Origin: Pseudoalteromonas sp. A25
GTDB taxonomy: Bacteria > Pseudomonadota > Gammaproteobacteria > Enterobacterales > Alteromonadaceae
Length of the DNA stretch: 64,000 nt
Direction: 5' to 3'
Assembly: GCF_009176705.1 (NCBI RefSeq)
Contig: NZ_AP021847.1
Coordinates: forward strand, 486,501-550,500
The notes under the pieces are model-generated. The model made no database searches. It was not told the origin of the DNA and saw only the letters and a list, made by a program, of their open reading frames with translations. Position numbers and translations under genes: made by a program. This document shows, piece by piece, positions 1 through 64,000 of this stretch; within the stretch, counting starts at the first letter, position 1, and the number at the start of each line of letters is the position of its first letter.

Positions 1-2
1 GC

Positions 3-1403
3 AATGTGCTTAAATTACATTTGCTATTAGGTGGGCGAATACACCCAGAAGCAACCAGCCACTTTGCTAGTCAAAAATGTTTCTATTATAGCGGCATTGG
101 TAATCAAGGCAGTGCGGTCAAAAAAATACTTAACCAAATACTCGCGCCACAAAGTAGTGACGTGGCCAGCATTTTGTCTCAAGCCATGCGAGATTTCGAA
201 GCGCAATATCAAACTGGCGACCAAGTATTGCTTATTGGCTTTAGTCGCGGGGCTGCACTTGCCAGACGGTTTGCTAAATGCTTAGAAAAGCACATCAATA
301 ACAATGTGTTTTTATGTGTGTTTGATACCATTGCATCTATTGGTTTTAGTAAAATAACCAAAGCCACTTGTGGCACAGAACACGTCATATTTGCCGATCA
401 TGACGCCGCTAACAACGTTAGTGCCGCCCTTCACTGTGTCAGCCTTGATGATAAAAGAAGAGCCTTTGAAGCCACATTGTTTAACCATGCACCACATATT
501 CACGAATTATGGTTTGCGGGGAGCCACTCTGACATTGGCGGAGGGTTTTATCGCAGTGGCTTGTCGGATATTTGCTTGCGCTATACATTGGAGTGGTTGC
601 AAGTTCAACCGATAAATATCAATCTGCTTACTCGTGAGCAAATTAATTATTCTGGGCTGTTACCGCATGACGGCGCACTGTTAATAGATGCTGACGATTT
701 AGCTATCACCCCTGATCCCCTGGCACCAAGTCACCAACACGATTACTTTTGGGGTAATGTTAACTTTAAGGCCACCAACCGGCTGTGTGTTGTGATGCAA
801 AACAACCAAGTCAGTGACATCCCTCCCCTCATTCACCATAGTGTGGCCAAACGAATTTACAACAGCAGCAGCTATCGTCCAGAATCTCTCAAAGGCACCT
901 TACATCGCTTGGAGTACGCAAGTGGCGAACAACTAGAGTGCACTGGAATTACCCCCCATATTGAGTTGCCGACTCAACAGCTCAATATTTTGCAGGTTGG
1001 TGAAAAAGTGCAAATCAAAGTATTTGCCTGTGAGGCGTATAACCATACAGGGCTTTGGCTAGAAAAAGGGGCAACATATCGTATTAACCCAATCACATCA
1101 CAAGTATGGTTTGATAAAGACACACAAGTTACAGCCAGTGGTTGGCAGCGTGGTAATCGCACGGTTGGGGTTAAACAGCTTCCCATCGAAATGATGGAAC
1201 CTTATAAACGCTTACCTGGACGCCCATGGTTTTCACTGGTTGGCTGCATAAACGCAGACGATAGTTTTGCTTTTTCACTTAATGGTGGGGGTGATATCAA
1301 GGTGAATCAACATGGCGAGTTTACGCCTTTTGCAAATGACATAAATTGCGATTATGGCTTAAACCGCGGTGCAATTGAGTTAGAAGTGGTTCGCTTGGGA
1401 TAG
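3..1403 (+). CDS. DUF2235/Tle1-like alpha/beta hydrolase (5' end outside window)
   Basis: The reading frame is open to the left edge. The first visible codons read N-V-L-K-L, matching the T-N-V-x-K-L stretch that in DUF2235 proteins follows an N-terminal D-G-T-x-N motif, so the true start lies upstream and the GTG at base 6 is probably an internal valine. The nucleophile elbow GFSRGA lies near residue 78, and a second conserved block, GSHSDIGGG, near residue 170 probably holds the catalytic Asp. About 200 further C-terminal residues are not recognised. The family includes type VI secretion phospholipase effectors (Tle1) and uncharacterised hydrolases; an effector role is inference because no VgrG or immunity gene is visible. 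The 3' end overlaps the convergent solute-binding gene by 24 bases. Confidence 0.75.
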   Translation, partial: NVLKLHLLLGGRIHPEATSHFASQKCFYYSGIGNQGSAVKKILNQILAPQSSDVASILSQAMRDFEAQYQTGDQVLLIGFSRGAALARRFAKCLEKHINNNVFLCVFDTIASIGFSKITKATCGTEHVIFADHDAANNVSAALHCVSLDDKRRAFEATLFNHAPHIHELWFAGSHSDIGGGFYRSGLSDICLRYTLEWLQVQPININLLTREQINYSGLLPHDGALLIDADDLAITPDPLAPSHQHDYFWGNVNFKATNRLCVVMQNNQVSDIPPLIHHSVAKRIYNSSSYRPESLKGTLHRLEYASGEQLECTGITPHIELPTQQLNILQVGEKVQIKVFACEAYNHTGLWLEKGATYRINPITSQVWFDKDTQVTASGWQRGNRTVGVKQLPIEMMEPYKRLPGRPWFSLVGCINADDSFAFSLNGGGDIKVNQHGEFTPFANDINCDYGLNRGAIELEVVRLG

Positions 1404-2159
1404 TGAATCTGGTAATTTGCTCAGGTACTTTGCCTCAATTCTCTTTAATTGGTTATCGGTTGCACTAATTGCCCTATTTATTTGGGCAATTTGCTCCACA
1501 CTGAAAGCACTTTTGTTAAGCATAAAATGGATCCCATTATCGTGAACGACATATGGATGGATACGCAATTTATCATAACCTAATTGATGCTTATAATAGA
1601 CACCACTTGCTTCATCCTCTATTAAAAAGTCAACTCGGCCTCGGCGTACCAATTCCATGCGTTGTGACAAACTCGCAACCTCAAAATAGTTATTCTTAAA
1701 TTGATCAACTTTCAGTATGCTGGCCAACTCCTGTCCATAGTAAGCTCCGGGGTTGGCAGTAAATAGATATCCCCTTTCAAATAGCTGCGACAAACTCTTT
1801 ACATCATCCATGGTTGAAAGCGTAAAAAGGCGCATTCTTTCTCGCCTGTATTGCGCACTAAAATAAGCTATTTTTGCTCTTTGCTCGTTGTAACTTGCTG
1901 ATGGAAGAATATCAATAAACCCTCTTTCTAATTCCGTGATCCCCCGTGCAGAAGAAGGCAACCTAACAAAGTTAACGCACAACCCCGCTTTATTGAAGAT
2001 ATATTGTGTTGCCTCGATATCCATACCAAAATAACGCTCTCCGTCATACATTACATAGGGGGGCCACGGCGTGCCGACACCGACTTTGTATGTTCTGTCG
2101 CAGCTAAGCGCTTGAACAGAAATAAAAAACAATAAAAATAACAAAATTTTGGAATACAA
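1380..2159 (-). CDS. Periplasmic solute-binding protein, amino-acid type (SBP_bac_3)
   Basis: A protein of 259 aa with a signal peptide (hydrophobic residues about 4-18, cleavage near A-L-S-C) followed by a type II periplasmic binding fold: VGVGTPWPPYVMYD at the N-terminus, a GMDIEA segment, and a hinge/ligand region around RRGRVDFLIEDEASG. The family includes ABC-importer binding proteins for polar amino acids and stand-alone versions near signalling genes. No permease or ATPase gene is adjacent, so this may be an orphan receptor. The start is a TTG; the nearby ATG is out of frame. It is convergent with the upstream hydrolase. Confidence 0.75.
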   Translation of the reverse strand: MYSKILLFLLFFISVQALSCDRTYKVGVGTPWPPYVMYDGERYFGMDIEATQYIFNKAGLCVNFVRLPSSARGITELERGFIDILPSASYNEQRAKIAYFSAQYRRERMRLFTLSTMDDVKSLSQLFERGYLFTANPGAYYGQELASILKVDQFKNNYFEVASLSQRMELVRRGRVDFLIEDEASGVYYKHQLGYDKLRIHPYVVHDNGIHFMLNKSAFSVEQIAQINRAISATDNQLKRIEAKYLSKLPDSLSQANHF

Positions 2160-2495
2160 CTTGATACATCAACCGTAAACAAAGACGCTCAATTTAGTAT
2201 GGAGTAATACCAAAATATTACCAAGGTGAGAAATAGAAAGCTGTTTTTAAAAACCAACCGCTTACTTGCATGGATAAGAGTTTTGATAGTTCACAATAGA
2301 GACGTTGTAACCCCTTACACATCCAATAATGAGATATTGCTCAATATCAAGGCATTTTCGCGAAGTAATAGCGCGCTATTACAAGTAAAAATAACGCAGA
2401 GAGTGAGCGACATAGCCTTATTGGGCAAATTCACTTATGTGCTCCTGAGGTTATATACATTGCCAAAATAGAAAGGGAACTGCACAGAGGTAACT
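2160..2495. other. Intergenic region with palindromic repeat
   Basis: No convincing gene is seen. An 81-codon open frame on the plus strand (2226-2471) lies across a large inverted repeat (2323-2424) and is judged non-coding. Confidence 0.5.
2323..2424. repeat. 102-nt imperfect inverted repeat (palindromic intergenic element)
   Basis: The outer arms are ccaataa (2323-2329) and ttattgg (2418-2424). The centre is the perfect 18-bp palindrome gtaatagcgcgctattac (2365-2382). Outer arms and central palindrome share exactly the same axis, and the sequence between them also pairs imperfectly (for example attgctc with gagcgac). Its interior (tttcgcga, then ataacgcag) resembles that of the element at 54271-54437, so both probably belong to one dispersed family of palindromic or MITE-like repeats. 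Confidence 0.6.
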
Positions 2496-2714
2496 TTAAG
2501 ATATCAGTTTATTGGTAATTTTTTGCGCGATAGGCGCGCTGAAAAAAGAAATAACAGCAGCCGCCGGCCACGCTAATACAAATGCCTTTCCCCAATTAGC
2601 AAAAAAGTGCGCGCTGACACCTAAATTGATGTAAGTAACCCAAAGTGTCATTAAAACTGATAAGAAAAAAGACAACAATAATGTAAAAGTAACGCGGTGT
2701 TTTAATGAAGGCAT
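2496..2714 (-). CDS. DUF2798 small membrane protein
   Basis: A protein of 72 aa with two predicted membrane helices: residues about 9-31, including the S-F-F-L-S-x-L-M-T-L-W-V-T pattern, and about 42-62 (AFVLAWPAAAVISFFSAPIA). The signatures INLG, a W-x-K/R-A segment, LAWPAA and APIAQKI are typical of DUF2798. The function of this inner-membrane family is unknown. The ATG is preceded by the purine-rich aacagagcgtact stretch, a weak ribosome-binding site. It stands alone between a repeat region and the terminator of the chitin operon. Confidence 0.8.
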   Translation of the reverse strand: MPSLKHRVTFTLLLSFFLSVLMTLWVTYINLGVSAHFFANWGKAFVLAWPAAAVISFFSAPIAQKITNKLIS

Positions 2715-2811
2715 AGTACGCTCTGTTGAATGCTAATAATCACTTGTAACGCAAAGAACGCCACAGATTATAAGCCCATACTCGGTTGACAAGCAAACCT
2801 TAACCTTAAAC

Positions 2812-2842
2812 CAAAAAAAACGCCAACCTTGTTGGTTGGCGT
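2812..2842 (-). terminator. Rho-independent terminator of the chitin operon
   Basis: The arms cgccaacc (2821-2828) and ggttggcg (2834-2841) enclose a 5-nt loop. On the minus strand the stem is followed by a run of eight T residues (plus-strand A run 2813-2820). It lies about 65 bases after the stop codon of the last chitinase gene. Confidence 0.9.
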
Positions 2843-2906
2843 CACACTCGCTTTAATTGATATTGCTCATCCTTGAGTCAACCAAAGTAAATCGGCTATA
2901 TCGATA

Positions 2907-5366
2907 TTATAGTGCTTGCCATACTAGTGCTTTGCCTGGTTCTTCACCACGCGTCCACCATTTAGCTCGATAGTTTTTGCCACCATAAACCACCGTATCA
3001 CCACCAACATACACCTTGTTGCGCTCCCATGTATCTACTGGACCGGCTTTATCTGTCACTGTTACTTGGAACGAGCGTGAAACACTTTCAGTGCCATCTG
3101 ATACTGATACTGACACTGTGTATGTTGTATCTTGTGATACCTCAGCCGCACTTAAACTAACACTAGCACCTGAGCCAGATACAGTTAGCCCTGCAGGCAC
3201 ATTCCACGTGTATGTTAACGCATCGTTGTCTGCATCTGTTGCGACTGCGCTTACGTTCACCGACGTGTTTTCTTCTAATGTAACATCAGCGATAGGCGCA
3301 AGCACCGGTGCACTGTTAGGCGATGTACTTACGGTTACAGTAACATCTTTAGACACTGACACAGTGCCATCTGATACCGTTACGGTAAGTGTATAATTTG
3401 CATCAGAAGTCAGTGTAGGTGCTGTTACAACTACACTCGCTGAGTTTGCATTTGCAAGGCTTAGCGATGCATCTGCACTCCAAGAGTAAGTAAGTGTGTC
3501 ACGATCTGCATCCGTTGCACTGGCAGTCACTGTTGCGGTACCGCCATTAGCAATCGTTACTTGGCTATCTACCGATACAACCGGCGCGCGATTTGGTGGT
3601 ACAGAACCTGCCAACCCTTCGTGCATCGCATTTAAGATATCACCGTTGTCAGCGTCTATTTCCCATGCGAACAAACCGCCTAGGTCGTTTACTTTTACGT
3701 AACCACCTTTCGCTTTTACTGAACGAGCGTTATCGAATGTTAGTAGTTTACCGTTACTACGGTTCCAAACATAAGCTGCTTCTGCTTGTTCATCGTATCC
3801 AGCTTCAAAACCGTTGATACCAGTACCGTTTGGCCCTAACAAGTTGGCTACAATCCCTTTGTAGTCCATGATACCAGGCTCCCAAACGCCCTCTGTTGTA
3901 GAACCTTTAAACTTACCGTTACCTGGTGCCGTCATTGGGTTTCCAGGAATGGTTGCGTTAGCTTCCATTACCCCTTCCCAGCCACGACCATACATCGCCG
4001 CACCAACGACTAGTTTCTTAGAGTCAACCCCTTGGGCAAGCAATAATTTAATCGCGTTGTCGGTACTGTATGCAGGACCTTTGCGTGGTTCGCCATTGTC
4101 ATCTACGCCCGTGCCGTTACATTCATCAACACTGATGTGTGAACCACAATATAGTGCTGTTTGATGGCCTGTCACATTGTTCCAACCACCAAAGAAGTCG
4201 TAAGTCATCGCGAAGATATAATCCATGTACTGCGAAGCCGCTTGATAGTCTACATCTTCAATCTTATCGTAACCGGTACCAATTGCTGAACTGAGCTCGT
4301 ACTCACGTCCCGTTTCTGCTTCAAGTTCATCAAGCATAGCGCGCAATTCTTGCATCAATGCAACATAAGCTGGACCATCGTTGACTGGATCACCTAAGTT
4401 ACCATTTGGACCGCCGCCACCAGGGAATTCCCAGTCAATATCTACGCCATCATAGAATTTCCATGTCTTTAAGAACTTTTTCATAGAGGCAACAAACGTG
4501 TCACGGTTCGCTTTCTCAGTAAACCCATGGAAAGGATCAGACAGCGTCCAGCCACCAACCGATGGGAGAATTTTAAGATCTGGGTAACGCTGCTTAAGTG
4601 CCATTAACTGCGCGTATGTACCACGGATAGGATCTTTAGAATCAACGCCTGGTAGCGCTTTTTGAATGGCAGCCCAAGGGTCATGAATTACTACTTCGTA
4701 ATCTGCAGAGCCAGCACACGCCTTTTGCAAAGCTCTCCAACTGTTACCATTTTCTATTTCTTTAAGAGACTCGTTTGGACCACAGATTGGAATAAAGCCA
4801 TAAAGTAAATGTGATAAGTTTTGCGCTGGGATCTTGGTAACATCAAAGTTACGCCCATAAATCCCCCACTCAACAAAGTATGCCCCCGTCACGTAATTCG
4901 GGTTAGTGCCATAGTTTTTGTTATTTGGGTTAACATTCATAGGAAGCGGCTCTAAATGACCACCATCGGTATCCGCAATAACAATGGCCTTGCCTGCGCT
5001 TCGTGCACATGTATCGCCTTCACACAGTTCAACATAAAGTGTGTGACGACCAGAACTTTCATAAGGAAATTCAATCACACCGCTTTTAGTACCCGCAGGT
5101 AAAGTGCCTTCATTAACTAACATATCGTCAAAATACACTTTATAGCCATCACCACCGTCGCCGCTCCATGCATTCCACTTGATGCTGATGTTTACTTGCT
5201 CTTTGGCGTTAACTAAATCTTTGTATGATCCCTGACCATCCAGATTAACCTCAACAAAAGAATACTGCTGAGCCTCCCAGCTTAAACTGGGTGTTGAAGG
5301 CGCTGCTATAACAGCACCCGACATCATCGCTAAGGCCACAGCGGCCGTTAAATGTTTTATTTTCAT
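2907..5366 (-). CDS. chiA: ChiA-type GH18 chitinase with two Ig/PKD-like domains and C-terminal CBM5/12
   Basis: A secreted endo/exo-chitinase of 819 aa. The start at 5366 was chosen because it gives MKIKHLTAAVALAMM, a proper signal peptide, with a gagaaag ribosome-binding site; an in-frame ATG 13 codons upstream lacks both. Order: signal peptide (1-21), ChiN-like beta domain (about 22-135), GH18 barrel (about 160-575) with DGVDIDWE at 306-313 and E313 as catalytic acid, two Ig/PKD/cadherin-like domains (about 590-770), and a terminal carbohydrate-binding module with the AKWWTRGEEPG aromatic motif. The stretches SLSWEAQ, VEWGIYGRNF, LTFDNARSV and GGLFAWEIDADNGDILN closely follow Serratia ChiA. 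It is the last gene of the operon and acts on insoluble chitin outside the cell. Confidence 0.95.
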   Translation of the reverse strand: MKIKHLTAAVALAMMSGAVIAAPSTPSLSWEAQQYSFVEVNLDGQGSYKDLVNAKEQVNISIKWNAWSGDGGDGYKVYFDDMLVNEGTLPAGTKSGVIEFPYESSGRHTLYVELCEGDTCARSAGKAIVIADTDGGHLEPLPMNVNPNNKNYGTNPNYVTGAYFVEWGIYGRNFDVTKIPAQNLSHLLYGFIPICGPNESLKEIENGNSWRALQKACAGSADYEVVIHDPWAAIQKALPGVDSKDPIRGTYAQLMALKQRYPDLKILPSVGGWTLSDPFHGFTEKANRDTFVASMKKFLKTWKFYDGVDIDWEFPGGGGPNGNLGDPVNDGPAYVALMQELRAMLDELEAETGREYELSSAIGTGYDKIEDVDYQAASQYMDYIFAMTYDFFGGWNNVTGHQTALYCGSHISVDECNGTGVDDNGEPRKGPAYSTDNAIKLLLAQGVDSKKLVVGAAMYGRGWEGVMEANATIPGNPMTAPGNGKFKGSTTEGVWEPGIMDYKGIVANLLGPNGTGINGFEAGYDEQAEAAYVWNRSNGKLLTFDNARSVKAKGGYVKVNDLGGLFAWEIDADNGDILNAMHEGLAGSVPPNRAPVVSVDSQVTIANGGTATVTASATDADRDTLTYSWSADASLSLANANSASVVVTAPTLTSDANYTLTVTVSDGTVSVSKDVTVTVSTSPNSAPVLAPIADVTLEENTSVNVSAVATDADNDALTYTWNVPAGLTVSGSGASVSLSAAEVSQDTTYTVSVSVSDGTESVSRSFQVTVTDKAGPVDTWERNKVYVGGDTVVYGGKNYRAKWWTRGEEPGKALVWQAL

Positions 5367-5447
5367 TTCTTTCTCAACCTTATTTACATGTTGTATCCAA
5401 CCCATTCAGGCGGATGATTGTTGTACCAATAATTAACTTTCACCTGG

Positions 5448-5476
5448 GCACCACTGCGCTTTTACAGCAGTGGTGC
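5448..5476 (-). other. Intercistronic hairpin, LPMO-chiA junction
   Basis: The perfect 10-bp arms gcaccactgc (5448-5457) and gcagtggtgc (5467-5476) enclose 9 nt, directly after the LPMO stop. No T run follows on the minus strand, so it is more likely an mRNA-stabilising or processing stem than a terminator. Confidence 0.65.
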
Positions 5477-5483
5477 ATAACAC

Positions 5484-6920
5484 TTACAACTTTAACCAAA
5501 CCAATGCAGAGCCAGGTTCCTCACCTCGAGTCCACCACTTCGCTTGATAGTTCTTTCCTTTATGAGAGACTTTATCGCCACCGACATAAGTTTTGCTTTG
5601 ACTCCATGCGGGATACTGAGATTGATCGCTATCTTTTACGGTGATAGAAACGTCAGCAGAAGTACTAAGTTGTCCATCAGAAACTGTCACTGTAATGCTG
5701 TATTGCATATCAGCAGACACTTCAGGTGCAGTCAGTTCGATTGTTGCACCGGAGCCTGTCCAAGTCAGCTCACTGGGCACCTGCCATTGATAGGTTAAAT
5801 CTTGCTGTTCATCGTCAAAGGCGTGAACATGTAGTGTGGCCGTTGATAATTCATCCATAACCAGAGGTTCTGGTGAATGAATTTTAGGAGGCGTATTATC
5901 CGGCGCGGCTTGAATGGTGAGGTTGTAGGTATAGTTTTCATTGCTAACATATACTTCGTTGGATAGTAAATTTTGCGGGTCAAAAACAATCTGATCATCA
6001 CTTTGTTTTACGCCCACTTGCATAATGCTGGCATGATCTAGGTTAAGCATTTGCGCCAACTGCTCTGCCCAGTTACCTTGGTTGAAGTCACTGACTTTCA
6101 GCGACTTACTTACCAACTCTTTACCCGTGCCATCAAATACCCGAGCCCAAACCGTATCTCCCACTTGCGCTTGTTGACCTTGCGCCACAAAGTACCCAGC
6201 GCTGGTCCAATTAACAGGACCTGTATCACGCACTATGGTAATGTCACTACAGTTGTAAAAACCTTCGCCTACCACGTCAATGCGCTGCCAACGCGTATAT
6301 AAAATGGCATCTCCCACTCGATTTTGAGGAATCGACACTTTCATTTCATAAAATCGTTTGCCATCAGGGTCTTTCACAAATTCAACATTGCCAAGCTCGG
6401 TAACCAATTCTAGGTCTTCCCAGCGTAGCGTATCTGTCGCTCTGTTAAACTCTGGCTTTGTAATGTAAAACTTCCAAAAGCTTGGGTTGTGTGGCGTTGT
6501 AGCCCTAAAACGAACAGCCACTTCACCATTGGCATTGGGTGTAATTTCTGTGCTTTGCCAATATTCAGAAGGTAAATTCATGCCGCGCTTTGCATTGTCG
6601 CCACCAGCACACAAAGCGCCATCTGGTACATTCGCTTCAACAGCAGCTTGATCGTTATAATTGGCGGTGTTAACCGAAAACTCATGCTCTTGAATAAATT
6701 GCACATATCCTGATTCCAAAAATGCGGCTCTACAGCCTTGATTTGGAATGTTCGAGCCATCTTCAGGCCACCAATAACCCCCTTGGGCCTCACAAATTGA
6801 TTGGCGCGCTTTAGGAAAGTCCATATAGCCATGCGCATTCACATTAAAACTTAAGCTACTCAATAATGCGGTACTAACCGTAGCCACTAGTAATGGGGTG
6901 TTAACTAACATCTTGTTCAT
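5484..6920 (-). CDS. AA10 lytic polysaccharide monooxygenase (chitin-active type) with CBM5/12
   Basis: A copper enzyme that oxidatively cleaves crystalline chitin, 478 aa. The signal peptide ends at A29, which makes H30 (HGYMDFPKARQ) the N-terminal histidine of the copper histidine brace. The AA10 catalytic domain spans about 30-225. A GbpA-like middle domain (about 235-330) is followed by an Ig/PKD-like domain (about 345-425) and a C-terminal chitin-binding module with AKWWTRGEEPG. The PKD plus CBM tail is closely similar to that of the downstream ChiA. A strong aaggagag ribosome-binding site precedes ATG 6920. Sitting between two GH18 genes fits a synergistic role: the oxidase opens the crystal surface for the chitinases. 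Confidence 0.94.
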   Translation of the reverse strand: MNKMLVNTPLLVATVSTALLSSLSFNVNAHGYMDFPKARQSICEAQGGYWWPEDGSNIPNQGCRAAFLESGYVQFIQEHEFSVNTANYNDQAAVEANVPDGALCAGGDNAKRGMNLPSEYWQSTEITPNANGEVAVRFRATTPHNPSFWKFYITKPEFNRATDTLRWEDLELVTELGNVEFVKDPDGKRFYEMKVSIPQNRVGDAILYTRWQRIDVVGEGFYNCSDITIVRDTGPVNWTSAGYFVAQGQQAQVGDTVWARVFDGTGKELVSKSLKVSDFNQGNWAEQLAQMLNLDHASIMQVGVKQSDDQIVFDPQNLLSNEVYVSNENYTYNLTIQAAPDNTPPKIHSPEPLVMDELSTATLHVHAFDDEQQDLTYQWQVPSELTWTGSGATIELTAPEVSADMQYSITVTVSDGQLSTSADVSITVKDSDQSQYPAWSQSKTYVGGDKVSHKGKNYQAKWWTRGEEPGSALVWLKL

Positions 6921-6939
6921 CGTTGCTCTCTCCTTAAGT

Positions 6940-6957
6940 GGGCAGCCAAAGCTGCCC
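6940..6957 (-). other. Intercistronic GC-rich hairpin between first chitinase and LPMO
   Basis: The arms gggcagc (6940-6946) and gctgccc (6951-6957) enclose a 4-nt loop and sit between the stop of the upstream chitinase gene and the ribosome-binding site of the LPMO gene. No T run follows. Confidence 0.6.
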
Positions 6958-6964
6958 CCATCTT

Positions 6965-9900
6965 TTAAAGGCTACATACCTTTTGGTAATCACTACTGCC
7001 TTCAGGTGCTTTATTAGTCCACCATTTGGCTTTATAAACCGCTTGGCCTTGGCGTACTAAATCTCCACCAGACGCATGTGTGCCTCTTGGTAGCGTTGGA
7101 TAAACAACGATGTCTTCTATAGGAGTTCCTTCACACTTTGTCACCGGGTCGCCACCATTACCATCACCTGGTTGAGCCTCTGGTAGCTTTGGATACTCAG
7201 ATTTAAAGGCATATTGCTGTCCGTCTTTTTCAACAACAAAGTTGATTGGACCTGAGATAGGCATGTAATACATTACCTGAGCATTAACTGTTTCGCCTGG
7301 TGCAAATGACTTCGGTACGCTGCCCCACTCATTCACTAGCGTGATTGAGAAACGGTGGAACTCATTTTCAAATCCGCCGATATTATTACCCGCAGCATTT
7401 GAGCCATTTTCATCAACCGCCATTTTCAGCTTTTCAGTTGCATTCCAGTTTGATTTAAAAATAGCTGAGGTCGAAACCGGCACATCAAACGATATTTTCG
7501 CGCCAGTTAAATCAATCTGTGAGTTATTCTTAAATGAGAAGGTTGGGCTGATCGGATAGTTAGCATCTCCAGCAGGAAAATCTTTAGCTGTAAAGCTTAC
7601 ATCCACTGATTTTTCAGGTAATTGGAAGTTCACGTTACCCTGGTGCACATTATACTTAGAGCCATTTTGATTAAACTTGCTATAAGCAAGCGATGTCATA
7701 CTCGAGCCCATAAAATACTCACCCTTCGCAGCATCGTAATCAAAGTCTCCGGCAAGCTCCCAGAACATGATCCCACCAAGGCCATTGTTGATGACATAAT
7801 CGACTTTAGCCGCCATAGACTCTTCATCTTCAATTGAGATGAATACTTTTTTCTGGTCATTCCAAAGCCAAGGTGCAACAGCAACAGAGTCATAATGACG
7901 TGTGTAAGTACCGGTTAGCTTGTCTGTAGGGTCGTTTTCTGGATCAAGACCATAATCAGCAGCATAACTTGGCATTACCCCATCTTGCAGGTTTTTAGCA
8001 TGCCAAAGCGGGTTAGAGCCGGCAGGCACTTCAAGCCCTACGTCATTTTTGTCATGCCATAAGTTATCAATACCAACAGCGCCGTTACCGCATTTGTTTT
8101 TATCACCCTTACCCGTACCTGGCGGACAATTTGCTTGGTCGGCAAATGCAGCCTGTCCCCAAAGACCATTTGTGCCACCTTGTACATTTTGGAAGCCGCG
8201 AGTGTAGTATGGAATACCAATATTGATACGACCTGCTGAGACCGAGCCTCTAAAATAGCGTACCGCCCAATCTGTATTTAAATAGCCAATCCCTTCAAAC
8301 TCTTTTGTGCCATAAACATTCCACTGTTTGAGCTCTGAGTCTTCACCAGTATCAAATAACGACGCGTTGTGACCAACATGTGAGTTCCATGCACCGTGTA
8401 AGTCGTACGACATAATGTTTACATAATCGAGGTATTTAACTGATTGGAACGTTTCCATGCCGCGCAATAAATAACCTGAAGATGGAGATGCAATAGTTAG
8501 CATATAGTGCTGACCATCTGCCTCACCTGCTTTATCTAATTCTTCACGTAAACGCTTCATCAGCACTTGATATGACGCATTCAATCCAGCGCGGCGTGCA
8601 TTTGAAATTGGGAAGTCATCTGGGTGACCTGAGTCATCCATTGAAGATGGATATTCGTAGTCAATGTCTACCCCATCAAAACCATATTTTTTAATAAACT
8701 CTACAGCACTTTTAGCAAATGCATCGATACCAGCGTGATTGACAGAGCCATCTGCGTTGGTGGTCATGGTATAAAAACCACCACTTTGAACACGTGTGCC
8801 ATCAGGGCCAAAATAACCGCCCGTTTCAGCCCAACCACCGACAGAAATTAAGGTTTTAACATCTGGGTATTGTTTTTTGTATTTGTTAAGTAAGTTAAAA
8901 TGCCCTTTGTAAGGTAAGCTCGGGTCAAGTTCAGCGCCTGCAACACCTGGCCATTCCATATTAGTGGCAGGGTTACCAGCTGCGTTGGGGTCACCAATCG
9001 ATACTTTGTTATTTGCATCGACATGCGCAAATGCGTAGTTGATGTGAGTGATTTTATCCCAAGGGATATCATTAACCAAATAGCTCGGTTGTCCATTGGC
9101 ACCATTGCGCCAACTAGTGAAGTAGCCAATAACACGACGAGGATGATCTGGGCCCATGAGTTCACGGCCATTTTGATCGTAAATAGTACAGTACGGAGTG
9201 TTTACGCCCGGTGTTTGATACAAACCTTCTGGTCTACAAGCATCTGCATCCGCACCTGGGTCTATAACATTGACCGATTTGCTGATCTGGCCCGTTGCTC
9301 CTTCATTGTCAGTAACTGTCAGAGTAAAGGTCACCTGACCAAGCGCTGTAGCCTGCCAAGTATGCTCTGTTGCGCCACCATTTGTAGCCACCACTTCAGT
9401 GCCGTTAACCGCAAAACTCAATTTGCTAATAGTTCCATCTTCATCAGTGCCAGATAAAGCAAACTTAACGCTGGAACCTACAACAAGTTCAGGAGGCATG
9501 TTCACAATATCAAGTACAGCAACAGGCGCTTTGTTAACCGGGGTATCACTTTTTACAATAACTTGATGGCTCAGCATACTTGACACTGCCCCCTCGTTAT
9601 CAGTGGCTTTCACAGATATAGTATGTGTGCCTTCAACAGCCTGCCAAGAGGCTTCAAAATTATCATTTGTTCCTGACGTATCAGTTAGGAACAAAGAACC
9701 ATTTACGTAAAAGTCAACTTTAGCCACACTACCATCTTCGTCAGTTGCATTTGCAACAATGGCAACGCTGTCATTTACGTTAAATTCAGAGCCATCAGCT
9801 GGATTCAACTGGTTGATTTTAGGCTCCTTATTTATGACAACGCTGTCACAAGCACCCAAATTCAACCATTCTTGCCATGGTCCAGAATGTGTTTCTGGTT

Positions 9901-10090
9901 CAGTTCTGTTCCACCATTTAGCTTCATAGGCAACATTGTTCTGCTGAACAACAGCACCCGCTGTTGATGTCATACCAGCGTTCCATTCAGGAACATCGGT
10001 ACAGTCGTAAGCATGCGATTGCGCGCCCATTAATCCCAAAGTTAAGACGCTCAACTTGAGCGCCGACTTGAGTATTTTTTGTGAACTCAT
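6965..10090 (-). CDS. Large multimodular GH18 chitinase with N- and C-terminal CBM5/12 modules
   Basis: A secreted chitinase of 1041 aa and first gene of the chitin operon. Order: signal peptide (1-27, cleavage after SHA), N-terminal CBM5/12 (about 33-80, EAKWWNRTEPE), two Ig-like beta domains (about 90-180 and 188-275; NPADGSEF, NEGAVS), GH18 barrel (about 318-795) with SVGGW and DGVDIDYE at 472-479 (E479 catalytic acid), a beta-rich domain (about 810-960) and a terminal CBM5/12 (YKAKWWTNKAPE). Architecture and motifs suggest a processive or endo-acting chitinase (ChiC/ChiB group) complementary to the ChiA enzyme. The ATG has a ggagataatc ribosome-binding site. The long region upstream probably carries the operon promoter. 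Confidence 0.93.
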   Translation of the reverse strand: MSSQKILKSALKLSVLTLGLMGAQSHAYDCTDVPEWNAGMTSTAGAVVQQNNVAYEAKWWNRTEPETHSGPWQEWLNLGACDSVVINKEPKINQLNPADGSEFNVNDSVAIVANATDEDGSVAKVDFYVNGSLFLTDTSGTNDNFEASWQAVEGTHTISVKATDNEGAVSSMLSHQVIVKSDTPVNKAPVAVLDIVNMPPELVVGSSVKFALSGTDEDGTISKLSFAVNGTEVVATNGGATEHTWQATALGQVTFTLTVTDNEGATGQISKSVNVIDPGADADACRPEGLYQTPGVNTPYCTIYDQNGRELMGPDHPRRVIGYFTSWRNGANGQPSYLVNDIPWDKITHINYAFAHVDANNKVSIGDPNAAGNPATNMEWPGVAGAELDPSLPYKGHFNLLNKYKKQYPDVKTLISVGGWAETGGYFGPDGTRVQSGGFYTMTTNADGSVNHAGIDAFAKSAVEFIKKYGFDGVDIDYEYPSSMDDSGHPDDFPISNARRAGLNASYQVLMKRLREELDKAGEADGQHYMLTIASPSSGYLLRGMETFQSVKYLDYVNIMSYDLHGAWNSHVGHNASLFDTGEDSELKQWNVYGTKEFEGIGYLNTDWAVRYFRGSVSAGRINIGIPYYTRGFQNVQGGTNGLWGQAAFADQANCPPGTGKGDKNKCGNGAVGIDNLWHDKNDVGLEVPAGSNPLWHAKNLQDGVMPSYAADYGLDPENDPTDKLTGTYTRHYDSVAVAPWLWNDQKKVFISIEDEESMAAKVDYVINNGLGGIMFWELAGDFDYDAAKGEYFMGSSMTSLAYSKFNQNGSKYNVHQGNVNFQLPEKSVDVSFTAKDFPAGDANYPISPTFSFKNNSQIDLTGAKISFDVPVSTSAIFKSNWNATEKLKMAVDENGSNAAGNNIGGFENEFHRFSITLVNEWGSVPKSFAPGETVNAQVMYYMPISGPINFVVEKDGQQYAFKSEYPKLPEAQPGDGNGGDPVTKCEGTPIEDIVVYPTLPRGTHASGGDLVRQGQAVYKAKWWTNKAPEGSSDYQKVCSL

Positions 10091-10283
10091 GATTATCTCC
10101 GACCTTTACATGTAACTTTTGTTTAACAAATTAACATTAAAGCTAACACATAAACGAAGGTCGTCAATCACGATTTGTTCAGTTTTCAACCTAGCCAACG
10201 GGAGGGATCTGGTAAAAATAATAATAATGTCGTATAAATTTATTTATATTACTAATGCTACTCCATCCCGTTCTTTTCAGTAA

Positions 10284-10306
10284 TTACATGAACTGAATTC
10301 ATGTAA
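10284..10306. promoter_or_regulatory. Perfect inverted repeat, candidate operator
   Basis: The arms ttacatgaa (10284-10292) and ttcatgtaa (10298-10306) enclose a 5-nt spacer, about 190 bases before the first chitinase gene. The shape fits a dimeric repressor or activator site; the binder is unknown. Confidence 0.45.
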
Positions 10307-10490
10307 AAGAAAACTCAAATTAAAAAAATAACATACAAAAACATAAAGTTGTGACAGTTTTTTTTCATATTGATTAGTTTATGTATTCTCGATTTACAAA
10401 AAAACTAATGGAAAACTGTGCAAATACACATATTCCTAAAAAGTATAAGTTGTCTTTTTTTGCTATAAATAATTATATGCTTTTAGCCTT

Positions 10491-10510
10491 TTACGTTAAC
10501 GTAAACGTTA
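10491..10510. promoter_or_regulatory. Palindrome ttacgttaacgtaa with flanking half site
   Basis: A perfect 14-bp palindrome (10491-10504) is followed by a third acgtta half site ending at 10510. The cgttaacg core resembles LacI-family operators in general form. No cognate regulator is seen in the window. Confidence 0.4.
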
Positions 10511-10667
10511 CATTAAGACTAGCTTGATATGCTTTTTAGCTATAGAAACAGTAAAAACTTACACAAAAGGTATAAGTCAGTAGTAAAAAGTGGCATATTG
10601 TCAGTGTATCTAACAGCCCTGGCAATCTAAAAGAGGTAATCTAAAAGAGGCAAACTTCAAATACAAT

Positions 10668-11627
10668 TTACAACTCGGGTATGTTTAATATTGGCAGTTC
10701 ACACGTTATTTTACTCCCAATGCCAAGTGTACTTTCTATCACAATTTGCCCCTGATGCTCTTGTATAATTGAATAGACTATCGACATGCCCATGCCTGTC
10801 CCTTGCCCGACAGGTTTTGTGGTATAAAAAGGGTCAAAGATGTGCTTTATCGTTTCATCACTCATTCCACACCCATTGTCTGTAACACTTAAATAGATAG
10901 TTTTATGCTTACTATATAGCTCTACTATTATTTCGGCCCCTTGTACTTGCCCATCACATGCTTGTTTGGCATTGAGTAACAAGTTTACTATTACTTGGTT
11001 GAGCGTGGCCAAGTTACAATAGCTTTGAGGGAGCGGTTGGACATGACAGATTAAATGTGTATTTTTTAACTGGTTATGCAGCAATTTAAGCGCACTCTCT
11101 AAAGAGAGGGTGATATCGCTCATTGCTAACAAATTGTTTTTTGGCCTAGCAAAACTCAAGAGGTTTTTTACAATCGCACCAATCCTACGCAGCCCCTCTT
11201 GCGAATCATCTAACAGCTCGTCTATATCGGTCATTAAAAAGTCAAATGCCTGTTGTTTGTTTAAACGTTTAAGGGCCGTTAAAACATCTGTATTTGTGAT
11301 TTTTCCGCCAATAAAATCATGACTAATACAAAGCAGCTCACTGAGTACAGGCTTGATATAGCTCAAGCTCTCTAAGTTACTCATGACATACGCCAAGGGG
11401 TTATTAATTTCGTGTGCCACTCCTGCAGATAAAGTGCCCAGAGTCGCCATTTTTTCCGTTTGCATTAGTACAGCTTGCTGGGTTTGCAATTGCTGGACCT
11501 TCTCCTCAAGCTCTTGATTAGATTCATAAAGTGCTCTTGTTTTTTCTTCCAACAATAACTCTAATTCATCCCTTGCTTGCTTTTCTCGAAGATATGCCCT
11601 GTAGTAATCCTCCGATAACTTAGCCAT
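10668..11627 (-). CDS. Soluble histidine kinase of the H-NOX operon (HnoK-like)
   Basis: A cytoplasmic kinase of 319 aa without a transmembrane segment or sensor domain. A coiled coil (about 10-60) leads to the H box GVAHEINNP with H72 as phospho-acceptor, then a HATPase domain with N box NLLLNAKQAC, DNGCGMS, and the GTGMGMSIV loop. Its ATG immediately follows the stop of the H-NOX gene, so the two are co-transcribed and probably translationally coupled. In Shewanella and Vibrio, NO-loaded H-NOX inhibits the partner kinase HnoK, which phosphorylates response regulators that change cyclic-di-GMP and attachment. The same role is inferred from order and domain content. The likely phosphotransfer partner in view is the receiver protein at 13389-14729. 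Confidence 0.88.
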   Translation of the reverse strand: MAKLSEDYYRAYLREKQARDELELLLEEKTRALYESNQELEEKVQQLQTQQAVLMQTEKMATLGTLSAGVAHEINNPLAYVMSNLESLSYIKPVLSELLCISHDFIGGKITNTDVLTALKRLNKQQAFDFLMTDIDELLDDSQEGLRRIGAIVKNLLSFARPKNNLLAMSDITLSLESALKLLHNQLKNTHLICHVQPLPQSYCNLATLNQVIVNLLLNAKQACDGQVQGAEIIVELYSKHKTIYLSVTDNGCGMSDETIKHIFDPFYTTKPVGQGTGMGMSIVYSIIQEHQGQIVIESTLGIGSKITCELPILNIPEL

Positions 11628-12173
11628 TTAGCCCTCCTCAAAAGTTAATAGCAAACGACAATGATCATATCCATCATGCATACATTGTTGATGCTCTATC
11701 TGCGTATTCACACCATAATGCGAACCAGCGCCGTATATTAATCCCTCTGCACAAAAGCATAATTTCCTACATGAGCTGTATTTCAATAAAATACACCCAG
11801 GTTTAATTAACTCGCTACTGATCAAGGGTAAGTTTGGCTCATGATAGAGTTTTGCAACTTCAGCATGTATAACAGAGTCAATACCCAATATAAGCGATTG
11901 AAAACCGCTGAACTGCTGTAACATACCGGCATGTTTCTCAGTTAAATAACCAAATAAATACTCTCCAAAGATACGTAAAACATCAACAAAGGGCTTCTCT
12001 AAAATATCTGCCACATCTTTGGCCATAGCAAACAGCTCTTCATCAGGATAACTTTGAGCACTGATATAGACTCTATCTTCTGGCGCATGCTTGTCTAATA
12101 ACCCCTCCCATGCAGCCATGCCTTGGGTCTCAATAACTAATGCTTCTAACCCTCTAAATACAACCCCCTTCAT
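11628..12173 (-). CDS. H-NOX haem nitric-oxide sensor protein
   Basis: A protein of 181 aa, the usual length for a stand-alone bacterial H-NOX. The opening MKGVVFRGLEALV and the IDSVIHAEVAKLY block place H103 as the proximal haem ligand. Y132-x-S134-x-R136 is the YxSxR motif that binds haem propionates. C139, H161, C164 and C172 occupy positions known as a structural zinc site in Shewanella H-NOX, which suggests the same zinc/thiol centre here. The protein senses NO in the cytoplasm and modulates the kinase encoded immediately downstream. A ggagagg ribosome-binding site precedes the ATG, 15 bases after the upstream HDOD gene. Confidence 0.93.
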   Translation of the reverse strand: MKGVVFRGLEALVIETQGMAAWEGLLDKHAPEDRVYISAQSYPDEELFAMAKDVADILEKPFVDVLRIFGEYLFGYLTEKHAGMLQQFSGFQSLILGIDSVIHAEVAKLYHEPNLPLISSELIKPGCILLKYSSCRKLCFCAEGLIYGAGSHYGVNTQIEHQQCMHDGYDHCRLLLTFEEG

Positions 12174-12188
12174 AACAACCTCTCCTAA

Positions 12189-13301
12189 CTAATAGTTTAT
12201 ATACCACTGCTCTACCTTTTGTAATTCATCGCATGCACTGACTATTGAAACGAGATGAGTAGACATATCAAATGCGTTGTTAAGTGTTAACTGCTCCACC
12301 AACGCGTGTATAACAACTATAGACATGCTAGGCTCAATAGGGAGCTGATGAACTAACTGAGCTCTGACAATATCTTGCTCATACCCCCATAAGGCGAGTA
12401 AATATGCCGCGATATCGTAACAAGAGACGCTAGCAGCCAAGCGCTCATCGTTAAAAACACACACTTTAGTTAGCACGCCAATAGCACTCAATAAGCAACA
12501 TGCAAATACCTTCTGCTGCACAAGCAAATCTAGTCCCAAGCAACCACTCAATGATTGCCCCATAAGTGCTTTGGTAAAGGCTGCATCCATAATCGCTTCT
12601 ATTTCGGATTGCTTGGTTTGATTAATAAACATGTTTGATATTTCATAGCATGTCACTATGGCGGTAAAAGCAATTAGGCCAATGCGATTGATGGCCTCTT
12701 TTACATCCTGTGTTGTACTTTGATACCCCATAAATGCTGAATTAGCGATTTGCAATAACTTACCAACCAGTAGTGGATCATGATTAACCAATTTGGCAAG
12801 CTCAGTGGCATTTGCAGCGCCATTATTTAACTTTTCTAGCAGCTCAGATACATTCGAATTTAAACAAGGCAAACCTGACAACTGTCCAAGCTTAACCCTA
12901 GCCGCTTCATTTAATGGCAAGCTTTTAATCGTTAATGCACTGTCTATCACCTGCAATAAATGGCTACGAGTAAACGGCTTAGCCAAATGAAAGTGAATGG
13001 TATTGTCAATTTGCCACTTGCACTCTTGTTGCAAATTATCACTAAACAAGCATCGAACCGCCCTTGGGCATATCATTCTGGCTGAGTTTAATAACTCATG
13101 ACCGCACGCACCGTGCAAAAGCTCCTCACAGAAAATAATATCTGGTTCACCCTGCTCTAGAACACACGTTTCAAAATCTTCTGGATGTTGCACAGAAATA
13201 ATCACTGTGTTGTCGTAAAACTGGCTCAATGAGCGTGACAATGCTCTAAGGACAAGCTCATCATCATCTACCAATAATATATTGAGAACCAGCTCTTCCA
13301 T
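12189..13301 (-). CDS. Response-regulator-like protein with degenerate receiver and HDOD domain
   Basis: A protein of 370 aa and first gene of the H-NOX operon. N-terminal receiver fold (about 5-125): the acidic pocket VDDDE is present, but the usual phospho-acceptor Asp is aligned with glutamate (E59 in PDIIFCEELL), so normal phosphorylation looks unlikely. The HDOD domain (about 140-340) shows LPCLN, NHDPLLVGKLLQIANSAFMG and EAINRIGL. HDOD proteins lack HD phosphohydrolase activity and act as scaffolds in signalling. Being first in the operon suggests a structural or output role in NO signalling. It is divergent from another receiver gene across 87 bases. Confidence 0.85.
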   Translation of the reverse strand: MEELVLNILLVDDDELVLRALSRSLSQFYDNTVIISVQHPEDFETCVLEQGEPDIIFCEELLHGACGHELLNSARMICPRAVRCLFSDNLQQECKWQIDNTIHFHLAKPFTRSHLLQVIDSALTIKSLPLNEAARVKLGQLSGLPCLNSNVSELLEKLNNGAANATELAKLVNHDPLLVGKLLQIANSAFMGYQSTTQDVKEAINRIGLIAFTAIVTCYEISNMFINQTKQSEIEAIMDAAFTKALMGQSLSGCLGLDLLVQQKVFACCLLSAIGVLTKVCVFNDERLAASVSCYDIAAYLLALWGYEQDIVRAQLVHQLPIEPSMSIVVIHALVEQLTLNNAFDMSTHLVSIVSACDELQKVEQWYINY

Positions 13302-13388
13302 GTTCTTGAGCCCCTTAATAAAGTTGTATATATAGACAGCTTAGTCTAAATTTAATCACATACACATTTTTGTAATGCACTGTTTTTT
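13302..13388. promoter_or_regulatory. Divergent promoter region of the NO-signalling cluster
   Basis: An 87-base AT-rich gap between two divergent signalling genes. It contains a small inverted repeat, tagac-agctta-gtcta, which may be a regulator site. No promoter boxes could be assigned with confidence. Confidence 0.4.
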
Positions 13389-14729
13389 ATGCAAGATATC
13401 GAATCGTTCAAGGACCAATCTCAGCATCCCGCCAAAGTACTTTGTGTTGACGATGACGCGAGCGTATTACGCTCACTCTCTCGTCTACTCAAGCACAATA
13501 AAATAGATGTGGTTACGTTAACATGTGCACAAGAAGCGCTTAGCGAATTAAAAACTAAAGAGTTTGAAGTGGTGATTAGCGATATGCGTATGCCAAAAAT
13601 GGATGGCATTGAGTTTTTAAGCCAAGTCAAAGAGCTCGCCCCTGATACGCAACGTATTCTACTTACAGGTTATGCGGATATAGACAGCACTATTAGCGCG
13701 ATTAATCAGGCAAAAATTCATGCATTCTTGAATAAGCCATGGGAAAATGAGCATTTGGTACATGTAATCACTCAAGCTTCAGAGAAGTATCGCCTCAAAA
13801 AACACAATGAACAGCTACAAGCACATATCGTTGAGCAAAATAAGCAACTAAACAACCTCAATCACTCGCTTGAACAACTGGTAGAGAAACGAACAAAGCA
13901 AATACGACAAGTTTTAAAACAACTCGAGACATCCCATAAACATGAACAAAATGAGCACAAGGCGACGGTAGAGTTGTTATATAACTTTATCAACGCCAAC
14001 CCCTATCTAGATGGGAAGCTAGCCAGTAAAATAGCCAGAACATGTCGCTTAGTAGCCAAACACATGCAGCTAGCAAACAAACAAGTTCAAACGGCTGGTA
14101 TGGCAGGCTTTTTAGCTCAGGTTGGTCTACTTGCAATGGACCCTGCTCTTTATAAGGTACCGACCAATCAACTTACAGATCAACAAAAGAAATTGTTTTA
14201 CACTCACCCTGCCACAGCACAGTTAATGCTTATGCCAGCGCAACACCTCAACGATGTAACAGAGGCGATTTACCACCAGTTTGAAAAATACAATGGAGAG
14301 GGCATACCTAAAGGCCTAGCAAAAGATCAGATCCCTATGTGTGCACAGATACTGGCAGTAGCCAGAGATTATTGGCAATACATTAATAACAATCATAAAA
14401 CCGATGCTGATAAACACGCCGATGCCCTATCACATATAAAAGCGTTTAATGAGCACCTTTATCATCCCAAAGTGGTCAGGGCACTTGAAAAATGTGCTAG
14501 CCAATTACAAAAAAAACCTGATCACGCGGGCTCAATGCAAATCATTACCAGCGAGCAGCTTATACCGGGTATGATCTTGGGTTTGGCAGTGCATAACCAC
14601 CAAGGTATTATGCTACTGCCTAAAGGCCATATTTTCACAGCGGTATCGATTGCTAAGCTAAAACAACTTGAACTACAAAAACCCACGCCATTTAGGCTAA
14701 TGGTGACCCCTCCTGCAAGTGATGCTTAG
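13389..14729 (+). CDS. Receiver plus degenerate HD-GYP protein (HnoD-like)
   Basis: A protein of 446 aa. An intact receiver (about 15-130) has D65 in VVISDMRMPKMDG, T93 and K116. A coiled coil (about 135-190) leads to an HD-GYP-like domain (about 195-375). The catalytic HD pair of HD-GYP phosphodiesterases (LLHDIGK) is replaced by A243-Q244 in FLAQVGLL, HHE by YHQ (295-297), and GYP by GIP. It is therefore almost certainly inactive on cyclic-di-GMP. Shewanella HnoD is a response regulator with a degenerate HD-GYP domain that controls a partner phosphodiesterase; this gene next to an H-NOX/kinase operon fits that role. No HnoB-like EAL response regulator is adjacent. The end overlaps the convergent RND gene by 38 bases. 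Confidence 0.85.
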   Translation: MQDIESFKDQSQHPAKVLCVDDDASVLRSLSRLLKHNKIDVVTLTCAQEALSELKTKEFEVVISDMRMPKMDGIEFLSQVKELAPDTQRILLTGYADIDSTISAINQAKIHAFLNKPWENEHLVHVITQASEKYRLKKHNEQLQAHIVEQNKQLNNLNHSLEQLVEKRTKQIRQVLKQLETSHKHEQNEHKATVELLYNFINANPYLDGKLASKIARTCRLVAKHMQLANKQVQTAGMAGFLAQVGLLAMDPALYKVPTNQLTDQQKKLFYTHPATAQLMLMPAQHLNDVTEAIYHQFEKYNGEGIPKGLAKDQIPMCAQILAVARDYWQYINNNHKTDADKHADALSHIKAFNEHLYHPKVVRALEKCASQLQKKPDHAGSMQIITSEQLIPGMILGLAVHNHQGIMLLPKGHIFTAVSIAKLKQLELQKPTPFRLMVTPPASDA

Positions 14730-17700
14730 CTGTAAGGTTAAAGTCTTCTAAAAGAACATAGATTGCTGGCAATACAAACACTATCAACAAAGTAGATATC
14801 GCCATACCAAACACTAGGCTGACAACTAAAGGCTGCACTACTTGTGCCTGCAAGCTCGTTTCAAGCAATAACGGTAATGTTCCAGCTATAGTTGTTGCTG
14901 AGGTGATAAAAATCGCTCTAAACCTCGCTTTTGCCGCCAAAACAGCCGCTTGTTCAAGCTCAACACCGTCACTTTCATGCTCTTTTATAAACGCTACGAG
15001 CAAAATAGAGTCGTTAACAACAATACCAGCCAACGAAATAAACCCTATCATGCTTGGCATCGACAGGTCATAACCCAAAATAAAGTGCCCCCAGACAACA
15101 CCAATTAGGGCAAGTGGTATCGCTAACATCACCATAACGGGCTCAAAGTAACTGCGAAATTGAAAGCTCAAAATAATGAATACACCAATTAACCCAAGTA
15201 AAAACATCCCTGCCATTGACTTACCGGTTTGTGAACCCGTTTTTATTTCTCCTTCATAACTTACACGTAAAGTTTGGTCGGCTTTGAGCAACGGTGAAAT
15301 ACTGTGTTTTTTAAGTTGTGCCATTACTTCATTTGTATTTGTTACTAATGGATCTACGTCCGCAGTAATGGTCACCGTACGTTGGCCATCGACTCGATTA
15401 ATACGCGTAACATCTTGCTCTAACGTTAACTGGGCAATGCTCGCCAGCGGTACTTGCAAGCCAGAATTAAGCGTAATTGGAAAGTTGTGTAAACTATCTA
15501 GCGAGCGTTTGTCGTTATCTAAAAGGCGAACGTACAACTCTATACTGTTGTCATTACGTTGCACTTCACCCGCTACTTGCCCAAATAGCGCGCTGCGAAG
15601 TTGATTAGCCACCGCTTGACCATCTACCCCTTGCGCCAAACTACCGGGCTGCAGGCTTACCTGCCAACGCTGTTTACCATAGCGTAAGTCATCCATAATA
15701 TTAGATACCCCGGCATATTGATTAAGCTCTTGTTTTATCTGGGCCGCTGCGCCCATTAAGGTTTTGAGTTGCTCGGCATGTATGCGGATCTCAATTGCTC
15801 TTCCAGCAGGACCCAAAACAGGCTCTTTGAAAGAAATAGCTTGAATGTCAGCTATGTCTCCCGCTTGCTTTTGCCAATGACTAACCAATTGGGCTAAACG
15901 GGTATTGCGCTGTTGAGCGGTCAGTAGGTCCACCCTGACTGTAGCCAAATGCTCACCTTGCTCATAAGCGTCTGAATTTTGATTGTACTCAACCGTAACA
16001 TGTTGCACTAACTTGCTACTTTCTTGTTCAGACAACCTCTGATTTACTCGCTCGAGCGCATCAACATACCTTTCTACTATACCCATAGTTTGCATAAGTG
16101 GCGTGCTTGGCGGCATCAATAACCGCATTTCTATTGTGTCTCCTTCTAGCTGCGGAAAGGCCTTAAATTTAACAACCCCTCCAGCCATCAAAGAAACCGA
16201 CACCAAAAAAAGTAAAAGTGTGGCACCAATAAACTGATAGCGATACTGCACACACCAATGCACAGCGTTGACCAACGTAGTCTCTCTAAAGCGCTCAAAT
16301 GACGTTGTAAATTGCGTTTTAAGTTTCCAAACTAGGCTTAAAAAATACTGTGCAGAGTTGCTTTTTGAGCTTTCAAACGCTTTTTCATGCTGATTATTAT
16401 TGCCACTATTACTTGTGTGTAATGAATGAATAAGATGATTTGGCAATATAAAAAATGCTTCTATTACACTGACGAAAATGGTGGCTATCAGTACAAGGGG
16501 AATATCTTTGAGTACCTTACCTATATCACCACTGATAAACGCCAAACCAATAAACACCACAATCGTGGTTAAAAATGAAGAAAATACACCAGGTCCAACT
16601 TGCAACACCCCTTTAATCGCATCTGCATCAATATCTTCCCCTTGCTCCACTTTGGCTGCAATACTTTCGGCAATGACAATGGCATCATCCATCAAGATCC
16701 CTATCGACATTAACAACGCAACCATTGAGATCATGTTGATACTGACCCCCATTAACATCATCAACGCAAATGCCCCTAAAAAAGACACTGGCAAGCCCAT
16801 CGATACCCAAAAAGAGTAACGAAAAGAGAAAAACAGATACATAACTAACAGTACAAGAACAAAACCTTGCCAACCGTTGTTTAACAACATAGCTAGCCTA
16901 TCTTCGATGATCTGTGCCGTATTTTGCGTTAAGGTAAGAGACACGCCCTTTGGCGCTTGCACGCGTTGTTGCTCAACAAATTGGGTCACCACATCCACCA
17001 GCGCTATCGCGTCTTGGCTTTTGGTCTTTTTGATATCGAGTAAAGCCACACGTTTGCCATCAAACAACACTTGCTCTTCATCTAACTCAAAGCCTTCTGA
17101 CAAATAAGCGATATCCTTGAGGTAAATTTGTTCACCATTGCTCAAACTTTTGATCACCAAAAACTGTAAGCTTTTAGCTGTCACCTTTTGCTGATCAAAA
17201 CTTACCAGCATAGTTTGACCACCATTACTTATCTCCCCAGCTGGCAGCTTTACATTTTGCCTTTGCAGCAATGCCACAACATCAGCGGCAGAGAGACCGT
17301 ATTCCCGCAGTTTAAACAACGACAGTTCTATTTTGATTTGCTGATCAGAAAACCCTTGTATGTCTACAATATCAACGCCGGGCTGGCGCTTGAGTTTGTT
17401 CTTTATACTTTGTGCATACAGTTTAAGCTCATGAATAGGCAGATCTGCAGCAATTGCCAATGATATAAGATGCTGGTCGCGGCCAAGCTCGCGAACAATC
17501 GGAGACTCAATTTGCTTTGGGAAATTATCAATTGCATCAATTTGAGTTTTTACATCACTCAGCAGCATTTCAATACTAAAGCCGTGCTGAGCTTCGATGG
17601 TCAAGTTCGCTACTCCTTCCCTAGATTCGCAACTAAGAGCTTTTATGCCATCTAAACCATCTACCGCTTCCTCCATCACAATACATAACGCTTGCTCCAC

Positions 17701-17868
17701 TTGTGTGGAACTCGCTCCAGGATAAATAACGCTGACCAATACTTTATCACTGCTAAATTCAGGAAACGTTTCTCGCTTTAACTGTGGTAATGCACTTAAT
17801 CCTGCAATACAGATAATAAGCATTAACAAATTTGCAGCGGTAGGGTGGCGAGCAAAAAATGCAATCAT
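14692..17868 (-). CDS. RND-family efflux transporter, inner-membrane pump
   Basis: A protein of 1058 aa, typical of the HAE-type RND family. The first membrane helix starts at residue 10 (PTAANLLMLIICIAGL), two large periplasmic loops follow, and there are twelve membrane helices in two halves. GILMDDAIVIAESI in the fourth helix carries the paired aspartates of the proton relay, and GIVVNDSILLVAFI is the equivalent of the second half. It works with the fusion protein encoded just upstream (ATGA overlap of stop and start). No outer-membrane channel gene is present, so a TolC encoded elsewhere is presumed. Substrate unknown. It is convergent with, and overlaps by 38 bases, the receiver/HD-GYP-like gene. 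Confidence 0.92.
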   Translation of the reverse strand: MIAFFARHPTAANLLMLIICIAGLSALPQLKRETFPEFSSDKVLVSVIYPGASSTQVEQALCIVMEEAVDGLDGIKALSCESREGVANLTIEAQHGFSIEMLLSDVKTQIDAIDNFPKQIESPIVRELGRDQHLISLAIAADLPIHELKLYAQSIKNKLKRQPGVDIVDIQGFSDQQIKIELSLFKLREYGLSAADVVALLQRQNVKLPAGEISNGGQTMLVSFDQQKVTAKSLQFLVIKSLSNGEQIYLKDIAYLSEGFELDEEQVLFDGKRVALLDIKKTKSQDAIALVDVVTQFVEQQRVQAPKGVSLTLTQNTAQIIEDRLAMLLNNGWQGFVLVLLVMYLFFSFRYSFWVSMGLPVSFLGAFALMMLMGVSINMISMVALLMSIGILMDDAIVIAESIAAKVEQGEDIDADAIKGVLQVGPGVFSSFLTTIVVFIGLAFISGDIGKVLKDIPLVLIATIFVSVIEAFFILPNHLIHSLHTSNSGNNNQHEKAFESSKSNSAQYFLSLVWKLKTQFTTSFERFRETTLVNAVHWCVQYRYQFIGATLLLFLVSVSLMAGGVVKFKAFPQLEGDTIEMRLLMPPSTPLMQTMGIVERYVDALERVNQRLSEQESSKLVQHVTVEYNQNSDAYEQGEHLATVRVDLLTAQQRNTRLAQLVSHWQKQAGDIADIQAISFKEPVLGPAGRAIEIRIHAEQLKTLMGAAAQIKQELNQYAGVSNIMDDLRYGKQRWQVSLQPGSLAQGVDGQAVANQLRSALFGQVAGEVQRNDNSIELYVRLLDNDKRSLDSLHNFPITLNSGLQVPLASIAQLTLEQDVTRINRVDGQRTVTITADVDPLVTNTNEVMAQLKKHSISPLLKADQTLRVSYEGEIKTGSQTGKSMAGMFLLGLIGVFIILSFQFRSYFEPVMVMLAIPLALIGVVWGHFILGYDLSMPSMIGFISLAGIVVNDSILLVAFIKEHESDGVELEQAAVLAAKARFRAIFITSATTIAGTLPLLLETSLQAQVVQPLVVSLVFGMAISTLLIVFVLPAIYVLLEDFNLTAKHHLQEGSPLA

Positions 17869-19202
17869 GGCACTTCCTCCACCACATTGACATGCATCCC
17901 CTCAATTGTTGGCAGAAGCTGTGTCACTAAAACCTTATCGCCGATACTAACAGTACCCACAAGCTGACTATCCAGTGCTGCAAACTGTGCGGTGCTAAAA
18001 AGCACTTTTACTGGCTTTTTTAGCAACTTTTGTTCTTTGACAATAAATACGGTGTTTTCATGAATAGCCGACAGAGGCACACTTAAATAAGGCTGCGCCG
18101 AACTCGACATCTGCACTTCAAGAAACATATTCTCAAGGAGCGGCGGATGATTAATGGGGTCAAAGTTAAGCCATTGGTTTTTTGTTTCCAAGGTTACTTG
18201 CAAGCTATTACTATGCTGCGCACTTTGCATTAAACGTGTCACTTTTGCAGGCCACTGCAAAGCGCTATTTGCGCCACTGTTAATCGAGTAATAATGCAAA
18301 GATGCGTGCAAATCTAATGCAGCCACATTGGGAAAGTCTTGCGTTTGATTATCTTTATTTTGTGCAAACCAAACTTGACTTAACAGTTGTCTTGCCTGCG
18401 ACATATTAAATTGTGCATTGACCTTCATCACCCCCAAATGACTTGCTTCTAATAACGCTTCTCGGGTATTCACCGCTTGTTGAAGTTCAACATTAACTTG
18501 TGTGATCCGACTATCTCTTGGCAATCTAAGTACTGTTTTATCGAGCAAGTTTTGCGCCTCTTGCATACGAGCTTTTTGAGCTGATACGCTGGCTTTAGCA
18601 AGTGCCAAGTCAGAGGGAATTAAATTCAAACTAGTTTGCAGCTCTAACACCTTTTGCTGCTGAGAAAATAACTGGCTTTGTTGTTGCTCAACCGCTGATT
18701 GAGAAACCGAACCGCGCTTTAGCAGCCCTGTTAACCTTGTTAGCTCCTGTTGTAATAGTGCCAAACGCTCAGATTCCAAAGCCAAAGATTGCTTAAGTTT
18801 TTGCTTATTAAACGCGATCATATCAACCCGCTCTTGCGCAGCACTTAAATCATATTTGGCCTGTGCCAATTTCAATTCATAATCAACGGGGTCAATTTTA
18901 AGCAGTATAGTATCAGCCTTCAAAATCGCTCCGACTTCTAAATCTGGGTGTTTATATATAACCCTGCCTGATACTTCAGATACGGCATGCCAAACCTGTT
19001 TTGCCTGAGCTCGTCCATAGCCCACGATACTGTATTGTAGCGCTCGCTCAGTAGCTTTAGCGACGGCAACATTAGGTATATGCAATGCATTGTCGTGTTG
19101 TTTTGGTGCAGGCTTTAGTTTTACAAAAGCAATTAAAACCATTACGCCCACTAAGGGTAATACAAGCAGCCAGTATTTTTGGTTTAATTTGAATCGACTC
19201 AT
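17865..19202 (-). CDS. RND efflux membrane fusion protein (periplasmic adaptor)
   Basis: The start at 19202 is preferred: a gaaagg ribosome-binding site lies about 7 bases before it, overlapping the TetR stop, whereas the ATG at 19217 has none. This gives 445 aa. There is one N-terminal membrane segment (about 12-29), then a biotinyl-lipoyl region (VSGRVIYKHPDLEVGAIL), a long alpha-hairpin coiled coil (about 105-215) and beta-barrel domains toward the C-terminus. It bridges the pump and an outer-membrane channel in the periplasm. It is co-transcribed with the TetR regulator upstream and the pump downstream. Confidence 0.9.
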   Translation of the reverse strand: MSRFKLNQKYWLLVLPLVGVMVLIAFVKLKPAPKQHDNALHIPNVAVAKATERALQYSIVGYGRAQAKQVWHAVSEVSGRVIYKHPDLEVGAILKADTILLKIDPVDYELKLAQAKYDLSAAQERVDMIAFNKQKLKQSLALESERLALLQQELTRLTGLLKRGSVSQSAVEQQQSQLFSQQQKVLELQTSLNLIPSDLALAKASVSAQKARMQEAQNLLDKTVLRLPRDSRITQVNVELQQAVNTREALLEASHLGVMKVNAQFNMSQARQLLSQVWFAQNKDNQTQDFPNVAALDLHASLHYYSINSGANSALQWPAKVTRLMQSAQHSNSLQVTLETKNQWLNFDPINHPPLLENMFLEVQMSSSAQPYLSVPLSAIHENTVFIVKEQKLLKKPVKVLFSTAQFAALDSQLVGTVSIGDKVLVTQLLPTIEGMHVNVVEEVP

Positions 19203-19203
19203 G

Positions 19204-19854
19204 TTAAAGCCTTTCATTAGTGTTAAATAACCCAGATGTCATCAACAGGGTGTTATGTTGTATTAACGACTCTAAAAAGGACTCGTCATATTCAACCCCT
19301 TCCATCTTGAACATCAGCTCTCTCATGTACCATGGGTAAATCAGTAATCCCATTAAGGAGAGTCGAAACAACACCGGATCAACGTTTTCTTTGATTAAAC
19401 CTTTACTTGCAAAATACAAATACACACCGTCAATCACTTTTAAGTGGGAACTGCCTATTTGCTCTAAAAAAAACTCCCGGCACACGCCTTGATTTAAAAT
19501 CACTTCTTTTAACATCAGCAAGGGAAACTCTGGAGATAACGCCATCACCTTAGTAAAGCTGCGAAATACATCACTGATTGAGGCAAATTCGTTACCAGCA
19601 AGGTGCGTTTTGATGTTGCTCATCACCTGCCCTGTTACCTCTAATATCATGGCTTTGTATAAACCCAGCTTGTTACCAAAGTAATACTTGATCAGCGCAG
19701 AGTTTACCCCCGCAGCATCACTCAATTCACGAATACTGACTTTGTCATAAGGCTTTTTGGTGAATTTATGTCGAGCGGCTTGGATAAGCGCAGCTCTTGC
19801 TTGTTCATTATCTTTGACAGGTCTGCCAAGCTTTTTACTAGAGGAAGGGGACAT
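19204..19854 (-). CDS. TetR-family regulator of the efflux operon
   Basis: A protein of 216 aa. The N-terminal helix-turn-helix (about 20-65) reads VSIRELSDAAGVNSALIKYYFGNKLGLYKAM, which is typical TetR. The C-terminal part is a variable ligand-binding helical bundle of the CerR/YbiH type. First gene of the efflux operon and probably its repressor. A 42-base inverted repeat begins 7 bases upstream of the ATG, and no Shine-Dalgarno sequence is visible there; the message may be leaderless or nearly so, starting inside or beside the repeat. Confidence 0.88.
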   Translation of the reverse strand: MSPSSSKKLGRPVKDNEQARAALIQAARHKFTKKPYDKVSIRELSDAAGVNSALIKYYFGNKLGLYKAMILEVTGQVMSNIKTHLAGNEFASISDVFRSFTKVMALSPEFPLLMLKEVILNQGVCREFFLEQIGSSHLKVIDGVYLYFASKGLIKENVDPVLFRLSLMGLLIYPWYMRELMFKMEGVEYDESFLESLIQHNTLLMTSGLFNTNERL

Positions 19855-19860
19855 ACTACG

Positions 19861-19902
19861 GGGTCGCTATTATTTAATCGATTGGTTAAATAATAGCGAC
19901 CC
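19861..19902. promoter_or_regulatory. 42-bp perfect inverted repeat before the TetR gene
   Basis: 17-bp arms at 19861-19877 and 19886-19902 are exact reverse complements, with an 8-bp spacer tcgattgg. The arm begins gggtcgctattatttaa. It lies between the chemoreceptor stop and the TetR start. A possible promoter for the TetR operon sits just upstream on the minus strand (TTGATT, 16 bp, TATTAG), which would start transcription at the repeat. An autoregulatory operator is the favoured reading; a hairpin at the mRNA 5' end or terminator is the alternative. Confidence 0.6.
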
Positions 19903-19926
19903 TGCACTAATAAGCGAGGTAAATAA

Positions 19927-19952
19927 TTAATCAAAAAGCATGTTTTGATTAA
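19927..19952 (-). terminator. AT-rich inverted repeat after the chemoreceptor gene
   Basis: The arms ttaatcaaaa (19927-19936) and ttttgattaa (19943-19952) enclose a 6-nt spacer, 12 bases after the chemoreceptor stop. The stem is weak and may act as a terminator or be part of the downstream promoter. Confidence 0.35.
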
Positions 19953-19964
19953 CCATTAAAATTG

Positions 19965-21515
19965 TTAACGTCTAAAGCGAACAACCAGCTCGTACATATC
20001 ACTGGCAACATCGCTCAATTGTGCACTCACCTGTTTAACGGTATCGGCACTATCCAAGCTGTCATGTGCAAGGCCAGCAATATTAACAATTTGCTGATTA
20101 ATATCGTCAGACACGGCCGCTTGCTCTTCTACCGAGGTAGCAATTTGCATCGACATATCGTGAATTTGACGCACAGCTTGCTGAATTTGCATCAGCATAT
20201 CAGTACTTTGCGCTAACTGATCTATCCCTGATACCGACTCTTGCTCACCTTGCTGGGCAATACTCACCGCATGTTGTGTGCTATCACTGAGTTCACTAAT
20301 AATGGTATGTATTTCTTTGGTTGACTGCTGAGTTCGTTGTGCCAAATGACGCACTTCATCAGCCACAACCGCAAAGCCTCTGCCTTGTTCGCCGGCTCTT
20401 GCAGCCTCAATTGCGGCATTTAAAGCAAGTAAATTGGTTTGCTCTGCTATCTGCTCAATCATTTGCGCAGCATCTGCAATTCGTGTGGTTTGCTTTGAAA
20501 CGCCCAAAACAGAATCGCGAATTTGCAATACGGTTTCACCCAAAGATTCAATTGCATGCTTGGTTAAATCCGCAATACGCGCATTTTCATCTGCCATTAA
20601 CAGCGCACTCTGAGCATGCTCAGCACTGACTTGAACGTTGCCCGACACATCATTAATTGTGGTGCTCATTTCGTTCATCGCAGTGGCCACTTGCTCGGTT
20701 TCTAGCTGTTGCTTTTGTAAATGCTTATAGCTGTCACCCGCTCTTTCTAGCGCTTGACGAGCACCTGATGTTACTTCTTTAGCTGAATGTTCTATGCGCG
20801 TGATCACGGTATCTAAGTGTGCTTGTTCACTTAACATGCGTACCTGAATGCTTGCCATTTTGCCATCCCAAGTTGAGTACACTTGCTTGGCCACATCATC
20901 ACAAAAACTATGCTCTAAACTATGCTCTAAGCGCTTGAGCTGTTCACTATCTCGCCAAAGGTTATAACCACAAATACTCATACTATTGAGTACTACCCAA
21001 AAGAATGCTGCATTTTCAGCGCCACTAAACCACAGTGCAACTCCAACAATAACCATAAGTAATGGCCAAAGCACTCTGAGTTTGGGCCATTTAAACTGAC
21101 TATTTTTGTTATTCATTAAGCTAGCATATAGGGCTTGCGCTCTAGCCACGGTCTCTTTATCTGGACAACGACGAACCGATTCATAACCCACAATCTTACC
21201 GTTTTCAGTCACAGGGGTAACATACGCATCTACCCAATAAAAATCGCCATTTTTGCAGCGATTTTTAACAATACCCATCCAAGGCTTACCTGCTTTTAGC
21301 TGAGCCCACATGGTTGCGAATGCTTCAGGTGGCATATCAGGGTGGCGAACGATATTATGTGGTTGGCCTATCAGCTCTTCTCTTGTGAAGCCACTTATGG
21401 CAACAAAGTGGTCGTTACAATCAACAATTCTTCCTTGCAGATCAGTTATTGATACCAATTTAACGTGAGGTGCAAACTGCTTTTCACGTTGTGTTACGGG
21501 TTGATTGAGTCGCAT
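19965..21515 (-). CDS. PAS-domain methyl-accepting chemotaxis protein (Aer-like)
   Basis: A protein of 516 aa. The PAS domain (about 18-115) has [20 protein letters not shown] and NIVRHPDMP, as in Aer-type energy-taxis receptors that bind FAD. A hydrophobic hairpin (about 150-185) anchors it in the inner membrane, with no large periplasmic domain. The signalling domain (about 250-516) contains the conserved tip [18 protein letters not shown] and [10 protein letters not shown]. It ends ELVVRFRR without a CheR-tether pentapeptide. Probable role: aerotaxis or redox taxis through CheA/CheW encoded elsewhere. It is transcribed alone, toward the efflux operon. Confidence 0.9.
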
Positions 21516-21866
21516 ACACCCTCTTTAAGTACTTTAAATTTATGCGGTTTTCGCACGATGTTTGAAAATGGGGCCAAAGGTACTGCGTCACTGGTTAGCA
21601 TGCAAATAGAATCGTTTAAAAATCACATAAAATCGCAAAACACGCTTAAATTTACCCAAAACAAAGCCAGCCAACACACAATTTAACCGCTAATTTATAA
21701 ATTTATTCATTAACTAACAGTATAGTGAGCAAAAAAATATAGATCGAGTTAGTAGTTACGAACGTACTGATAATCTTGTAAAATTAAGTTAATTGGTGCA
21801 GCGCGAGTAACAACCCGTGAATGGGATGCTCGTTTTAGTACAATTTTTTGTTCAAAGGAGCCGTGT
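21516..21866. other. Intergenic region between chemoreceptor and hemH
   Basis: About 350 bases separate two divergent genes and must hold both promoters. It is AT-rich around 21680-21760. No gene, clear operator or RNA structure was recognised. The hemH ribosome-binding site aaaggag is at 21855-21860. Confidence 0.4.
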
Positions 21867-22886
21867 GTGTCACGTTTTTCAGCAATAACTGATAACCCTC
21901 ATGATGGGCGTTTTAATCAAAAAACAGGTATTTTAGTTACTAACCTAGGTAGCCCTGATGCCCCTACACCAAAGGCTTTAAGAACCTATTTAGCTGAATT
22001 TTTATCAGATCCAAGGATTGTTGAGATCCCAAGATTGGTTTGGTTAATGATCCTACATGGCATTATCTTGCGCGTAAGGCCCAAAAAATCAGCCAAAGCT
22101 TACCAAAGCATTTGGACAGAGCACGGCTCTCCGCTGATCCATATTTCACAGCAGCAAACAGATAAATTGGCTGCTTTAATTAAACAACACGGTTTTAGCA
22201 ATACCGAAGTCGTCATGGCGATGCGCTATGGTAACCCGTCAATTGAAGCTGGGCTTGAAGCACTGCGCGACAAAGGCCTAACACGTATCATTGTATTACC
22301 GCTATATCCACAATACTCAAGTCCAACAACAGGCTCTACCTTTGATGCAGTGGCTAATGTTTTAAAAAAATGGCGTTGGGTACCTGAGCTGCACTTTATT
22401 AATGGCTACCACAAAAATTCGCTGTATATAGAGTCACTCGCCAACTCAATAGCCGAAGATTTGAAAGCCAACGGCACGCCTCAAAAGCTGGTTTTTTCTT
22501 ACCATGGTATGCCAAAACAGTTTTTAGACAATGGCGACCCATACCATTGCTTGTGCCAGCAAACCACTCGCTTAGTGGTTGAAAAGCTCGGCCTTGATAA
22601 ATCTTTGGTTGAAACAACTTTCCAAAGCCGTTTTGGCAAAGCTGAATGGTTAAAGCCATATACCGATGCAACGCTAGAGAGTTATCCGCAACAAGGGATA
22701 AAAGATGTTGCAATTGTAAGCCCTGCTTTTAGCGCCGACTGTTTAGAAACACTTGAAGAGCTTGAAGAAGAAAACCGCGAGATTTTTGAACACGCTGGTG
22801 GTGAAAAATATCGTTATATTGCCGCGCTGAACGACAGAGATGATCATATCGAAGCGCTATATGACGTGATAAAACCGCTGCTGTAA
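21867..22886 (+). CDS. hemH: Ferrochelatase
   Basis: Inserts Fe2+ into protoporphyrin IX, the last step of protohaem synthesis; 339 aa, the normal length. Diagnostic blocks are GILVTNLGSPDAPTPKALRTYL at the N-terminus, RYGNPSIE, LPLYPQYSSPTTGST, FSYHGMPKQF with the metal-site histidine, FQSRFGKAEWLKPYT, and a C-terminal FSADCLETLEELEEENRE with the catalytic glutamate. A GTG start follows the aaaggag ribosome-binding site by 6 bases. It is a single-gene unit closed by a hairpin shared with the convergent membrane-protein gene. Confidence 0.97.
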   Translation: MSRFSAITDNPHDGRFNQKTGILVTNLGSPDAPTPKALRTYLAEFLSDPRIVEIPRLVWLMILHGIILRVRPKKSAKAYQSIWTEHGSPLIHISQQQTDKLAALIKQHGFSNTEVVMAMRYGNPSIEAGLEALRDKGLTRIIVLPLYPQYSSPTTGSTFDAVANVLKKWRWVPELHFINGYHKNSLYIESLANSIAEDLKANGTPQKLVFSYHGMPKQFLDNGDPYHCLCQQTTRLVVEKLGLDKSLVETTFQSRFGKAEWLKPYTDATLESYPQQGIKDVAIVSPAFSADCLETLEELEEENREIFEHAGGEKYRYIAALNDRDDHIEALYDVIKPLL

Positions 22887-22894
22887 TCAGGTTT

Positions 22895-22930
22895 AAAAAT
22901 GGCACGGTATTGCACCGTGCCCACTTTTTA
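22895..22930. terminator. Bidirectional terminator between hemH and a membrane-protein gene
   Basis: The arms ggcacggt (22901-22908) and accgtgcc (22914-22921) enclose a 5-nt loop. T-rich sequence follows on the plus strand (cacttttta) and A-rich sequence precedes it (tttaaaaat), so it can serve both convergent genes. Confidence 0.8.
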
Positions 22931-22931
22931 A

Positions 22932-23672
22932 TTACTTTGCAATTCTAAATTTTTTCTCAAAATACCGTCTTGACCAACTTATCGAAACAGTGCCAATCAC
23001 AGAAGGGACAATCCAACTTAAAAATGCAGCGTGATCACCCAATAAATAGCTAAAGATATGACGTCCTCCAAAGGCTGAAAACGCGGTGTATACTCCAATG
23101 CCCGAACCCAACATGGCAACTAAATGCTCGATAACCCAAGCGCGAGGTTGCACTTTTGCTGTAAACACATAACGAATATAACGGCTCACCACGAGCAAAG
23201 ACACCACTGAAAATACAATTAGTAACGTTTGCGAGTGCATGAACCCCAATACCATGGAGATCAAAGCGGTTATCACCAATGCACAGAATAATCCCAAGTG
23301 CAGTGGTGTGCGCAACAACGCATTATTAGCTTTCGCTTTGAGAACGCGATCTCCATGATAAATCGACACCAACACCAAAAGTGATAACATCAACAAAAAC
23401 AATGAAAACACACGCGTATTATTAATGTACGTCGCTTGCTCGGCCATATCCACAAACGTTTTAGGCTTAACGCCCATTGGGTCAAATAAAACCAAAATAC
23501 AGGCGATAACTCCTAAAACTGATGTGCCATACATCGACCAATTATAATATTGCCCGAAACGATTATGTGTTTTGCTCCCTTTGGTTGCAAAAATAGGTAT
23601 CCAAAAAAGTACCAACGCGAAACTACCTAATACGATGTGTAAGTAAACGGCTAATTTATGTATGTATTCCAT
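22932..23672 (-). CDS. Polytopic membrane protein, DUF2306-like
   Basis: A protein of 246 aa with about seven predicted membrane helices. The first is YLHIVLGSFALVLFWIPIF, followed by a short cytoplasmic KGSKTHNRFGQYY segment in the manner of DUF2306 proteins, with a conserved His in the helix and an R-x-G-x-x-Y after it. The function is unknown; some members resemble haem- or quinone-binding membrane proteins, but no such claim can be made here. Divergent from a two-component system across 167 bases, which may regulate it. It shares a bidirectional terminator with hemH. Confidence 0.6.
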   Translation of the reverse strand: MEYIHKLAVYLHIVLGSFALVLFWIPIFATKGSKTHNRFGQYYNWSMYGTSVLGVIACILVLFDPMGVKPKTFVDMAEQATYINNTRVFSLFLLMLSLLVLVSIYHGDRVLKAKANNALLRTPLHLGLFCALVITALISMVLGFMHSQTLLIVFSVVSLLVVSRYIRYVFTAKVQPRAWVIEHLVAMLGSGIGVYTAFSAFGGRHIFSYLLGDHAAFLSWIVPSVIGTVSISWSRRYFEKKFRIAK

Positions 23673-23839
23673 TGCTGTGCTCTCAACTAAAGTTCATGTA
23701 GCTAAGATAGCCAGATGACCTTAAGCAACACAGTCACGAATGTCACATCATCACCATGACAATTGTCATGAACCGATATTTAGTACTGGCAAGCTCGACC
23801 TAAGCGCATTAATATAAAACCAAAAAAGGTGTACATTCA

Positions 23840-24946
23840 GTGTTTAAGTATCCACTTAGTTCGTTGGTTACCGTCCTATTAACTTGGGCCGCAGTGGCTA
23901 TTCCAAGTGTATTTGATGCCTCTAGGCTCGACGTGAGTCTAATTGAATACGTGCTTCACTCTTTAGTCATCGTGTTCACCTTATTAGTGATCAACGAATC
24001 TACCCGCTATGGCTACACATTTCGTTACTGCTTACTCACTTTTTTATTTTTATCAATTGCTTATTTGATGTTTCTCGTGCCGTTTAGCATCATTTTAATT
24101 TATAGCGTGATGTACTGCTCAATACTCGCGTTTTATGCACCTACTCGACTTTGTTACGCTTATATCTTTGTCAGTAATGGTCTTTTTTTGCTAGCACATG
24201 CACTTTATTGGCAAACTGGTTGGCAATGGGCCAGTGTTGGCATGTTCATGGCGTTTCATTTTTTTGCTTTGGTCATGACACAACGCATGATCAGTGAACG
24301 CAGCGCAAAAGAAGAGCTTGCCCTGAGCAACGCAAAATTAGAAGCCACACAAAATCTGCTGCGCAATGCCGCAGCGCAAAGTGAACGGCTGCGTTTAGCA
24401 CGAGATTTACACGATGAAGTCGGACACGCTTTAACATCGCTCATCATCAACTTAGATATTGCCAGAAGAACATGCACGCCCGAGCAACAGACACAATTGC
24501 AAGCCTGCTACAAACAAGCTAAACAAGCACTGGCAACAACACGCACTATTGTTAGCGACAAGCGAAATGATAGTGACTTTGACTTAGTCCAAAGTTTAAC
24601 CCAACTGTGCGAGCGAACCCCCAGAGTTGCAGTGCACCTAGAGGTGGACTCAGAAGTTGCGCAGGTACAACTCGACACAGCACAATGCCTATTAAAATGT
24701 GTTCAAGAAGCCATTACTAATACGCTAAAACACGCCCCTACTGCAACGGATATGAACATTACGCTATACAGAAAAAGCGCTCACCTAGCGCTATGTATTA
24801 AGGACAATGGCATCTTAAAAGAGACAGTTGTGCTTGGCAATGGGCTCAAAGGCATGCAAGAGCGAGTAACACAACTAAAGGGCCAGCTAGATATCGACAC
24901 CTCTAAGCAAGGTTTAACCTTAACCATACGAGTACCTTATGAATAA
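23840..24946 (+). CDS. Membrane sensor histidine kinase, NarL/DesK type (HisKA_3)
   Basis: A protein of 368 aa. Five or six membrane helices (about 5-145) form a DesK-like sensor without a periplasmic domain. A coiled coil (about 150-185) precedes the dimerisation box RLARDLHDEVGHALTSLIINLD, with the phospho-acceptor His in DLHDEVGH. The HATPase domain has QEAITNTLKHA and DNG, then GNGLKGMQERV. GTG start. The end overlaps the response-regulator gene by 8 bases, so the pair is one operon. Signal unknown; membrane-fluidity sensing by DesK homologues is one precedent. Confidence 0.88.
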   Translation: MFKYPLSSLVTVLLTWAAVAIPSVFDASRLDVSLIEYVLHSLVIVFTLLVINESTRYGYTFRYCLLTFLFLSIAYLMFLVPFSIILIYSVMYCSILAFYAPTRLCYAYIFVSNGLFLLAHALYWQTGWQWASVGMFMAFHFFALVMTQRMISERSAKEELALSNAKLEATQNLLRNAAAQSERLRLARDLHDEVGHALTSLIINLDIARRTCTPEQQTQLQACYKQAKQALATTRTIVSDKRNDSDFDLVQSLTQLCERTPRVAVHLEVDSEVAQVQLDTAQCLLKCVQEAITNTLKHAPTATDMNITLYRKSAHLALCIKDNGILKETVVLGNGLKGMQERVTQLKGQLDIDTSKQGLTLTIRVPYE

Positions 24947-25583
24947 AATAAAAATACACTTAGTGGATGACCAACCTCTGATCAGACAAGGTATGCGCTC
25001 GCTGTTACAACTCACCGACACCCTTGACGTAACGGGTGAATCAAGCAGCGGTAACACGTTTTTAGCCCAGCTGTCAGATAACAAAATTGACGCAGACGTT
25101 GTTTTGCTAGACATGCGTATGAACGACGGCAGCGGCTTAGAGGTGCTCAACGCACCAATAGCACAACAAAGCGTGCTTAAATTTTTAATATTAACGACCT
25201 TTAACGAAAACGACTTTTTGCTAGGCGGCATGGAGGCAGGCGCAAGCGGTTATTTGCTCAAAGATGTGTCGCTCGAAGAGCTAGTGGATGCTATTAAACG
25301 CGTTCATGCTGGTGAAATTGTGTTGCAAAACGAGCTCACACAACAACTTTTAAAGGCCAAGCGCCAGCCACAACACACACTAGACGAGCCACTCACAGAA
25401 AAAGAGCAACAAATTTTGGCACTGATGGTATCGGGCTTATCAAACAAAGAAATAGCCACACACATATTTAAAGCAGAAGGCACTGTACGCAACCATGTAT
25501 CGAATATTTTAGCGAAGCTGCAAGTACGTGATAGAACCCAAGCCATATTAAAAACACTGGAATTAGGGCTCTTAAACGAATAA
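24939..25583 (+). CDS. LuxR/NarL-family response regulator
   Basis: A protein of 214 aa. The receiver (about 4-120) has the acidic pair in HLVDDQPLIRQG, the phospho-acceptor Asp in VVLLDMRMNDGSG, and KDVSLEEL with the conserved lysine. The C-terminal LuxR helix-turn-helix (about 145-205) has LTEKEQQILALMVSGLSNKEIA and GTVRNHVSNILAKL. Partner of the kinase encoded just upstream. Its regulon is unknown; the divergent membrane-protein gene at 22932-23672 is the nearest candidate target. Confidence 0.92.
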   Translation: MNKIKIHLVDDQPLIRQGMRSLLQLTDTLDVTGESSSGNTFLAQLSDNKIDADVVLLDMRMNDGSGLEVLNAPIAQQSVLKFLILTTFNENDFLLGGMEAGASGYLLKDVSLEELVDAIKRVHAGEIVLQNELTQQLLKAKRQPQHTLDEPLTEKEQQILALMVSGLSNKEIATHIFKAEGTVRNHVSNILAKLQVRDRTQAILKTLELGLLNE

Positions 25584-25793
25584 TAATTCATAGATTGGGC
25601 ACAAAAGCATAAGCGTATATCGGGCAATCTTAAAACGCCTCGCTATTTTATACTGGCCAACAAAGCTCGTATGCTCATGGCTGTGAGGTAGCAACGGTGC
25701 AGAAAAACGGGTAACGAGGTGGCCCAACTCTTGTCCGTTTTGTCTTTGTAATTTCTCTAATCCAATACCTTGTAATTGAACCCGCGCTTTTTA

Positions 25794-26417
25794 CTACCTG
25801 CTATTTGATGCTAAATAGCACCCAGCACCGATAAAAGTACCACCGAATAGTTTGCCTAAAAAGCTACCCGAAATACTTTTGCTGATCTTTGTTTTTGCCT
25901 GGCTTGCAAAGAATGAGTAAACAGAAAGGCAAATTAAAGATAACCCCATGAATGTAGAAACTAATATTGAAAATTGAATTAACAGAGGCGCTTTCAGTGT
26001 AATAAACTGAGGAAATAGTGCAGTGGTGAAAATGATAGCCTTAGGGTTTGTTAATGCCACCAACAAACCTTGAACATACAAAGAAGTTACAGAGGTTTGT
26101 TCGTTGAGGTTTTTTATCGGTGAGTTAATTTTGACTCCAGATTTCCATAACCTTATGCCAAGATAGATCAGATAAACCGCACCAATCGCTCTTAGTACAG
26201 TAAAGCCAATAGCGGAATAAGATACCAGTGCACTAAGACCAAGAATAGATACAGCTGACATCACAAACAGCGCTGAGATATTTCCAACAATAGTGGCAAG
26301 AGAGTATTTAAAACCAAATGAAACACTGTGAATAGACACAAGTAATGCGGCTGGGCCAGGTGTTGCCGTAGCAAGAAGTGCTATAGCACAAAACGACAAC
26401 CAACTTTCTAATTCCAC
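25794..26417 (-). CDS. LysE/RhtB-family amino-acid exporter
   Basis: 207 aa from the GTG at 26417, chosen because aggag lies 5 bases before it; the GTG at 26423 overlaps that site. Six membrane helices are expected. The signature ATPGPAALLVS in the first helix and the pattern GAVYLIYLGIRLWKSG are typical of LysE/RhtB exporters. FTTALFPQFI follows the conserved N-P-K-A of helix four. Likely exports an amino acid or derivative across the inner membrane; substrate unknown. It stands alone, with no recognisable gene in the 200 bases on either side. Confidence 0.88.
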   Translation of the reverse strand: MELESWLSFCAIALLATATPGPAALLVSIHSVSFGFKYSLATIVGNISALFVMSAVSILGLSALVSYSAIGFTVLRAIGAVYLIYLGIRLWKSGVKINSPIKNLNEQTSVTSLYVQGLLVALTNPKAIIFTTALFPQFITLKAPLLIQFSILVSTFMGLSLICLSVYSFFASQAKTKISKSISGSFLGKLFGGTFIGAGCYLASNSR

Positions 26418-26671
26418 TCCCACTCCTATCAGGCTGTTACTAATTAAGTACTAAGCAATGCTACCACTGAACCTAAGCCAATGTCTCATAAATACCCAAG
26501 TCAATTGAAACCCTGAATGCTAAATGCGGCGAGTCACACTAAAAATGAGTGTTAGGAGTTTGAGAAATAGAGTTGTAAATCAAGTTCAAATCATCAGAAA
26601 ATCGTCGTAACTACGTTAAGCAGCTAATCCATAAACTAAGCGCCAGTAGTTACCAAAAGCCAGCCAACATC

Positions 26672-27142
26672 TCACCCATTAACGGCTTTTGCACCATCCG
26701 AGTGCTTAAATTTGTTAGCAGTAAACTTTAGACGTAATACTTGCTGCCCTGTTGGTTCATGAAACTTTTCTTCTTGGTACTCAAAACCATACTTTGAATA
26801 AAAGTTACGACCAATACTGTTTGCCTTGAAAACCTCGACCTCCAGGTTGCCATGTAGTTCCTGCGCTTTATCCATTAATGCTTTGCCGATCCCTCTGCCG
26901 TGATAATCAGGTTGGAGAAATATTGCCCCCACCTCGTTGCCCATAAGTGCAATAAATCCTTTTACATCTCCACCTATTTGCGCAACCCATGTATCAGTAT
27001 TCGGTAGATATATCTCAGCAATGTTCTTGCGCTCCTGTGCTATGAACTCATCTGTCATAAAATCATGAGCTAAACGAGTGGCTACTTCCCATGAATCAAG
27101 AACCGCTTCTAAATCTGACACCCTATATTGTCGTACTTGCAC
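26672..27142 (-). CDS. GNAT-family N-acetyltransferase
   Basis: 156 aa from the GTG at 27142, preferred because aaaggaag lies 7-8 bases upstream and the protein then begins at the first beta strand (MQVRQYRVSDLEAV). A longer version from 27190 adds 16 residues without family similarity. The acetyl-CoA loop reads QPDYHGRGIGKALMDKA, and the C-terminal N-x-x-x-x-x-F-Y-x-K-x-G-F strand is present (NSIGRNFYSKYGFE). Substrate unknown; the group resembles YjaB/PhnO-type small-molecule acetyltransferases. Confidence 0.85.
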   Translation of the reverse strand: MQVRQYRVSDLEAVLDSWEVATRLAHDFMTDEFIAQERKNIAEIYLPNTDTWVAQIGGDVKGFIALMGNEVGAIFLQPDYHGRGIGKALMDKAQELHGNLEVEVFKANSIGRNFYSKYGFEYQEEKFHEPTGQQVLRLKFTANKFKHSDGAKAVNG

Positions 27143-27216
27143 TATTTTGCTTCCTTTACTTATAAAACCGTCTTCTTGCGCCCACAGCATTAAAACAATG
27201 AATGTGTATTAACATA

Positions 27217-27633
27217 TTAACTTGATACATTCAGCCAAGCGAATAAACCCGTACCAAACATGCCAAGTAACGCAATATAGCTAATTGCAAATCCGGTACT
27301 TCGCAGTAACTTTTGACCAAAATAATAAAACAGCATATGCGCAACGCGACCAGACAAATATAACAACGCAAAGCCATTTAACCATTCGGGGGAAGCCAAA
27401 GATAAAATAGAAAACAGCGCAAATAAAATGAACACTCCTATGCTTTCATTAGTATTTGCAAACGCTCGGTGGGCACGAAATAAAAAACTACGATGATCTT
27501 CTGCAATTGCATACCCAGGAGTATGTTTGGCCATAATTGCAGCAACGTCAACCACGGCCAGTTGAAGCCAAATCAACAAACCCGACAGCCCCATTACAAG
27601 CACCGTTATATTGTAAGGCACAATAAAGTCCAT
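27217..27633 (-). CDS. MAPEG-family membrane protein
   Basis: A protein of 138 aa with four predicted membrane helices. The block FRAHRAFANTNESIGVFILFAL matches the conserved R-A-x-R-A-x-x-N-x-x-E segment of MAPEG proteins, which holds the glutathione-contacting residues, and RVAHMLFYYFG is the second signature. The family includes glutathione-dependent transferases and peroxidases, but most bacterial members are uncharacterised. An aggaat ribosome-binding site precedes the ATG. Separate from neighbours by about 45 and 75 bases on the same strand, so co-transcription with the CadC-like gene upstream is possible. Confidence 0.85.
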   Translation of the reverse strand: MDFIVPYNITVLVMGLSGLLIWLQLAVVDVAAIMAKHTPGYAIAEDHRSFLFRAHRAFANTNESIGVFILFALFSILSLASPEWLNGFALLYLSGRVAHMLFYYFGQKLLRSTGFAISYIALLGMFGTGLFAWLNVSS

Positions 27634-27678
27634 TTAGTTTATTCCTATATGTTTGTTTAGCGCGACACGAGCGCTTTA

Positions 27679-29802
27679 TTAGTGAGTAAATGTTAATTCA
27701 ACCACTTCTTTTTTTGAAGCAATTTGAATGCTCATCAGCAGCTGGTCGCCATCAGTATCGGTTAAAAAATCTATATTGCTTGGTGCATTGCCCACCACTT
27801 CAAAATACGCATTATCTAAAGAGTAAGACCACAGCTGCAAATCATCATTTATACCAATAATTGTTTCACCAGTTATTACAAAACGTTTCTCGCTACCTTG
27901 GCCGTTAAGCTCACTGATCAGTGTATCTTCAACAGGCCCTGGTTGCCAAAACCGTCCGAGCAAGTCGGTGTAAATCAGTGAGCCACTCGCCGATTTTTGC
28001 GCCCAAACTGCTGACTTATCATAAACAACGCTGTTACTGGGCTTGGGTAAATCTATCTCAGCCAATCGATACGCTCCATTCAACCATATCAAAGACAAAG
28101 CTGTTTGATTTTCGCTATCCCATTGAAAGAGCTTATCAACAGAGTGCGGCAGGGCAAATTTGCGTTCTGTGCCATCTAAAAACAGCTGCACCAGTTCTTT
28201 ATCTGCATTGACTAAAATACTTTGCCCATCTTGCGCCCACTCAATTGAGAATATATAGGTGTCGAGTGGAAACTGGCTGAGCTGCCAAGCACTGTTGCCA
28301 TCAGAGAGCCATACCTGTCGCTCCCCTGAACGCACAGAAGTAAAAGCAATATGCTCTCCACCAGGCTGAAATTTAGCGTTATCTTCAGAGACATTTGAAC
28401 GATGCATCACCCTTTCTTTTAATGAATCTCTGTCCAAATTTAATGTCGCGTAATCAGCTATTGGTACAGATATAACATCGCTATCGTAATAGCCCTTAAT
28501 TGCCAGCATCTTGCCCCCACTAGGATGTACTTTTGGTGAGCCGATAGGTTGATCCAGTGGCAAACTAATGCTTTGGACTTTTCCGTCTGTTGATATTGTA
28601 AAAAGCCGTTTACCCGTGCTGAAGATAAGCTGCCGCTCTAAAGATGAAAAGTTTGGATAAATATATCTAAATTTGCCGATCTGCTCTGGATATTGAACGC
28701 GGTTGCTCGAGATCACGTCGCCATTCGGCTTTAGCATTTCTATATAGTATTGGCCATCTTGATGAACACTCATGAGCGCAATCAGCCCCTTTTTAACTGA
28801 AAAGTCATAGTCAGTCACACTGCCATTTTCAACCTCGTAAATAACTTCACTACTATTATTTGAGACTGAATAGTTAACAAGCTTCCAACTATCAGCACTT
28901 TTGTGCATCAATGCGATATTATCGTTTGAGAGCCAAATTGGGTTGCGAATTTCAGATGATTTGCATTCCATCAGCACGGTTGGAGAAAGTGGACCCTTTA
29001 ACGCCTCGTTAAAATCTAAGCTTACCAGTTTGTAGCACTTTTTCTGAAGTACAGGCTCCTCGCAATCACCCATAGAAATGAACGTTAACTTTTTACCATC
29101 GGGAGACAAGCTATGGCTACTATATACGCCCAAATCTTTGGTTAGCTGAAACTCTTGCTGGGTTTTAATATTTTTCGCCCAAATATTATTAATACAGGCT
29201 TGCTCCGAAAAACGATGAAAAATAATAAACTGCCCGTCATGAGAGTAAATTCCTGAACTTTCTTTATTGTCGGTTGCTGTCAACGCTCGAATTTGTGAAA
29301 TTGTGAGTGTAGGAGTTTGACTGTTGGTCCAAAAATGATAACCAACAGCAGTTATCGTGATTAAAAACAGTATAAAAATGGTAGCAACAGCGCGTGGTTT
29401 AGTCGCTTTCTTATTATCGTTTTGAGCGTTAGGTAGGCCCTTTTCTGATTGACTATGATTAGCTGAGCTGACTTGCAGTTTACCCGCTTGCCATTGCACA
29501 TTGCACTCCAAGCTATAACCCTTTTTGGCATGAGTTTTTATGTAAACTTGCTCTTTACCATCATCACCCAACACTTTTCTAAGCTGGGCAATACTACGCT
29601 GCAAAGTATTAGGAGAGACAATGGTACCTTGCCAAACAGCGTCTAATAATTCATCTTGGCTTACCACCTTACCTTGATTTTTAGCCAAGTAGGTCAGTAC
29701 GCTTAGCGCCTTTGGCGCAATTGTTTGCGCTTGCTCTTTTTTAGTTATCTGATTTCTTGATACGTCAACAAAAAAATCGCCAACCCAATATTGTTGCGCC
29801 AT
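27679..29802 (-). CDS. CadC-like membrane transcription regulator with beta-propeller sensor
   Basis: A protein of 707 aa. The N-terminal winged helix (about 5-100) of the OmpR/ToxR type has APKALSVLTYLAKNQGKVVSQDELLDAVW and a recognition region NTLQRSIAQLRKVLGD. A single membrane helix (138-157) follows a charged linker. The periplasmic part (160-707) is rich in TolB/WD40-like repeats such as SHSLSPDGKKLTFIS and VHPSGGKMLAIKG. Such proteins bind DNA from the membrane and sense a periplasmic signal. Many Alteromonadales carry several paralogues. Target unknown; the MAPEG gene downstream could be co-expressed. Good gaggaaat ribosome-binding site. Confidence 0.88.
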   Translation of the reverse strand: MAQQYWVGDFFVDVSRNQITKKEQAQTIAPKALSVLTYLAKNQGKVVSQDELLDAVWQGTIVSPNTLQRSIAQLRKVLGDDGKEQVYIKTHAKKGYSLECNVQWQAGKLQVSSANHSQSEKGLPNAQNDNKKATKPRAVATIFILFLITITAVGYHFWTNSQTPTLTISQIRALTATDNKESSGIYSHDGQFIIFHRFSEQACINNIWAKNIKTQQEFQLTKDLGVYSSHSLSPDGKKLTFISMGDCEEPVLQKKCYKLVSLDFNEALKGPLSPTVLMECKSSEIRNPIWLSNDNIALMHKSADSWKLVNYSVSNNSSEVIYEVENGSVTDYDFSVKKGLIALMSVHQDGQYYIEMLKPNGDVISSNRVQYPEQIGKFRYIYPNFSSLERQLIFSTGKRLFTISTDGKVQSISLPLDQPIGSPKVHPSGGKMLAIKGYYDSDVISVPIADYATLNLDRDSLKERVMHRSNVSEDNAKFQPGGEHIAFTSVRSGERQVWLSDGNSAWQLSQFPLDTYIFSIEWAQDGQSILVNADKELVQLFLDGTERKFALPHSVDKLFQWDSENQTALSLIWLNGAYRLAEIDLPKPSNSVVYDKSAVWAQKSASGSLIYTDLLGRFWQPGPVEDTLISELNGQGSEKRFVITGETIIGINDDLQLWSYSLDNAYFEVVGNAPSNIDFLTDTDGDQLLMSIQIASKKEVVELTFTH

Positions 29803-30058
29803 ATTTCCTCTACTTCAAACCGATAAATGACTACTCGCCTCGTCATCAGCATACATCAATTTGCCTGGGCATACTATTTCATGATTCCTAAAATATTGAT
29901 TAAATTGCATATTATTACGAGTTAGTTTGTTAAGTAAGTTGGCAGTGTAATAGCTACTCACTTTTTGCAGGCATGTCACTCGCTGTCATCAAGTACCTAA
30001 TCCAGGTTTAACAAGTAAGACACGCGTGCACACTGAATATGCAGATTTATAAATGATT

Positions 30059-32596
30059 TTAGTCAACAAAATCAGCTACTGCTGCTTGCTCTTCTTCCTT
30101 AAGCATTTGTAAGCATGCTTGGATCGGTTTTGCTGGGCTATGAATATACCCTTGTATTAAATGACAACCAAAATCAGCTAACATTTGCTGCTGCTCTTGG
30201 TGCTCAACGCCTTCTGCAATCACTTTAATACCTAATTGAGAGCTCAAATCTATCAAGCATTTGACCATCACTTGCTTGTTATGATCTACCCCCATGCTAT
30301 CTACAAATGATTTATCAATTTTCACATAATCAACTTGGTTCTCAATTAGGTTGCTTAACGAAGAGTAGCCCGTACAAAAATCATCTAACGCTATTGTTAC
30401 GCCTAATTCACTAAGCGACTCTAATACCTGCCACGTGTACTTGTTTGCTGCCATCGATTCTGTCACTTCAATGGTAATTGCACTATATGGTAAACCTGCA
30501 CGCTCTATCGCTGCTGGAATAAGCTCAGTTTGATTGTTACTTGCTTTAAATTCATTTATTGAGCGATTAATAGAAAAGCTAACTTGCTTAAACCCCGCTT
30601 TATGCAGCATAGCTAGATCGCAACAGCTCGTTTCAAGTACATACTGTCCAATTAAGTGAATTAGGCCAAACTCTTCCGCAATAGGAATAAAGCTCGCGGG
30701 CGAAATGGCACCTAACTCTTCGTCAAACCACCGGATCAAGGCTTCAAATTTTGCAATTCTACCGGTTTTTACACTCACGACTGGCTGATAATAAACTTGT
30801 AACGCGCCTACTTTGAGTGCTTTTTTGAGTTTATCTCTGAGCTTAATTTTATTGAGATAGGCGTTTTGAATGGCTTCGTCATGTAAAGCGACCCGAGAGC
30901 GACCCAGCTTTTTCGCATTGCTCAACGCGTGTGCAGCATTTTTTACCAAGGTAGAGCCAGCCAAGTACTCCCCTGCATTAAGATATGCAACGCCAATACT
31001 CACAGTCAGTTCAATGGTCAGATCTTCAATGTAGTAAGGCTCGCTTAGTAATCGTTTTAACTCTTGTGCATGGGAAATAGCCTCTGAGATTGTTTTTTGT
31101 AGCACTAGTAATGCAAATTCGTCACCACCATAGCGACTCGCCATGTCTTTTCTTCTCAGTGTGTTTTGTAATCTATCTGCAACGGCTATTAAAACTCTAT
31201 CACCTATTTCTGGTCCAAAAATATCATTCACTTCTTTAAAGCGATCTAAGCCAATGAAAATCAAACACATATCATGAAGCCGAAAATATTTAGTTAGCTG
31301 CTTTTCTAAATTATGCATAAAGCTGCGCCGATTCAGCAGCCCAGTTAATGCTTCATGGTTGGCATAAAAAGTCAGTTGCGCTTCATTTCGCTTCCAATCC
31401 GAAATATCTCTAAATATCGCCACATAATTGATAACCTTACCATCAACCCCCTTTACTGTGCTTAAGGTAAGCTCTTCAGGGAATACCTGTCCGTCTTTTC
31501 TTCGGTTATAAATTTCCCCTTTCCACACTCCGGTTTGCCTAAATTGTTGCCACATTTGTTGGTAAAATTGTTTAGTCTGCTTACCAGATGACAAAATCCC
31601 TGGATCTTCCCCATATAGCTCGGCAGCGCTATATCCCGTTTGCTCCTCAAATGCGCGATTCACCATCATAATTTTATTGCGATGATCGGTGATCATAAAT
31701 GCTTCTGAAGCATTTTCGAACACCACATTCGTTAACTCTAATTGCCGGCTCAGTGAAGAGGTATAAGTGACATCTTGCACAGTCGCCCGTAATATTCGCT
31801 CATTTAAATGCTCGGTGCTAAGCTCAACCTCCCCTACAATATGAAACAACCCCTGAGTTGTGCTCATTTGTTTATGACAAACCAAGATATCGAAATGATC
31901 AATCTTGCCTTGTTTGATAAGCTCCAACTGAGAAGTGACTCTTTGCTTATCATCAATACGCAGGTGAGATAAAAAATCATCAAATGAGACCTCATCGCTG
32001 TCGTTGTTCAACAAGCTGCACATCTCTTGACTAAACCAATGTAAATCTTGCCCGATATACCAAGTCCATGAACTTAACTTTGCGATTCGCTCGCCATTTG
32101 CCAGTTGCTTTAAAATTAACTCTTTAGCGGACATTTCAAGATTATGACTAAGCTCAGTGGCGACAATACAACCAATTTCTGCAAACCATAGTTTGTCTTG
32201 TTCATGCAACACAGCGGGATTTTCAAACATGCAAACCAAAATACCTATAGGCTTATGATCTGGTGCTCTTAGCGTGACACCTAAATAACCATTAATGTTG
32301 AATAATTGCAGTAATTCGTCTTGAGGATAAAGGGTTTGCAAGTTCTGTTCAAAAGCGCATACGCAGTCTAACTCTTTTGCATCACAGCAAGGTGTGTCGG
32401 CCAAATCATAAACAAAGTTTTTTGCAACTTGTCCATCATGTAAATAATGAAGCGTTTTAACTTGGGAGCCTTCATTTATAAATTTCCCCATTATGCAATG
32501 ATTTGCATGCAAGCGTTTATAAAGCGTACTTAAGGTGTATTGATACCTTTGTTCACTACTTTGCAAATTGTAAAAACGACTAACAGACAAATCCAT
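30059..32596 (-). CDS. GAF-PAS-PAS-GGDEF-EAL cyclic-di-GMP enzyme
   Basis: A protein of 845 aa without membrane segments. A GAF-like N-terminus (about 15-160) contains a Cys cluster (PCCDAKELDCVCAF) that might sense redox or a metal. Two PAS domains follow (about 165-280 and 285-400; the second has MVNRAFEEQTGYSAAELYG). The diguanylate cyclase domain (about 410-570) has an intact GGDEF and an RRKD inhibitory site five residues before it. The EAL domain (about 585-835) retains EAL, ITIEVTES, the DDFCTGYSSL loop and KIDKSFV. Both activities look possible. Stand-alone gene. Confidence 0.92.
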   Translation of the reverse strand: MDLSVSRFYNLQSSEQRYQYTLSTLYKRLHANHCIMGKFINEGSQVKTLHYLHDGQVAKNFVYDLADTPCCDAKELDCVCAFEQNLQTLYPQDELLQLFNINGYLGVTLRAPDHKPIGILVCMFENPAVLHEQDKLWFAEIGCIVATELSHNLEMSAKELILKQLANGERIAKLSSWTWYIGQDLHWFSQEMCSLLNNDSDEVSFDDFLSHLRIDDKQRVTSQLELIKQGKIDHFDILVCHKQMSTTQGLFHIVGEVELSTEHLNERILRATVQDVTYTSSLSRQLELTNVVFENASEAFMITDHRNKIMMVNRAFEEQTGYSAAELYGEDPGILSSGKQTKQFYQQMWQQFRQTGVWKGEIYNRRKDGQVFPEELTLSTVKGVDGKVINYVAIFRDISDWKRNEAQLTFYANHEALTGLLNRRSFMHNLEKQLTKYFRLHDMCLIFIGLDRFKEVNDIFGPEIGDRVLIAVADRLQNTLRRKDMASRYGGDEFALLVLQKTISEAISHAQELKRLLSEPYYIEDLTIELTVSIGVAYLNAGEYLAGSTLVKNAAHALSNAKKLGRSRVALHDEAIQNAYLNKIKLRDKLKKALKVGALQVYYQPVVSVKTGRIAKFEALIRWFDEELGAISPASFIPIAEEFGLIHLIGQYVLETSCCDLAMLHKAGFKQVSFSINRSINEFKASNNQTELIPAAIERAGLPYSAITIEVTESMAANKYTWQVLESLSELGVTIALDDFCTGYSSLSNLIENQVDYVKIDKSFVDSMGVDHNKQVMVKCLIDLSSQLGIKVIAEGVEHQEQQQMLADFGCHLIQGYIHSPAKPIQACLQMLKEEEQAAVADFVD

Positions 32597-32862
32597 AAGT
32601 TTCCATACCTTCGTATAATTAATGGGGCATAAGACGACGCCGAATAATAGTTAATTAAAGTACATACAACATATATGTGGATCAATAAAGATAAGAGAAT
32701 TACAAAAAAAATTACGATAAATGGTTGTAAACTCGATATTTTTACCCATTTCGAAAACAAATTAGTGTAATTCGCTGCACATTTTTACAGTTTCTTACTG
32801 GCTCCATCGGCAAACTCCTCGAATAATGCATATATCAACATACCTCTTATGGAACAAAACAA

Positions 32863-33270
32863 ATGAAAAACTTAATTATTGCGTTCACGACCACCCTTTT
32901 GTTGGCTGCATGTGCACACCATGAAGATGTTAGACCAGGAGACAGTCAACATTATGTGGTTGTTAAATCAGTAGACAGGAATAAAGGTATCAAAGAGGCA
33001 TTGGGCCAAGCTGAACACTTTTGTGAAAAAAGTAGCAATAAACTAGTCGTATTGAACGAAAAAGTAGAATATCGCTCAGAGCAGGCTGAGAAAGATTATC
33101 TAGATAGCCGCTCAACAACAGAGTTTGTCACCGAAGCAAGCGCTTGGCTTTGGGTGCTAGGTGATGGCTATGTTGACGATGTAGCGGCCGTTGCAACATT
33201 AGCAGGAGTAGGCGCTTTAGAGTCAATGGGTGCACCATACTTAGTCACGCTAAATTTTCGATGTGCATAA
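32863..33270 (+). CDS. Small lipoprotein of unknown function
   Basis: A protein of 135 aa. Signal peptide with lipobox LLAAC, cysteine at position 17, so probably an outer-membrane-facing lipoprotein. The mature part has YVVVKSVDRNKGIKEALGQAEHFCEKSSNKLVVLNEK and ends in LNFRCA, resembling the compact alpha/beta lipoproteins whose AxxxCxxxG/NK helix recurs in many families. A short hydrophobic stretch near 100-118 is present. No specific family recognised. ggaac lies before the ATG. A hairpin follows the stop codon. Confidence 0.75.
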   Translation: MKNLIIAFTTTLLLAACAHHEDVRPGDSQHYVVVKSVDRNKGIKEALGQAEHFCEKSSNKLVVLNEKVEYRSEQAEKDYLDSRSTTEFVTEASAWLWVLGDGYVDDVAAVATLAGVGALESMGAPYLVTLNFRCA

Positions 33271-33275
33271 CAATC

Positions 33276-33312
33276 AGCGCCGCTACTTTTAAACATTTTA
33301 AATAGCGGCGCT
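33276..33312. terminator. Hairpin between lipoprotein and LysE genes
   Basis: The arms agcgccgcta (33276-33285) and tagcggcgct (33303-33312) form a strong 10-bp stem with a 17-nt AT-rich loop, between two convergent genes. Only a short T run follows, so termination efficiency is uncertain. Confidence 0.6.
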
Positions 33313-33338
33313 TTAGCTCACAGGATCCTTTAGTAGCG

Positions 33339-33971
33339 CTAATCCGCATAATTAGACAAAAACAAAAACACACCAAAAGCAATAAATATGAACCCACTTA
33401 GTTTGTTATATAAACTGCGACCAGACTCATTATCCAAAGCATCTCTTACGCTGTTTGCTAAAGCCGCATAACCAAAATAAATCACAAAGTGGATCACCGC
33501 ACTGGTCAAACACAGCATCACCACCTGAGGTACTAAGGCTTTACTACTGTCAATAAATTGTGGGAGTAATGCGCAAACAAAAAGCAATGCTTTTGGGTTT
33601 AACGAAGTCACCCAAAATGCCTGCTTAAAGATAATTGCACCTTGTTTGCTCAAAGGCCTGTGCGCTTTTTTCATATCAATGCGGGTAACGGGTGAACGAA
33701 TACTTTTTACACCCAAATAACACAAGTAAGTTGCACCACCAACTTTTAAAGCCGTTAAAAGCGCACTAGATGCTAGTAACACCGCTCCCGCCCCTGTAGC
33801 GCTAAGAATCAACAACAGCTGAAACGCCGCCACATTACCCAATACCCCAAACGTTGCTTTCTTTTTTCCATAATGGATCCCATTGTTTATGCAAAGTAGT
33901 ACCGAGGGACCAGGCGACAACAATAGCGCAATAATCACTACACAATAGCCCAAGTAAAATTCAATGTTCAT
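33339..33971 (-). CDS. LysE/RhtB-family exporter
   Basis: A protein of 210 aa with six membrane helices. SPGPSVLLCINNGIHYGKK at the N-terminus and the LNPKALLFVCALLPQFI block are the family signatures. The start overlaps the end of the upstream monooxygenase-like gene by 11 bases, so it is the third gene of a tightly packed operon that an ArsR-family gene faces divergently. The combination suggests export of a small compound related to the two ferredoxin-like proteins encoded upstream; this is inference. Confidence 0.88.
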   Translation of the reverse strand: MNIEFYLGYCVVIIALLLSPGPSVLLCINNGIHYGKKKATFGVLGNVAAFQLLLILSATGAGAVLLASSALLTALKVGGATYLCYLGVKSIRSPVTRIDMKKAHRPLSKQGAIIFKQAFWVTSLNPKALLFVCALLPQFIDSSKALVPQVVMLCLTSAVIHFVIYFGYAALANSVRDALDNESGRSLYNKLSGFIFIAFGVFLFLSNYAD

Positions 33972-34296
33972 CTTGTGCCAAGCCTAACTTGTTACTGTGG
34001 CTACTATAGTCACGCATTACATGAGCAACGCTTATTCTGTAGCTAGTAAATAGCGTGCGCTTTCCTTCTTGTTGTGCAGCTTGATGTTCAAAGTCACGTT
34101 TCCACCTCTTAACAGCCTCTTCATTCGCCCAAAATGACAATGATAAGAGCTTACTTGGGTTAGCTAAGCTTTGAAAACGTTCAACTGAGATAAAGCCTTC
34201 TACTGCATGTAATTTGCTTTTTAGCCTTGCCGCAATGTCTATGTAGGCTTGTTGGCCTTCAGCTTTCGGTATAACTTCAAAAATAACGACTATCAA
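33961..34296 (-). CDS. Antibiotic biosynthesis monooxygenase (ABM) domain protein
   Basis: A protein of 111 aa with a dimeric ferredoxin-like fold: VVIFEVIPKAEG at the first strand, RLKSKLHAVEGFISVERFQSL in the helix, LLSLSFWANEEAVKRWK and a final HMRDYS-type strand (VAHVMRDY). The start is TTG overlapping the previous stop (TTGA) and is supported by a perfect aaaggagg ribosome-binding site six bases upstream. The family includes cofactor-free monooxygenases, haem-degrading IsdG-type enzymes and many proteins of unknown function. Middle gene of the NIPSNAP-ABM-LysE operon. Confidence 0.85.
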   Translation of the reverse strand: MIVVIFEVIPKAEGQQAYIDIAARLKSKLHAVEGFISVERFQSLANPSKLLSLSFWANEEAVKRWKRDFEHQAAQQEGKRTLFTSYRISVAHVMRDYSSHSNKLGLAQDEH

Positions 34297-34649
34297 TTAC
34301 AGCCTCCTTTTTTTGTTAGTAAATAAGTGGCTGGAACGGCCCTTAAGAAGGTACGCTTTTCACTCACTATAAACTGTTCACTTTGTGCGAAATCAAAGTT
34401 ACGGCCACCTAGCTGTGAATGACGCAATGTATGTCGATATGCTTCATAATCAGCAAGAGACTCGAAACTAATTAAGCCATATGCAACATTGCTTGTTCCT
34501 TCATGTGGTAAGAAATAACCCACTAACTCACCTCCACTTTGCGGAATAATTTCGCCCCAATTCTGGGCGTATTGCTCAAATAAATGCACTTTGTGCGGGT
34601 CAATTTGATATTCAATAAAACAGGTTATTTTCAAAATAGTTGTCTCCAT
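34293..34649 (-). CDS. NIPSNAP-family protein
   Basis: 118 aa from the ATG at 34649; an open frame extending upstream to 34766 overlaps the divergent regulator and is not supported. The core ITCFIEYQIDPHKVHLFEQYAQNWGEIIPQSGGELVGYFLPHEGTSNVAYGLISFESLADYEAYR matches NIPSNAP ferredoxin-like domains in order and spacing. Bacterial members are of unknown function. First gene of the operon; its stop overlaps the ABM start by 4 bases, indicating translational coupling. Confidence 0.85.
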   Translation of the reverse strand: METTILKITCFIEYQIDPHKVHLFEQYAQNWGEIIPQSGGELVGYFLPHEGTSNVAYGLISFESLADYEAYRHTLRHSQLGGRNFDFAQSEQFIVSEKRTFLRAVPATYLLTKKGGCN

Positions 34650-34689
34650 GTTTGTTTTTTGGCAGTCTAGCAAACACAAATCGCCACGC

Positions 34690-34705
34690 TTCGATGCCAA
34701 TCGAA
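34690..34705. promoter_or_regulatory. Inverted repeat, candidate ArsR-type operator
   Basis: The arms ttcgat (34690-34695) and atcgaa (34700-34705) have a 4-nt spacer. They lie in the 71-base gap between the NIPSNAP operon and the divergent ArsR-family gene, just before the latter's ribosome-binding site, which is the expected place for an autoregulatory site. Confidence 0.5.
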
Positions 34706-34720
34706 CTATGAAGGAAAAAC

Positions 34721-35401
34721 GTGGAACCAAATATTGCCTACCTTGGAACGCTAGTTGGAGACTCAACTCGCGCTAAAATGCTGACAGCCCTCATGAGTGG
34801 TAAAGCCCTAACTGCGACCGAACTCGCGCTAGAAGCGGATATAACACCACAAACAGCAAGCAGCCACTTGATGAAGTTACTGGAAGGCGAACTGATTGTT
34901 GTTAGAAAACAAGGGCGGCATAAGTATTTTCAATTAAGAGATCTACAAATTGCTGAATTTATTGAGCAAATGCTAAGTATTAGTGCCTCAATGAGCGGTT
35001 CAAACATTACTACTGGGCCCAAAGACAATAGGCTAAAACGCTCGCGCATTTGTTATGACCACTTGGCAGGAGAGTTAGCCGTTGAGCTTTTTAATACACT
35101 AATAAATAATGAATTACTGATTATTGAAGATACAGAGCAACTAAAATTAACCGACCCTGGTTTACAGTTTTTTACCAATATTGGTTTTGATGCATCAGTC
35201 GCTAATAAAAGTCGCAGGCCACTATGTAAATCATGTTTAGACTGGAGTGAAAGGCGCAGTCATCTTGCAGGCTACCTTGGTAAGTGGATATTATCCGATG
35301 TAGTAACTCGCCAATGGGCAAGCCGAGACTTAGACTCGCGCGCAATCGAATTTAACGCTCATGGCTTACAGGCATTTAAAAAAAAGTATGGTATTTGGTA
35401 A
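34721..35401 (+). CDS. ArsR-family winged-helix regulator
   Basis: A protein of 226 aa. The N-terminal winged helix (about 8-85) reads LVGDSTRAKMLTALMSGKALTATELALEADITPQTASSHLMKLLEGELI and RQGRHKYFQL-like wing residues (VVRKQGRHKYFQL). The C-terminal half has a CxxC pair (RPLCKSCLDWSERRSHLAGYLG) as in YdfF-type regulators, possibly a metal or redox site. GTG start with aaggaaa upstream. Divergent from the NIPSNAP/ABM/LysE operon, which it probably represses. Confidence 0.9.
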   Translation: MEPNIAYLGTLVGDSTRAKMLTALMSGKALTATELALEADITPQTASSHLMKLLEGELIVVRKQGRHKYFQLRDLQIAEFIEQMLSISASMSGSNITTGPKDNRLKRSRICYDHLAGELAVELFNTLINNELLIIEDTEQLKLTDPGLQFFTNIGFDASVANKSRRPLCKSCLDWSERRSHLAGYLGKWILSDVVTRQWASRDLDSRAIEFNAHGLQAFKKKYGIW

Positions 35402-35541
35402 CCTGAACTCGGGTTAAGTAACATAAGCCATTAGACGTATTTTTGAGCACTGAACGGACCATACAAACTTCCCTCGCACTCTTTACGCCGACTCGATATA
35501 ATTGCGCATAAGCTAGTAAAGGTGTAAGCACTCTTTCGTAC

Positions 35542-35727
35542 ATGAAAAACAAAAAAGTTAACCCACTGGTATCTAAATTTACAATAGCATTCTTGCTACT
35601 TGCAGCCTTGTGGATGTTTGTAACCGATAAAGAAATGCTTATCCTTGGTAACTCACTCATACTTGTATATATCGTGACGGCACTTGCCTCTCGCATGTTA
35701 AAAAAACAAAAGCCCAAGAAAAAGTAA
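35542..35727 (+). CDS. Small two-helix membrane protein, unknown function
   Basis: A protein of 61 aa: a basic N-terminus, two hydrophobic segments (about 12-27 and 33-50) and a very basic C-terminus (RMLKKQKPKKK). No close ribosome-binding site is seen; aaaggtg lies about 17 bases upstream of the ATG. A stem-loop follows the stop. The topology is plausible for a real small membrane protein; family not recognised. Confidence 0.55.
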   Translation: MKNKKVNPLVSKFTIAFLLLAALWMFVTDKEMLILGNSLILVYIVTALASRMLKKQKPKKK

Positions 35728-35730
35728 GTA

Positions 35731-35763
35731 AAAAGCCCAGCATGGTTGGCTGGGCTGTTTATA
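35731..35763. terminator. Terminator between small membrane protein and oligopeptidase genes
   Basis: The arms agcccagc (35736-35743) and gctgggct (35751-35758) enclose a 7-nt loop, preceded by an A run (T run on the minus strand). It is the terminator of the convergent oligopeptidase gene and probably serves both strands. Confidence 0.8.
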
Positions 35764-35766
35764 TGT

Positions 35767-37935
35767 TTATAGTCTTCCGTTCGCTAACTCTATGAAAAAT
35801 GAATAGTTTAGCGCAGTATCTTTAATGCTCTTAAAACGACCCGACGCACCGCCATGTCCCGCTTCCATATCAACTTTAAATAGCAATTTATTGTTATCCG
35901 TTTTAAGTTCTCTTAATTTTGCAACCCACTTTGCGGGTTCAAAATATTGCACTTGAGAGTCATGCAACCCTGTGGTTACTAACATATTTGGATAAGCTTG
36001 CTTTGATACTTGATCATACGGTGAGTACGAGCGCATGTAATCAAAATATGTTTTTTCATTAGGGTTTCCCCACTCATCGTATTCATTGGTTGTCAGAGGC
36101 AAAGACTCATCTAACATCGTATTGATAACATCAACAAAGGGCACTGCCGCATGCACACCATGGTATAGCTCAGGCGCTTGATTAATAACCGCTCCCATTA
36201 ACAACCCACCAGCACTACCACCTTGCGCATAAACACGATTTTTATCACCATATCCTTGCGCAACTAATGCTTTGGTCACGTCAACAAAATCATTAAACGT
36301 GTTAATTTTATTCAACTTTTTACCGTCTTCGTACCATGGGCGGCCCAGCATTTGCGAGCCACGGATATGTGCAATTGCATACACAAAGCCTCTGTCTAGC
36401 AAACTTAAACGGCTGATAGAGAAGCCAGGATCGATGGTATATCCATATGAGCCATACCCATATTGCAATAATGGATTAGTGCCATCTTTTTTGAACAGTG
36501 ACTTTTTGTAAACAATCGACACTGGTACTTTTGCGCCATCTCGTGCAGTCACAAAAATTCGCTCCGACAAATAGTCGTTAGAGTCAAATTCGCCCAGCAC
36601 TTGGTCTTGCTTTAATGTCACTTTAGCGTGGTCATTTAAATCGACTTCAAAAATCGTTTTTGGCGTTGTCATACTTGCATACTGTACGCGTACACGACCT
36701 CTGCTAAGTGTGTTATTGCCAATCATTGATACGTTGTATGCAGGGTCATTAAACTTAATTTGGTGCTCTTTGTTATTGCTTAACTCACGAATGGTAATTT
36801 TTGATTGGCCTTGCTCACGACTTTGATAGACCAGATGATTATCAAACAAATTAATATCTTCCAATTTAACATTTGGCTGATGCTCTATTACCGTTTGCCA
36901 ATTCGCTTTGTTTGCGGCCGCGTCGACTTTCACTTTCATTAATTTAAAGTTTACCGCATTTAGATTGGTTAAAATGTAATACCAATCACCGTGCTTAGAC
37001 ACAAAGTATTCTAAACCTTTTTCTCTATTAATTAGTCTTTTAGGCTGCGCTTTAACATCATTGGCAGCAAGCACTGATACCCCTTTTGACTCAGTGCTGT
37101 AATGGTGGATCAAGATTTGCTCACCATCTTTAGTGCGACTGAGGTATGTATAGTAGGTGTTATCAGCTTCTTCGTAGACCAACTCATCTTGCGCTTGACT
37201 GGTCCCGAGTGTGTGGCGAAACACCTGTGTGCCCAACAAAGATACTGGGTCTTTTTTAATATAATAAAGGGTTTGATTATCATTTGCCCAAACGACCCCG
37301 TCTTGAACACCTGTTAGCTCATCCTTTAATGTTTCGCCTGTCTCTAAATTTTTGACTCTAACCGTATAGATCCGACGACTCAGGGTATCTTCGGTATATG
37401 CCAATAGCTTTGCATTGGGGCTAACTTCAATATCACCTAACGCATAAAATTCGTGAGCTTTTGCCAATTCATTGATATTTAAAAGTAATTCAGGATTAGA
37501 ACCATCCACCTTTAAACTACGGTAAATTGATGCATACTCTTGATCGCCTTGCGTTTCTCTGAAATAAAAATAACGCCCTTTTTGAACCGGAACAGAGCGA
37601 TTGTCTTTAACAATTTTTGCTTTGATCTCAGAAAAAAGTTGTGACTGTAAATCTTCACTAGATGCAAGCATGGCATTTGTGTAGTTGTTTTCTTTTTCTA
37701 AATGTGAAATCACTCGCTCACTCGAACGCGTGTCATCACGCAACCAATGATAGTTATCAATTAATTCATAGCCGTGAATATTAGTTTTGTGAGGTATTTT
37801 AGCCGCCAGAGGAGCTGCTATAGATTGCGCGCTCGCACTGCTCGTTTGCGTCTGCGTTTCAATAGAGGTTGACTGGCATCCTGTTGCCAAAATTACACAA
37901 GTCAGCGCAAGCTGACAAATAGCCGATTGTTTCAT
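35767..37935 (-). CDS. S9A oligopeptidase (oligopeptidase B/prolyl oligopeptidase), lipoprotein
   Basis: 722 aa from the ATG at 37935, which gives a lipoprotein signal (LTCVILATGC, lipobox cysteine at 20) and a ribosome-binding site aaggaac; a longer open frame upstream adds 41 unrelated residues. The N-terminal beta-propeller (about 80-430) begins with the family motif HGYELIDNYHWLRDD. The catalytic alpha/beta domain has YGSYGY, AHIRGSQMLGRPWYEDGK, the nucleophile in GGSAGGLLMG, and the final His in AGHGGASGRF. Oligopeptidase B cleaves short peptides after basic residues. A lipid anchor would place this enzyme on the periplasmic side, unusual for a family that is often cytoplasmic. Confidence 0.92.
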   Translation of the reverse strand: MKQSAICQLALTCVILATGCQSTSIETQTQTSSASAQSIAAPLAAKIPHKTNIHGYELIDNYHWLRDDTRSSERVISHLEKENNYTNAMLASSEDLQSQLFSEIKAKIVKDNRSVPVQKGRYFYFRETQGDQEYASIYRSLKVDGSNPELLLNINELAKAHEFYALGDIEVSPNAKLLAYTEDTLSRRIYTVRVKNLETGETLKDELTGVQDGVVWANDNQTLYYIKKDPVSLLGTQVFRHTLGTSQAQDELVYEEADNTYYTYLSRTKDGEQILIHHYSTESKGVSVLAANDVKAQPKRLINREKGLEYFVSKHGDWYYILTNLNAVNFKLMKVKVDAAANKANWQTVIEHQPNVKLEDINLFDNHLVYQSREQGQSKITIRELSNNKEHQIKFNDPAYNVSMIGNNTLSRGRVRVQYASMTTPKTIFEVDLNDHAKVTLKQDQVLGEFDSNDYLSERIFVTARDGAKVPVSIVYKKSLFKKDGTNPLLQYGYGSYGYTIDPGFSISRLSLLDRGFVYAIAHIRGSQMLGRPWYEDGKKLNKINTFNDFVDVTKALVAQGYGDKNRVYAQGGSAGGLLMGAVINQAPELYHGVHAAVPFVDVINTMLDESLPLTTNEYDEWGNPNEKTYFDYMRSYSPYDQVSKQAYPNMLVTTGLHDSQVQYFEPAKWVAKLRELKTDNNKLLFKVDMEAGHGGASGRFKSIKDTALNYSFFIELANGRL

Positions 37936-38078
37936 CCTAATTGTTCCTTGTTTACAATATATTGCTGGTCCTATTTGGTATTTTTCCCATAACAATATGA
38001 CCATAAAGGACAAATATAATTGAATTATTACTGTAGGAACAGTAATCTCGGTAAACAAAAGTTAACAGGTGTTAAACA

Positions 38079-38567
38079 ATGAGCAAAAAACGACTTGCGT
38101 TCTTAATATTGCCCCTTCTTCTAATACTGAGTGGCTGCCAATCAGCAAACTCCCTTCATTCATCGCATGTATCGCTATGTCAAAAGACCATCATTGATTA
38201 TGTGCAACTTCGTGACAAAGGCCCAATAGAAGACTATCAAGCCCTGTTTACCCAAAACGCGACTTTCAACATTCCTAAGTTAAACATTGCGCTCACCTCT
38301 AGTGCACAAATCGCACAAAGAGCAGCACAGGCAATAAAAAACAAAAAGACCATTCATATGATCACCAGCACAGATATCCAAGCCAGTGGTCAAAGCGCTC
38401 TCTCTAGCACAGCTCACTTTATCTTATACATGAGTGATAAAAATGACCTCAGTGCAGCAACCAAAATATTTAACGGACGCTACATAGACTCGCTCATCAT
38501 TGACAAAGGTCGTTGCCTTATTGCAAATAGAAACGTGCTTATCGATAGAGTCGACACCTTGCATTAA
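38079..38567 (+). CDS. SnoaL/NTF2-like lipoprotein
   Basis: A protein of 162 aa. Signal with lipobox LILSGC (cysteine near 20). The mature part has an NTF2-like cone fold pattern: IIDYVQLRDKGPIEDYQALFTQNATFNIP, a central helix with AQRAAQAIKNKK, and strands around MITSTDIQASGQSALSSTAHFILYM and FNGRYIDSLIIDKGRCLIANRNVLID. It resembles SnoaL_4-type ketosteroid-isomerase-like proteins; catalytic function is not established. Divergent from the oligopeptidase gene, convergent with the MarR gene 2 bases away. Confidence 0.75.
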   Translation: MSKKRLAFLILPLLLILSGCQSANSLHSSHVSLCQKTIIDYVQLRDKGPIEDYQALFTQNATFNIPKLNIALTSSAQIAQRAAQAIKNKKTIHMITSTDIQASGQSALSSTAHFILYMSDKNDLSAATKIFNGRYIDSLIIDKGRCLIANRNVLIDRVDTLH

Positions 38568-38569
38568 AG

Positions 38570-39181
38570 TTATTTTGACGATCGTTTATGCCATCTGATG
38601 AGCTCTTTCTGATCGCGAGTGATCGTATGCCCTTGAGATTCAAGCTGCTGGGCGCTTCGTGCCAAAGCGGCTTCGGCTTTGAGTTCAATTTTTTCCAGCA
38701 AAGACAGCAGCAAAGCTTTTTCTTTATCTGTAATGCCTTGCAAAACGTCCGCCTCTCGCGCTTGCATGTGTTCAATCACTTTAAGATACAAAGGAGCGCC
38801 TTTTTCACTCAGCTTAACAAACTTGCTGCGTTGCTTTTCATGGTCATTATCAGCACTAATAAGCTCTCGTTTCATCAGTGTGTTAATCGCACGATTCACT
38901 GAATATGGATCTAAACGAGATTGGTAGGCAATATCCGCCGCATTAATAGGGCCATAAGAGCCGATATTTAAAAGTACTCTTATCTCTCTGGTTTCAAGTC
39001 CTGTTAAGTTTTTTATATACGCATCCCTATCAATAGCTAAAAGATTACTCGCAACTGCTATACGATAAGGAACATGGTTATATAAATCATATGGTTGCTC
39101 TATATTTTTCGACAATTCAAAAGCCGATTGGCGCGCTTTATTACTCATAATTTCATCCAATAAACCTAAAGCGGTGTGCAT
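38570..39181 (-). CDS. MarR-family transcription regulator
   Basis: Up to 203 aa; an internal ATG at codon 12 (MSNKARQ) is also possible. The winged helix (about 60-160) reads LETREIRVLLNIGSYGPINAADIAYQSRLDPYSVNRAINTLMKRELISADND and a wing KQRSKFVKLSEKG. Divergent from a CMD-family gene; a perfect 22-base palindrome lies between them, so the regulator probably represses itself and that gene. MarR proteins with AhpD/CMD targets often sense oxidants or phenolic compounds; the ligand is unknown here. Confidence 0.88.
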   Translation of the reverse strand: MHTALGLLDEIMSNKARQSAFELSKNIEQPYDLYNHVPYRIAVASNLLAIDRDAYIKNLTGLETREIRVLLNIGSYGPINAADIAYQSRLDPYSVNRAINTLMKRELISADNDHEKQRSKFVKLSEKGAPLYLKVIEHMQAREADVLQGITDKEKALLLSLLEKIELKAEAALARSAQQLESQGHTITRDQKELIRWHKRSSK

Positions 39182-39214
39182 TTTTTGTAGACAAGCGCTA
39201 AAAAACCGCTTAAA

Positions 39215-39236
39215 TTATGTTGCAAATGCAACATAA
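39215..39236. promoter_or_regulatory. 22-bp palindrome, candidate MarR operator
   Basis: The perfect 10-bp arms ttatgttgca (39215-39224) and tgcaacataa (39227-39236) have a 2-base spacer. It lies in the 76-base gap between the divergent MarR and CMD genes; size and symmetry match MarR-family sites. Confidence 0.7.
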
Positions 39237-39257
39237 CAAAACCAATAGGAAGACATT

Positions 39258-39857
39258 ATGGCTTTAGTAACCCCCCTGGCACAAGATGCAAACTCTGAAG
39301 TAGCAGAGCTGGCAAAGTTTTTTAACGAAACACTAGGCTTTTGTCCCAACAGTGTACTGACGATGCAGATCCGTCCTCATATTGCCAAGGCTTTCATTAA
39401 TTTAAATAAAGCAGTAATGGAAAACCATGGCAAAGTGACCAGCGAATTAAAACGTCTAATTGGTTACATTACCAGCGCTAATACTGGCTGTAGATACTGT
39501 GAAGCACATACCATTTTGGCTGCTAAACGCTACGGTGGCGAAGATGAGCGTTTACAAAACATTTGGCAATTCCGTGACAGCAAGCTATTTACTGACGCTG
39601 AAAAGGCGGCATTTGAATTTGCACTGGCAGCATCAAGTGTGCCAAATGCTGTTGATGCAACAATTGAAGAGCAACTAAAAGCACATTGGGATGATGGAGA
39701 AATAGTCGAAATTTTGGGTGTTATTTCATTATTTGGCTATTTAAATCGCTGGAATGACTCTATGGCTACAACACTAGAACCTGGCGCAGTTGATGCAGGC
39801 GAAACGTATCTAACACATAATCAATGGCAAGTAGGTAAGCATACAACCAATGCTTAA
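39258..39857 (+). CDS. Carboxymuconolactone decarboxylase/AhpD-like protein
   Basis: A protein of 199 aa, all-helical. The core motif TGCRYCEAHTILAA provides C78, C81 and H84, the redox CxxC plus His of the AhpD/CMD peroxidase-like group. KRLIGYITSANTG and WDDGEIVEILGVISLFGYLNRWNDSM are further family blocks. Probable thiol-dependent peroxidase or related reductase. Regulated, by inference, by the divergent MarR protein through the palindrome at 39215-39236. Confidence 0.9.
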   Translation: MALVTPLAQDANSEVAELAKFFNETLGFCPNSVLTMQIRPHIAKAFINLNKAVMENHGKVTSELKRLIGYITSANTGCRYCEAHTILAAKRYGGEDERLQNIWQFRDSKLFTDAEKAAFEFALAASSVPNAVDATIEEQLKAHWDDGEIVEILGVISLFGYLNRWNDSMATTLEPGAVDAGETYLTHNQWQVGKHTTNA

Positions 39858-40471
39858 TAACTCCTTGTTCGTCTGCGCGCTACATCATCTGTGGAGCAAG
39901 TGATAAATAACACGCTCACAAAGAGTCGCGATCAGATATAAAATAGAGCTTTCTGGGAGTGCTGCATATGCGTATGATAACTCATACCAATAATAATAAG
40001 TGCTCAATACAGCGCAGTTATTACGTTTTGCGCCTCTCAGTAAGCTCACCTCCAACAAAAGCGTTAGACTTTTCTGTAATAACGCAAATCTAGCTCAAGC
40101 AATTATATAATACTGGGTTAACATATTTGAAGTTACTTCATAATATAAACTCACTAATACCCTCCCCACTAAACGCTTTGTTAAGTTATTCCTATTAAAT
40201 AGACGCTAAAAATTAAAAACTATGCAAATTTGATGAATATTAATTAATTTTGTGAAAATTTTATTCACTTTGCGAAGAAAAAACATTAAAAAATATAAAA
40301 ATTCATATTTTCCCTATATTTTTAATCAAAGCATGATTAGAATGCATCAAATTTCACTTATGGTGAATATAAATTCAATCGCCATTTTGTGGCAGGCTTG
40401 TCGCCTAACATTATTTATGCTTTTCTTTGTGAGCATAAAAGCAACAAAACACCAACGGGGATATAAAAACA
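39858..40471. other. Long AT-rich intergenic region before the TonB receptor gene
   Basis: About 610 bases without a convincing gene. A degenerate repeat (39984-40105) lies in the first part. The second part (40100-40460) is very AT-rich and probably contains the receptor promoter; no regulator box was assigned. Confidence 0.45.
39984..40105. repeat. Degenerate palindromic intergenic repeat
   Basis: Begins with cataccaataataataag, like the taccaat ends of the element near 54.3 kb, and contains the opposed segments cagttattacg (40015-40025) and ctgtaataacgc. The right end is unclear, so limits are approximate. Confidence 0.4.
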
Positions 40472-42886
40472 ATGTTTCAACCAAGCTTACTCTCATTAGC
40501 CGTGTCTAGTGCGCTCACAAGTGCCTTGCTAATTCCTACTCTTTCGCAAGCACAAGAGGCGCAAGTTCAACAAGGCAAATCACTTGAGGTTATTCAAGTT
40601 ACCGCAACAAGGCGCTCAGGCTCAGTACAAGAAGCGCCTTTGAATATTACCGCTCTTGATAGCGACGTGATGAGGGATCAAAACATTGGCGAACTTGCCG
40701 ATGTTGCACGCTGGGTACCAGGGCTTACAGTTACCGACCAGGGTGGTCGTTCAGGTTCACCTATCATAGTGCGAGGTTTGAATACTAATTCATCAGGACC
40801 ATCTTCAGATGGTGGTACAGTAGCAACCTACATTGGCGAGATACCTGTGGGTATTGATATGCGCTTAACTGACATTGAACGCGTAGAAGTACTAATTGGC
40901 CCACAAGGGACATTATATGGTGCTGGCACACTAGGTGGTGCAATACGCTACATGCTTAAAGCGCCGGAACTAGATTTGACCACGGGTAAAGTGTACGGTG
41001 ATTTATTTCAAAACAGCGAAAGCGACTCGCTAGGTGGCGAATCGGGCTTTATTTTCAACACTCCACTTATTAATGACCAATTAGCCGTGCGTGCCAGTGT
41101 CAATGTATATAAAGACCCTGGTTTTATCGACTACAACTATGTAGTCAAAGAGGCAGGCGTTTCGAAGCCTGATCCTGATTGGAGCAACCAAAGCGACGTA
41201 GATCAAAATCTACGTAAAGTTAAAGATAACAATGGCGAAACAACCACTACAGGTCGTATCTCATTACGCTGGGCACCTAACGATTGGCTTGATAGTACAA
41301 TTAATTATTTCTATCAAAAACAAGAAAGTGAAGGCCGTTCTATTGTGCATCATGGCTCACTAAACCCCAATAACGGGCTCAATGCTAAAATCGGTAAATA
41401 CGAATCAGCCTACCGCTACGAAGAACCCAGAGACAAAGAAGACTCTTTGCTTAGTTTAGAAGTCAAAGCAGACCTTGGTTTTGCTGAGCTTGTTTCTGCT
41501 ACTGGTTTTTCAGAGTTTGAAGCCGACGGTCAACGAGATCAAACCGATTTACTTATCCGCCTAGATTATGGCTATGAAGAATTTCCTTCTTTTTCATCCT
41601 TCACACGAGAAGTTGAACAAGAAGAAACCTTTACGCAAGAACTGCGTTTAGTATCACAAGGCGATTCTGATTGGAACTGGATAGTCGGTGGCTTTTATAA
41701 TAAATACAAAAGTGATGGTTCGAGTAAAGAATACACGCCAGGCTTTAGCCAATTTGCCGTAGCAAATTTTGGCGGCGCACAAGTGCGCCCGGATAGCTTA
41801 GAGTATTATTCAGCCGATCGCAGTGAAATTACCGAGCAAGCCATTTTTGGTGAAGTTGGATATCAAATAAACGACAAACTGACTATTACCTTAGGAGCAC
41901 GCTTTTACGAATATAAAGTTAACGCAGATTCGGCCGTGGATTTTCCACTATTAAGCACTGTTTTTGGTGATGCTGGACCCAACGATGTTAACTTAGACTT
42001 TAAAAACAGTTACGCCGAAGATGATGGTAGTTTGTTTAAGTTTAACGCCAGTTATCAATTTTCAGATACAGTCATGACCTATGCAACAGTGAGTGAAGGT
42101 TTTAGAATTGGTGGCTCAAATGGTCTAGCGCCTTGCCCAGATCCACTGCCGGCAAACCAAGCGGGCTGCGGTAAGCCTAACGAAATGCTTTACAAAGACG
42201 ACACCACTATTAACTATGAGCTCGGCTTAAAAAGTACTTGGTTAAAAAATAGATTTCACTTTAATGCTGCACTATTTAACGTTGATTGGAAAGATGCACA
42301 GGTGGGTGGAGCAACAGAAGTAGGGCAACTTCCATATACTTCAAATGCAGGCTCTGCGAATGCTAAAGGGGTTGAAATTGCGACTAGAGCCATGCTGAGT
42401 GACTCTTTCACGGCCTATGCAACCTACGCTTACACCAAGGTTGAATTAACCGAAGATGCACCCTTCTTATTTAACACCGATGGCAGTGACGGCGGCGTTA
42501 AAGGAGATAGATTACCAGGTTCACCAGAACATCAGTTTTCTTTAGGTATCAACTATCAAACCGAAGTGTTGGAAGACAAGCTGTTAGACATCAACTATGG
42601 CCTAACAGCGCAAAGCGACTTTATATCTAAAGTAGGCTTGCATGATAATGGCGAAACCTTGCCCGGTTATGCGCTGAGTAATATCTCTGCCAAGTTAACG
42701 GGCGATCAATGGTCTACCACGCTGTATGTTAATAACTTATTTAATAAGTACGCCTTCACATCGGTTAGACGCAGCAACGCAGATATTACATCAGCCAACG
42801 GTCGAGAAATTCAACGTAATTACGGCCACTACTTGAACCGTCCTTTAACTGTGGGTATCAAATTCGATTACCAATTTGAACTGTAA
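40472..42886 (+). CDS. TonB-dependent outer-membrane receptor
   Basis: A protein of 804 aa. Signal peptide (about 1-27, SQA), a TonB-box-like segment (LEVIQVTATRR), plug domain (about 45-165) with VARWVPGLTV, IIVRGLN and GPQGTLYGAGTLGGAIRYM, then a 22-strand barrel ending in FDYQFEL with the terminal aromatic-hydrophobic pattern. Imports an unidentified ligand using the TonB system. The absence of siderophore genes and the adjacent amidohydrolase lipoprotein suggest an organic substrate rather than iron, but this is weak inference. It ends at a strong terminator. Confidence 0.93.
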   Translation: MFQPSLLSLAVSSALTSALLIPTLSQAQEAQVQQGKSLEVIQVTATRRSGSVQEAPLNITALDSDVMRDQNIGELADVARWVPGLTVTDQGGRSGSPIIVRGLNTNSSGPSSDGGTVATYIGEIPVGIDMRLTDIERVEVLIGPQGTLYGAGTLGGAIRYMLKAPELDLTTGKVYGDLFQNSESDSLGGESGFIFNTPLINDQLAVRASVNVYKDPGFIDYNYVVKEAGVSKPDPDWSNQSDVDQNLRKVKDNNGETTTTGRISLRWAPNDWLDSTINYFYQKQESEGRSIVHHGSLNPNNGLNAKIGKYESAYRYEEPRDKEDSLLSLEVKADLGFAELVSATGFSEFEADGQRDQTDLLIRLDYGYEEFPSFSSFTREVEQEETFTQELRLVSQGDSDWNWIVGGFYNKYKSDGSSKEYTPGFSQFAVANFGGAQVRPDSLEYYSADRSEITEQAIFGEVGYQINDKLTITLGARFYEYKVNADSAVDFPLLSTVFGDAGPNDVNLDFKNSYAEDDGSLFKFNASYQFSDTVMTYATVSEGFRIGGSNGLAPCPDPLPANQAGCGKPNEMLYKDDTTINYELGLKSTWLKNRFHFNAALFNVDWKDAQVGGATEVGQLPYTSNAGSANAKGVEIATRAMLSDSFTAYATYAYTKVELTEDAPFLFNTDGSDGGVKGDRLPGSPEHQFSLGINYQTEVLEDKLLDINYGLTAQSDFISKVGLHDNGETLPGYALSNISAKLTGDQWSTTLYVNNLFNKYAFTSVRRSNADITSANGREIQRNYGHYLNRPLTVGIKFDYQFEL

Positions 42887-42907
42887 ACCACTAGCGGTTA
42901 ATCTAAT

Positions 42908-42937
42908 AGGCTCAAACAGTGTTTGAGCCTTTTTATT
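42908..42937 (+). terminator. Terminator after the TonB receptor gene
   Basis: The perfect 10-bp arms aggctcaaac (42908-42917) and gtttgagcct (42921-42930) with a 3-nt loop are followed by ttttattt. Confidence 0.88.
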
Positions 42938-42957
42938 TATATAAGAATCATTAACCT

Positions 42958-44529
42958 ATGACGCTCAATGTTAAACACCTGCATCAGCAAGCCATTAAGG
43001 CTTTAAATCAAGGCCAACTACAACAAGCGCATCAGTATCTTGTAGAACTGGTGCAAACCGATCCTCAACATGCCGACGGTTACTTTTTACTCGCCATGGT
43101 AAATACCCAAGTCGGACAAATTAAAAAAGCCATAAAGCTCATAGAAAAGGCCTTAGAGTTTTCTCAGTCAATCGAGTATTTTGCGCAACTTGCAAAGTGT
43201 TATGCGTTAGATGGTCAGCTAGGTAAAGCTAAAAACACCGCGCTTAATGTCAATGTCTCAACAATAAAATCAGCACTGAGTGCAGACACGATAGCTGTTG
43301 CCTTGAGTCATGTAGGCTTACATGAACAGGCGGTTAGCTATTATAAAAAAGCGCTAGAGTTGAACGATGCAAATCCGCAATTTTTTTACAATTATGGTGT
43401 CTGCTGCAAATTTTTAGGTGAATTTGAGCACGCAAAGAGTGCATTTGAAAGTGCGATTCAGATACAAGAACATCATCATCAAGCACATTTTGCGCTGTCA
43501 GATTTAACCAAAGTAACCGAGCAAGATAATCACATTGAACGCTTAACTAAGGTGTTTAAAAAAGTGCACTCTCCCGATGCCAAACTTCATATAGGACATG
43601 CTTTAGCTAAGGAATATCAAGACCTAGCACTATACGATAACGCCTTTAATGCATTACAAAATGCCAAAGCCGAAAAGTTAAAGCACGCACGCTTCGATGA
43701 GCACGCCTCAGACAAATTGTTTAGCACGTTAAAATCACTTAGCACTGCTGCCTCTAGCAACAATAGCACTGGTTTTCAAAGCGATGAGCCCATTTTTATA
43801 CTCGGTATGCCACGTTCAGGCACCACGCTTGTAGAGCGTATTTTGTCTAGCCATAGTGAGGTAATGTCAGCGGGAGAACTACAAGACTTCGGTATTACTA
43901 CCAAGCGGCTAACACAAACAAATACACCTCATGTGCTTGATGAACAGACCATAACAAACGCCTATACGCTAGATTTTGAGCAGCTTGGCAAGCAATACCT
44001 AAATGCAACTCGAGTGGTAACAGGGTCAAAGCCGCACTTTATTGATAAGCTCCCGTTTAATTTCTTTTATGTTGATCTAATCCGCAAAGCCTTGCCCAAT
44101 GCCAAGATCATTTGCTTACTTCGCAATCCCTTAGATACATGTATTGGTAACTATCGTCAGTTATTTACTATCAATAACCCATATTACCGTTATTCACTCG
44201 ATCTCATGGATACCGCTAGGTTTTATGCGCGTTTTTATCACCTGATACAACATTGGCAAACAGTGCATAGCAGTCAGTTTAAAATACTTCATTACGAGTC
44301 ACTGGTCGCGCAGCCACAGTTTCACATTCGCGATTTACTGGCTTATTGTAACTTGCAATGGCAAGAAAGTTGTTTGAACTTTCACTTAAACGCTGCGCCA
44401 GTCTCTACCGCAAGCAAAGTGCAAGTAAGACAGCCGCTCAATAATAAATCTATTGGCCGATGGCGCAACTTTGAGTCTCAACTAGCTGAAGTTAAAGCTT
44501 ATTTAAATGAGAACCAAGTGCCATGCTAA
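42958..44529 (+). CDS. TPR-repeat sulfotransferase
   Basis: A protein of 523 aa. The N-terminal half (about 5-190) carries tetratricopeptide repeats, for example QAVSYYKKALELNDANPQFFYNYGV. The C-terminal half (about 270-510) is a sulfotransferase domain: FILGMPRSGTTLVERILSSH is the 5'-phosphosulfate loop and CLLRNPLDTCIGNYRQLF the 3'-phosphate site of PAPS binding. The acceptor is unknown. This TPR-sulfotransferase type often accompanies TonB receptors in marine gammaproteobacteria, as here, 70 bases after the receptor gene. Confidence 0.88.
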   Translation: MTLNVKHLHQQAIKALNQGQLQQAHQYLVELVQTDPQHADGYFLLAMVNTQVGQIKKAIKLIEKALEFSQSIEYFAQLAKCYALDGQLGKAKNTALNVNVSTIKSALSADTIAVALSHVGLHEQAVSYYKKALELNDANPQFFYNYGVCCKFLGEFEHAKSAFESAIQIQEHHHQAHFALSDLTKVTEQDNHIERLTKVFKKVHSPDAKLHIGHALAKEYQDLALYDNAFNALQNAKAEKLKHARFDEHASDKLFSTLKSLSTAASSNNSTGFQSDEPIFILGMPRSGTTLVERILSSHSEVMSAGELQDFGITTKRLTQTNTPHVLDEQTITNAYTLDFEQLGKQYLNATRVVTGSKPHFIDKLPFNFFYVDLIRKALPNAKIICLLRNPLDTCIGNYRQLFTINNPYYRYSLDLMDTARFYARFYHLIQHWQTVHSSQFKILHYESLVAQPQFHIRDLLAYCNLQWQESCLNFHLNAAPVSTASKVQVRQPLNNKSIGRWRNFESQLAEVKAYLNENQVPC

Positions 44530-44568
44530 GTTTAGCTGCGCATCGTTACAATCTGCTCAGGAGGTTAT

Positions 44569-45606
44569 ATGTTTGAAGCAAGCCTTGTTAACTTGCTCCA
44601 AGCAGCCAGCTTTGGTGTTGCATCCCTAAGCATATTAATTTTGGGTGCCTATCGTCGGTATCGAGTTATTTGCGGATTTTTTGCACTGACCTGCGCAATG
44701 GCTATTTTCAATTTACTTGAAGAGCTCAATATTACGCGCACAATTCATTTGATCACCCCTGTTTTTGTGATCGGGCTTGGTCCCATGCTGTATCTCGTTG
44801 TTAAATCTCTTACCAATAAACTTAATAAATTAGAATACTTACACCTTGCTCCGATGATTTTGGCACTGCCTTTCACACAATTTACCCAGCAAGTGATTTT
44901 GGTAGGCACAGTATGGCGCTTCGTATATGCAGGGCTTGCCTTATACCACATCTACCAATTTAACTTACGGCTACAAGATTACCGCTCAGATGCTCAAGAA
45001 GTCACGCTACGTTGGCTAGGCTGGCTTATCGTCATAATGTCGCTTAATAATGCCTTAGATTTAGTCCGCCTCAATGTACAACCTTACCTCTCACACGAGA
45101 TAAATGTGCTTGGCCAAGGTATCGGCACTGCAGTTAATTTACTGCTACTCATGTTACTCACAACAAAACTTAACCGAGAACACGCCGTAATATGCACACT
45201 AAGTGAAGTGCCCAAGTCATCGCTAGATGTGAAAAATAACAAAGAGTCAGCTAATTCATACAAAGCTATTTTTGAGCATTTAGATCAGCAAATGAATGAA
45301 AATACATGGTATTTACAAAGCCGATTAACTATCTCAGATCTTGCGCGGCTCTGTGACTTGCAAGTGCGTGATATTTCTCGCGCCATCAACCTTAATACTA
45401 AACAGAGCTTTAACGACTACATAAATGCCTTTCGCGTTGCACATGTAAAACAGGCAATGTCAAAAAACCCAAGTGAGTCATTACTTACACTCGCGATTAA
45501 TGCTGGGTTCAATGCTAAGTCTTCATTTAATTATTCATTTAAAAAACAAACAGGTATGACACCAAGCGAGTTCAAAAACAGCCTCAACATAGCGTCAGAA
45601 TCATGA
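44569..45606 (+). CDS. AraC-family regulator with N-terminal membrane domain
   Basis: A protein of 345 aa. Six or seven predicted membrane helices span about 8-210. The AraC helix-turn-helix pair is at about 250-340 (LTISDLARLCDLQVRDISRAIN and LLTLAINAGFNAKSSFNYSFKKQTGMTPSEFK). Such membrane-bound AraC proteins may sense a signal in the envelope. Strong aggagg ribosome-binding site. Position between the sulfotransferase and the amidohydrolase, same strand with short gaps, suggests it controls or belongs to that gene group. Confidence 0.88.
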   Translation: MFEASLVNLLQAASFGVASLSILILGAYRRYRVICGFFALTCAMAIFNLLEELNITRTIHLITPVFVIGLGPMLYLVVKSLTNKLNKLEYLHLAPMILALPFTQFTQQVILVGTVWRFVYAGLALYHIYQFNLRLQDYRSDAQEVTLRWLGWLIVIMSLNNALDLVRLNVQPYLSHEINVLGQGIGTAVNLLLLMLLTTKLNREHAVICTLSEVPKSSLDVKNNKESANSYKAIFEHLDQQMNENTWYLQSRLTISDLARLCDLQVRDISRAINLNTKQSFNDYINAFRVAHVKQAMSKNPSESLLTLAINAGFNAKSSFNYSFKKQTGMTPSEFKNSLNIASES

Positions 45607-45613
45607 TTTTATA

Positions 45614-45637
45614 CGTCTAAATGCTTGCCTTTAGACG
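45614..45637 (+). terminator. Weak hairpin after the AraC-type gene
   Basis: The arms cgtctaaa (45614-45621) and tttagacg (45630-45637) lie 8 bases after the stop. No T run, so termination is doubtful. Confidence 0.4.
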
Positions 45638-45697
45638 CTTAACTTGGGCCGCGATTACATACTCACTGCCAGTTAAACAAATTGGAGTGACTCTATT

Positions 45698-47080
45698 ATG
45701 AACCTAACCCCAAATAAGCTACTTTGGCTCATTGCCACACTATTACTCACTACCTCACTAAATGGTTGCCATTCTCACATTGCGCCACCAAAAAGCAGTG
45801 ACTTTATTATAACGAATGTAAATATCGTAGACCCTGTTAAAGGGGTCATTCATCAACAACAGAGTATTTTAGTAAAAAACGGAAATATAAGCTTAATAAA
45901 CAATAAATTGAAAGATAAAGCCAGTTCATTAAAAGTCATTGATGGTCACAATGGCTACATCACACCTGGGCTCATTGATATGCACACACACTTTTATGAC
46001 CCCAGTGCATTAATGAGCAACTTAGCCCATGGCGTAACACATGTTCGCATTCTTAATGGCGCTCCCGAGCACTTAAAGTGGCGTAATCAAGAACGTTCTG
46101 GGTTATTGCTAGGTGCAAGTGTAACAGTAAGCAGCCCCATCTTAACAGGCACTAATAACGGCCCGCTCGCCGAGTATATAAATGATGCAAAAGATGCTCG
46201 TCAATCTGTTATCGACGCGAAAAATGCAGGGTATGACTTAATTAAGGCATATGGCAGCCTGAATGAAGAAGCCCTTTCATCGCTTATCAACACGGCTAAG
46301 GAGCTTGGGATACCTGTGGCAAAACACGGTCCAAATCTCTCTGGCAACATGTCTTGGCAAGATTTAGCTGGGTTACAGTCATTGGAGCACACCGAGGAAA
46401 TACTGCAAAGTGCACTGGGTCACCAGTTTAACCAAGAAAAATTAACTTCAGTACTGCTACAACTGAAACAACTCAATGTACCTATCACCCCAACTTTAAA
46501 CATTTTTTGGCAACTAACTCGAATTAGTGAAGACAAAGAAGCTTTTTTAAACACCTTACCAAAGCATTACATTTCGCCAATACTGGCTTATGCCGAAGAG
46601 AAAGACCAAATAAAAAGGTGGGTAAATGCTTCTGCAAAAATGGCGAGATATAACCGTAAAACGCTAAATCAACTTATCGATATAACAAAACAAATGCATA
46701 GCCATGGCATTGAGATACTAGTGGGCTCAGACGCGGGAGTTTTATGGTCGCCACACGGTTTGGCAACGCACCAAGAAATGGCGTTACTAGCGCAAGCAGG
46801 GCTAACGAACTTTGAGGTTTTAAAAGCTGCAACCTACTCACCGGCCAAAGCAATGAAATTGGAGCATCAAACAGGCCAAATAAAGGAGGGGTTATCGGCC
46901 GATTTCATCTACACAAAACGTAACCCCATTGACGATTTATCAGTACTTAAGCATCCCGATGCGATCAGTAAACGTGGCATATGGTTAACACAAGCTCAAC
47001 TTACGGATTTACAGGCACAAGCTATTGAAAATCGCAGTTTAGCGTCAGAGCTATGGATACTATTAACAAAGCAATTTTAA
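45698..47080 (+). CDS. Amidohydrolase-family lipoprotein
   Basis: A protein of 460 aa. Lipoprotein signal (LNGC, cysteine at 24). The amidohydrolase barrel has GYITPGLIDMHTHF with the first metal-binding HxH, a probable metal lysine or carboxylate near LIKAYGS, histidines in AKHGPNLSG and LEHTEE, and the late Asp in VGSDAGVLW. This pattern is shared with imidazolonepropionase-like and Xaa-Pro dipeptidase-like (prolidase-type) amidohydrolases found in the periplasm of Alteromonadales. Natural substrate unknown. ggag ribosome-binding site. Confidence 0.88.
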   Translation: MNLTPNKLLWLIATLLLTTSLNGCHSHIAPPKSSDFIITNVNIVDPVKGVIHQQQSILVKNGNISLINNKLKDKASSLKVIDGHNGYITPGLIDMHTHFYDPSALMSNLAHGVTHVRILNGAPEHLKWRNQERSGLLLGASVTVSSPILTGTNNGPLAEYINDAKDARQSVIDAKNAGYDLIKAYGSLNEEALSSLINTAKELGIPVAKHGPNLSGNMSWQDLAGLQSLEHTEEILQSALGHQFNQEKLTSVLLQLKQLNVPITPTLNIFWQLTRISEDKEAFLNTLPKHYISPILAYAEEKDQIKRWVNASAKMARYNRKTLNQLIDITKQMHSHGIEILVGSDAGVLWSPHGLATHQEMALLAQAGLTNFEVLKAATYSPAKAMKLEHQTGQIKEGLSADFIYTKRNPIDDLSVLKHPDAISKRGIWLTQAQLTDLQAQAIENRSLASELWILLTKQF

Positions 47081-47531
47081 TTACTGCTTCCATTTTAATG
47101 GTGAGGTTTGACATATTTTCAGTAAGTTTTGTCAAACCTATGTTTAGTAACGAAGTCGTTGCGTCTTCTTTGAAAGTCATAAGCTTATTTTTAGGGAGCT
47201 ACAAAATAGGCTTTGACCTTCAGTGGCAATGCATGATGTGCAAATACTGCTATATGGTGACTAGTTACAGATTGAAAGCACTGATGTCGCACAGTGCAAT
47301 ACACCACTTTTTAGGGTGCATCATCAGCACGATTCCCTTTAAAAACAAAAAACTACGCGCAACCTCTATAATTAAGAAGCTTGCGCCTTGCCAGTACTCG
47401 CAATCATGGAGACTTCGTACTATTGTTAAATGAATGGTACTTATATTTTAACCAAAAGGTGTATTTTCTCGATCTAAAGGTCTAAGAAAATGAGAGTATC
47501 TGCCTCAGCATTTGGTTCAGGAGTTATTAAG
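47081..47531. other. Intergenic region with hairpin
   Basis: About 450 bases. A 10-bp inverted repeat, aggtttgaca (47104-47113) and tgtcaaacct (47130-47139), lies just after the amidohydrolase stop. A 126-codon open frame (47053-47433) has no ribosome-binding site or family features and is not called. Confidence 0.45.
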
Positions 47532-47948
47532 ATGATCCATTTAATCTATATCAGTTCAGCTACTCGCTGGCTAACCGATGAAGAGCTTACACAATTGCTT
47601 AGTCAAGCAAGAGTTAATAACGATAAAAAAAATATTACTGGAATGCTCCTTTATGACAACGCTACCTTTATTCAAGTGCTTGAAGGCGATGAAAAAGATG
47701 TACATGAGGTATATCATAAAATAGCGCAAGATCCTCGCAACACGGGGCTTGTCAAATTAGTAGAAAAAACCATTGAGACAAGAGACTTTCCGGATTGGAG
47801 CATGGGCTTCAAAAATTTACAGTCGTGCTTATCTCATCCAATTCCAGGTTTTGTCGATATATTCAATGGTAAGTTAAATAAAGAAATAGCCAAAAGAAAC
47901 CATGTGTCGGTAGAGAGGCTAATGAAAAGTTTTGCAGTCAATATCTAG
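47532..47948 (+). CDS. BLUF-domain blue-light photoreceptor (short, stand-alone)
   Basis: 138 aa from the ATG at 47532, with caggag 8 bases upstream; the longer frame from 47490 adds 14 residues before the conserved first strand. BLUF proteins bind FAD and respond to blue light. Key residues: Y6 (LIYISSA), N29/N30, Q48 (ATFIQVLEG) and the late WSMGF segment with the semi-conserved Trp/Met. Only about 40 residues follow the domain, so output must be through a partner protein, as for PixD, BlrB and related short BLUF proteins. No obvious partner gene is adjacent. Confidence 0.92.
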   Translation: MIHLIYISSATRWLTDEELTQLLSQARVNNDKKNITGMLLYDNATFIQVLEGDEKDVHEVYHKIAQDPRNTGLVKLVEKTIETRDFPDWSMGFKNLQSCLSHPIPGFVDIFNGKLNKEIAKRNHVSVERLMKSFAVNI

Positions 47949-48295
47949 CTTAACCTTGCAGTAGGTTTGTTGTATTTTTCCATACCTAAAAACAAGTATA
48001 GTTATGGATATCTTACTCCCCTCCACATAAAGCACGCTCGATAAGTTTAAAATCTACCACCCAACAATTTCCGCCATGCCCTTTATTTGTACAAAACATG
48101 CTTAAAAGCCAAGCAGCCTCACCACCTGAACAAAAAATATTCTAACCATAGCGTAGAGCAAATAAAACAAATAAAATCATATGTTTGAATAAAAGAAACT
48201 TGCCTTTTGAACGCCAGAAATGGAAATGTCAACATTGAATTCCTTTGTGTAACCCTTTAACCTTTATTTTTATTGAACGTTCAATTAATAAAAAT
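47949..48295. promoter_or_regulatory. Upstream region of the bet operon
   Basis: About 350 bases without a gene. It ends in the BetI-type palindrome at 48272-48285. The AT-rich stretch before it (48160-48270) probably holds the promoter. Confidence 0.5.
48272..48285. promoter_or_regulatory. BetI-type operator palindrome
   Basis: Perfect 14-bp palindrome attgaacgttcaat, 10 bases before the betI start. The ttgaacgttcaa core is characteristic of BetI sites. Implies choline-responsive autorepression. Confidence 0.8.
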
Positions 48296-48886
48296 ATGCC
48301 AAAAGTCGGAATGGAACCTGTTCGCCGCGAGCAGCTAATAAAAGCAACCATAGAATCGGTTGCTGAGCTGGGCTTACAAGGTACAACTATTAACAGTATT
48401 AGCAAAAAAGCAGGGTTATCTTCTGGGATAATCAGTCATTATTTTGGTGGTAAACAAGGTTTAATTGAAGCCACAGTGCGTTACTTATTGTCGAGCCTTA
48501 AAGTGGAGCTAATGGCAAAAGTAAATAGCGAGACACCACCAGAACAAAGGCTGATGTACATCGTTGAAGCCAACTTTGCTTTAGTGCAACAGCGAAAAGA
48601 TACCACGCGAACATGGCTAAGCTTTTGGGCGCAATCAATGCACGACCCAGAATTACACCGACTTCAGAACGTTAACAGTAAACGCTTATACAGCAATCTG
48701 GCGAGCTCGTTTCGACAATTAATGAGTACTGAAAACTCGAAGCGCGCCGCACAGCTCAGCGCAGCAATGATTGATGGCTTATGGCTTCGTGCCGTGCTAA
48801 GTCAATCAGATAAAGACCAATTTAAACACAGTGAACAACTTGCAAAAGACTATGTTCACTCATTGATCAGTCAGTATGGAGCCTAA
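48296..48886 (+). CDS. betI: TetR-family choline-responsive repressor
   Basis: 196 aa from the ATG at 48296 ([22 protein letters not shown]), the usual BetI N-terminus; the frame upstream crosses the operator and is not used. The helix-turn-helix reads [35 protein letters not shown]. The long C-terminal helical region includes [17 protein letters not shown], typical of BetI choline binding. It represses the bet operon in the absence of choline. First gene, one base before betB. Confidence 0.95.
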
Positions 48887-48887
48887 T

Positions 48888-50366
48888 ATGACAACCATGA
48901 CGTACAACGTCCCCGTCTACCAAAACTTTATTCACGGCCAATACATGGCCAACCAAACTGGTGAGAGTTTTGAGGTAAAGAACCCAGCGACTGATGAAGT
49001 GATCTATCGCATAGAAGTGGCTGACGAATCAATACAAACAGCAGCTATTGAAAGTGCCAAACAAGGTTTTGCCATTTGGTCTGCCATGACACCGATTGAA
49101 CGCAGCCGCATTTTATTAAAAGCGGTTGAGCTGCTGCGCGCTCGTAATGATGAACTAGCGAAAGTAGAAGTGCTAGACACAGGCAAACCATGGCAAGAGG
49201 CTGAGTGTGTAGATGTACAAACAGGTGCCGATGTTATTGAGTACTTTGCAGGCCTAGCACCCGCTCAGGTTGGTCAACAGCAAATGGTTGGCAACGATTT
49301 TTACTACACTCGCAAAGAGCCACTGGGCATTTGCGCTGGTATTGGCGCTTGGAACTACCCATTACAAATTGCTTGCTGGAAATCAGGCCCAGCTTTAGCC
49401 GCGGGTAACGTATTGTTGTTTAAACCGTCTGAAGAAACCCCGCTTGGCGCATTAAAACTGGCGGAAATTTTTGTTGAAGCAGGAGTACCAGCTGGCGTAT
49501 TTAATGTAGTGCAAGGTGCCGCAGAAGTGGGTCAATGGCTAACAGGTCACCCAGAGATTGAAAAAGTGTCATTTACCGGCGAAGTTGGCACGGGCAAAAA
49601 AGTCATGAGTAGTGCAGCTAGCACACTTAAAGACGTCACGATGGAATTGGGTGGCAAATCCCCTCTTATTGTATTTGATGATGCTGATATCACACAAGCC
49701 ATCAGTGCAGCGATGCTTGGCAACTTTTATACGCAAGGTGAAATTTGTACCAACTGTACACGCGTTTATGTACATCGTAGCGTTTATGAGCAGTTTATCA
49801 GCGAGCTTAAAACACGCACCGAGCAAAATATCATTGCGGGCGACCCGATGAACCCAGAGGTGAATCTAGGGGCACTTATTTCAAAGCCGCATCAGCAACT
49901 CGTCATGGACTATATCAACAAAGGTATCGCTGAGGGCGCGAAATTACTCACAGGTGGTAAAGCACTAAACCCAGAATCAGCACCGAATGGCTACTTTGTT
50001 GCACCAACCGTTTTTGTTGAGTGTACTGATGAGATGACCATTGTTAAAGAAGAGATATTTGGCCCGGTAATGAGTGTTCTGGTGTTTGACGATGAGCATG
50101 AAGTAATTGAGCGCGCAAACAACACGCACCTTGGTTTAGCCGCTGGCGTATTCACCAAAGACATTCAACGTGCGCACCGCGTTATTCATCAAATTCAAGC
50201 GGGGATCTGTTGGATCAATGCGTATGGTAACTCACCTGCTGAGATGCCCGTTGGTGGCTATAAACACTCTGGTATCGGCAGAGAAAACGGCATAGAAACG
50301 CTAGATCAATACACTCAAACCAAATCGGTTTATGTAGGTATGAATAAAATCGACAGCCCATTTTAA
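48888..50366 (+). CDS. betB: Betaine aldehyde dehydrogenase
   Basis: Oxidises betaine aldehyde to glycine betaine with NAD(P)+; 492 aa. The start at 48888 is preferred over 48876: ggag lies 6 bases before it and it directly follows the betI stop. Active-site blocks are [22 protein letters not shown], the catalytic Glu in [18 protein letters not shown], and the catalytic Cys in [11 protein letters not shown]. The [12 protein letters not shown] stretch and a C-terminal [10 protein letters not shown] are also typical. Makes an osmoprotectant in the cytoplasm together with betA. Confidence 0.96.
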
Positions 50367-50377
50367 TTGGAGAAACC

Positions 50378-52045
50378 ATGACTCAGAAATATGATTACAT
50401 CATAGTTGGTGCTGGCTCCGCGGGATGTGTACTCGCTAATCGACTGACCGAAAATGGCCAACACAAAGTGTTGCTACTAGAAACGGGCGGTAGTGATAAA
50501 AGCATTTTTATCCAAATGCCAACCGCTTTGTCTATCCCTATGAATACGGACAAATACGCATGGCAGTTCCACACTGAACCTGAGCCGTATTTGGATAACA
50601 GAAAAATGCACTGCCCGCGCGGCAAGGTGCTCGGCGGTTCGTCTTCTATCAACGGTATGGTATACGTACGTGGTCATGCTAAAGACTTTGATGAGTGGCA
50701 ACAGCACGGTGCACAAGGCTGGGACTATCAGTCATGCTTGCCCTATTTTAAAAAAGCTGAGTCTTGGTACTTAGGTGAAAACAGCCATCGAGGTTCACAA
50801 GGCCCATTAGGGGTCAATAACGGCAATGAGATGGAAAATCCGCTTTACCGTGCCTTTATTGAAGCAGGCCAGCAGGCGGGTTATGCCAAAACCAACGACT
50901 ATAACGCAGCACAGCAAGAAGGCTTTGGCCCGATGCATATGACCGTAAAAAACGGTCGCCGCTGTTCAGCCAGCCGCGCCTATCTCGACCCTATTAAACG
51001 TCGCAGCAATTTAACCATTATTACTGGCGCACAAGCTCAAAAAGTACTGCTTAAAAACAAGCAAGCGCAAGGAGTCGAGTTTAAAGTTAAAGGCAAAGTG
51101 CAAACGGCTCTTGCAAAGCGCGAAGTGATCTTAAGTGCCGGCCCTATTGGCTCACCGCACTTACTGCAGCTTTCAGGCATTGGTGATAAAGCGATACTGG
51201 AAAAAGCGGGCGTTGATGTACAACACCACTTACCAGGTGTTGGGCAAAACTTACAAGACCACTTAGAGTTTTACTTTCAATACAAGTGCAAGCAACCCAT
51301 TACCCTCAACGGTAAGCTGGGGCTTATTTCTAAAGGTTTGATTGGTGCACGTTGGATCTTAAATAAAGATGGGCTTGGTGCAACAAACCATTTTGAATCT
51401 TGCGCCTTTATTCGTTCAAAACCTGGGGTTGAGTGGCCTGATATTCAATACCACTTCTTGCCAGCGGCCATTCGTTACGATGGTAAGAGTGCCTTTGATG
51501 GTCATGGTTTCCAAGTACACGTGGGGCATAACAAGCCTAAGAGCCGTGGTGCAGTCACTATTGCATCTAACAACCCAGACAACGCGCCAAAAATTCAATT
51601 TAATTACCTTCAGCACCCTGAGGATATTGAAGGATTTAGAGCATGTGTACGTCTAACTCGCGAAATCATCGAGCAAAGAGCCTTTGACGATTATCGCGAC
51701 GATGAAATTCAACCAGGTAAAGATATACAAACCGATGAACAAATTGACGAGTTTGTGCGCCAAGCGGTTGAAAGTGCCTATCACCCTTCTTGCTCATGTA
51801 AAATGGGTGAGGATGAAATGGCCGTGGTTGACTCTCAAACCAAGGTCCACGGTATCAATAGCTTACGTGTGGTTGACTCATCTATATTCCCAACCATACC
51901 TAATGGCAACTTAAACGCCCCAACTATTATGGTTGCTGAAAAAGCCGCAGACCATATTTTGGGAAAAAAACTACTTAACAACCTAGATGTACCCGTCGCC
52001 ATGGAATCACAGTGGCAACAAGTGCAACGTCGTTCGGAGATCTAA
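50378..52045 (+). CDS. betA: Choline dehydrogenase (GMC oxidoreductase)
   Basis: A protein of 555 aa. The FAD-binding motif [17 protein letters not shown] opens the protein. The GMC signatures are [18 protein letters not shown] and [17 protein letters not shown]. The active-site His is in [13 protein letters not shown], and N-x-N in the final [18 protein letters not shown]. Membrane-associated enzyme that oxidises choline to betaine aldehyde. ggag ribosome-binding site, 11 bases after betB. Confidence 0.97.
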
Positions 52046-52049
52046 ATTT

Positions 52050-52116
52050 GCCACTCGCTCAGGCAGCTATACCTGAGCGGGGCTCGCAGTGGCGTGCGGG
52101 ATAAATTGGTTATCCC
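52050..52116 (+). other. Two tandem hairpins between betA and the transporter gene
   Basis: Hairpin 1: outer arms gccact (52050-52055) with agtggc (52088-52093) and inner arms cgctcagg (52056-52063) with cctgagcg (52072-52079). Hairpin 2: gggataa (52098-52104) with ttatccc (52110-52116). They begin 4 bases after the betA stop. No T run, so they may set relative transcript levels rather than end transcription. Confidence 0.6.
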
Positions 52117-52185
52117 AGGAGTTTAGGGCTTTGCTCTGCTCTCTCAGCATTAATGCGAGATAAAATAAAAAACAACGGAGAAATA

Positions 52186-52236
52186 ATGAGTTACTTTTAC
52201 TTATTTTGGGAGGGTGACAATGACCTTATGGCTTAG
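52186..52236 (+). CDS. 16-aa leader peptide overlapping the transporter start
   Basis: The reading frame M-S-Y-F-Y-L-F-W-E-G-D-N-D-L-M-A has its own good ribosome-binding site (cggag, 5-6 bases upstream). It contains the ribosome-binding site of the transporter gene and ends 14 bases inside that gene. The peptide is aromatic-rich at the start. It could couple translation of the transporter to passage of a ribosome. Whether it is translated is inference. Confidence 0.4.
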   Translation: MSYFYLFWEGDNDLMA

Positions 52237-53437
52237 TGCTGGTATCATTTTCACCCTATTAGCAATTGCTTTAATTATATTTAAATGGGGTAATTTACAG
52301 TGTGTGGGCGTCACACCAGTTAAGACATTTACGTTTATCGCCATATTGTTCACGTCAGGCTTAGATGTCGGACTGATCATGTTTCCTCTTACTGAGTTTG
52401 CGGGTTACGCAGACATAAAAGCAAGCCCAGAGTACGCGTTTGCAAATCCTTTAGCCATTGAATTTGGTTTTTGGGGCTTTTTGATCTGGGGATTTTATTT
52501 CCTTACCTGCTTTTATTTCTGCGTAATAGAACCCAAAGTGAAATTTTTTGAAATTCCTTGGGTGAAATTAGTCAATAATGTGATCATTATTGGCACCTGT
52601 GCTTTTACAGCCTATTTATTACTATCCAACTTACCATGGTATTTACCCGAGGTAGGCGATGGTAGCTCTATTATTCCAACCTTTTATTTGGTAGTGCTGG
52701 CGGCCATTTGCTTTGCGGTGTACTCAAGTACAAGTTTAAAGTATGTACGCTTTTTAAGTATCTCTACCACTTGGTTGTTTATCGGCTTAATTGCCTTTAT
52801 GTGGGGCTCTGCCTTTATCTTTGGCGATAGCGGCATGCAAAGCTTTGCCAATAAGTTTGCGTTACTGGGCGATTATTTTGTCAACATTGACCAATTTGTA
52901 TTGCCACTAAATGATTACCACGAGTTCTATCTATTTTGGTGGTTCGCATGGAGTATCATGATTGGCCAATTTACTTCTCGTTTTGTAGGTGGACTTAAGA
53001 CTTATCAAGTACTTGCTGCTATGTTGGTATTTCCTTCTATCCCAATCGCAGTATGGTTTAGCGTGCTCTATCACTACCATGAAGCGGGGATTTCAACCGC
53101 AGGAATTAAAAACTTTGCCATGGTATTTGTGGGCGTCGTGTTTGTGATCAACTCACTTGACTCGCTTATTCGCCTATACACAGACAACTTAAATTTAACA
53201 GTAAAACGCTTAGGTAAGCGTAACTACATGTTATTTAATATAGTTGCGCTATCATTATTAACCTTATTGTTCAAACTTGAGTTTTTACAAATTCAATGGG
53301 TCGGCGCACTGGTCATCGGATTGTTTTTCTCCTGCGTTACCTACATAGGTTACAACAAGTTTAAAACAGTGAGCCAAATAGATAGCTCACCTAAAGACAA
53401 CAAAATTGATTACAGCAAAATTGAAACTGCTAGCTAA
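52220..53437 (+). CDS. Divergent BCCT-like transporter (probable choline or betaine uptake)
   Basis: 405 aa from the ATG at 52220 (gggagg 6 bases upstream); a GTG two codons earlier is less likely. About ten to eleven membrane helices. FTFIAILFTSGLDVGLIMFPLTEF aligns with the first glycine-rich segment of BCCT carriers (F-S-A-G-M-G-I-G-L), and FYLFWWFAWSIMIGQFTSRFVGG with the W-W-x-S-W-x-P-F-V-G-x-F-I-A-R-I segment, but the protein is shorter than the usual 500 or more residues and the glycine motif and W-x-x-x-x-P motif are altered. Fourth gene of the bet operon, so choline or betaine uptake is likely. It is separated from betA by two hairpins and a small leader frame. Confidence 0.75.
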   Translation: MTLWLSAGIIFTLLAIALIIFKWGNLQCVGVTPVKTFTFIAILFTSGLDVGLIMFPLTEFAGYADIKASPEYAFANPLAIEFGFWGFLIWGFYFLTCFYFCVIEPKVKFFEIPWVKLVNNVIIIGTCAFTAYLLLSNLPWYLPEVGDGSSIIPTFYLVVLAAICFAVYSSTSLKYVRFLSISTTWLFIGLIAFMWGSAFIFGDSGMQSFANKFALLGDYFVNIDQFVLPLNDYHEFYLFWWFAWSIMIGQFTSRFVGGLKTYQVLAAMLVFPSIPIAVWFSVLYHYHEAGISTAGIKNFAMVFVGVVFVINSLDSLIRLYTDNLNLTVKRLGKRNYMLFNIVALSLLTLLFKLEFLQIQWVGALVIGLFFSCVTYIGYNKFKTVSQIDSSPKDNKIDYSKIETAS

Positions 53438-53450
53438 GGATTACAACATA

Positions 53451-54149
53451 ATGACAACATCAAAAACTCTACTATTAGGCGCATTAGCACTCGCTTCAAC
53501 CCAAGCTTTGGCGAACCTATCTACAACTATTACCGCTGCGTCAGACTACACATTTAATGGTGTAAGCCAGACCAAAAACGACCCAGCATTGCAAGGCAGC
53601 CTCGATTACGCTCTTAACAATGGTGTATATGTTGGCTCTTGGGCATCAAACGTCGATTTCGCTGACAACACAGATCTAGAGTGGGACTTTTACGTTGGTA
53701 AATACACAACGCTTAATGAAAGCTGGAGCGTTGACTATGGTATTGCCTATTACAGCTATCATGGTGGCGACAACTCAAGCAATGGTAACTACCCAGAAGT
53801 TTATTCAAAATTTGGCTTTGCTAATTCACTTGGTCAAACTGAATTTAACTTCTGGTACAGCTGGGACTATTTTGGCACAGGCGCGGATCATACCGTTGCT
53901 ATGGTTGCACACAGTGTTGAAGTAGCGCCAGGGCACACATTGCGTGCCAGCTTTGATGTATCTAACTCTCTTGATGGCAATAAATATATGTGGGATGCGG
54001 GCGATAAGTCGTACACACATTACCGCCTAGCCTATCAAACCAGCTACGCAGGCTTTGACGTTGAAGTAGCGGCAGAGAACACCAGCCTAGATTATGATAC
54101 GGCTGACGAGCGTGTTGTGCTTAGCGTCTCTCGCACATTTAATTTGTAA
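53451..54149 (+). CDS. TorF-family putative outer-membrane porin
   Basis: 232 aa from the ATG at 53451, with taagga ribosome-binding site. Signal peptide (1-20, AxA site TQALA). The mature protein is beta-rich: TTITAASDYTFNGVSQTKNDPALQGSLDYAL is the TorF/TIGR02001 signature start and VVLSVSRTFNL ends in the aromatic pattern of an outer-membrane barrel. Situated directly after the BCCT-like gene, it may be an outer-membrane channel for choline or betaine entry; this is inferred from context. Ends with a classic terminator. Confidence 0.85.
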   Translation: MTTSKTLLLGALALASTQALANLSTTITAASDYTFNGVSQTKNDPALQGSLDYALNNGVYVGSWASNVDFADNTDLEWDFYVGKYTTLNESWSVDYGIAYYSYHGGDNSSNGNYPEVYSKFGFANSLGQTEFNFWYSWDYFGTGADHTVAMVAHSVEVAPGHTLRASFDVSNSLDGNKYMWDAGDKSYTHYRLAYQTSYAGFDVEVAAENTSLDYDTADERVVLSVSRTFNL

Positions 54150-54179
54150 GATACAAGTCTCCTACTACTTGTAAACAAG

Positions 54180-54203
54180 GCCAAGCGAAAGCTTGGCTTT
54201 TTT
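54180..54203 (+). terminator. Rho-independent terminator of the bet/porin operon
   Basis: The arms gccaagc (54180-54186) and gcttggc (54191-54197) with a gaaa tetraloop are followed by six T residues. Confidence 0.93.
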
Positions 54204-54270
54204 ATGGGTAAGTATCTGCAGATTTGAAGGCATTTCATCATAACTAAAAATATTACAAATACTCAGCCTA

Positions 54271-54437
54271 TTAATACCAATTGCATTAAATTGGTGATCA
54301 GATATTGCGACAGATAAATGGCTTAGTAACAAGGCAAATATTTCGCTATGTAGTTATTCTACATGAGAAATATTTAACGCAGTTAATGAGTTATTTAGCT
54401 CGCTAGAATGATCAATGGATTAATAAAATTGGTATAA
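54271..54437. repeat. 167-nt MITE-like palindromic element
   Basis: The ends are inverted: left ttaataccaatt... ending ggtgatca, right the reverse complement pattern ttataccaatt... ending ttgatca. The interior is also inverted (gcaaatatttc against gaaatattt, agataaatgg against ttatttagct) around a central hairpin atgtag-ttatt-ctacat (54348-54364). Similar interior words occur in the element at 2323-2424. It has no coding capacity. A dispersed, non-autonomous repeat is likely. Confidence 0.65.
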
Positions 54438-54707
54438 TATCGCTCTACAATCTTACTGCGTTTTGCTTAGACTACCTAAATAGACAGTCAATGAATAAAG
54501 ACAAACAAAAGCATACGCTTGTCTATCGCTGGGCTATCGGCCACACTAATAAACTGCAAGCTATAAACTTTAACATATTAATGAGCACAAAATTTCTATA
54601 ACCTATTGAAATATATACTTTGTCATATCGGTTACGTACCAGTGACGTAAAGAATAGTCGAGTTTTTCGTTAAGCTCTCCTTATCAATACAGCAAAGGAC
54701 TAACAAA
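54438..54707. other. AT-rich intergenic region before an XRE gene
   Basis: No gene seen. It presumably carries the promoter of the XRE-type gene; a ribosome-binding site aaagga is at 54694-54699. Confidence 0.4.
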
Positions 54708-55184
54708 GTGATTACTAGAAAATTAAGGTTGCAAAGAGGCTGGTCTCAAGACCAACTGGCACAGTTAAGTGGCTTGAGCCTTAGAACAATCCAGCGCATT
54801 GAGCGCGGTCATACACCAAGCTTAGAGTCACTCAAGTCTTTAGCTGCTGTTTTTGAAACCACAGTCGCAGACCTTCAACAGGAGCTTAAAATGAAACCAC
54901 ACAACTCAGATATCAGTTTAACCGAACAAGAGCAAACAGTGATTGAACATGTTAAAGCCATTAGAGACTTTTACTCACACGCTTTAACCTATGCCATTAT
55001 CATTGTTTTCTTATTTATTCTTAACTACATAACTAACCCTGGTTATATTTGGGCTTGGTGGGCCGCACTTGGCTGGGGAATAGGTCTTGCCTCGCACGGG
55101 TTAAGTATTTTTGAGGTTTTTGACTTTTTTGGCCCCCGCTGGGAGAAAAAGCAAATTGAAAAACGCCTAGGTCGAAAACTCTAG
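54708..55184 (+). CDS. XRE-family HTH protein with C-terminal 2TM domain
   Basis: A protein of 158 aa. The XRE helix-turn-helix (about 2-58) reads LRLQRGWSQDQLAQLSGLSLRTIQRIERGHTPSLESLKSLAAVF. The C-terminal 2TM domain (about 78-158) has two membrane helices (TYAIIIVFLFILNY and WAWWAALGWGIGLASHGLSIF) framed by RDFYSHALTY and a basic tail WEKKQIEKRLGRKL. Such fusions are common in Gram-negative genomes and may act as membrane-tethered regulators. GTG start, aaagga 8 bases upstream. It is the last gene before the RADAR-type operon; a link is not shown. Confidence 0.88.
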   Translation: MITRKLRLQRGWSQDQLAQLSGLSLRTIQRIERGHTPSLESLKSLAAVFETTVADLQQELKMKPHNSDISLTEQEQTVIEHVKAIRDFYSHALTYAIIIVFLFILNYITNPGYIWAWWAALGWGIGLASHGLSIFEVFDFFGPRWEKKQIEKRLGRKL

Positions 55185-55957
55185 TAGTGCAAACACTTCC
55201 TAAAATGCCTAGCAGGGGGAGCTAAGCTCCCCCAATTTAAAAGTACTTTTCCCAATGCAAAACCATTCATATTGCTTCTGTAATAACCACTCAGGATAGT
55301 CAGTTTCAATATTAGAAAATGTACAGAGTTATCGGTTCTGTCATTTATTGCCATCATCGTACCTGTATTATCAACACTGACACTAAGATAACCCATAACA
55401 TTTATACAACACGCTTTTTTATGGCTTTTTAGCATGTCTGTCTGCTTATTTATTATCTACTTTAGCCTTTTTATACATGATTTTTTTGCCGCCAAGCCGG
55501 CCTTTATCGGGCTTGTTATTAGCATCACCTTATGTGTTATTAATTCCTCTAATTGGGTTTATTTTTGGGCTATTCAGTGTGGTGCAAAATATGTGGCAGT
55601 AAGATATTTTGTCACATAACGTCAGCTTACATAGTGTGAAGGGTTTTATTAAGAGGATGTAAAACGAGTTGAAAACCCCCTTAAATGTATAAATAGTGAG
55701 GCTCATATCTACAGCCTGCTTGCTGTATGCTCGTACAATCGAACTCAAGCAAACTCTTTTTATTGCAATAAATTATTCTATTAAATAATATGTTACTGAT
55801 TTGTTGTAATATAACTGTCGGCAGGATAAAGCTTTAATACTCTTGGCAAACTTGAGTTATGTCTCGCGCCTTTTTGTAGAGCGCCCTCTTTTACCTAGCA
55901 CACCACTTGTATAACCAGATCACTTCTTACATTTAACAAGGCTATTCGGTATAGACT
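55185..55957. other. Intergenic region upstream of the RADAR-type operon
   Basis: About 770 bases. A strong hairpin (55215-55233) ends the XRE gene. Between about 55391 and 55602 one plus-strand frame encodes a hydrophobic peptide (LLLASPYVLLIPLIGFIFG near its end) without a start near the beginning, possibly a remnant of a membrane-protein gene. 55620-55957 is AT-rich and probably contains the operon promoter. Confidence 0.45.
55215..55233 (+). terminator. Terminator-like hairpin after the XRE gene
   Basis: The arms gggggagc (55215-55222) and gctccccc (55226-55233) enclose a 3-nt loop, followed by aatttaaaag. Strong stem, weak T run. Confidence 0.65.
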
Positions 55958-56773
55958 ATGGACAAGCATTACACAGCGTTGCAAACAGACTTTGGCGATC
56001 TCGTTAAAGAAGCCTATTGCTTGCTCACTCAACGCGCTCAAGATTACAAACCACTACATAAACTGTCACGCAGGTCAGCAGCTGCAGCGAGCATTTTCGT
56101 TCTTATCAGTGCATGCTATCTCTTAGCCGGTCTCTCCTTATTTAAATCTACCCCTATTGCAGACATAAAAGCACTAGGTGACATAGTCATTTTTGATGTT
56201 GGTGATAGTGCGCAGCTAGAAACCTTATGCTGGAGTTTCAAGCTGTTTTTAGCCTATCTTTTGATAAACCTAATATTCGCTTTCATAAGAATGAAAACGA
56301 ATAAACTGTGTTCATGTAAGCAAAGTAAAAAAGACGAAGATGATAAGAACAAAGGTTCAGAAAAAACTCTAAGTGAAAATATAAAGTGCAAAATATTTAG
56401 CATACTTTATGAACAAACCTATCGTATCTATTTCTTGATTGTCTCATCGGGCATCAGCGCATTGCTGTTTTTTGAGTGGCAACAGTTAATGCCTGTGTTT
56501 TTTGCTGTAGGCTTAATTATTTTTATTCTATCTTATTCAATTAATCGCAAGTTTGGTTACACACGCGCATGGTCTAGAAACAGACTATATGCAGAAAAAA
56601 TACGCATTATTGATGCGCGCTATAAGTCTGGGATAATTTTTAGAGATAAAGCGCATGAAGACTTACTCAAACTGTTAGAACAGTACGAAGAACAAACCCA
56701 TCAAGATACCGTTAATGACTATATCAGCTATGGAAATTCAGCATTGAACACATTAAAAGGACTGAGGAAGTAA
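55958..56773 (+). CDS. RADAR-associated membrane protein (SLATT-like or novel accessory)
   Basis: A protein of 271 aa and first gene of the operon. About four hydrophobic segments (41-62, 89-111, 156-172, 177-195). Between the second and third lies a charged cytoplasmic-looking loop (113-140) beginning with C118-x-C120. A helical C-terminal part (200-271) contains YTRAWSRNRLYAEKIR and a long amphipathic helix. Published RADAR loci sometimes include a small membrane protein of the SLATT or Csx27 type. This one is similar in position and helical layout but longer and with more membrane segments, so the family is uncertain. Only a weak ribosome-binding site. Its stop is 3 bases before the ATPase start. 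Likely role: membrane effector or signal partner of the ATPase/deaminase complex (inference). Confidence 0.6.
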   Translation: MDKHYTALQTDFGDLVKEAYCLLTQRAQDYKPLHKLSRRSAAAASIFVLISACYLLAGLSLFKSTPIADIKALGDIVIFDVGDSAQLETLCWSFKLFLAYLLINLIFAFIRMKTNKLCSCKQSKKDEDDKNKGSEKTLSENIKCKIFSILYEQTYRIYFLIVSSGISALLFFEWQQLMPVFFAVGLIIFILSYSINRKFGYTRAWSRNRLYAEKIRIIDARYKSGIIFRDKAHEDLLKLLEQYEEQTHQDTVNDYISYGNSALNTLKGLRK

Positions 56774-56776
56774 TCA

Positions 56777-59518
56777 ATGAGCCAAACACATATATTAAAC
56801 TTGGATAAAAATGAGTTCAGAGACGACTTCATTGGTAAAGATAATCTGAATGAGCTGTGGCAAGACGAAGCACGCGAAGGGCTGATTAGCCGCTTACAGA
56901 CCTGTCTAGCTGAAGCCAAGCATTATGCGAAAAGTAGAGCCGACAATCCACATAAAACATGGCTCTCTCACAACGCCATTTTAGTATCGGGGCAACGCGG
57001 TACGGGTAAAACGGTGTTTTTAAGAAACAGCGAAGCTATATGGAAAAATGCCAGTCAGCAATCAGACAACAATAAAAGCGCACTGTATTTTTTAGATGTA
57101 ATTGACCCCACCATGCTCGTCAACGACGACTCTTTTGCCAATGTCATCGTAGCGCAAATATACAGCGAAATAGAAAAGCATATGTTACATCTTGCCCATG
57201 TAAGTGGCTCAAGCTCTAAACAAGCGGATAAAAACAAATTTACTCAAGCATTAAAAAAGCTTGCTGATTCTTTAGGTAAGTCCAGCGAGTTTAACGGCCA
57301 CACGGGTATCGATAAAGTTCAACACTATAAGTCGGGCATACATATCGAGTCTTATTTTCACGAGTTCGTTGAAATATCGATAAAAATTTTAGGCTGCAAC
57401 GCGCTTGTGCTGCCCATTGATGATGTGGATATGGCGTTAGATCGTGCCTTTGAAGTAGTCGATGATGTGAGAAGGTTATTGGGTTGCCCTTATATAATCC
57501 CAATTGTCAGTGGCGATATGCGCTTGTATGAGCATATGACTCAAGTCCACTTTGATGACAAGGCCTATAAAAAACATCGCCATAATCCTGCGCTCATCAA
57601 CGAGGGTAAGGCAGTCACCAAAGAACTCACAACCGCATACCTTACCAAAGTTTTTCCAAACCAAATGCGGCTATCACTGCTACCCATTAGCCGCTTGGTT
57701 AATAGCCTTGAGATCACCCAAAAAGTGGGCAATAAATCTTTGGGGTATCCTATCAAAGAGTATGATAAGTTATTGTTTCAAGCCTTCTACCCACTTTGCC
57801 ATAACAACGAAGTGCTACAAAACTGGCCTGAGCCAGAATCATCACGTGAACTGGTTCAGTTAGCACGGGCTATTCCCCCCAGCCATATAGATACCTCTCT
57901 AAGCGAAAAAAATGTACCTCAACCCGATAGTAAGACACTATGGGAAAGCTATGCTAGCTGGGCAGAACAAAAGAAAAATGGCGTTGCCTACACCAACGCA
58001 GCCTCGTATCTAACACTTGTAAATAGAAACACAGAGCAGCCATTTGATATTCAAAAATTACTTTCTTTTAACCCCAAAATGCAAATGGACAAAGAGCTAT
58101 ATCCTTGGGCAAGAGTTGCTTTTTACAAGCAACAGACTGCCGAAATGGCCAAAATTGAAAGCGAAAAGGATCGCACTAATAATAGAGATATACTCGATTC
58201 GGTATTTAACGCTCAATCTTTGACTTTGCGCAGCATGCCACCTTTGGAGTTTTTTGACTTCAAATTATTCATCAGTAACAAAACTATCGACAATACACCA
58301 AAAACCTTTCTACAAGACGATCAAACTGGGCTTTCAAGTAGCGTAAGAGATAGGGTGTCAACTGAACAACTGCTCTTGGATATATTTACCCACAAAGACT
58401 TCTATTCCACCATGTCTAACACCTACCGGTTTGTGTTTATGAGCCGTGCCTTTGAGATTATTGCCTACTCATTTTTGTCGCCCACTGCGGACCATAAACA
58501 GTTGGCCGACAATATAATGGCTATCCTGAGCCGAGCACCGTTTTATTCTATCTTTAATATGAATATGACTAAAGCAGTGTTTAATGATGACGATGATGCT
58601 GAAACAGAAGAGTTAGAGCATAATAACTCTACACAAGCGTCTACGGCAGCCGAATTGAGTAATCGTATTGCTAATTGGCACATTAATAATAAAACGTTGT
58701 TTGAACAAATAGATACACGCAAGCTCACTGAGCTTTTAGCGTATATGTTTAATAAAACATTCACTGCCTTCAACTTATTTAAGTATCAAAGACTATTAAA
58801 AACAGAAGAGCGTCGGAGTCTATTTAAAAAAAACCAAGGCTATAAAGACGAACACCTATCGGATCTTGTCACGCGATTTAACTATATGTTACTCAACTCC
58901 GCTTACAGTGCAGGAGTACAAGGTGAAGCAATAGCCGCCAATGTCGCTATGACGGACAACTACACCACTATTCGGGACAATTCAGAATTTGAACGCTTCG
59001 ACCGTACATTAATGCGGAATAGAGCATTTTTGGAAGAACAATCCAAAAGTTCTGATTTAACAGCAGGTGATACACCTTCGCTAACGCTTGCATTCTGCCA
59101 AGCCCTCGAACAACACCCAATTATAAAGTTGAATCATTTAGATAAGGGTAAGACCCTAATGCTGGGTAAGTACAAAGAAACTGCTGTAGCTATAAATGAC
59201 GCTATTTTTGGACAACTGCCTCAAAGTGCCCCAACAGTCGTTTTAAGCGAAGAGATCGATGATAAAATTTATACTACTCTTGTAGAGCTTCTTGCTCTGT
59301 ATCATATGGATGAACAAACAAGAGCCAGTACCGCAAGATTGCGCAACTGGCTAACTCAAAATACGGATAATATAATTAAGCGCTCTTCAGCCTTCAAATG
59401 GTTATTTCAATACCCTAAAGAAATTTTGCAGCAATTTAAAGAAAATAGAGGGCTAAATGCACAATCTGATGAAGGAAAGGTACTTTCTGCGCTCATCGTT
59501 TCGGGGCTTTTTAAGTGA
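56777..59518 (+). CDS. rdrA: RADAR ATPase subunit (RdrA-like)
   Basis: A protein of 913 aa. Walker A GQRGTGKT at 72-79; Walker B with VLPIDDVDMAL at 211-221 (D215, D216); a sensor-like strand IIPIVSGDMRLYEHM at 240-254. A large helical C-terminal region (about 400-913) has no recognised enzyme motif. The size, P-loop near the N-terminus and position just before an adenosine-deaminase-fold gene match RdrA, the ATPase that forms a ring and assembles with RdrB in the RADAR anti-phage system. gaggaag ribosome-binding site; the last four bases overlap the next gene (GTGA). An alternative label is KAP/STAND-like ATPase of a defence locus, but the pairing supports RdrA. Confidence 0.85.
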   Translation: MSQTHILNLDKNEFRDDFIGKDNLNELWQDEAREGLISRLQTCLAEAKHYAKSRADNPHKTWLSHNAILVSGQRGTGKTVFLRNSEAIWKNASQQSDNNKSALYFLDVIDPTMLVNDDSFANVIVAQIYSEIEKHMLHLAHVSGSSSKQADKNKFTQALKKLADSLGKSSEFNGHTGIDKVQHYKSGIHIESYFHEFVEISIKILGCNALVLPIDDVDMALDRAFEVVDDVRRLLGCPYIIPIVSGDMRLYEHMTQVHFDDKAYKKHRHNPALINEGKAVTKELTTAYLTKVFPNQMRLSLLPISRLVNSLEITQKVGNKSLGYPIKEYDKLLFQAFYPLCHNNEVLQNWPEPESSRELVQLARAIPPSHIDTSLSEKNVPQPDSKTLWESYASWAEQKKNGVAYTNAASYLTLVNRNTEQPFDIQKLLSFNPKMQMDKELYPWARVAFYKQQTAEMAKIESEKDRTNNRDILDSVFNAQSLTLRSMPPLEFFDFKLFISNKTIDNTPKTFLQDDQTGLSSSVRDRVSTEQLLLDIFTHKDFYSTMSNTYRFVFMSRAFEIIAYSFLSPTADHKQLADNIMAILSRAPFYSIFNMNMTKAVFNDDDDAETEELEHNNSTQASTAAELSNRIANWHINNKTLFEQIDTRKLTELLAYMFNKTFTAFNLFKYQRLLKTEERRSLFKKNQGYKDEHLSDLVTRFNYMLLNSAYSAGVQGEAIAANVAMTDNYTTIRDNSEFERFDRTLMRNRAFLEEQSKSSDLTAGDTPSLTLAFCQALEQHPIIKLNHLDKGKTLMLGKYKETAVAINDAIFGQLPQSAPTVVLSEEIDDKIYTTLVELLALYHMDEQTRASTARLRNWLTQNTDNIIKRSSAFKWLFQYPKEILQQFKENRGLNAQSDEGKVLSALIVSGLFK

Positions 59519-62034
59519 TCTGTACATCAGACAAATCGGTTGTTGCAGCCGCGCTACTTACATCAGATCGCTTGCTCAAAACCGCAGACAATTTAGAGCA
59601 AGTGCTAACGCGTTCTGAAGCGCCCGAGCATAACGCCAGTTTTATCAACGCCGTTGAAGACTATCAAAAGTATGTGAGCCATACGCTGCGTACTGACGAT
59701 ATACGCCATATGCTCACACTACACGGCACTTCAGATATTGATGGGGACCCTGAACAGTTACTGAGCAAACTGGCCGACTATTATTTGCAGTGGCAAGGCA
59801 ATAGCTTTGAGGTCAAACCCAAAAAGCTCGATCAATGGTTAGAGTTACTTAGTTTAATTGACCCTAGTTGGGTTGTTGCCCAAGCCTATAAGGATATTAC
59901 ATCGCAACACGGGGTGAGTTATCTAGATGTCATCAATGCCATTGTTAACGAGCAATGCCCGTTTGCCCTGCCTAATGACAGGTTCGGTCGAGGCTATGCA
60001 GATAACCATGTACATTTAGGAGGACATGGTTACATAGGCCCTTCGCTGCTCAGCTTTGCCCTATACGGAGAACAACTTGATGATGCCATCGTTTGGCCAA
60101 GGCGCAGTGAGTATACCCAGTTTGAAAGTGGAGTGTATAAAAAACAAAGTTTACCTATTTGGTGCCATTATTTAGGGTGCAAGCTGATTGAACGCACGTT
60201 CAATGTCAGCGACAAACCATTTATTCCTTTTAGCTCAGAAGAAGCAAAGAAAGCTGAGCATAATATCCTAGTTTACCTCAATGAAGATGAAGCACAGCTA
60301 CCATCGCAGCCCTACTTTGTTGCTGCACATAACCGTTCGGCCCCTTCAGCAAAAAGGTGGCTACTGTATTGTTTAGGCATATTAAGCACTCATAGCAATC
60401 TTAACTTACTAAAAAGCCAATTTATTCGCACCAGTAATATTTTAAGAAACTACATGGTGGTTTCTGGTGTAGGGCTAAGCCAATTTGTGAACCATTCACG
60501 CTTCAAAGCCAGAGACGTGAGAGCACTCAAACACCAAACTAACAGTGCGCTTGATGCGCTAAACGCCGATATGCACCAGAATTACCGCGAATTTAGGGCT
60601 ACTTCTAAGGTGTTACTTGGCAGCGAGTGCTTTCCAAGCAACCCAGATACATTAGCTAAAGTGCTAAATGGACTATACAAAATCAGTCTCGCCGAACGGG
60701 TACACTTTGTTTTACACTTTACCCGCTCTGGAGAGCGTAGCGACAAGTACCAAGAAGGTTTCAGGAAAAGACTCAAACAACAAGTCAATATGCTACAAGA
60801 ATTTGCTTGTTCAACCACGTTTTCAGAAGTAGAAAGTAACAAAAGCGGGCTTTCCAAAGCTCAGAGTGAGTTAACCTTTGATTTGCGCAAAGCCATTCGT
60901 GGTTTTGATGTCGCAGGCGATGAAAATCAGCTCCCCATTGAAGTTTTTGCACCTGCCCTTCGGGTACTACGCGAAGCTAAGTATAGCTCTAAAGGTATGT
61001 TTTCTAACCGTATGCAACGACCCTTCTTAACTGTTCACGCGGGTGAAGATTTCAGCCACTTACTCAGCGGATTACGTGCTATTGATGAAGCCGTCTACTT
61101 TTGTGACTACCAAGCGGGTGATAGGCTAGGCCATGCATTAGCCTTAGGCGTCTTACCCAAAAAATGGGCAAAGCGTCAACGTGTTGCTTACCTGACATTA
61201 GATGAGCACCTAGATAATCTAGTATGGTGTTATCAAAAAGCACTAGAAGTCGTACAGCAGGTACCACAGTTTACCGGCGTGCTACAGTTACTGAACGAAA
61301 AAATTCAATATTGGTCGTCACTTCTGCATGGGCAAGAATATACCTGCCGAACACTGTATGAAGCATGGAAACTGCGTAAAAATTGCCCTTTAGCTGTGAG
61401 CAATAAGAATCTTATGGGACCCGGTTGGGCGATTGATTTTGATGAAAATAAGCCATCAAACACGTCTAATAAGGCATTTGAGCTTTGGAAACAGTACACG
61501 GATAATAGTTTATTATCAGACAATAATCAAAAATCTGTCATGATCCACTGTATTCCTAAACAAGGTGAAGAGCCGTTTGGCACAGAGCAAGGAATGTATT
61601 TTGATTCTATTTCTGCTGCAGAGCTTGAGCTGTACGAAGCCATTCAAGATTTACAGATGGAAAAGTATGCCGCTCAAGAGATAATTATTGAAGCATGCCC
61701 AACCTCCAACGTTTATATTGGTCGTTTTAAACATCATCGCGAGCACCCTATTTTTCGCTGGGATCCTCCTGAACAAGAATGGATCAAGGTGGGTGAAAAA
61801 TTCAATCAGTTTGGTCTTCGAAAAGGCGCAGTTGCCGTGTGTGTTAACACCGATGATTCTGCCCTGATGCCAACCACTATTCAAAACGAACATCGTATAT
61901 TACAGCAATCGGCAATTGAATATTATGATGTGGGTGTCAACAAGGCTGAAATTTGGATAGAGCGGATACGTAAAAAAGGCATAGATGTATATAAGAGTAA
62001 CCATTTAGACTGGGTAAACAATAAATTAAGTTAG
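59515..62034 (+). CDS. rdrB: RADAR adenosine-deaminase-fold subunit (RdrB-like)
   Basis: A protein of 839 aa, much longer than housekeeping adenosine deaminases. Zinc site: H165-x-H167 in YADNHVHLGGHG; H508 and catalytic-type E511 in TVHAGEDFSHL; H540 in DRLGHALALG; D780-D781 in VCVNTDDSALM. CPTSNVYIG is another amidohydrolase/ADA block. About 150 residues precede the barrel, and a large insertion (about 230-490) lies between the first and second metal motifs. All metal ligands are present, so deaminase activity is expected (adenosine/ATP or RNA, as reported for RADAR). GTG start overlapping the rdrA stop (GTGA), which indicates translational coupling and fits a fixed-ratio complex. Confidence 0.88.
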   Translation: MICTSDKSVVAAALLTSDRLLKTADNLEQVLTRSEAPEHNASFINAVEDYQKYVSHTLRTDDIRHMLTLHGTSDIDGDPEQLLSKLADYYLQWQGNSFEVKPKKLDQWLELLSLIDPSWVVAQAYKDITSQHGVSYLDVINAIVNEQCPFALPNDRFGRGYADNHVHLGGHGYIGPSLLSFALYGEQLDDAIVWPRRSEYTQFESGVYKKQSLPIWCHYLGCKLIERTFNVSDKPFIPFSSEEAKKAEHNILVYLNEDEAQLPSQPYFVAAHNRSAPSAKRWLLYCLGILSTHSNLNLLKSQFIRTSNILRNYMVVSGVGLSQFVNHSRFKARDVRALKHQTNSALDALNADMHQNYREFRATSKVLLGSECFPSNPDTLAKVLNGLYKISLAERVHFVLHFTRSGERSDKYQEGFRKRLKQQVNMLQEFACSTTFSEVESNKSGLSKAQSELTFDLRKAIRGFDVAGDENQLPIEVFAPALRVLREAKYSSKGMFSNRMQRPFLTVHAGEDFSHLLSGLRAIDEAVYFCDYQAGDRLGHALALGVLPKKWAKRQRVAYLTLDEHLDNLVWCYQKALEVVQQVPQFTGVLQLLNEKIQYWSSLLHGQEYTCRTLYEAWKLRKNCPLAVSNKNLMGPGWAIDFDENKPSNTSNKAFELWKQYTDNSLLSDNNQKSVMIHCIPKQGEEPFGTEQGMYFDSISAAELELYEAIQDLQMEKYAAQEIIIEACPTSNVYIGRFKHHREHPIFRWDPPEQEWIKVGEKFNQFGLRKGAVAVCVNTDDSALMPTTIQNEHRILQQSAIEYYDVGVNKAEIWIERIRKKGIDVYKSNHLDWVNNKLS

Positions 62035-62065
62035 TTTAAGGGGTTAGTATAACCCCTTGGTAAAC
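62034..62065 (+). terminator. Hairpin after the RADAR-type operon
   Basis: The perfect 9-bp arms aaggggtta (62038-62046) and taacccctt (62050-62058) enclose a 3-nt loop, extended by gttta and taaac outside a mismatch. It directly follows the rdrB stop. No T run, so function as a terminator is probable but not certain. Confidence 0.55.
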
Positions 62066-62147
62066 AGATCTAAGCTCTGTTGTTACTCGCAAACCATACA
62101 AACTCAGCTAGACTAAAATAAGTCGTAACTAGCAGTAAGCAATATTG

Positions 62148-64000
62148 ATGAAAGAGTGTATTTGGCTGTTTCTTTCCCTCTCAATTTTTCTATGTACTTC
62201 AATAAATGCACAACTGCCCGATGAAGAGTTCAGTCAATTACGCACACAAGTAAGTAAAGCGGGCGGTCAATCGCCTTTAGCTGGCATTGACCAAGCTGAA
62301 ACAATAATTAACGAGTACAGTCAAAAACTTGCTAACTTTCAAACCATTCGATTGCTGTATCTCAAAGCATGGTATCAAATTAATGCAGACCGACTAGACG
62401 CGGCCATGGATACCCTTGCTCAGGCGCGCTTAATGGCACGAGATATTGATGAGCCAGGCATTTTATATAGTTATTATAGTATCTCCGCCAGTGCCTTTTC
62501 TAATGCCGAGCTTTATGATTTAGCTTTAAAAAGTAACTTAAAAGCATATCAAGAAGCGCCCCTATTAAACCGCCCTCAATTTATTGCCCAAACAGAAAAC
62601 AATATCGGTCACGTATACTTAAAATTAGGTCTGCTTGACGAGGCTGAAAATTACTTTCAACGTTTTTATAACTCGGCGGTTGAATTAAACTTGGCATCTC
62701 AAAAATCTACTGGATTAAACAACTTAGGCGAAGTTTCTTATTTACAAGGAAAGCTTGAAAAGGCGAAAAAGTTGCATCAAGAAGCACTTGAGATCCGCAG
62801 AGCAAATGGTTACGACTACCATTTGTCTTGGTCACTGTATAATTTAGGCCGAGTTTATGCCAGTGAAGGAGATTTTCGCCAAGCTGAACAATATTTAAAA
62901 GAAGCCATCACAAACTGGCAAAATAAAAGTGCCCATTCAAAAACCGATAAACCACTATTAGCGCTTGTGGACCTTTACCTTAAACAAGGAAGGCTAGATG
63001 AAGCACAAGCAAAAATAACGCAAGTCATCGAACTTGCACAGCAACACAAGCATTCCAGCTCGTTGCAAAAAGCATTAAAACTTAAAAGTGAACTCAAACG
63101 ACAATCAGGAGAACTTGATCAAGCTTTGCAAGCCCTAGAACAATACCACGCAGTCTATGAAGCGTTCAGCAAAAAACAAGCTTCTATTGGGCTTGCATAT
63201 ATCGTTTCGCAAACAGAGCTGCAAACCAAGGAAATGGCTTTAAAACAACTTGAGCAAACACACCAAATAACACTTGCCAAGGCCGAGTCAGAGCGCCGGC
63301 AAGGTTGGATTATAATGTTCAGCGCACTCACTATCATCCTAGTAACATGGGGCTTTGTGTACCGTCTGAATAAAAAAAGAAGACAACTTCAAGCATTGCT
63401 AACACAACTTACAAACACCCAAGAAAAGCTCGTTGAGTCTGAAAAAATGCGTGCCATGACCACACTTGTATCTGGTATGGCTCATCAACTAAATACGCCA
63501 CTTGGATTGGTTATTACCGCTGATTCAAGCTTACAATCGCTGGTAGAAAAACTCGCTAAGCAGTTTTCTAGTCAATCCTTAACACAAAAATTGTTAGCGC
63601 AATTCATCGATGAAGCAACGGAACTGTTAGCACTGAGCCAAAAGAATAGTGAAAAAGCCGCAAATATGGTGCAACGCTTTAAAATGATGTCAGCCAAATT
63701 ACAGATCAGTGAGCTAGGTAGCTTCTGTATATTGAGTTTTTTACAGAGCCACACAAAAACTTTAATTACCACTCAAACTAAATCGATAGACCTACATTTA
63801 GATGGAGAAAATATTGAGATAACTAACTATGCCCCCCTGTTACTCAAAGTGATCGCACAACTAATTGAAAACTCCGTAAAGCATGGCTTTACAAATACAG
63901 ACAAGCCCAAAGTGGATATTTTTGTTGAACACGACACAACCGATCATGTGCTCATTCATTACAAAGATAATGGCTCTGGAGTTGCAATAGAAAAACGCAA
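62148..64000 (+). CDS. TPR-containing sensor histidine kinase (3' end outside window)
   Basis: The frame is open from the ATG at 62148 to the window edge (617 codons visible). A signal peptide (about 1-21) is followed by tetratricopeptide repeats (about 55-330; for example NNIGHVYLKLGLLDEAENYF and YNLGRVYASEGDFRQAEQYLKEA). A coiled coil leads to one membrane helix (about 386-404), then a cytoplasmic kinase core with the H box MAHQLNTPLGL and N box QLIENSVKHGF, and DNGSG at the edge. The TPR part should be periplasmic and may sense a peptide or protein. Whether it has a receiver domain cannot be seen. Not evidently part of the RADAR operon. Confidence 0.88.
   Translation, partial: MKECIWLFLSLSIFLCTSINAQLPDEEFSQLRTQVSKAGGQSPLAGIDQAETIINEYSQKLANFQTIRLLYLKAWYQINADRLDAAMDTLAQARLMARDIDEPGILYSYYSISASAFSNAELYDLALKSNLKAYQEAPLLNRPQFIAQTENNIGHVYLKLGLLDEAENYFQRFYNSAVELNLASQKSTGLNNLGEVSYLQGKLEKAKKLHQEALEIRRANGYDYHLSWSLYNLGRVYASEGDFRQAEQYLKEAITNWQNKSAHSKTDKPLLALVDLYLKQGRLDEAQAKITQVIELAQQHKHSSSLQKALKLKSELKRQSGELDQALQALEQYHAVYEAFSKKQASIGLAYIVSQTELQTKEMALKQLEQTHQITLAKAESERRQGWIIMFSALTIILVTWGFVYRLNKKRRQLQALLTQLTNTQEKLVESEKMRAMTTLVSGMAHQLNTPLGLVITADSSLQSLVEKLAKQFSSQSLTQKLLAQFIDEATELLALSQKNSEKAANMVQRFKMMSAKLQISELGSFCILSFLQSHTKTLITTQTKSIDLHLDGENIEITNYAPLLLKVIAQLIENSVKHGFTNTDKPKVDIFVEHDTTDHVLIHYKDNGSGVAIEKR

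Follow-up and report, generated by a model that had tools for sequence, protein, structure and literature searches.

Is the three-gene operon carried by the marine Pseudoalteromonas sp. A25 a complete RADAR anti-phage system, and what is the membrane protein encoded by its first gene? The window, i.e. the whole stretch of 64,000 nucleotides that was analysed, holds these genes tightly packed on the + strand at positions 55958-62034, in the order RdrD-RdrA-RdrB and with all three frames intact:

55958-56773, + strand: rdrD-like accessory gene, first of the operon, encoding a membrane protein of 271 aa (ATG start)
56777-59518, + strand: rdrA, encoding a P-loop ATPase of 913 aa (ATG start; NF041743, PADLOC, Walker motifs)
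59515-62034, + strand: rdrB, encoding an adenosine-deaminase-family enzyme of 839 aa (GTG start; NF041744, Foldseek, invariant residues)

The tight coupling that an earlier note had described is confirmed: three bases separate the rdrD-like gene from rdrA, and the GTG start of rdrB lies across the TGA stop of rdrA (GTGA, an overlap of 4 bases). RADAR as a system is already known and the operon is a further genuine copy of it. We hold with high confidence that this copy is complete, as predicted from the membership of its two core proteins in the RdrA and RdrB families, their intact catalytic motifs, the structure of the operon and the recurrence of a RdrD-family protein.

The ATPase and the deaminase

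The 913-aa ATPase obtains 760.1 bits against the NCBIfam model NF041743 (E 2.8e-228, cut-off 600), its residues 9-782 covering positions 1-742 of the profile, and 662 bits against the RdrA model of PADLOC. Both P-loop motifs quoted beforehand were located, Walker A (GQRGTGKT) at residue 72 and Walker B (DDVD) at residue 215; across 16 aligned sequences, that of the window among them, they persist with minor changes, e.g. the first G of Walker A is replaced by S in L034 and L036. The earlier note had named a match of the ATPase to another family, for example plain KAP, as part of what would overturn its reading. The protein exceeds the curated cut-off for RdrA, and its Pfam matches at E <= 1 include no KAP family.

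The 839-aa protein reaches 990.1 bits against NF041744 (E 1.2e-297, cut-off 800; residues 30-830 over positions 17-850 of the profile) and is also matched by the RdrB model of PADLOC, so that both members of the proposed RADAR core pair exceed their curated cut-offs. The zinc ligands of the adenosine deaminase family, announced from the letters, are all present: HVHLG (H165 and H167), HAGED (508-512), DRLGH (536-540) and NTDDS (778-782). None of the residues H165, H167, H508, E511, H540, D780 and D781 varies across the 19 RdrB rows that were aligned, window included, i.e. 19 of the 21 RdrBs of the genus (L029 and L035 were left out). The genome also encodes an ordinary adenosine deaminase (ADA) of its own, separately on contig C1, and there the motifs follow each other in the same order.

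The predicted model of RdrB (mean pLDDT 75.7) retrieves solved RdrB ahead of every other structure. The best Foldseek match is 8fnv, RdrB of E. coli (E 6.7e-22, probability 1.00, TM 0.61/0.66), the first eight matches are all chains of 8fnv and 8hr7, and ordinary deaminases come later, at E >= 1.2e-3 throughout. A position of the deaminase outside the RdrB clade had been set as the other refuting outcome; on a quick tree of 57 rows rooted on the genome's own ADA, with SH-aLRT supports and no bootstraps, the window RdrB is nested among the RdrBs, as sister to that of G244 (L024, SH-aLRT 100) and within a clade of 30 rows (SH-aLRT 96). Long-branch warnings concern L043, L093, L110, ADA and others; the window sequence is free of them.

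The RADAR of E. coli (PDB 8fnv, 8fnw, 8hr7 and others) associates, as in the window, a P-loop ATPase and an adenosine-deaminase-family protein. RdrA rings and RdrB shells build there a giant complex. The solved system is a distant branch relative to the window: the window RdrB resembles it at about 73 bits by phmmer, with partial coverage, and RdrA at about 69 bits over residues 63-309 alone. Among three RdrBs of the genus compared with the solved chains, the one of G306 (L043) is by far the nearest (293 bits, against 84 for L041 and 73 for the window). Given this weak similarity, assembly and substrate are transferred to the window across a deep split. The window shares its 30-row RdrB clade with two RADARs in which rdrA and rdrB are annotated, one from E. 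coli AR_0128 (L125), the other from the Aliivibrio salmonicida plasmid pVSAL840 (L128); no rdrD was annotated or detected adjoining these two genes in either.

A divergent RdrD in first position

The first protein shows four hydrophobic segments by eye (otherwise given as three to four). It was not matched by PADLOC, and it obtains 39.5 bits (E 5.2e-10) against the NCBIfam RdrD model NF041745, below the cut-off of 230; we therefore class it as a divergent homologue and not as an NF041745 equivalog. The relationship is clearer when profiles are compared: hhalign aligned 5 rows from operons with RdrD first to 6 rows from operons with RdrD last, one of them annotated rdrD (WP_338928731.1), over 209 columns, the greater part of the protein (probability 97.3, E 2e-11), and one BLASTP pair joins the two forms at E 2e-6 across 77 columns. 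When 11 proteins were scanned singly, the NCBIfam model passed two of the three RdrD-last proteins (L041 with 280 bits and L113 with 287; L043 fails) and none of the eight RdrD-first ones. Judged by its sequence, the accessory is a divergent RdrD-family membrane protein, missed by current annotation.

Of 108 genomes of the genus, 21 have RdrA and the very same 21 have RdrB. The two are directly adjacent in 20; the exception is G301, where the recognised RdrA piece stops 2.2 kb short of RdrB and two ORFs intervene. As a single-sequence query the window RdrD finds relatives in only 15 of the 108 genomes. Counting weaker matches among the neighbours of rdrA and rdrB (E up to 0.003), RdrD relatives adjoin 19 of the 21 loci; the accessory gene, which had been called unusual, is not so. 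With a combined profile, all 31 matches in the searched loci adjoin rdrA or rdrB; 24 are training rows and 7 are not, 3 of these 7 being weak. Some copies in relatives are broken: RdrA lies in separate frames in G295 and G301, and RdrB is split in one E. coli record.

On the RdrB tree, RdrD-first and RdrD-last operons form separate clades, and the window's clade, 30 rows in all, includes 9 for which no RdrD was detected. We considered that RADARs lacking RdrD might carry membrane segments inside RdrA instead. The hydropathy positions across loci led us to reject this: a stretch of RdrA exceeds the threshold in 19 loci. For 12 of them, RdrD-positive loci included, it lies between residues 180 and 250, which corresponds to Walker B and the following core strands; for most of the others it lies at residues 540-620, and these relatives do not belong to the window's clade.

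Within RdrD, the C-terminal 71 residues are strongly constrained and the N-terminus and middle loop are variable. A fold search with the model of the protein gave nothing at E <= 0.001. Its C-terminal half weakly resembles SLATT-domain proteins, below all curated cut-offs (16.8 bits and E 0.0049 against SLATT_1, NF033634, cut-off 41; E 0.12 against the Pfam entry DUF4231, which we take to be linked to SLATT). These proteins have two hydrophobic segments, whereas RdrD has three to four and a variable charged middle loop. SLATT proteins are considered membrane effectors in other systems; we know of no established role for the membrane protein of RADAR.

This resemblance, together with the identity of only about 16% that the structural alignment gives between the window RdrB and its solved counterpart, could indicate a RADAR-like system whose deaminase has another substrate, or in which the accessory makes a membrane-damaging effector system instead of a deaminase defence. 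We find this improbable: the active site shows the motifs of the adenosine deaminase family, without variation, and an effector that can be absent, as suggested by its non-detection in nearly a third of the clade's rows, would hardly be the main weapon.

Insertion, upstream region and selection

Two further features surround the operon:

55187-62085, no strand assigned: cassette inserted in comparison with the empty site of the sister genome G314
55754-55923, + strand: conserved upstream stretch, putative promoter/operator (sequence conservation)

The DNA alignment to G314 (L132) reaches 55186 and restarts at 62086, 68 nt in the sister genome facing about 6.9 kb in the window. Such an insertion is consistent with a horizontally acquired defence cargo. 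A gene for an HTH protein with two transmembrane segments, at 54708-55184, was rejected as a part of the system: it also adjoins the empty site in G314, and it is present in G370 and G296, neither of which belongs to the 21 genomes carrying both RdrA and RdrB.

The upstream stretch shares 92% identity with G244 in the best alignment piece (171 columns), against 86.5% for the 5.6-kb piece carrying rdrA and rdrB. It contains the palindrome TTTATTGCAATAAA at 55759-55772, and TTGCAATAAAT is kept in the alignment with G305. RNA folding of the stretch was no better than that of shuffles (z -0.44). This conservation suggests that it is probably the promoter/operator region of the operon.

Compared with G244, dN/dS is 0.10 for RdrA, 0.09 for RdrB and 0.19 for RdrD, values that indicate purifying selection on the three genes, less constrained than the flanking transporter (0.03). 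Positive selection on RdrD was considered and rejected, since no region in any of the three compared pairs reaches a pN/pS of 1 (the maximum is 0.88), with synonymous sites close to saturation versus G305 and G333; the fast change of RdrD could thus reflect relaxed constraint.

One might see in this weaker constraint, and in the split RdrA of G295 and G301 and split RdrB of the E. coli record, the sign of a degenerate RADAR whose remnants are kept by chance after the loss of defence. Intact frames in the window, conserved catalytic residues and dN/dS far below 1 make this very improbable, and the copy is predicted to be probably working. There is next to no chance that an unrelated ATPase of KAP or STAND type, suggested by weak Pfam matches to NPHP3_N, AAA_16 and NACHT each below cut-off, has come to stand beside a metabolic adenosine deaminase: both equivalog scores, the occurrence of the two proteins in the same genomes, the ordinary ADA encoded elsewhere, the RdrB tree and the fold search headed by RdrB all contradict it.

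A membrane-tethered RADAR?

For the complete RADAR that we favour, the scheme known for the family would apply. RdrA would respond to phage infection and spend ATP on activating or feeding the giant assembly of RdrB; RdrB would then convert adenine into hypoxanthine by deamination, with RNA, the (d)ATP pool or both as its target, and growth of the cell would halt ahead of phage release. From its anatomy, RdrD might anchor or gate the complex at the inner membrane: the conserved C-terminal helices past the last hydrophobic segment could be the contact to RdrA or RdrB, and the fast-changing N-terminus and middle loop might be turned towards variable partners, or else evolve without constraint.

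One may go further and imagine RdrD-first RADARs as a distinct membrane-tethered form, in which the C-terminal helices dock RdrA-RdrB, the N-terminus and loop sense membrane or protein signals caused by the phage, and the specificity of the trigger lies in RdrD, not in RdrA. We regard this as speculative and rather unlikely; it would explain the fixed place of RdrD, first or last, in each separate RdrB clade.

The new points are small: the split between RdrD-first and RdrD-last clades, the pattern of proteins passed by the NCBIfam RdrD model, the distant position of the solved E. coli RADAR, the C-terminal constraint of RdrD and the 68-nt site of the sister genome. They come with a RADAR of a marine genus that is complete and, by prediction, probably functional, on a branch distant from the PDB structures found. 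This branch is a natural comparison, with a RdrD-first form that family models miss, strongly conserved in its C-terminal part and variable in its loop, and a RdrD-first model would show to annotation pipelines many three-gene RADAR operons in it.

Identity of the operon

The operon is carried by the 851-kb contig C2; the genome has 2 contigs and totals 4.74 Mb. The host is a Pseudoalteromonas, since the closest named relatives of its RdrB are P. caenipelagi (90%), P. byunsanensis (72%) and P. peptidolytica (71%). The operon and its surroundings read as follows.

54708–55184: gene for a protein with HTH and 2TM domains, adjoining RADAR in the window genome and in genome G305
55754–55923: conserved stretch upstream of the operon
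55958–62034, + strand: three genes by ORF reading, in order ORF 1 (rdrD-like accessory, 271 aa), ORF 2 (ATPase RdrA, 913 aa) and ORF 3 (deaminase RdrB, 839 aa)
62145–64000, running past the window end: gene for a TPR-repeat histidine kinase (688 aa), directly downstream of RADAR and outside the cassette

The earlier note had described a tightly spaced three-gene operon on the + strand, and this layout stands: 3 bases separate ORF 1 from ORF 2, and ORF 2 and ORF 3 overlap by 4 bases (GTGA). The motifs it quoted for the ATPase and the deaminase were found at their residues. Its assignment to RADAR is borne out by the NCBIfam models for RdrA (760 bits, cut-off 600) and RdrB (990 bits, cut-off 800); PADLOC concurs (662 and 814 bits). 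In Pfam the deaminase matches A_deaminase above threshold, and the ATPase has AAA-type matches only, all sub-threshold. Against solved structures, phmmer gave both proteins modest scores with RADAR chains (8fnt, 8fnv, 8fnw, 8hr7 and others) and nothing beyond these at E <= 0.001; a profile built from 19 RdrB rows lifts the RdrB match to 186 bits. Modelled by AlphaFold (mean pLDDT 75.7), RdrB retrieves E. coli RdrB first in Foldseek (E 6.7e-22, TM 0.61/0.66), ordinary adenosine deaminases coming later (E 1.2e-3 and above).

The phylogeny likewise places the deaminase within RdrB, as the note had supposed: in a tree of 57 rows, rooted on the same genome's own adenosine deaminase, it groups with that of genome G244 (SH-aLRT 100) inside a 30-row clade (SH-aLRT 96). 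This is a quick tree, built without bootstraps, whose long-branch warnings concern rows other than the window. Named loci duplicating genus genomes, the locus L126 and one near-copy (L129) are absent from it, as are loci with an RdrB frame below 700 aa or no RdrA in reach (L095, L105, L109, L114, L115, L121, L122, L127). The window operon is thus a genuine RADAR, a system already known.

A divergent RdrD as accessory protein

The accessory gene, taken at first for an unusual one, proved common: 19 of the 21 genus loci have a related membrane-protein gene beside rdrA/rdrB, upstream in 16 and downstream in 3. None was found at L037; L042 is cut by a contig end, and another contig of the same genome carries an accessory match at its edge. 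As a single query the window protein finds relatives in 15 of 108 genus genomes (E <= 0.001), the rest of the 19 loci being supported by less significant matches (E up to 0.003) and by a family profile trained on those same loci.

The NCBIfam RdrD model gives the window protein 39.5 bits (E 5.2e-10), far under its cut-off of 230, and matches 7 of 19 genus rows at E <= 0.01. In single scans the cut-off is passed by L041 (280 bits) and L113 (287 bits), both with RdrD last, and by none of 8 RdrD-first proteins, window included; L043, also RdrD-last, has no match. Compared profile to profile, 5 RdrD-first and 6 RdrD-last rows (the latter including an E. coli protein annotated as rdrD) align over 209 columns with a probability of 97.3 (E 2e-11), sharing the stretch NRKFGYTRAWSR / DRTLGLTRQNER. 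Because this match is strong and the NCBIfam cut-off is missed, we consider the accessory protein a divergent RdrD homologue and not a member of NF041745: it is divergent but recognisable. The RdrD-first branch escapes present models, which is a small new point. SLATT_1 matches weakly, under cut-off (E 0.0049). At L082 (Shewanella sairae), a 237-aa ORF (3574–4287) occupies the place that RdrD has in related loci, directly upstream of rdrA; it has no predicted TM and no RdrD match.

By eye, the protein has 4 hydrophobic segments (about 42–64, 89–113, 153–172 and 176–196); a simple count gives 3 in its three nearest relatives (L071, L072, L079) and 4 in many others. Its structure model consists of long helices (mean pLDDT 74.7), and a fold search with it returned no convincing relative among solved structures. 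Compared with G244, residues 201–271 are 96% identical (pN/pS 0.04), residues 1–30 43% (0.53) and residues 76–150, with a large length change, 36% (0.58); the pattern repeats against genomes G305 and G333. Across the three pairs (G244, G305, G333), the most variable part of RdrA is its last 123 residues (75%, 38%, 26% identity) and the least variable part of RdrB the catalytic block 461–600 (98%, 92%, 93%). No region exceeds a pN/pS of 1, and the maximum, 0.88, comes from the G333 pair, whose synonymous sites are almost saturated; the map therefore locates constraint, not positive selection. This constraint map is a second small new point.

Two arrangements and their distribution

All 19 rows of the RdrB tree labelled RdrD upstream fall within the window's 30-row clade (the remainder being 9 with RdrD not found and 2 not scored), and all 11 labelled RdrD downstream fall outside it, 3 of these labels (L098, L099, L118) being weak HMM matches (E 3e-4 to 1.2e-3). 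The labels need 8 changes on the tree versus 23.3 in shuffles. That the two arrangements split between RdrB clades is again a small new point. The E. coli RADAR of solved structure is separate from the window's branch: its RdrB match reaches 293 bits for L043 (G306) versus 84 for L041 and 73 for the window. L043, with an RdrA of 1137 aa and RdrD last, is the nearest to that type among the 3 genus copies queried. Very divergent RdrB-like proteins occur in L121 (Gastranaerophilales MAG) and L122 (Clostridia MAG), preceded by large ORFs (861 and 916 aa) that the RdrA profile does not recognise; these loci are possibly a distant RADAR-like lineage.

RdrA and RdrB match in the same 21 of 108 genus genomes, RdrB exceeding its cut-off in 18. 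The two genes directly adjoin in 20; in G301 the recognised RdrA piece stops 2.2 kb before RdrB, with 2 ORFs between. In L039 (G295) and L040 (G301) RdrA is fragmented, its frames being spaced apart by other ORFs, and the RdrB and RdrD frames are long; these copies are likely inactivated. RdrB-like matches appear in 7 of 295 genomes of the wider order and in 7 of 72,556 plasmid records (2 covering at least 80% of the query), and in none of the phage records searched. Between the window and G244, dN/dS is 0.10 for RdrA and 0.09 for RdrB, so that both are under purifying selection, weaker than that on a flanking transporter (0.03).

Insertion site and proposed function

In genome G314 (L132) the HTH-2TM gene and the kinase gene adjoin each other; DNA similarity ends at window position 55186 and restarts at 62086, G314 having 68 nt in place of this interval. 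The window RADAR would thus have arrived as a cassette. In G305 RADAR follows the orthologue of the HTH-2TM gene, with a downstream gene different from the window's, and an imperfect 95-nt direct repeat (76%) lies on both sides (L025/L133); in G370 the same interval is empty. The HTH-2TM gene also occurs in RADAR-less genomes, and its neighbourhood is possibly an insertion hotspot. In G244 the upstream neighbours are as in the window; the HTH-2TM and kinase genes do not adjoin the operon. A search of 18 kb around the window RADAR turned up no tRNA. Relatives can travel, as shown by a RADAR on pVSAL840, a plasmid typed as conjugative.

The stretch 55754–55923 is 92% identical to G244, versus 86.5% for the DNA of rdrA and rdrB, and contains the palindrome TTTATTGCAATAAA (55759–55772); it is possibly an operator or promoter.

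In the known RADAR system, infection brings RdrA into action; at the expense of ATP, it acts jointly with RdrB in deaminating adenine, and this deamination, in RNA and/or nucleotides, halts the cell. For the window operon, family membership, intact motifs, operon structure and constraint are all in evidence. Its deaminase would act on RNA or (d)ATP. By analogy, the window operon would work in the way of the known system, and RdrD, judged from its anatomy alone, would use its conserved C-terminal helices to attach the complex to the inner membrane.
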